Of a stretch of DNA of 64,000 nt, positions 1 to 64,000 are shown piece after piece. The translations under genes were made by a program, and so were the position numbers. Below the pieces are notes generated by a model. It was not told where the DNA came from, made no database searches, and was given only the letters and a program-made list of their open reading frames with translations. Position 1 is the first letter of the stretch; each line of letters begins with the position of its first letter. The stretch is taken from NCBI GenBank assembly GCA_949130485.1, contig OX422200.1, positions 1,216,604 to 1,280,603 of the forward strand, given 5' to 3'. The DNA comes from Agelas oroides. Its lineage: Eukaryota > Porifera > Demospongiae > Agelasida > Agelasidae.

Positions 1-1
1 C

Positions 2-1311
2 ACACTCACCACTAGTTTATCACAGACTCGGGGAGGTTTACCACCTGCAGACATGCCTTCGGATCGGGTCGTAGATATTGGTCCACCAATCACTAAACCG
101 ATCAATTGCAAACAGAGACAGTGTAAGGAGTACTTATCAGGGAGGGAGTTAGTTGCTCTTAAGCAGTGCATGAATGAAGTGAAGAGAAAGCGATACGAAG
201 GAACGATGCAGGCTGGAGATTGTAGCTTCATTGATGGGAAGAGGAGACTCCCTGTTGCACTGGTAAGTACTGAGGGATCAGGCAACACATGGGTTCGTGG
301 CCTTCTTGAAAAAGCAACTGGAATCTGCACTGGGTTTGTTTACTGTGACTTTATGATGAGAGCCCGTGGGTTTATTGGTGAGAACGTCAAGAGTGGCAGT
401 GTACTAGTAGTGAAGACCCACACTCATAGGCCACAGTGGTATGGAGAAAAGTACCATCATCCCAAACAGGATGAGCCCCACTATGGGTCAGCAATTTTCA
501 TCATTCGCAATCCCCACGATTCTCTCATAGCGGAGTGGAACCGCAGAGTAACCAATATGTTCCTCAGCAAGAACCATCTACCACATGACGAAAGCCATAC
601 CAATGTGGTGCCAAGAGACTATTGGGGTATGTTATACATATAGCACAGTCATACTGCTGACTTTAATTGCAAATGCATGTATGACTTTAGCAAAAAAATT
701 AATGGTACTGCACAATCATGCTGTTACAAATGTCCTATTGGCTTTAATAATTGTCTGGTTCAACAATCGACTTAATGTCATGCAAACACATTTATTCTTT
801 CACACAAGTGTATTCCTTGACACCTCACACCTTGTTCAACAAGGGTGTATTCAATAGGCAGACCATATCCACTCAAAGCTATGCTACATAATATAATACA
901 GAGTTTGTCATCTTCCATCCCAATGCAGCAGTTCCAGAATGGGATCTTTTCTTGCACAAGTACATGAACGGTTGGAGGTTACGACTGAGAAATTGGGTCA
1001 CTGATTCAATGCAACAGCGTCGTCCAGTACACGTAGTTCGATACGAAAACTTGATTAACGATACAGTAAAAGAGGTTGGCAGAATGCTTGACTTTCTAAA
1101 TGTCAATTATAGCAAGGAAGATCTTAAGAATAAATTGAGAGAGGATTTTACTGTATTTAAACGTGAGCACAGTAGTGATAACTTTGAGCACTACTCTCCA
1201 CAGCAAAAGCTGCACATGAAATCAGTGCTGCAAGAGGCGATCAGAATGGCAGAGCAGGGGAACAAAGCAGAAATACTCAGACTTCATGAATATCTTGGCT
1301 CCTTTGAGTGA
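2..1311 (+). CDS. WSCD-like sulfotransferase 1 (5' partial)
   Basis: Exons 2-626 and 902-1311, joined in phase 1 (donor gtatgt, acceptor atacag). The product resembles the sulfotransferase half of WSCD1/WSCD2, type II Golgi enzymes that use PAPS. The 5'-phosphosulfate loop region reads VALVSTEGSGNTWVRG, followed by GFIGE, SVLVVKTH and a 3'-phosphate-binding stretch IFIIRNPHDSLIAEWNRR. The C-terminal half has the VVRYENL segment typical of the family. The ATG at 53 is probably internal: the frame is open upstream to the window edge, and the neighbouring paralogue has about 200 more N-terminal residues including a membrane anchor. In the first loop, the YP of the paralogue (SYPGSGNTW) is TE here, which may alter PAPS binding. 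Family assignment is confident; acceptor substrate is unknown. Confidence 0.82.
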
Positions 1312-1625
1312 AGAACCATGTACTGTTTTAGTTTACAAGTGATCATCACAAATTGGGTACTGTAAGTGTCGCACTACGTGTATGAATATCTCTAGCCTTG
1401 TAACATGAAGGCGAGGACAACTCTTCCTCCTCCCAGTGCAAAGCTAAAATATCTCAAGCGTGCATGCATTCAGTTGAGCTTCATTCCCGACTCAGCTTTT
1501 CTAAGACAATAAGTTGGGTCGCAGCCTACTTACATTCTCCAATGTAAGTTGCATGTGGTGTTGATTTAATACCCAGTACATATGTGCAAAGCTGTTTTAT
1601 GCATTGCACTGAAATAAGTGTACAT
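1312..1625. other. intergenic gap between convergent sulfotransferases
   Basis: This is the 3'-to-3' spacer between the two convergent sulfotransferase genes. I see no further coding signal or repeat in it; it should hold both 3' UTRs. Confidence 0.6.
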
Positions 1626-3631
1626 TCATGATACATAATCCTGAATCTGAATCAAGTGTCCCAGGTTATGTGCTTCCAGGAAGTGGACAGAAGCGTTGAC
1701 TTTTGACTGCACATAATGTCTAAGCTCAGGAGTGTAGGGGTCAAAGTCCCTCCCTCTGTGTTTTCTCTGAAAGGCATTAAAGCCAGCTGCCACTCTGCTT
1801 TCCACTTCTTTGTCACTGAAATCCACCTTCAAAAAACGCAACATTCGTTTCACTTCACTGAGCATGTTGTCCTTCAGATTTTCATACTTGACTAGTAGCA
1901 CCGGATGGTTCTTTCCAAAAACAACCCAGTTTCTGAGCATAGTTACCCACCTGTTTATTTCCCCATATACATAAGATCTCCAACGCTTGTTGTTCCCTAT
2001 AATTGGAGAAAAGCAATAGGTTGCCTACATTTCCACAGCATGGTTGAGCAGCATGCTACTTTGCTGCATGTTAAATTCACTTCAGGCAAAAGTAGTATGC
2101 ATATAGATGGTTTTCATGGGGCGTAGTTTCACTTCCGGAGGGCAACAGTCAGGGTCTTTGTTTAGTGCAGCTGTGTGCAAAACAGGCTAGTAAGCACTAC
2201 AATGAGTCCTTACCATTAGTGCCGAAAGAAAAGAGGCTGCTTCTCTCAAGGTGAAAGGTCCGCTGTACAGCTGCCTCTTGATTGCGCATTTGCCCTCCGG
2301 AAGTAGGACTCTCAACTGACATTTGGAAACCATCTACAAGTTAACATCTAGCTAAACTGCAGGTTATCTTGAGCATACTTATCAGCATAACAAATACCAG
2401 TGTACCATTGTATATTATGTCTGTATGAGTGCAGAGAACCAACTGACTTACCAAACCATTCTTTCCCAGCACTTTTTGTATGGCTCTCAAGAGAGACTGT
2501 CCTGCCACGAAACTTGTTGGCCACCTTGCGGTTCCACTCTGCAACTAGTGCATTCAGAGGATTACGTACAATGAATATTGCAGAACCGAAATAGGCTTTT
2601 CTCTTGGATCTTCTCAACTGTGACCCCAACCACATTGCAGCACTACCGTGTGTCTTCACGACCAACACAGAGCCACTTTGCAAACCTTCCCCAATAAAGC
2701 CCTGTGAACGCAGACTTGCATCACAGTATATGGCCCCAGTACAGATGCCAGTAGCCACCTCAAGGATCCCACGCACCCAGGTATTTCCCGAACCAGGATA
2801 ACTAACCAGCGCCACCGAAGGCCTGTGACTGCCATCAATGAAGTGACATGGGCCATCTTTTGGTGTTGTCCTGCTTTTGCTCCTGACCTGACATGAATAA
2901 TACCTCACTTTGTCATCTCTGGAGAGGTATTGTGAGCAAATGTTGTCACTACACAAAGTCTTGTTGGACCATATGCTAATTGGGTGCTGCCAGCTTGGTG
3001 CATCAACGTCAGAATCCATTGGGGTGTTGAGAGTAGCAGTTGCATTGTTGTAGTCATGCGCAACTAAATTTGGTAACTCAACTTTAGAACTGGTTCTTTT
3101 ACTAATAACTCCATCTTCAGGTCTGGATCTGTCCATTAATCTATTATTAAATCTTTGTTTCCACAGTGATTCATTTCTGAAGTCTGCGTTGGTCACCTGT
3201 ATCATTGGTTGTTTGTTGGTTTGGTTATAGTTTCCATGGTTAGTGTTCTCCACTTGAGGATCATCTCTGCTGAATCGTTGTTTGGTGAGCTCCTCTGTAG
3301 CAGTGTACTCTTTATAAGCATTGGCTACTTCTTTAGAATCTTTATGCCTACCAGTCCTTGACAGAGTGTCTTTACGCATTGTATTACCAGGAAGACTGTG
3401 TGAAAAATTGGTAATTTCTGCATTCACTGATAGTCTAGAAGTACTTGCCATGGTCTCAAAACCTATACGGTCTTCATCCTTCAGTGAAGAAAGTGGTAGG
3501 TGAAGATTGTATATCCTTCTGTTCTCAATCCTCCATATGCTTTGTGGGGTAGGTATCAGAGCTAAGTAGGTTACTATCATTAAGATGATAACCACCACAA
3601 TGGCAGTGAACAGGTTCACGTTCGACACCAT
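1626..3631 (-). CDS. WSCD-like Golgi sulfotransferase 2
   Basis: Two coding exons, 3631-2452 and 1996-1626, joined in phase 1 to give 516 residues. The N terminus has a short cytoplasmic tail and one hydrophobic segment (about residues 7-27), as expected for a type II Golgi enzyme. A low-complexity stem follows, then a sulfotransferase domain from about residue 240. Visible motifs are VALVSYPGSGNTWVRG (5'-phosphosulfate loop), QGFIGE, SVLVVKTHG, IFIVRNPLNALVAEWNRK (3'-phosphate-binding) and VLLVKYENLK. The order matches vertebrate WSCD1/2, including the G-K-E-W motif before the intron, but no WSC domain is visible in the stem. It is convergent with, and homologous to, the gene at 2-1311, so the pair arose by duplication. 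Vertebrate WSCD1 has been linked to sialic-acid sulfation; the substrate here is not known. Confidence 0.88.
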
Positions 3632-5489
3632 CTATACCTCACTTTACCTACACACAAGAGAGATGTGTACACAATGTTAAATTGTAGTCAGCTGTACTTT
3701 ACAGATGTAGCTAACTCTAGAGCTTCTTACCATGTTACTGCCGGTGTCACAACATGGACTCCATTGCTCTCCTTACACTAGCCACACTGGCACCACTCAC
3801 AGCTAGATACATACAAGCTCACCAAGTGGCTAGTTACAATGGAATGCACTGTGAAGCCGAATGGTTTATAGTCACTGCCAGTCACAGACAGACAGACAGT
3901 TTGACATTCTTCTCACTCTACCTAGTAACCAGGTGCAAGAATTCTATTTCAAGGATTCCAGCAATGCACAAATCAGCTAAGTACAGGGTCATATCCAGTT
4001 GACCTCAGCCAGGATAACCTGGAGCACTCAGTACCCTAGCCAAGCACTGGCAAGCAGACATTTTTTTGTTTATTTTTTTTATTTTTTATTTATAAGGTTT
4101 AGAGCAGAGTATGCATTAGGGTCAGGCAATAGCAACTCAATGCTAATATGAAGCCTGCCCGAGACATGTTCCCTCCGTAGTATCAGCTCCTCCACTTGTC
4201 CCAAATCAAGTCAGTTGTTACTATATACTGTTCCCTGATAGTACCTGTCAAACATCTGTCTCAACACTAGTTGATTCCCATATCCACTTTGGACCAACTA
4301 TGTGGCACCTTGTAAAACCCCTGGACTACAATGTTACTGTGGTGTATTATTGTGTTAATTGTGTGATATAATCTTATGTCATTGTATGCATGTTGTATAT
4401 GTGCAGGTGAACACATGTAGTGTGCGTATAAATACCCCTCCCTGTTGTACATTTTTAGTGAAGTGTGAGTTGAAGTGATGTGTTAAGAAGAGACCATGTG
4501 AAGTGTATAGGTTGCTTGAATAGGGCCACTCCGAGCCCATGGGGAAATGCGTGCATATAGACCTTGAAAAGAGAATGTCATAACAGTTACCTCACCCTCA
4601 CAAGCATTATAGGTGGAGATTGTATGGAACATTAGATAAGGCATTTCAACACACCTTCACATGCAACTTGTTTCCAGGCTCCACAGCTCTGAACCATTGA
4701 AACAGCCGACATTCTACAGGACTGTCTTAATAGCATCAACATAGTACAAAGAGCTGTATCAGAAAGAAGTTAGTTACCATTCTACCATATGAACTGATCA
4801 CACATGGATGCACATAACTTGTGTACAATGTACCTGATATGGATCACATGACTTGTCACACCAAATATATAGATTCTCACAAGACTTTTATTAAAAAAGT
4901 TTATTTTTAAACTGGCAATAATTGCTGATATTGCGTACTGTAAATGTTTCCCATAGATTACTACAACTATGATTGCATTATTAACAGGGGTATAAACACA
5001 CTGCTGGATAATACACTGCATCATAAATATATCTAGTGCAGTCAAGAGCCGTTACTAATAACAGATTTGAGTCACTGCTGTTAATAAGGTTGACAAGGAT
5101 GTCAGTATGACTTCAACCTAGAGGGGTGAAAACAAACAAAAATATCACAAATCCATCATTTGGAAAACAAAATTCTCCTGAGCAAACATAAAAGATGAAG
5201 GAGTAGCTGTGAAAATTTTAGCACTGCACAAGTGGAAAGCAGTACTGCACATGATATCAGGCTGGTCTCATTCCCAGACACCTCTCGGTTCATCTGCTGA
5301 CAGTTATATTACAGCACTAACAAACTTTAGATCGGTTTTTATTTGTCAATTCCCTATAATATTAATCTTCTCCACACAAGATACTGGGCATATATCACCC
5401 TCACAAATGCTCTGAAGGCTACAGGTAAAGGCCAAGGGCAGAAGGATATCTGGGAACGAGACTAATTTCATGGTCCACCATGACTGCAC
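3632..5489. other. intergenic region, no gene seen
   Basis: This region holds the upstream side of the minus-strand sulfotransferase and the 3' flank of prominin A. Around 4070-4095 there is a T-rich tract. Short open frames are present but none has splice context or a recognisable domain. Confidence 0.55.
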
Positions 5490-22944
<17,455 letters not shown>

Positions 22945-23320
22945 ACTAATAAACAGCTACCACACTTTTGATATTAAACAAGACTATGCTAGATCCATTC
23001 AATGCACGTGGACCTGCATGAACAGAAGCGAAATTATGGCATATAAACTTCACCCAGGACATTAACAGTATCCGCGAGACTAAATGCAGCAATATTAAAG
23101 TGTCACAAACCTATCTACTCCTGAGACTTTGAATCAGGAACGTCACTATGGCCACACATCCAATCTCGGGCTTCGAACACTGGCCTTTTTAGCTTTACTA
23201 TGGAGCCGAAGCAGTGACGTCACTTAACAGCTTACTTACCGTTAGGTGGACGTCTCGTTCCCATACCTGAATCAAGATCTTGGAACGAAGTACTTATCAC
23301 GTGATGATGAAGTACTTAGT
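22945..23320. promoter_or_regulatory. head-to-head promoter region of prominins A and B
   Basis: Prominin A begins at 22944 on the minus strand and the likely first exon of prominin B ends at 23393 on the plus strand, so both promoters must lie in this short gap. It holds a CACGTG E-box at about 23299-23304. No TATA box is obvious. Confidence 0.5.
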
Positions 23321-23331
23321 GCGCATGCGCA
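23321..23331. promoter_or_regulatory. NRF1-like palindrome upstream of prominin B
   Basis: GCGCATGCGCA, a match to the NRF1/alpha-Pal core, lies about 60 bases before the presumed first-exon donor at 23394. The same motif is at the equivalent place in prominin C (34038-34047). Confidence 0.6.
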
Positions 23332-23340
23332 GTAAAGGGG

Positions 23341-23393
23341 CGTAGCTGCATGGTGAAGTAAACACTCGTTTGTCTCGCTAGGTCTGCAGACAG
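23341..23393 (+). other. presumed 5' UTR exon end of prominin B
   Basis: CTGCAGACAG followed by donor gtatgt at 23394 aligns with the equivalent site in prominin C (34118). The coding exon starts after an acceptor (tttatacag at 23850), 15 bases before the ATG at 23866. The transcription start is not determined. Confidence 0.55.
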
Positions 23394-23865
23394 GTATGTC
23401 ATAGTTCTGTATAGCCTACTTTCTGAGACTCTAATGCACAAAATGCAGGCGATCATATGTCATTATATGTATAGAAATCTACATGGGTCGGGTCTCGCTT
23501 TGCCAGACTCGAGGTGCAGTGGCGGATGAATTCTCAATATACTGCTCTAATCGCTACAAGAACACTACTGCTTAAATCTTAAAAAGAGCTTCAAAAACAA
23601 AGTGAACATGCATTCTTGTAGTTCGTCTGGGTTTGATTAGGCAGTATATCTCGGTGTCATGTGTGTGCAAAATCTGCTGGTGTGACTGCTGGTGTAACTC
23701 ACAACTTGACACCAACATTAACACGTGATATTTTATAATTTACAAGTAGCTAAGTAGAATAACATGTACAGCTAAGGCAGCACTAAACTCTAGGTTCTGC
23801 GAGCATCTTGAAGTGCAGTTTACAGTCAAAGACTTGTTAATTTTATACAGTTGGACAGAAGAGCT

Positions 23866-26800
23866 ATGACTGTAGCCAGGAGAGTGGCTCTTCTCCTGAT
23901 TGCATCTGTCTGGAGTTGCGTCCTCCCTGATACAGCTGCTCAAATGGGAGCCAACCCGAACTTTGGAGCATTACCAGCTCAGAGTGAGGTCATATCTGTA
24001 ACGACAGCTGCTTCAGATGGCCTGCGTGGCTATTTCAGCATTCCACGCTCTTTTATCAACACGGTGCTACCAGACTCTACACCCTATGGTAAGCATGTGT
24101 GCATAGTTTGTGAAATTATTTGTATCTGTTTGCCAGTTTATTATGCAATGAAGCACTTCTAATCCTGCTCATACTACTGTTTGTATGGACACAGTCTTGA
24201 ACCCAGACCCCTTTGGAGGGGGGTTTGGGTTCAAGACTTGTGTGGACCTTGCTCCCTAATAAAAACAAACAAACAAAGTCGGCCTTGGAATACTTAGACA
24301 ATTTGATCATGTAGCCACTGTATGAAAGTTACTGTTTCTTCTTCCTGCTCTCATTCCCAGAGTTATTCACTCCTTGGCTCAGTGGGATAGTTGGGGGCCT
24401 GCTTCCCAGCTCTCGCACAGACAACAGTAGTAGTAATGCCACTCCACCACCACTTGCCGGAAGCATTCAGGAAATTTTGACACAGGTGCATAGCAACTGC
24501 CTAGCAACTGGTAACACGTTGCTAGTGAATTTCCTACCAACACCTTCCCCCTCCTGTACCCTTTCCCCATTTCCCCTCCCTCTTTCCCTCCTCCCCCATA
24601 TCACACGTAAAAAAAATCAACAGTCATCTTCGTGGTACCTGTAGCACTGGTATTAAGTGTTCATTACTGACTTTTTTTGGTGCTAATTTTGCTGTTAATT
24701 TTTAACAGTATGCAAGTACTTCCATTCTTCTAAACTTGCCAAGAAAATATCACACCTCAAGCCCCCACACACATTAAGTGTTCATTACCGACTTTTTTTT
24801 GGTGCTAATTTTGCTGTTAAGAGTATGCAAGTACTTCCATTCTTCTAAACTAGCCAAGAAAATGTCACACCTCAAGCCCCCACACACATACATGCGTGGA
24901 ATTAGTCTCATTCCCAGTCTCTCTATTTTCATTGCTTGCAGTATAAAAAGGCAACAAAAGCTGGGAGCATGAGAAGCTGGGAATGAGACTAAAGCAGACA
25001 GTTCCCCCAGGAACTGAGTCTGAGTTTTGAGAACGTGCTTACAGAATTAGGAGTTGAGCTAAGTTTTTGCACACAGTCATTATCACCATGGTTACATGTG
25101 GAATAGCCAATTGGTGTAAGGTCCATGCACACTACACCAATTAGTGTGCTCTTGCAAATTTTTTACAGGTTTAAAATTAGAACACTATCATGTCATAAAG
25201 TTACTATATCACTTTTTACAGTGGCAGAGATGTAGAACTGTCAGGTACATCATCTATGGCGGTACCTGAGTATGTCAGGCATCTCTTCTTAACCCTCATC
25301 CTCTAGTTTATGACATGGCTTGTTCCAGTGTTTGTGGTGGTAGCCATTGGCCTCTTGTTGGCTGTCCTCTTCACTTGTGGAGGCTGCTGCCTCTGCTGCT
25401 GCCGACTGGGTGGACAGTGTGGAGCTAAAGCACATGAGTACCGAAGCAAGTACCAGGGTGTCAAATGTCTGATCTTTTCCTTCATCCTTCTGTTGTCCAT
25501 CTCCATGATCTTGTGAGTGGAAACTGCAGTAAGCTATATCCATTGCCATAGTGACAAGGAAAGTGAATTAATAAGATGATGTAATCAAGGTACAGAGTTC
25601 ATCTGTTACCATGCCCACTTAGCTCTGTGATGTAATGTTATTTATGTACATACATACCACCATATCAGGATAATGCTTCATACCACCTGTCATGTGACTG
25701 CTTTGATCACATAGCTATGAAGAAAGGAATCACCATTGGAACAAATCAGGATGTGTAGGAAACACAATACCATTCTTGACTTTAGATACATTTTCTTCTC
25801 CCCTTTCACACTGTCTTACTTGTAGTGGATTGGCCAGCTCAGTCAAAGGAGTTTGCTATGGCCAAGTAATCATGTGTATGACATTCTCTCCACATGCAGT
25901 CTTGGTGTTGTGTTTGGTTTCGTAAGCAACCAGAAGTTTTCTGACAGCATCAGCGGGTTTGAAAACACCGCCAGCTCTGCCCTACAAGATGGAGTTAATT
26001 ACCTCAATGATACTCTCAATGTGAGGGAGAAAGGGAGGGAGGGAGGGAGGGAGGGAGGGAGGGAGGGAGGGAGGGAGGGAGGGAGGGAGGGAGGGAGGGA
26101 GGGAGGGAGGGAGGGAGGGAGGGAGGGAGGGAGGGAGGGAGGGAGGGAGGGAGGAAGGAAGGAAGGAAGGAAGGAAGGAAGGAAGGAAGGAAGGAAGGAA
26201 GGGAGGGAGGGAGGGAGGAAGGAAGGAAGGAAGGAAGGAAGGAAGGAAGGAAGGAAGGAAGGAAGGAAGGAAGGAAGGAAAAAAAAAAATAAAAAATGAG
26301 GGTGAGGGACAGAGAGAAAAAATACTATTCATTTTCTTTATTCTGCAGCAAGTAACGTTCATTACAACAGACCAATTCAATGTGGCAGCAGACAGAATTG
26401 TTAATGACATTCAGAGTATGTATATGTTCCTATGATATTAACTAGTGATCTAGTCTCATTCCCAGACCCTTGGTAACTGTACCGAGGGTCTGGGAATGAG
26501 ACTGGTGGTGATCTGTAGCAGTTAGTAGCAGTGCATGTGCGTTGATTTTGCCAACATGCACTAATCAGGAGTGATTTATACAAATTGTGTGCCACAGACA
26601 TAGGGACAGTACTGGGTGGTCCAATACGCAACCAGTTGGAAGATGACGTCAACTCTTCATTTCAGCAAATTACCAACATTCTTAACAGTAAGTGATGTTG
26701 CTATAATCTACCAAGAGTGCATAAGAACGGGCGGCTTCACGTGTAACTCTAATAGAAGCCTGTAGTACAGTCAAAATTATTGAACCATACTAAAAATAGA

Positions 26801-29800
26801 ACACCCAGTCACATGCTTATCAACAATGGCTTATGCAGCATGGGCAGTGTATTTTCAGTACTGGCGGTAAATTCCGTCTGGTTTCAATTTAGTTTTAGTA
26901 CGGTTCACTAATTTTGACCGGACTACGGGCTTCTATTGGAGTTACACGCTCTTACTCTAGCCGCCCATTCTTATGCACTCTTGGACAAGTTGAGTAAATT
27001 TTCTTGACATCATAATTTGTGAAGACAAAGGAACTGGGAGATGTAATGCACTACCTACCTCTGTAGCAATTGAGATGATTCGTGATGCAGCTCACAATGT
27101 CAATACCACGGTGACACAGCTCTCAGAGCTCCAGACCCAGCTCAACGTCTCCCTCTATGAGCTCAGGGCGGGACTTGACAACCTTTCAATGAATTGCACA
27201 GCTGAGACATGCGACTTGGTGCCATCCCCTGACAGCGTCGATCTTGCAGTAGACTGGAGTTCAGTACGTACATCCACAGTGGAAAACTCTAGATATCATA
27301 GGACCTGCGTACAAGGCTAGCATATTGCTGCTTCTTGAAGACTATCTATAAAGTGCAGTTGAAATGTTGCATTAAAAGTTTGACGGAAAAACAAAATTGT
27401 TGTATACTACATTTAATGGTCTGTATGTGTTATTGCACATGTAGGTTGGGAATTTAACAGACGTCTTCGATGCTCTGGACGAGATAGATGTTGGTGGAAT
27501 CCGGAGGGTTGTTGGAAACGCAACTCAAATCTTTAACAACATTGATACTTTACTTACTACACAAACAAGCAACATTGGTAAGGAAAAGTGTGTAGTTTGT
27601 TACTCTGAAACTGAAAACAATATTTTGTTATTTCAGACATCAGTTCCGTACTCAATGGATCTCAGGAGCAAATACAAAACGTCATTGGTGGTGTACAGAA
27701 CACTATTAACAACGTATGTGAGACAAGATCATGAATCTAACCAAAAATTGTTATCAAGGTGTCTCTACTGTTGATTGCAGCTAGTTTGCATCCTCATATA
27801 CCTCCAGATAATATCTGATGGGGGAGTGGTTGACCAAGTGCAAGGTGGGATTACCACTTTTCTTGGCAGCAGTGGTGTAGTGCTGATGTACGATAGAATC
27901 AGGTACACGACATCATTGTTACATCATTGTTACATCAGTGTTACACATTCTTGTATACTTGAGGATACCCTGCCTCAGTGGAAACATGAATATGAATAAG
28001 TATTGGATATACTATATAGCTATATGAGGAGCCAAGAGCGCATAAGGACGGGTGGCTAGAGTAAGAGCGTATAACTACGTAAAAGTCGAAACCGGGCGGA
28101 ATTTACCGCCAGTACTAAAAATAGTAACACACCCTGTGAACGCTGCGTAAACATAAGCCGTTGTTGCAAAGCATGTGACCGGGTGTTCTATTTTTAGTAC
28201 GGTTCAATACTTTTGACCAGACTACAGCTTCTATTGGAGTTACACGCTCTTACTCTAGCCGCCCGTTCTTATGCGCTCTTGGAGGAGCTTATACTTCGAG
28301 TATAGGTAGTATTTATACCACATTGAGACAGTAAACTATAACTTGATTTTGTGTGAACAGAAGGAAGGCCTGGTATATTTTATCACATGAATGACATGTC
28401 TAGCTACCTAAGTAGACAGAGGAGGAGGTTTCCACTGACATTGTGACCCCACCTAGCCTCGTACCCAGGCTCCTCCCCTGCAGTACGAGGCTAACCCTAC
28501 CTAAGTATTGGCAATACATTCAAGAGAACTGAGTATAAGTAAGCAACAATGTTGTTTGTGGCTGGGTCACATGATCTATTGTGTACGTACTGTATTGCAG
28601 GTATGGAGTGGCTGCAGGGCTGTTCTCGCTAATTGCACTTGTTGGACTGATTTTCTCAGTTGGGGCGTTCTGTGGAATGTTTGGCTATTCACGTCAAGCC
28701 CAAACATACGAGAGGAGCTCCGTCTCCCACTGTGGAGCAATCCTGTTGCTGCTGTAAGCCACATGTCGCAATCATGCTAGTGGCATAGTAGATGGGCAGA
28801 AACTGTACACCTGAAGCCAGTTTCAGAATAAGTATGGCTAAGATCACTCACCCAATCCCAATTCCACACCAGTCTGAGAATGTGAGTGCATCCTCTTTAG
28901 CACCATTGTGTGTGTTCTTCTCACCTAGGGGTGTGGCAGTATGCTTTCTCATAGTTGGGCTGCTGCTGACCCTCACTGCACTCTTCTATCTACTTGGGAC
29001 AGCCCTCCAGATGGTCTGTAATGATGTCAGTCCCCCCAACTATGTCGTGTTCCGTGAAGTGACAGACAAGCCCTCACTGTGGGGCGGGAGGACACTGGTT
29101 GGGGCCGTCACGGCAAGCACCATTGGCCTCCCTATCAACATCAGCCTTACCAGCTTCCTCAGGTACACCTTGATGACGATGAAGAAAAAATTGATATATA
29201 CCTCATCTCTACCTACGTACCACTTCTTAATGTACAGTCATTGGGTGTTTGCTGAGTATGTTTGTAGACTCTCAGTTTTCTGAGCCTCGGGGTGAGACTA
29301 GGTGTGTCTGTGCTACCATAAAAGGTCATAGTACACATACATACTCTGAACACTTATACAGCAGCACATACTCTAATGTCCTGCTGTATAAGTGTTCAGT
29401 TTGCTTGTCCCTGTGACAGCTTAACCTTGAGTACCCAGCTTTAATCTAAGTTTGAGAATAACCACATTTTCCCCCAAATGAAGTGAGTGTGAGAGCAATG
29501 GACCACTGTGGCAAGCACTACAGGCAGACAGGATCATCGACTTGAACGCCACCCTGTCCAGCTTCACAAGAGTAAGTAAAGGTGTTGACCCTTTTGTAGT
29601 GGCCCTTGACAACATTTTCTCAACCAGACCTGCCTCACTATCCCTTTCTTTCCTCTGACCATGTTTTCCTACCAAACCAACTTGTGAGAAGAAAATATTT
29701 TCCTTTTCCTACGTAGCCTGCATGAGGCTAGTCTGCATATATAAGTTTCTAACACACTTTTGAAGGTTCCAAAGTGTACTTCCAAAGTGTGTACTCATAT

Positions 29801-32800
29801 TATTGGCTCCTCACTATCTTACAGCCACTTGATAACCTCTCCCTGGGAGGCAGTATTATGCTGCCACTGGTTTTATCTGGCGGGGTGATTCCTGGACAGA
29901 GCAGAAATATGCTGGAGAGCATTCAAATGAACCTTGTGGGCGCCATTAATTTCACAGACTATGAGATGCTGAACCAAAGGACAGTCAACTTTGACATAGA
30001 CGAGCTGTACAATAACTTGACAAGGATTGCAGTACTGCAGTTAAACATGGTAATGATATGAAATTTTTTTAAAAATTCTGTAACTCACCAATATCTAAAC
30101 TGCAAATCTGACACACATTATCACAGTGGTACACAGCAGGCAGATATAGGCATGACAAAATCATATGTATACTGCTTCTCATAACGGTTGCTGCATAGCT
30201 TGCTCAAGGTAGCCACTCATAGCCTCCAACAACTTATGGTGCATTGATCCTCTCTGTCTGCATGTTCAAGGTAGCCACTCATAGCCTCCAACAGCTTATG
30301 GTGCATTGATCCTCTCTGTCTGCATGTTCAAGGTAGCCACTCATAGCCTCCAACAGCTTATGGTGCATTGATCCTCTCTGTCTGCATGTTCAAGGTAGCC
30401 ACTCATAGCCTCCAACAACTTATGGTGCATTGATCCTCTCTGTCTGCATGTTCAAGGTAGCCACTCATAGCCTCCAACAACTTATGGTGCATTGATCCTC
30501 TCAGTCTGCATGTGGTTACAAGACAGTAACAAGTATTGTTTGAGCCATCTTCAGTGCAGTGTGCGAGTGAAAGTCTAAAAAGAAGCAAACTTGATGTACT
30601 TGCTTTCAATTTCTATATGATTACTGAGTGAACCCCACACACTAATATGCTTGTGTTCTTTCTCACTCAGAGCATGGAGGCTGAGGCAAATGATACACTG
30701 ACAGTGCGAACTACTCTAGTGAATGTCAACTGCACACTGCAAGAAATCCAAGAACAGTCGGTACGTTTTCTTGCTCTCCTTGATTCCTCTCCTCCTTCCC
30801 TTACCTCATATTCAAGAACCACATCTTATCAATCCCTTACTGCAGGATTACCTCCAGGAAAACATTACGGTACTGCAGACAACCACACAGAACATCTCTG
30901 TGAGTCTGAAATAGACTAGGATTGATATCTACACCACCACATGATTCCTCCTTGCATGTCAACTATATGCAGGTGTGGGTGAGGGAGGCTCTCGGGGAGC
31001 TAGATGCACTTGTTAACAGAACCAGGGATGTTATTGCTAGGGTGAGTTGAGGGAGTGGGGCCAAGACTTGAGTGAGCACAGTACAAGCCGTGTAGCCTGA
31101 ATTCAAGATAAGTGTCCCACCCATTCCAGGCTCTGATTCTAGTTTGAACTAGCCTCGTACCCATCCTATGAACAGTCTGGGTATGAGGCTAAGTTTGAAC
31201 ACTCGAACACCACCATGAATACCTTTGATTATGTTATTTAGGAGTCTCAGCTGTACATTGGAAGACAAGTTGAGAATGTTAATGACTACCTGGATTATGT
31301 TCAGTATCAGGTGAGTACCCCTGGTAGATGCAGGTATAATTACTGTCAAATACTTGTTTGGTTTGATTCCATACTGCTTTAGGCTCAGAATGAGGTTGGT
31401 CGGTGCCACCCACTTTCAGCAATATACAGTGGCATGTATATTGCTATCTGCAGTGAGACATTGGATGGACTGGTACGTATGTTATCACATGTATACTGGT
31501 AATAGTTACTTTAGAAGTCTAGTTTGCAATTGTTATTCTGCCTCATTATACAACTCATTTCTCTCTGTCTTCCTCTGTTTTTTCTGTGTTTCTCTCCTCT
31601 TCTCTCACTGTCCCCTCTCTCAGAATGGCCTCTGGTTCAGTGTTGGGTGGTGTGTCATTTTCTTTCTCCCTGCCATCATCTTTGGTGTGATCGTCACCAC
31701 TTACTTTAGAAGAGCATCATCAGTTATCCACGACTTCACTGAAGATGACATGTATGGCCTCACATTGCTTGCACACAACAAAACTATAACACACATCTTC
31801 TGAGTCCTATAGTTCTCTCTCTCCCAAGAGAGAGAGAGAACTATAGAGTGGAGAGATAGCCTTGTTCCAGGCTCTCGTGCTGGGATGGGAACAAGGCTAG
31901 GTAGAGAGATAGCCTGGAAATGAGGTCATTAGTGTACCACGGATGACTGACATACCAGCTTTACAGTCATCACACAATTGTAGCAATGTATGCACAAAGT
32001 ATGACAGTTTCTATATTTTCTAAAACTCATAATCATTGTGTAATAGATTAATCTGTTTTCTTACAACAGCTCTCAAAGTGAAGTATACCCAAACAATGGG
32101 ATAGACTACAGGAGGTGAGTGATGTAAAACCATACTGGGCAAGAACACTGATACATCGATAAACTCTTGGCACCGTAATCACGCATTGTTAAGCGCTGGA
32201 AAGGAAAAAGTGCATAATAGCAAGATACGTACATTTAGTATGGGCTTTATTTAGAGTTATGCAGTGACCACATCCAAACCAGTGAGCATAATAGCAAATA
32301 TGTGCTTATAAACGAAATGCGTTTAACAATGTGTGAGTACGGTGTTACCAAATCAAAATGACAGAAGAGTTTCACTTGCGTAAAAACAGAAGCATTCAGT
32401 ACCACAATTGTAAGGGTTGGTGCGGTTCCATAGCAGTCCTAGCTCGGTGATCAGAGATTGCCAGTTTTAACATTCTCTTGTATATCCATCTTACACCAGT
32501 GAACATTAGTGTTAAAACTAAAATACATTTTAGTAAGGCCTAAAACCTTTTAGTACTAAAACTAAAATTGATGCTGCCTTAGTCCATTAATTAAAAACTA
32601 CAACTAAACTAATTTGAAATCACCAAAAAATAGTAGTTAACTACAACTAAAAGTACCGATACTAACCCTTTTTAGATTTAGTAATTAAAACTAAAACTAA
32701 ACTAACAATTTGAATCTGTAGCCTAATTAAACTAAAACTAAACTAGTAGTCCGAACATTAAACTAAAACAACACCTGTGTTTTTACTTGATAATGTTACT

Positions 32801-32971
32801 GTCTTTCTATAACTCCAGGCAATCCATGGCTGCCTTCTTACATGGACAGTAAGTCATGCATCATTCTCACAGTTACTATGCTTCTCTCTGTGCTCATGAC
32901 AAAATAATGATGTGCCATCTTCATTTTACAGGAATGTTGACTTGCCCCATATCCCAAGTACAGAATGGTAG
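23866..32971 (+). CDS. PROM: prominin B (CD133-like pentaspan membrane glycoprotein)
   Basis: Coding exons: 23866-24088, 24361-24485, 25307-25512, 25900-26020, 26349-26415, 26598-26687, 27067-27263, 27445-27577, 27637-27713, 27808-27902, 28601-28753, 28929-29162, 29484-29571, 29825-30049, 30671-30760, 30846-30899, 30973-31041, 31242-31310, 31383-31472, 31624-31751, 32070-32114, 32819-32848, 32932-32971. Frame is kept throughout, giving 882 residues, close to human prominin-1 (865). Domains: signal peptide; TM1 with cysteine-rich turn CCLCCCRLGGQCG and TM2 (exons 3-4, ending GVVFGFVSNQ); extracellular loop 1 with several NxS/T sites; TM3 and TM4 (exons 11-12; GMFGYSR, SHCGAI); loop 2; TM5 (WFSVGWCVIFFLPAIIFGVI) and a tail spread over three small exons. 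Exon phases match prominin C exactly. Confidence 0.92.
24903..24993. mobile_element. hairpin element in prominin B intron 2
   Basis: TAGTCTCATTCCCAG at the left pairs with CTGGGAATGAGACTA at the right; the middle is an inverted repeat of AGCTTTTGTTGCC-like sequence. Confidence 0.75.
26021..26288 (+). repeat. (GGGA)n/(GGAA)n starting at a splice donor
   Basis: The tract begins immediately after the exon 4 donor (gtgagggagaaaggg) and fills much of prominin B intron 4. The homologous intron of prominin C holds a shorter version. Confidence 0.96.
26450..26503. mobile_element. minimal hairpin element (54 bases)
   Basis: TAGTCTCATTCCCAGACCCT and its inverted copy around a loop of about 12 bases; the shortest clean member of the hairpin family here. 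Confidence 0.78.
26712..26988. mobile_element. ~270-base MITE-like element, copy 1
   Basis: Left end CCAAGAGTGCATAAGAACGG; right end CCGCCCATTCTTATGCACTC. Further inverted blocks include TAATAGAAGCC/GGGCTTCTATTGG and TACTAAAAATAGAACACCC. No coding capacity. It lies in prominin B intron 6. Confidence 0.82.
28030..28288. mobile_element. ~260-base MITE-like element, copy 2
   Basis: Same family as 26712-26988, with ends CCAAGAGCGCATAAGGACGG and CCGCCCGTTCTTATGCGCTC; lies in prominin B intron 10. Confidence 0.82.
28451..28495. mobile_element. minimal hairpin, GTAC variant
   Basis: TAGCCTCGTACCCAGG at the left and the shortened arm GTACGAGGCTA at the right, in prominin B intron 10. Confidence 0.65.
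30200..30515 (+). repeat. 62-base minisatellite, 5 copies
   Basis: Unit CAAGGTAGCCACTCATAGCC plus TCCAACAACTTATGGTGCAT and TGATCCTCTCTGTCTGCATGTT. It fills prominin B intron 14, exactly where prominin C carries its Ser/Thr-rich exon. Confidence 0.94.
31148..31192. mobile_element. minimal hairpin element
   Basis: TAGCCTCGTACCCATCC-loop-CTGGGTATGAGGCTA in prominin B intron 17. Confidence 0.7.
31858..31903. mobile_element. minimal hairpin element
   Basis: TAGCCTTGTTCCAGG paired with GGGAACAAGGCTAGG, in the intron after prominin B exon 20. Confidence 0.7.
32517..32775 (+). repeat. degenerate ACTAAAACTAAA repeat
   Basis: A/T-rich region of imperfect ACTAAA units in the intron before prominin B exon 22. 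Confidence 0.75.
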
Positions 32972-33284
32972 CATTCAGTTTTAAAACCACTTGTCAGAAT
33001 ATCACTTAATTGCTAGTTATTATCAGCTGCTGCTATTAAAGAATCAATTGTACACTGCATGTCTCAGATCACATCAATCAATATCCAGTTGAGTTATGCA
33101 ACTGTACCACTGTTTTGATAGCACATGAGTGAAGAACACTTCACTCCAACAATCATGTCTGTAGCTTTCGAGCAATTAGTAACCTACTGCAAATTGGAAG
33201 AATACAGCTATTTATGATTTTGTAACAAGTGTTGGGCTGGCAAAACTACTCATAGCTACAGAACAGTCATTAAAACATTAACTG

Positions 33285-33950
33285 GTTTTCTCCACTTTAA
33301 CTCACCCAAAGAAGGACACAGGATCGAAGGGCTACCAGCAGTTTCTTTCTCTGCCACCATCTCATCCTCGTGAAGCATATAGCCGTGCACTACAAATGAT
33401 ACATCATCAAAACTTTAGCTTCAAAAATCAAGAAGTACAAGATTTGGAATTGGAAATTAGACCCAAAGTATAAAATGAAATGTGAATTTTTTGAAGTTGC
33501 AATTTTTATTTGTAAGGTATGTCAATTGTCATTACCTTAATTAAGTACGAGTAGTTTTTCATTTCATGATCAGTTGGTAGAAATATACACTGATTCAGCT
33601 GGAAGCCCTTTATAGCAACTTCCAGTCTCCATCACAATTGAAGTGTTCCCCTGTGGGTATCATCCATATGTGCAAGACCTCATTCAGTAGTAGCTCCTGT
33701 AGCCTGACATGGTCCTGATGATGATTCTCCCATGCACACTTCACTATAGTCAGTTTTCCGACTCGCAGAAGCCAGAGCGTGAAGCTACTAAAATCTTCTT
33801 CTTCTGCCCAGTACAGGCAGAGGATATTTTTTAACATAAAAAATTTCAAGTGTGAAGTCTTTTTATTACAAAAAGAGATGGCTTGGGGTGACACACATAC
33901 ACTTGAGTTTTGGTCAGCTTGTAGACTCAAGATGCTACTTGCAGTGTTTG
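33285..33950 (-). pseudogene. decayed 3' fragment of PDE12
   Basis: Scattered stretches match the 3' half of PDE12 exon 3 and its flank in the same order and orientation. TTTTCTCCACTTTAACTCA and GAAGGGCTAC correspond to PDE12 at 44938-45010; CAGTTTCTTTCTCTGCC with CTCATCCTC corresponds to 45240-45272; GGTCAGCTTGTAGAC (about 33912) corresponds to 45323-45337. The 33170-33245 flank also resembles 44800-44880. An unrelated insertion of about 500 bases splits it and the frame is broken. It is the leftover of a tandem duplication and is not expected to be functional. The open frame at 33610-34014 crosses it but I do not regard it as a gene. Confidence 0.72.
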
Positions 33951-34037
33951 CGCACAAGCCACGCCCCGCCAACCGAGCACTACACTGTGTGACTATGTCG
34001 CCTCCAAGCGTCACTTCCGGCTCAGATCGTATTTAAC

Positions 34038-34047
34038 GCGCATGCGC
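34038..34047. promoter_or_regulatory. NRF1-like palindrome upstream of prominin C
   Basis: GCGCATGCGC lies about 70 bases before the presumed first-exon donor at 34119, as in prominin B. Flanking bases are also similar (AGAGGGGCATATCTGCA versus AAAGGGGCGTAGCTGCA). Confidence 0.6.
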
Positions 34048-34074
34048 ACTAGAGGGGCATATCTGCAGGGTCCG

Positions 34075-34118
34075 TCTGAACACTGGCGCTTTTGCTGTCT
34101 GCAAGCACTGCCAAGCAG
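34075..34118 (+). other. presumed 5' UTR exon end of prominin C
   Basis: CTGCCAAGCAG followed by donor gtacgt at 34119. Intron sequence after it is similar to prominin B. The coding exon acceptor (tttattcag) lies just upstream of the ATG at 34570. Confidence 0.55.
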
Positions 34119-34569
34119 GTACGTCAAAGTTTTTGCATGGTCTGCTTTTTGAGGCTCCAATGCACTAAAGTGCAGACGGTGAATTATGTATATGTCTAGC
34201 TGGAGAGCTACAGGGTTCACTGACTATGTGTTGTAGACTATGTAGTGATCACTGTACAAAATGCTCATCTTTGCTAAATGTAAAAGGGCTCCAAGAACAG
34301 CGCTTTTTATGGCGTTTAGCTGGCATGACATACATGTCTGGTGTCCTGTGGCAAGAGTTTAGAACTTTAGCATATGGCTGTGTATGTCTGTAATCAAATT
34401 TGGTTGGTGTGACTCTCACCACCTACACTAAAGGCTACTTAACTTATTGCCATGTCAATTAACGACTAACATTTCACGCCCATTAGTACTGTTTTCACCT
34501 CCTACTTGTTGATAAAAGTTTACAATTTCAGACTAAATTGTTACTTTTATTCAGTTCAACAGAAGGGCT

Positions 34570-37500
34570 ATGAAAACGACCATAATAGCCACTCTCCTTG
34601 TGACTGGGTCTGTCTGGAGTTGCATCATCCCTGGTGCAGCTACTCAGAGGGGAGCCAACCAAACATTACCAGCTCAGAGTGATGTCATATCCGCAATGAC
34701 AGCTGCTTCAGATGGCCTGCGTGGCTATTTCAGCATTCCACGCTCTTTTATCAACATGGTGCTACCAGACTCCACACCCTATGGTAAGCATGTGTGCATA
34801 GTTTGTGAAATTATTTGTATCTGTTTGCCAGTTTAGTATGCAATGAAACACTTTTGATCCTGCTCATACTACTGTTTACATGAATACTGCTCCCCTAACA
34901 AAAAAAAGTAATAAACAAAGTTACAGCTTTGGAATTTTTTCTTTAAAAGTAAGACATTTTGGTTATATAGTCACTGTGTTGTCTGTACAAGAATTACTTT
35001 TCTTTCTTCCTGCTCCCATTTTCAGAGCTATTCACTCCTTGGTTCAGCAGGCTAGTTTGGAGCCTACTTGCCAGCTCTCACTCAAATGAGACAGAGAGTG
35101 GAAGTCAGGAGCCTCAACAGCTGTGTGACAACAGCACTGCACCACCGCTTGACAGCAGCATTCAAGAATTTCTAACACAGGTACGTAGCAATGGGTAGGT
35201 GCAGAATAACTATAGTAACAGATAGGTTGCTACCAACACCCCTCATCTTTCTCTCCTTACTTCTACCTCTCTCTTCCCCTTCTCTCCCTCCCCCCATGAG
35301 GTAATAAAAATAAGTCACATACATTATTACATGTTAAAAAGGCAACAGTTTACTCCAAGAAACAACAGGTATTAATTTGTGGGATATTCATATGACATAA
35401 GTGTATATGACCCACTGTGTTGCTGTTAAATGCGAGTCATCTCATTTTCTCCAACTTGGCAAGAGAAAATGTCACACCTCAAGTCATGTTCCCCTAGAAC
35501 ACTTTCCACATCACTGGATCGGAGTTCACATTTCCCAATGGAGTGGGATTTTAAAATATAATAGTTGTGAGGTGAAACTGGTCACAAAGATCAGTGGTGA
35601 AGACTTTGCAAACACCTATTATCACCAGCTGCAGAATTAACTGATTTTGATGGGTCTATGTACACTACACCAATTTATGCCGATTGGTGTGCAATTACAA
35701 TTTTTTTCAGGTTAGCAGTATGCTATTAGATGTAATTAGGGCGCAACTAGACTTTGCACATACTGTAGTATATCAAGAAATAAAATCAAATGTATTTGCT
35801 CTGCATGTAATGACTGCATGGGCAAAAGATTGCGAAAAAGATCAAGACTCACAACTTTAGATGCACACATTTATTGTTACATCCTGATATACAATAAAAA
35901 GTTTGTTGGACTGTTTACAGTACAAATGCTAGCCATTGTATGAGAGAGGTAGGAGCAGTAATCCACTGTGCTGCTAATTAAAGATCCCAAACCAGAGATG
36001 CTTCAAAACAAGTAATTTCACCTCACAGGTACACTGAGATACATAATTTCCATAGCAAGAAATGTGGGGTGCATGTTCTATAGCAAGTACACCAATAGAA
36101 ACACATTAGGTGTTAAGTGCTCTAACATGTAAACCTTGGTACACTAAACTCTGTAATTTCTGTATGCATCTTGGGGTCCAGTTTAAAATTGGTGAATTAA
36201 CACACATGCACCTCCTCCTACCCTCTCCTCCAGTTTATGAGGTGGTTTGTTTCAGTGTCTGTGGTGGTAGCCATTGGCCTCTTGTTGGCTGTCCTCTTCA
36301 CTTGTGGAGGTTGCTTCCTCTGCTGCTGCCGACTGGGTGGACAGTGTGGAGCCAAAGCACATGAGTACCGAAGCAAGTACCAGAGTGTCAAATGTCTGAT
36401 CTTTTCCTCCATCCTTCTGCTGTCCATCTCCATGATCTTGTGAGTGGAAAGTTTTGAAGCCATTGCCATAGCAACAGGGGAAGTAAATTACTACTTCCAG
36501 TTAGTGTGATGATGAAATTGAGCATGTTACCAACTTATCTTTTCCCTCTGCTCTCTCACATGGATTATCATAGTGGGTTGGTGACCAATTCACCATGGTA
36601 ACAGTGTGTGTGTGACATTCTCTCCACCTGCAGTCTTGGTGTTGTGTTTGGTTTTGTAAGCAACCAGAAGGTTTCTGACAGCATCAGCGGGTTTGAAAAC
36701 ACTGCCAGCTCTGCCCTACAAGATGGAGTCAATTACCTCAATGATACTCTCAATGTGAGGGAGAAAGGGAGGGAGGGAGGGAGGGAGGGAGGGAGGGAGG
36801 GAGGGAGGGAGGGAGGGAGGGAGGGAGGGAGGGAGGGAGGGAGGGAGGGAGGGAGGGAGGGAGGGAGGGGAAGAGAGAAAAAGGAAATGTTACTCTATTA
36901 TTAATTTTTTTTCTGGCCTGCAGCAAGTGACATTCATTGCAACTGACCAATTCACCGTGGCTACAGACAGAATTGTCAACAATATTCAGAGTATGTAGTA
37001 GCATGTTCCTGTGATGTTAACTTAGCACTTTGGTGATCCTGTACTAGTACATGTACCTTGTGTTTGCAAACACTGATTGTCAATGATTTGACACTGACCA
37101 ACACATCGTTCTCTGCCACAGACATAGGGACAGTACTGGGTGGCTCAATACATAACCAGTTGGAAAATGATGTCAACTCTGCATTCAATCAAATTACAGA
37201 TGTTCTTAACAGTAAGTGATGCTTGCTGTAACAAGGACCAAATGGACTATTCAGTGTTCAGAGTTTGGAATGAATCTGCAGCTCACTTATACTAGCTAGG
37301 GTTTGGAATAACTGCATGATAAACACTGTTCCCTAGAAAGAAGCTAGGAGATGTAACGTGTTAATATCGCTCACTACCTCTGTAGCAATTGAGATGATCC
37401 ATGATGCACTGTTCCCTAGATAATGTAAAAAGACAAAGAAGCTGGGAGATGTAACATGTTTATATCACTATCTCTGTAGCAATTGAGGCAGTGTATGATG

Positions 37501-40500
37501 CAGCTCGCAATGTCAATACCACGGTGACACAGCTCTCAGAGCTCCAGACCCAGCTCAATGTCTCCCTCTCTGAGCTGAGGGAGGGACTTCACAACCTCTC
37601 AATGAATTGCACAGCTGGGACATGCGACTTGGTGCCATCCCCTGACAGCGTCGATCTTGCAGTAGACTGGAGTTCAGTACGTACATCCACACTGGAAATG
37701 TCTAGATGTCGGTTCTGAGACAGTACCTACGTAGCCTCATTCCAGGCTCCCCCGCTTCGGAACAATGAACCCCACCATCACGATTGCCATGTTTGCATTC
37801 CGGAGCGGGGGAGCCTGGGAAGGAGGCTGGTGCCTACAATGCACACATACATGTCAGTAAGGCTTGGTATGTAACCTTAAACCATGCAGCTTGTGTTAAG
37901 GTTCAAAAATTTGCATGCTATAGTTAACAGGGCGTATGTGATATTCCATGTGCTACTTGTGTGTAGGTGGAGAACATGACAGGTGTCTTGGAAGTATTGG
38001 AGGAGATAGACGTGGGTGGAATCCGGGTGGCTATCAGAAATGCAACCCAAGTCTTCAACAACATTGATGCTTTACTTACTGCACAAACAAACAACATTGG
38101 TAAGGAAAAGTGGTGTGGTTTGCTTTAAGAAGTAGTGTTTAGTAATATTTCTTTTGTCATTTCAGACATCAATTCTGCGCTACTTGAATCTCAGGAGAGA
38201 ATACAGAATGTCATTGGTGGCGTACAGAACACTATCAACAATGTGAGTAAGAAAAGATATCCATCCAGAGCTTGATATCAAAATGCTTGGGTATTAGGAA
38301 TACCGATCACAGCTAGTTTACGTTCTTGCATACATACCTCCAGATTACATCTGATGGGGGAATAGCTGACCAAGCGCAAGATGGCATTACAGCTTTTTTT
38401 GGCAGCAGTGGTGTAGTACTGATGTACGATAGAATCAGGTACACGACATCATTGTTACATATATTATACGAGTGTGGTAGTTAGATATCAGTAGTGTGTG
38501 AGATATATATGTTTTGTCTTTCCCAGGCTTCCTACCATCTACTTTTTTGATTGCTTTTTGCAGTATGCAAAAACAATGGGGAAAACCCGCATCATCACAT
38601 GAGTGACATAAATTAGCCTTATACCCGAGGAGGCAAAGTGACTTTTCCTCCTCCAATATGGTCTGGATACGAGGCTAGACATAAATATACGTAGACAGAT
38701 AGGGAACAGGTCCAGTGCCTTGTTTATTTAGCATTCATGGCTAATCATTCAAGTAGACTGATCGTAAGTAAGTAACGAGGCTGGATGACGTGATCTATTG
38801 CGTGCTGTACTGCAGGTATGGGGTGGCTGCTGGGCTACTCTCACTGATTGTGATTGTTTTGGTGATCTTCTTGGTCGGGATGTTTGGTGGAATGTTTGGC
38901 TACTCAAGAAAAGCTCAACCATTTGAGAGAAGCTCCCTCTCTCACTGTGGAGCAATCCTGTTGCTGCTGTAAGCCTATTCTCCCACACACACACACACAT
39001 GGTCATGTTGAGTGTCATAGTGGGTGTGTAGATAACGAATAGGAGTCTTGATTACATTCTTTTCTGCATCATTGTTTGTGTTCTTCTCAGGGGTGTGGCA
39101 GTATGCTTTCTCATAGTTGGGCTGCTGCTGACTTTCTCAGCACTCTTCTATCTACTTGGGACAGCCCTCCAGATGGTCTGTAATGATGTTAGTCCCCCTG
39201 ACTATGTCGTGTTCCATGAAGTGACAGACAAGCCCTCACTGTGGGGCGGGAGGACACTGGTTGGGGCCGTCACGGCAAGCACCATTGGCCTCCCTATCAA
39301 CATCAGCCTTGCCAACTTCCTCAGGTATGACAGTTAAAGAAAGATTCATTCCTCACCACCTCATCCACCATTTTATTTTGTAGTGGGTGTTTTAAATACT
39401 GTTCTCATGTCATGCTAAAAACATTAAGTATTTTGTTCTCAAGCCCTAGGCTACCTGTAGAATAGGTCATAGTGCACATACATACTCTAAATAACTGTAA
39501 CTTAACTGTTGTCCAATGATAACATTCAGACCAGTTGTCTTCCCTGACAAATTAACCAATCCTAGCTGCACCGTACATATCATCTCTGAAATGACCACCA
39601 TAATACTCCCCCCCCCCCTCCCAAATGAAGTGAGTGTGAGAGCAATGGACCACTGTGGCAAGCACTACAGGCAGACAGGATCATCGACTTGAACACCACC
39701 CTGTCCAGCTTCACTAGAGTAAGTGAAGGGGTTGACCCTTTTGTAGTGGCCTCTGGCATCCTTTTTCTCACCAGACCTGCCTCACTATTTCCTCCTTGGT
39801 TCTCTTCCTTCCTCCCTTCATCCTCCCCCCACAGAACCACATTATGTTTGCATTAGTATTTGCATACGTATGGTTTTGGTATCAGACCCCAAGTTGCACT
39901 TTCAAAGTGCGTACTTATCTCATTGTCCTACAGCCACTCGAAAATTTTTCTCTGGGAGACAGTTTTACACTACCACTGTTTTCATCTGGTGGGCTGATTC
40001 CTGGACAGAGCAGACATAGGTTGGAGGGTATTCAACTGAACGTTGTGGCCGCCATTAACTTCACAGACTATGAGAGACTGCTGAACCAAAGAACGGTCAA
40101 GTTTGATATAGAAGTGGTGTACAACAACCTGACAAGGATTGCATCACTGCAGTCAAATATGGTACCTACATTAATTAGTTATGCTACACTGTTATCATAA
40201 GCATGTTCACAGATGCTGACATTTTCCGTGTCATGACAGCAAACAATAGTTGTAGAGAGAGAGTGTGAACAACTCACCAATATTGTTCTCATGGCTCTAT
40301 CTAGATTCTAGGTAACTTAATCTATATGACTTTTTGTACTACTGTGTAATGCACCAAATTAGCAGTTTGCTGCTTCCCATAATGATTACATAGGATGTTT
40401 CAGCCACCTCTACACCTCATCCCACTGCAAGTCCTGTCTCCAGAACTGATCCCACTACAAGTCCAGTCTCCACAACCGACAGCACTACAAGTCCAGCCTC

Positions 40501-43500
40501 CACAACTGACAGCACTACAAGTCCAGTCTCCAGATCCGACAGCACTATAAGTCCAGCCTCCACAACTGAGAGCTCTACAAGTCCAGCCTCCAGATCTGAC
40601 AGCACTACAAGCTCAGTCTCCAGAACTGACAGCTCTACAAGCTCAGTCTCCAGAACTGACAGCACTACAAGTCCAGTCTCCAGATCTGACAGCACTACAA
40701 GTCCAGTCTCCACAACCGACAGCACTACAAGTCCAGCCTCCAGATCTGACAGCACTACAAGTCCAGCCTCCACAACCGACAGCACTACAAGTCCAGTCTC
40801 CACAACCGACAGCTCTACAAGTCCAGTCTCCACAACCGACAGCTCTACAAGTCCAGTTTCACCCACCTCCATAACCGACAGCACCACAGATTCAGCCTCC
40901 AGACTCGACAGCGCAAGTGCAGTTTCAACCACCTCCACAACTGACAGCACAGCCTCTATAACTGACAGCACTACAGATTCAGCCTCCAGACTCGACAGTG
41001 CAAGTGCGGTTTCAACCACCTCCACAACTGACAGCACAGCCTCCAGAACTGACAGCACTACAAGTCCAGCCTCTATAACCGACAGCACTACAGATCCAGC
41101 CTCCAGACTCGACAGCGCAAGTGCAGTTTCAACCACCTCCACAACTGACAGCACAGCCTCCAGAACTGACAGCACTACAAGTCCAACCTCTATAACCGAC
41201 AGCACTACAGATCCAGCCTCCAGACTCGACAGCGCAAGTGCAGTTTCAACCACCTCCACAACTGACAGCACAGCCTCCAGAACTGACAGCACTACAAGTC
41301 CAACCTCTATAACCGACAGCACTACAGATCCAGCCTCCAGACTCGACAGCGCAAGTGCAGTTTCAACCACCTCCACAACTGACAGCACAGCCTCCAGAAC
41401 TGACAGCACTACAAGTCCAACCTCTATAACCGACAGCACTACAGATCCAGCCTCCAGACTCGACAGCACAAGTGCAGTTTCAACCACCTCCACAACTGAC
41501 AGCACAGCCTCCAGAACTGACAGCACTACAAGTCCAGCCTCCATAACTGACAGCACTACAGATTCAGCTTCCAGACTTGACAACGCAAGTGCAGTTTCAC
41601 CCACCTCTATAACCGACAGCACTACATCCACAACTGATCCTACTACAAGTCCAGCCTTCATAACCGACAGCACTACAGATTCAGCCTTCAGACTCGACAG
41701 CGCAAGTGCGGTTTCAACCACCTCAACAACTGACAGCACAGCCTCCAGAACTGACAGCACTACAAGTCCAGCCTCCATAACCGACAGCACTACAGATTCA
41801 GCTTCCAGACTCGACAGCGCAAGTGCAGTTTCAACCACCTCCACAACTGACAGCACAGCCTCCAGAACTGACAGCACTACAAGTCCAGCCTCTATAACCG
41901 ACAGCACTACAGATTCAGCTTCCAGACTCGACAGCGCAAGTGCAGTTTCAACCACCTCCACAACTGACAGCACTACAAGTCCAGCCTCTATAACCGACAG
42001 CACTACAGATTCAGCTTCCAGACTTGACAACGCAAGTGCAGTTTCAGTCACCTCCACAACTGACAGCACTACATCCACAACTGATCCTACTACAAGTCCA
42101 GCCTCCATAACCGACAGCACTACAGATTCAGCCTCCAGACTCGACAGTGCAAGTGCAGTTTCAGTCGCCTCCACAACTGACAGCACTACATCCACAACTG
42201 ATCCTACTACAAGTCCAGCCTTCATAACCGACAGCACTACAGATTCAGCTTCCAGACTTGACAACGCAAGTCCAGTTTCAGTCGCCTCCACAACTGACAG
42301 CACTACAACCACAACTGATCCTACTACAAGTCCAGCCTCCATAACCGACAGCACTACAAGTCCAGTTTCAGCCACCTCCACAACTGACAGCACTATAAGT
42401 CCAATTCGAGACTCCTTTGTTATGGATGCAAGATTGAGAAGAGATGCAGAAGTATGTTCTATGCTGTTTCAATTCGGTCTTGTATGTTGTTGGGGTGAGC
42501 CTGAGTGTCATTGTGTGTGTGTGTGTCTTTCCAATCAGGACATGGAGATGGCTGAAGCAAATGACACACTGACAGTACTAGGTACTTTGATGACCATCAA
42601 CTGCACGCTGCAAAAGATCCAGAAACAGTCTGTAAGTCTCCTTCTCCTTTGTCATCTCCTCTCTCAACCTTTATTCGAGATCCACATCTTATCAATCCCA
42701 TACTGCAGGATTACCTCCAGGAAAACATTACGGTACTACAAACAACCACACACAACATCTCTGTGAGTCAGATATAAGCTAGGACCCATATCTTCTCCAT
42801 CATGTGATTCCTCCTTGTATACCAACTATACGCAGGCGTGGGTGAGGGGGGCACTTGGGGAGCTAGATGTACTTCTTAACAGAACCAGGGATGTTATTGC
42901 TAGGGTGAGTTCAGGGAGTGAAGGTATTTGAGTGAGTGAGTGAAATGTCCCATTTGCCAGATTGCCTCAATAGTTTGATCACTTGCTGAGTTCCATTACA
43001 ATATAAGAATAACAATAATGTACTTGATTATATAATCATGTAGGAATCAGAGCCTTTGATTAATATAATGTACCTTTGATTATGTTATTTAGGAGTCTCA
43101 GCTGTACATTGAAAGACAATTTGAGAACGTTAATGACTACCTGGATTATGTTGAGTATCAGGTGAGTACCCTGGTAGATGCAGGTATAATTACTGTCAAA
43201 TACTTTTGTTTGGTTTGATTCCATACTGCTTTAGGCTCAGAATGAGGTTGGTCGGTGCCACCCACTTTCAGCAATATACAGTGGTATGTATACTGCTGTC
43301 TGCAGTGAGACATTGGATGGACTGGTACGTAGGTTATCACATTTATACTGGAGAAAAATTGATTTAGAAGCCAGGTTCACTAATTGCTATTTTAGCTCTT
43401 AGCTCTTAGCTGTACATTCAGTCTGCATGAACTGGTATTGAAGATAATTCATTTAGAAGCCAGATCTGTTTCACCACACACCTCATCTTTCTCTTTCTCT

Positions 43501-44736
43501 GTCTCTCTACCTGTGTTTCTTCCTCTTCTCTCAACTGTTTCTCTCAGAATGGCCTCTGGTTCAGTGTTGGGTGGTGTGTCATTTTCTTTCTCCCTGCCAT
43601 CATCTTTGGCGTGATAGTCACCACTTACTTTAGAAGAGCACCATCAGTTATCCAACACCTCACTGAAAAAGACATGTAAGCCAGCAACTGTATACTCCAT
43701 GCATAAAGTAGTTCTCTCTCACTCCCCTAAGCATGGTGGATAAAGACCCTGGAATAAGGCCATCATGAATGGTATATCACTGTAAAAAGGTTTGGGTTAC
43801 TTCAACCATATTTTGGTCAGCTCAGTTGCATTCCTGTTGTGTGCATGACACAAAGTTCAAGGAATGTTTACAATTTGAACCAGGATGTAGTTGAGTGTAC
43901 GACTGACTATAATTATCACTTAATCACAATATTAAAGTATGACACTTGTATCTAATTTTTATGTATCTAGATCTAGTGTGTATTTTTGTTTTTTGACAAC
44001 AGGTACGATATTTACACAGATGGTGGGACAAGCTATAGGAGGTTAGTGTTCAGTATATGTATGTTACATTGAGATCACTGATTCAGAATCAAGCTGAGAG
44101 TAAGGTTTCACTCATGTAACACACTTGACTCAAACCTGTGTGTAGCTGAGGGAAGATACCCTAAGTAATCAGGAACCACTCGGCGTCTTTCCTGATGGAG
44201 AAGCGTCTCCTTGTAAAACAGACTTCTGACAGCACATACCAGGAGCTTGTGAACCACCATGTGGGACTCTGCCACATACTGAGTGGCTGTCAGGCACGAT
44301 GAAGCATTCGGTAGCACCTGTGCAGAGGATTGTGAGCTGGCCTTGGTTACTTCAGCAAGACGACACAGCACTTTTTTGGCGTGCAAATTAGTTGACAGTT
44401 TGCAGCTATGAATACAGTAAACTATGAATTTTTAACAAAGCCTGAGGATTCAGCTAAATGTCACCAGACCACCTCCTCACGGGGCCGGGGCGGGTGGGGT
44501 CTGGGCACAAGACTAGTTGTTACCTAGTAATAGGTCAGACTGCCAGCTTCCCACTTTCCTCTTTTACTTGTCATTTTTCCCACAACTGCAGGGAATCTAT
44601 GGCCCCTCTCTTCCAAGGAGTGTAAGTTATAAATCATTCTTACAACATAGCGTTATTATGACAACATAATCATGATATGTCATCTTCAATTTGCAGGGAT
44701 ATGGATTTGCCGCAAATTCCAAATTTAGACTGGTAG
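34570..44736 (+). CDS. PROM: prominin C with mucin-like insertion
   Basis: Coding exons: 34570-34783, 35026-35180, 36234-36439, 36634-36754, 36924-36990, 37122-37211, 37480-37676, 37967-38099, 38166-38242, 38344-38438, 38816-38968, 39091-39324, 39631-39718, 39934-40161, 40394-42451, 42539-42631, 42709-42762, 42836-42904, 43093-43161, 43235-43324, 43548-43675, 44003-44041, 44592-44621, 44697-44736. In frame throughout: 1575 residues, against 882 in prominin B. The signal peptide, five membrane segments and cysteine turn (CFLCCCRLGGQCG) are as in B. The difference is exon 15, a Ser/Thr-rich block of 686 residues placed in the second extracellular loop. Because that exon begins and ends in phase 0, skipping it would give an ordinary prominin. 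The C terminus is MDLPQIPNLDW, like VDLPHIPSTEW in B. Confidence 0.9.
36755..36870 (+). repeat. (GGGA)n starting at a splice donor
   Basis: Begins at the prominin C exon 4 donor (gtgagggagaaaggg), homologous in position to the repeat at 26021 in prominin B but less than half as long. Confidence 0.96.
37326..37490 (+). repeat. tandem duplication covering a splice acceptor
   Basis: Two copies of about 80 bases (AGGAGATGTAACGTGTT ... CTCTGTAGCAATTGAG). Each contains the acceptor and first bases of exon 7. Only the second copy leads into the full exon at 37480; the first would run to a stop at 37421-37423. Confidence 0.8.
37733..37832. mobile_element. hairpin element, ~100 bases
   Basis: TAGCCTCATTCCAGGCTCCC at the left and GGGAGCCTGGGAAGGAGGCT at the right, with internal ATTGCCATGTTTGCATTCCG shared with 18747-18889. 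Confidence 0.75.
38612..38678. mobile_element. minimal hairpin element
   Basis: TTAGCCTTATACCCGAGGAGG pairs imperfectly with CCTCC...GGATACGAGGCTAG in the prominin C intron 10. Confidence 0.6.
40394..42451 (+). CDS. Ser/Thr-rich mucin-like exon of prominin C
   Basis: One exon of 2058 bases with acceptor ttacatag and donor gtatgt, reading in frame from the neighbouring prominin exons. It encodes a block dominated by Thr, Ser, Asp, Ala and Pro. The first part uses short units like STTDSTTSPAS. The central part uses a 39-residue (117-base) unit including ASRLDSASAVSTTSTTDST and ITDSTTDP. Spacing of exactly 117 bases is seen at about 41105, 41222, 41339 and 41456. It has few hydrophobic residues and no cysteine in the repeat, as expected for a heavily O-glycosylated stalk. 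It contains no ATG until near its end, so ATG-based ORF calling misses it; the long antisense frame is a shadow. In prominin B the same intron holds only a 62-base minisatellite. Confidence 0.85.
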
Positions 44737-44936
44737 CAATTCAATTTCACAATCTACTATCACTCAGCTACTAGCTAGGATTAGTTGCCAGTATAGAAGC
44801 AATATTCATAGTGGTTTCACAAACTGGAAAAATACTTTTTGCAACTATTTATCATTTTTGGAACAGAGTTCAGCTAGCAGAATATCATTACAGTTAGTTG
44901 TTCACACAGAAATTTACATTCATGGAAGTAGTATCA
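44737..44936. other. convergent spacer between prominin C and PDE12
   Basis: Only 200 bases separate the two stop codons, so the 3' UTRs of prominin C (plus) and PDE12 (minus) must lie close together or overlap. Confidence 0.7.
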
Positions 44937-47860
44937 TCAGTTGTTTTTCCACTTCAAATCAGCAACTAGTGCTAAGTGGTCCGAGGGAAAGTATAAGGAG
45001 GGAAGGGCTACAAACTCGGTTACCTCTTCAAGTGAAGGTGAGGGAACAATTCTTTCAACTGACAGATGCTCTGAATCAATGAAGATATAGTCAAGTACAC
45101 CTCTGTACCCAGATGTGTAGTTTGTGTAGCCTGTAGTGCCAGTGGCATTCTCAAAATGGAAGCCATGGTAGAGATCTAGTCCTTCAAAATCATCATCTGA
45201 CGGTGCCTGGCTGCACACCGGCCAAACAGAGCTTTGCACAGTCTCTTTCTCTGCCTCCCGCTCATCTTCCTGGTCAAATATAGGTGGCCTGGGGTTACAT
45301 GCACACTTTGGAATTTCGGTCAGCTTGTAGACCATCCAATCAGAATGTTGCTTGCTAACTGAGCCAGTTAGCATATAGTGGTAGGCTGCAATACAGGGAC
45401 AGCTGTTGAAATCACCACAGAAAAGAACTGCTATTTTTGACTGTGACCCTACAGTTTGCATGAAAGCGTCAAGAGCGGTTTTTAGGAACTTCAAGCTTAT
45501 TTCAACTTGAATCAGTCGGATGTGATCTGCCATTGGGTGGAAGTACAAGTGAGTGTTAGCAACACACAGAAAATGGCCAGGCTTTTGGAGGCACTTCAGA
45601 AATACCAGCTGAACTATTGTATGCCTTGCTGTGAGCTCTTGTAAAACAGTAGAGGCAGCCTTGAGGCCTTCGTGGAGGCTGGAACATGATGGGTGAGTCT
45701 GAAGGAACTCACTTAGCGAAATACACTCAGTTGACATCAACGCAAGTTTATTTGCATTGAAGATGGTTGCTTCCCCCTCAGCTATCTGTAGATTAGAAAA
45801 GTTTCTCGTTATTTTAATTTTTTAAAAATAATATCACGTTAAAAATTGTTGCTCATGTGGTTCCACAATGTAGCATGTATTAAGTTTGTGCATATAATTT
45901 TTGCTGTTGGTTGCACCACTGAAAAGTTTATTTTAACAGTGAAATTTCCCGATCATGGTATTAATAGGGTTAATGTAATATACATGGAAAACACAGGATC
46001 CTAATACTAGCGCCGCACTCAATATCCACGACTCATGGTGCAAACACAAAATCCTGATATTAGCACAGTCGCATTCCCAGGCTCTACACAACAGCTTGGG
46101 AACAAGACTAATATCAATTGCACAGATGCACCATGGTGTCCTTAGCTTGTTTTCAAACTTGGACAAAAGCACAGCCAAGTAGATTGTACTGTACATAAAC
46201 CCTGAGTGAAATGCTATGTATAGACGGCATTACTGGTACCAAATATGACTTCACATAGTACCCACCTGGCCAGACTTTGGTTGAAAGCACCCTCCATAGC
46301 CCTTCTCTTGCAGTGCAGGCAGGAGAAACTGCTTGAATACCTTAGTGCCTACCTCCTGGAGGCATATTACATCAGCGTGGTAGCCTAGCAACTCAGACAC
46401 AATCAAACACTGCCTGTACTCAACATTCAGGGACTCTTGGTTACAATAGGGATAGAGCACTTCATGAGCAAAGGTGGTGGATGTGTACGAATCGGCTAGA
46501 ATGTTGTAGGAAACCACACGAAATTGATCTGGCTCAGACAAATGTGCTGGGGTTAGTAGATGGCGTCTAGTAATAGGTGACAAGTTTCTTGGCCCAGTAA
46601 CTACCGTTTTGGTGGAGACAAGCACTGGTTGTCCAACTCGGCCATTGGAGTTTGCTGGTGTGCACTCCAAAAGGAGCTGTTTGCCACAATCTTCCTCCAA
46701 AGGCCAGTAAGTGAAAGACTTGCCGACAATTTGGAGTTCTTCTAACTCTTTCTCGCTCAATGGGGTGGGTGTTGGGTTATCATTCTCTTGTCGCATGGCT
46801 ACAGCAAGGTCAGGGTGACTGCTTCCAGTGCCGACAGACTGGGCATCTGCCCTTGCACCAGCCTTGCCTGCAGGGTTAGTTTGTCTCCAAACCCAAGCAC
46901 AGGAAGAAAGATCTGCAAACTCAAGTTGCACCTGAAGACAAAAATATCATCATAATAATCATCCCTAAATCACAATTTCGAGTACACCAGCATTTATTGT
47001 TATGTTGTCTACTCAAACTATGCAGCTATCATTGTTATACCCCATCCTCCCAGGTTGGTAGGAGGTGAGGATTTGACCAGGACAATTATCTAATTCCCTT
47101 CTGCAGGGGCAATCTCTTTCATCAAATCAGGACTACACAAATGTGTGCATGTGCAGTAAAAATTCCCCATATAAGGCAAATGCCCCTCCCAAAGGGCATA
47201 TTGCTGGGGTCAAACGCCTTTGATAATTCCCACCCACCACAAACCTGGGAGGGTGGAGCATAACAGTGATATGGCGCATTATAAACTCCGTAGTGTCACA
47301 TAGTGTCACTATTTTGGAACAAAATGGTTTGTTGACGCCCCCTTAACATTGAACTAATCCAGCATGAATAAATTCTTCTGTAGTTGCAAGTAGCACAAAG
47401 CAAAAAAAAAAAAATTGTGGCAACTCTCTACCTGTGGAACAATGGGGTATCCACTCATGGCACAGTCTGGAACCTTCAAAGAAACGATGGTTGGTGGATT
47501 CACTGTCACAGCAAACTTTGTTTCACCGACAACCAGAGTGTTCCCCTCCACCCAAGCTTGTATATTGGGAACATCACCGGCCACTTCTTCTGCTCCATAG
47601 TAGAGGCGGGCTTCAACAGGAGAAGGGACTTCTGGAATACTCTGCCCAGCATTCTTTTTCCTCTTTTTGACGTTGCTTTTCTCAATCTTATTTGCAGTCA
47701 GTGAAATTCGTCTTAGTGCCTTCTCCAAATTCTCCTCCTTTGGGCGCAACAACTTATGAAGTCTGCCCTTCAATACCAAAGTAAGACCCAGAGAATCTTC
47801 CTGCGCCACAGAGCGGACAAAAATTGTTTCCAGCATGCTACCCACATGCCGAGATGCCAT
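44937..47860 (-). CDS. PDE12: 2',5'-phosphodiesterase 12 (PDE12)
   Basis: Three exons, 47860-47432, 46931-46266 and 45785-44937, all joined in phase 0, giving 647 residues (human PDE12: 609). The N-terminal part matches the PDE12-specific region (VEARLYYGAEEVAGDVPNIQ, YPIVPQVQLEF). The C-terminal half is an endonuclease/exonuclease/phosphatase domain with the expected motifs: VVSYNILADSYT, VICLQEVG, FCGDFNS, GVLDYIFID and PSDHLALVADL. The catalytic Asn, Glu, Asp/Asn and Asp-His residues are present. PDE12 is usually a mitochondrial exoribonuclease that trims poly(A) and degrades 2',5'-oligoadenylates; the first 20 residues here could be a targeting sequence but this is uncertain. It has an insertion of about 40 residues (acidic, Glu-rich) before GLDLYHGFHF compared with the vertebrate protein. 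It is divergently paired with NALCN. Confidence 0.95.
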
Positions 47861-47936
47861 GGCTCAGCTGGTGGTTTTACTAACTAGGTGGGTGGAGCTA
47901 GCTCCGGTAGGTCACGCCTACAGGCTACAAACAGGG
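47861..47936. promoter_or_regulatory. 76-base bidirectional gap PDE12/NALCN
   Basis: The PDE12 start codon (47860, minus) and the preferred NALCN start (47937, plus) are 76 bases apart. The two transcripts must share a bidirectional promoter or have overlapping 5' ends. No TATA box is seen. Confidence 0.55.

Positions 47937-64000
<16,064 letters not shown>

Follow-up and report, generated by a model that had tools for sequence, protein, structure and literature searches.

A Ser/Thr-rich repeat block in a prominin gene of Agelas oroides, a candidate mucin-like exon

Prominin genes of the window and the block in prominin C

The window (the whole stretch of DNA analysed, 64,000 nucleotides, positions 1216604-1280603 of contig C18) contains three prominin genes, called A, B and C (Table 1). 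Prominins are located on microvilli and other membrane protrusions, which they shape; they bind cholesterol and have been implicated in vesicle release. The 21-exon model of prominin C has GT/AG junctions and 0 internal stops. Prominin B and prominin C without the block both gave full-length matches to the Pfam profile PF05478 (376 bits, 4.5e-112, and 373 bits, 3.1e-111, respectively; curated cut-off 34.3). The original prediction had described B as a near-identical sister of C, which overstated the resemblance, the two proteins being 81% identical (685 of 849 aligned positions). For prominin A, on the minus strand, the 3' half was assembled (11 exons, stop-free). Hydropathy analysis of C placed a signal-like segment at residues 3-24, followed by hydrophobic stretches at 121-159, 173-203, 450-483, 491-533 and 811-840, which fit five transmembrane (TM) helices and two large extracellular loops if the topology is taken from the family. 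Searching the whole genome (259.3 Mb, 141 contigs) with PF05478 yielded four exon matches among 15 candidates, all of them in A and C of the window; this search did not list B's own exons and therefore misses real ones, so the genome may hold further prominins. Prominin B had no match in PDB (phmmer, E 1).

Table 1. Positions of prominin genes, repeats and splice-site candidates in the window
Feature	Position	Strand	Remarks
Prominin A exon across the homologous position	7884..8080	-	Without intron or insert
Prominin B gene model	23866..31803	+	20 exons; 861 aa; mucin exon absent
62-bp minisatellite in B's homologous intron (30050-30670)	30204..30513	+	5 copies; no open frame
Prominin C gene model	34570..43679	+	21 exons with candidate exon; 1540 aa, 854 aa without it
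Prominin C exon 14, upstream of candidate exon	39934..40161	+	Phase 0 at end
TAG opening the frame	40391..40393	+	Needed as 3' splice site of the candidate exon; very weak
Candidate mucin-like exon 15, prominin C	40394..42451	+	686 codons, 2058 nt; phase 0/0
14 copies of 10-residue (30-nt) unit	40430..40849	+	SPVS(T/R)TDSTT-like
12 anchor-to-anchor units	40898..42250	+	39 residues x10, 29 x1, 32 x1; SRLDSASAVSTTSTTDSTASRTDSTTSPASITDSTTDSA-like
RLRR	42431..42442	+	Three residues short of candidate exon end
Downstream intron	42452..42538	+	87 nt; open in same frame; a stronger donor, also in phase, follows 42481
Prominin C exon 16, downstream of candidate exon	42539..42631	+	Phase 0 at start

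As had been predicted, a phase-0 frame rich in Ser, Thr and Asp lies in an extracellular loop of a genuine prominin, here the loop between TM4 (491-533) and TM5 (811-840), where the block comes directly after residue 686 of C. When C was split at this junction, its two halves matched adjoining stretches of PF05478 (positions 85-643 and 664-799 of a profile of length 799), so that the block interrupts a continuous prominin domain. Its 686 residues comprise 199 Ser, 195 Thr, 82 Asp, 66 Ala, 41 Pro and no Cys (S+T 57%), with a net charge of -53 and three N-glycosylation sequons. The repeat unit had been put at 39 residues; ten such units are present, but the array is composite, beginning with the 14 ten-residue units and also including single units of 29 and 32 residues. 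Ser/Thr-rich repeats of 10 and 39 residues, with Pro present and Cys absent, correspond to the sequence definition of mucin-like (PTS) regions. Mucin-like repeats frequently belong to no Pfam family, and none matched the 686 residues at E 0.01, for which reason the block is called mucin-like here rather than a mucin. Close to its end is an RLRR, which we take to be a possible proprotein-convertase site; no other R-X-[K/R]-R motif occurs among the 1540 residues of the protein.

The block was found once in the genome. A protein search with it gave 11 matches among the 16 best candidates scored, all within its own array, and a DNA search gave a single match among the best candidates scored, namely the block itself. 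In a search of genome contigs for relatives elsewhere, 18 pattern stretches were obtained and 0 were confirmed.

The open frame compared with control arrays

The frame is open from 40394 past the end of the candidate exon, up to 42766. Its only in-frame ATG within the block is codon 677, in agreement with the prediction that ATG would be lacking over most of the length. The weight of such a frame was assessed against 37 tandem arrays of at least 200 nt, taken from the window and from twenty 10-kb stretches of the genome, with the two pieces of the block left out. A fully open frame was present in 19 of the 37, which rules out an open frame as proof of coding; arrays of at least 500 nt had one in 5 of 11 cases (9 of 66 frames open). 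Moreover, only 0.13 and 0.18 stops would be expected under neutral mutation of the repeat unit. Both results speak for the possible, though less probable, alternative of a common kind of intronic minisatellite which is always spliced out, its frame being open because the period is divisible by three and the C/A-rich unit lacks the codons needed for stops.

Two properties of the block are unusual by comparison and argue against its being spliced out in every transcript, the first being its composition. In the very frame required by prominin the S+T fraction is 0.57, compared with a maximum of 0.41 among the open control frames. When the 30-nt unit was shuffled, 2.4% of frames were open with an S+T fraction of at least 0.55, and an S/T-rich open frame was obtained in any of the three frames in 7%. 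Shuffling of the 117-nt unit gave an S/T-rich open frame in 0 of 4000 trials, a result that is not independent of the former, as the modules descend from the short unit.

The second property is the lack of in-register indels. Across 37 control arrays (selected with a different filter from the open-frame set), 36 frame-breaking and 9 three-fold indels accompanied 438 mismatches. In the block, 0 in-register indels were found against 85 mismatches (49 in the 117-nt part and 36 in the 30-nt part), where approximately 7 frame-breaking ones would be expected (Poisson 9e-4; bootstrap over arrays, P ~0.007); when the test was limited to the 117-nt part, the corresponding values were 0.018 and 0.05. 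These counts apply to the 117-nt family and the 30-nt family, each aligned in register, exclusive of 40394-40429, 40850-40949 and 42359-42451. TRF rows that force the whole array to a 30- or 87-nt period do contain many gaps of 1-2 nt (for example, 29 and 6 for 40423-41560), because unlike modules are then aligned with one another.

A substitution-based test for selection gave weak support for coding, in one of two regions: synonymous variants numbered 13 in the sense frame of the 39-residue units, relative to 8.4 expected (nominal P 0.03, uncorrected), and 4 relative to 3.5 in the 10-residue units (P 0.49, no excess). A long antisense frame had also been pointed out. It does exist (40417-42468, 683 aa), but is ordinary for arrays in this genome, 10 of the 37 controls being open on both strands. 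That it is a real gene is highly improbable: apart from its length, the antisense frame shows no excess of synonymous variants (12 relative to 9.7 expected, P 0.24), and it is on the plus strand that the block matches prominin in both frame and phase.

Candidate splice sites and proposed origin of the block

The acceptor at 40394 scored 0.69, relative to a median of 7.4, and just 1 of the 38 other acceptors of genes B and C scored lower in a leave-one-out comparison; it was the lowest of all 39 when the others were scored with the matrix that they had helped to train. Throughout the window, 28% of AGs scored at least as high. Part of the fit of this acceptor is also built in, since it is the same TAG that opens the frame. 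Weakest or second weakest of 39, it counts in favour of a minisatellite that is always removed. The best-scoring acceptors inside the block, for example 40444 (4.63), are out of phase and were rejected; one further phase-0 AG occurs there, after the single GAG codon (the block having 0 Lys, 0 Gln and 2 Glu residues).

The 3' side is more favourable to an exon, as the flank stays open and in frame down to usable phase-0 donors. The donor after 42451 was of moderate strength and scored 5.0 (9 of 38 others lower), and that after 42481, in phase by its position, scored 7.4. The block might accordingly be used with other ends than those modelled, either with the donor after 42481 or unspliced through 42452-42538 into exon 16, and the higher donor score and the frame open across the 87-nt intron would fit such use. 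We nevertheless consider other ends very unlikely: the last 85 nt of the C intron (42454-42538) align with the 3' end of the B intron (P 0.002), the acceptor of exon 16 is good (6.25), and the donor after 42481 would leave an intron of just 57 nt.

The prediction that the block would be missing from B and A was borne out. At the homologous position, B has an intron carrying a different minisatellite, non-coding, which is a further point for regular removal of the C array, and A has a single exon with no intron. The stretch before 40394 aligned weakly with the B intron (P 0.04-0.05). There was no support for the B intron as the source of the repeat unit, the array and that intron giving P 0.385. 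The simplest history would be that B and C share an intron and that a different minisatellite has grown in each, the one in C being readable and Ser/Thr-rich. Passages of PMC12457776 and PMC2812944 state that long disordered stretches of exons can stem from tandem repeats and from the exonisation of introns, and that the gene structures of recent paralogs are altered by repeats. Both are genome-wide surveys, and a prominin mucin-like cassette is not among the examples in those passages.

Proposed use of the block and known parallels

The best explanation of these data, and a moderately probable one, is that an intronic minisatellite has become an optional mucin-like cassette exon, probably with low inclusion, which by analogy may serve as an anti-adhesive spacer of protrusions. 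Counted for use as an exon were the missing indels, the S+T content in the required frame, the in-phase donors and the presence in the genome of a GalNAc-transferase exon (best match GALNT1, 3.7e-18; the hallmark was found in 1 of 6 loci inspected). Counted against it were the very weak acceptor, the commonness of open frames, the few stops expected and the non-coding minisatellite of B. Over both sense readings combined, we consider translation of the block the likelier outcome. The 686-codon exon originally proposed is open and in phase 0/0, but the commonness of open frames (19 of 37), its acceptor and the intron of B make its use less secure than had been implied; an optional cassette is likely rather than proven, with an unused minisatellite as a serious rival.

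By this explanation, a minisatellite in the intron of the B/C type between the exons for TM4 and TM5 would have grown in C in an open and Ser/Thr-rich frame. Inclusion would add 686 residues and skipping would give an ordinary prominin, both being safe for the frame because the intron is in phase 0 and the block length is divisible by three. Low or regulated inclusion is to be expected from the weak acceptor and from the size of the block, the other exons measuring 54-234 nt. Once spliced in, the block would form a Cys-free, acidic, disordered and probably O-glycosylated loop; since both of its ends are held in the ectodomain, this loop would project like a bristle unless the terminal RLRR were cleaved. 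Such a loop could space membrane protrusions and lower their adhesion, by analogy with fly prominin/Eyes shut and with CDHR5.

Alternative exons in the extracellular regions of prominin-1, mostly preserving the frame, are described for Xenopus, mouse and human in passages of PMC3108902. These splice variants of vertebrate prominin-1 (CD133) likewise concern a five-TM prominin with frame-keeping extracellular alternatives; a mucin-like repeat exon is not mentioned in those passages, whereas the candidate in C consists of 686 repeat codons, if it is included at all. CDHR5, a mucin-like protocadherin of the microvillar membrane, bears a mucin-like domain that is missing in some isoforms, according to passages of PMC8691648, and so resembles the proposed block in its working, as an optional mucin-like domain on a protrusion protein. 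It belongs to an unrelated family, however, and its domain is membrane-adjacent in a type I protein rather than in a loop between TM helices. In Drosophila photoreceptors, prominin and Eyes shut antagonise Chaoptin and separate microvillar membranes by anti-adhesion, as reported in PMC4021355; the fly spacer is a secreted protein distinct from prominin, whereas the spacer proposed for C would be part of prominin itself. No mucin-like prominin was found among the titles, abstract beginnings and passages of the literature searched. If used, the mucin-like prominin C would, as far as these sources go, be a new form of prominin, while alternative extracellular exons in prominin-1 are already known.

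If translated, the block would show that a minisatellite without coding function can turn directly into a large glycosylated ectodomain; the change would concern one member of a tandem pair, B serving as a built-in control for C, and may have given a protein of membrane protrusions a new outer domain of optional use. The case would then be relevant to what determines the distance and adhesion between protrusions in an animal that is not one of the usual models. If the block is not translated, it would be a cautionary case, since tandem arrays in this genome often contain long open frames, which are easily taken for exons. A more elaborate scenario, which we regard as rather unlikely, is that gene C encodes a switchable, self-spacing prominin, in which inclusion of the exonised minisatellite would place a long acidic O-glycosylated loop at the tips of protrusions, and cutting at the terminal RLRR would turn this loop into a bristle with a free end or shed it. 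Individuals would differ in the number of repeats, and protrusions or vesicles would be spaced accordingly. Were this so, a non-coding repeat would have provided one of the tandem duplicates with an anti-adhesive function for which flies use a separate protein.

Candidate last exons of prominin A

Near-identical versions of TM5, the fifth transmembrane helix, are encoded by two tandem candidate last exons of prominin A, and the cytoplasmic tail differs between them. Judged from sequence, the pair is arranged as mutually exclusive terminal exons would be, and is a candidate for such use.

Features of the prominin genes and their surroundings
Feature	Position	Strand	Location
Candidate last exon, first of pair	6138-6011	minus	prominin A
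Candidate last exon, second of pair	5645-5520	minus	prominin A
Non-exonic stretch	18814-18897		far upstream
62-bp minisatellite	30204-30513		prominin B intron paralogous to array-bearing intron of C
Partial copy of exon 7 start (CAATTGAGATGATCCATGATGCA)	37383-37408		intronic, prominin C
Non-exonic stretch	37755-37838		prominin C intron

Repeated sequences in and around prominins B and C

The prominin B minisatellite occupies the place that the mucin-like array holds in prominin C, and the two are unrelated. The partial copy of the exon 7 start is in the intron that leads up to the exon at 37480. The two non-exonic stretches, 64% alike in a translated comparison, are perhaps a dispersed repeat.

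Tandem repeats elsewhere in the genome

Wall-to-wall tandem repeat (1-10000) was found in two of the twenty 10-kb genome stretches sampled as controls, L029 and L035 (periods of 113 and 192, respectively).
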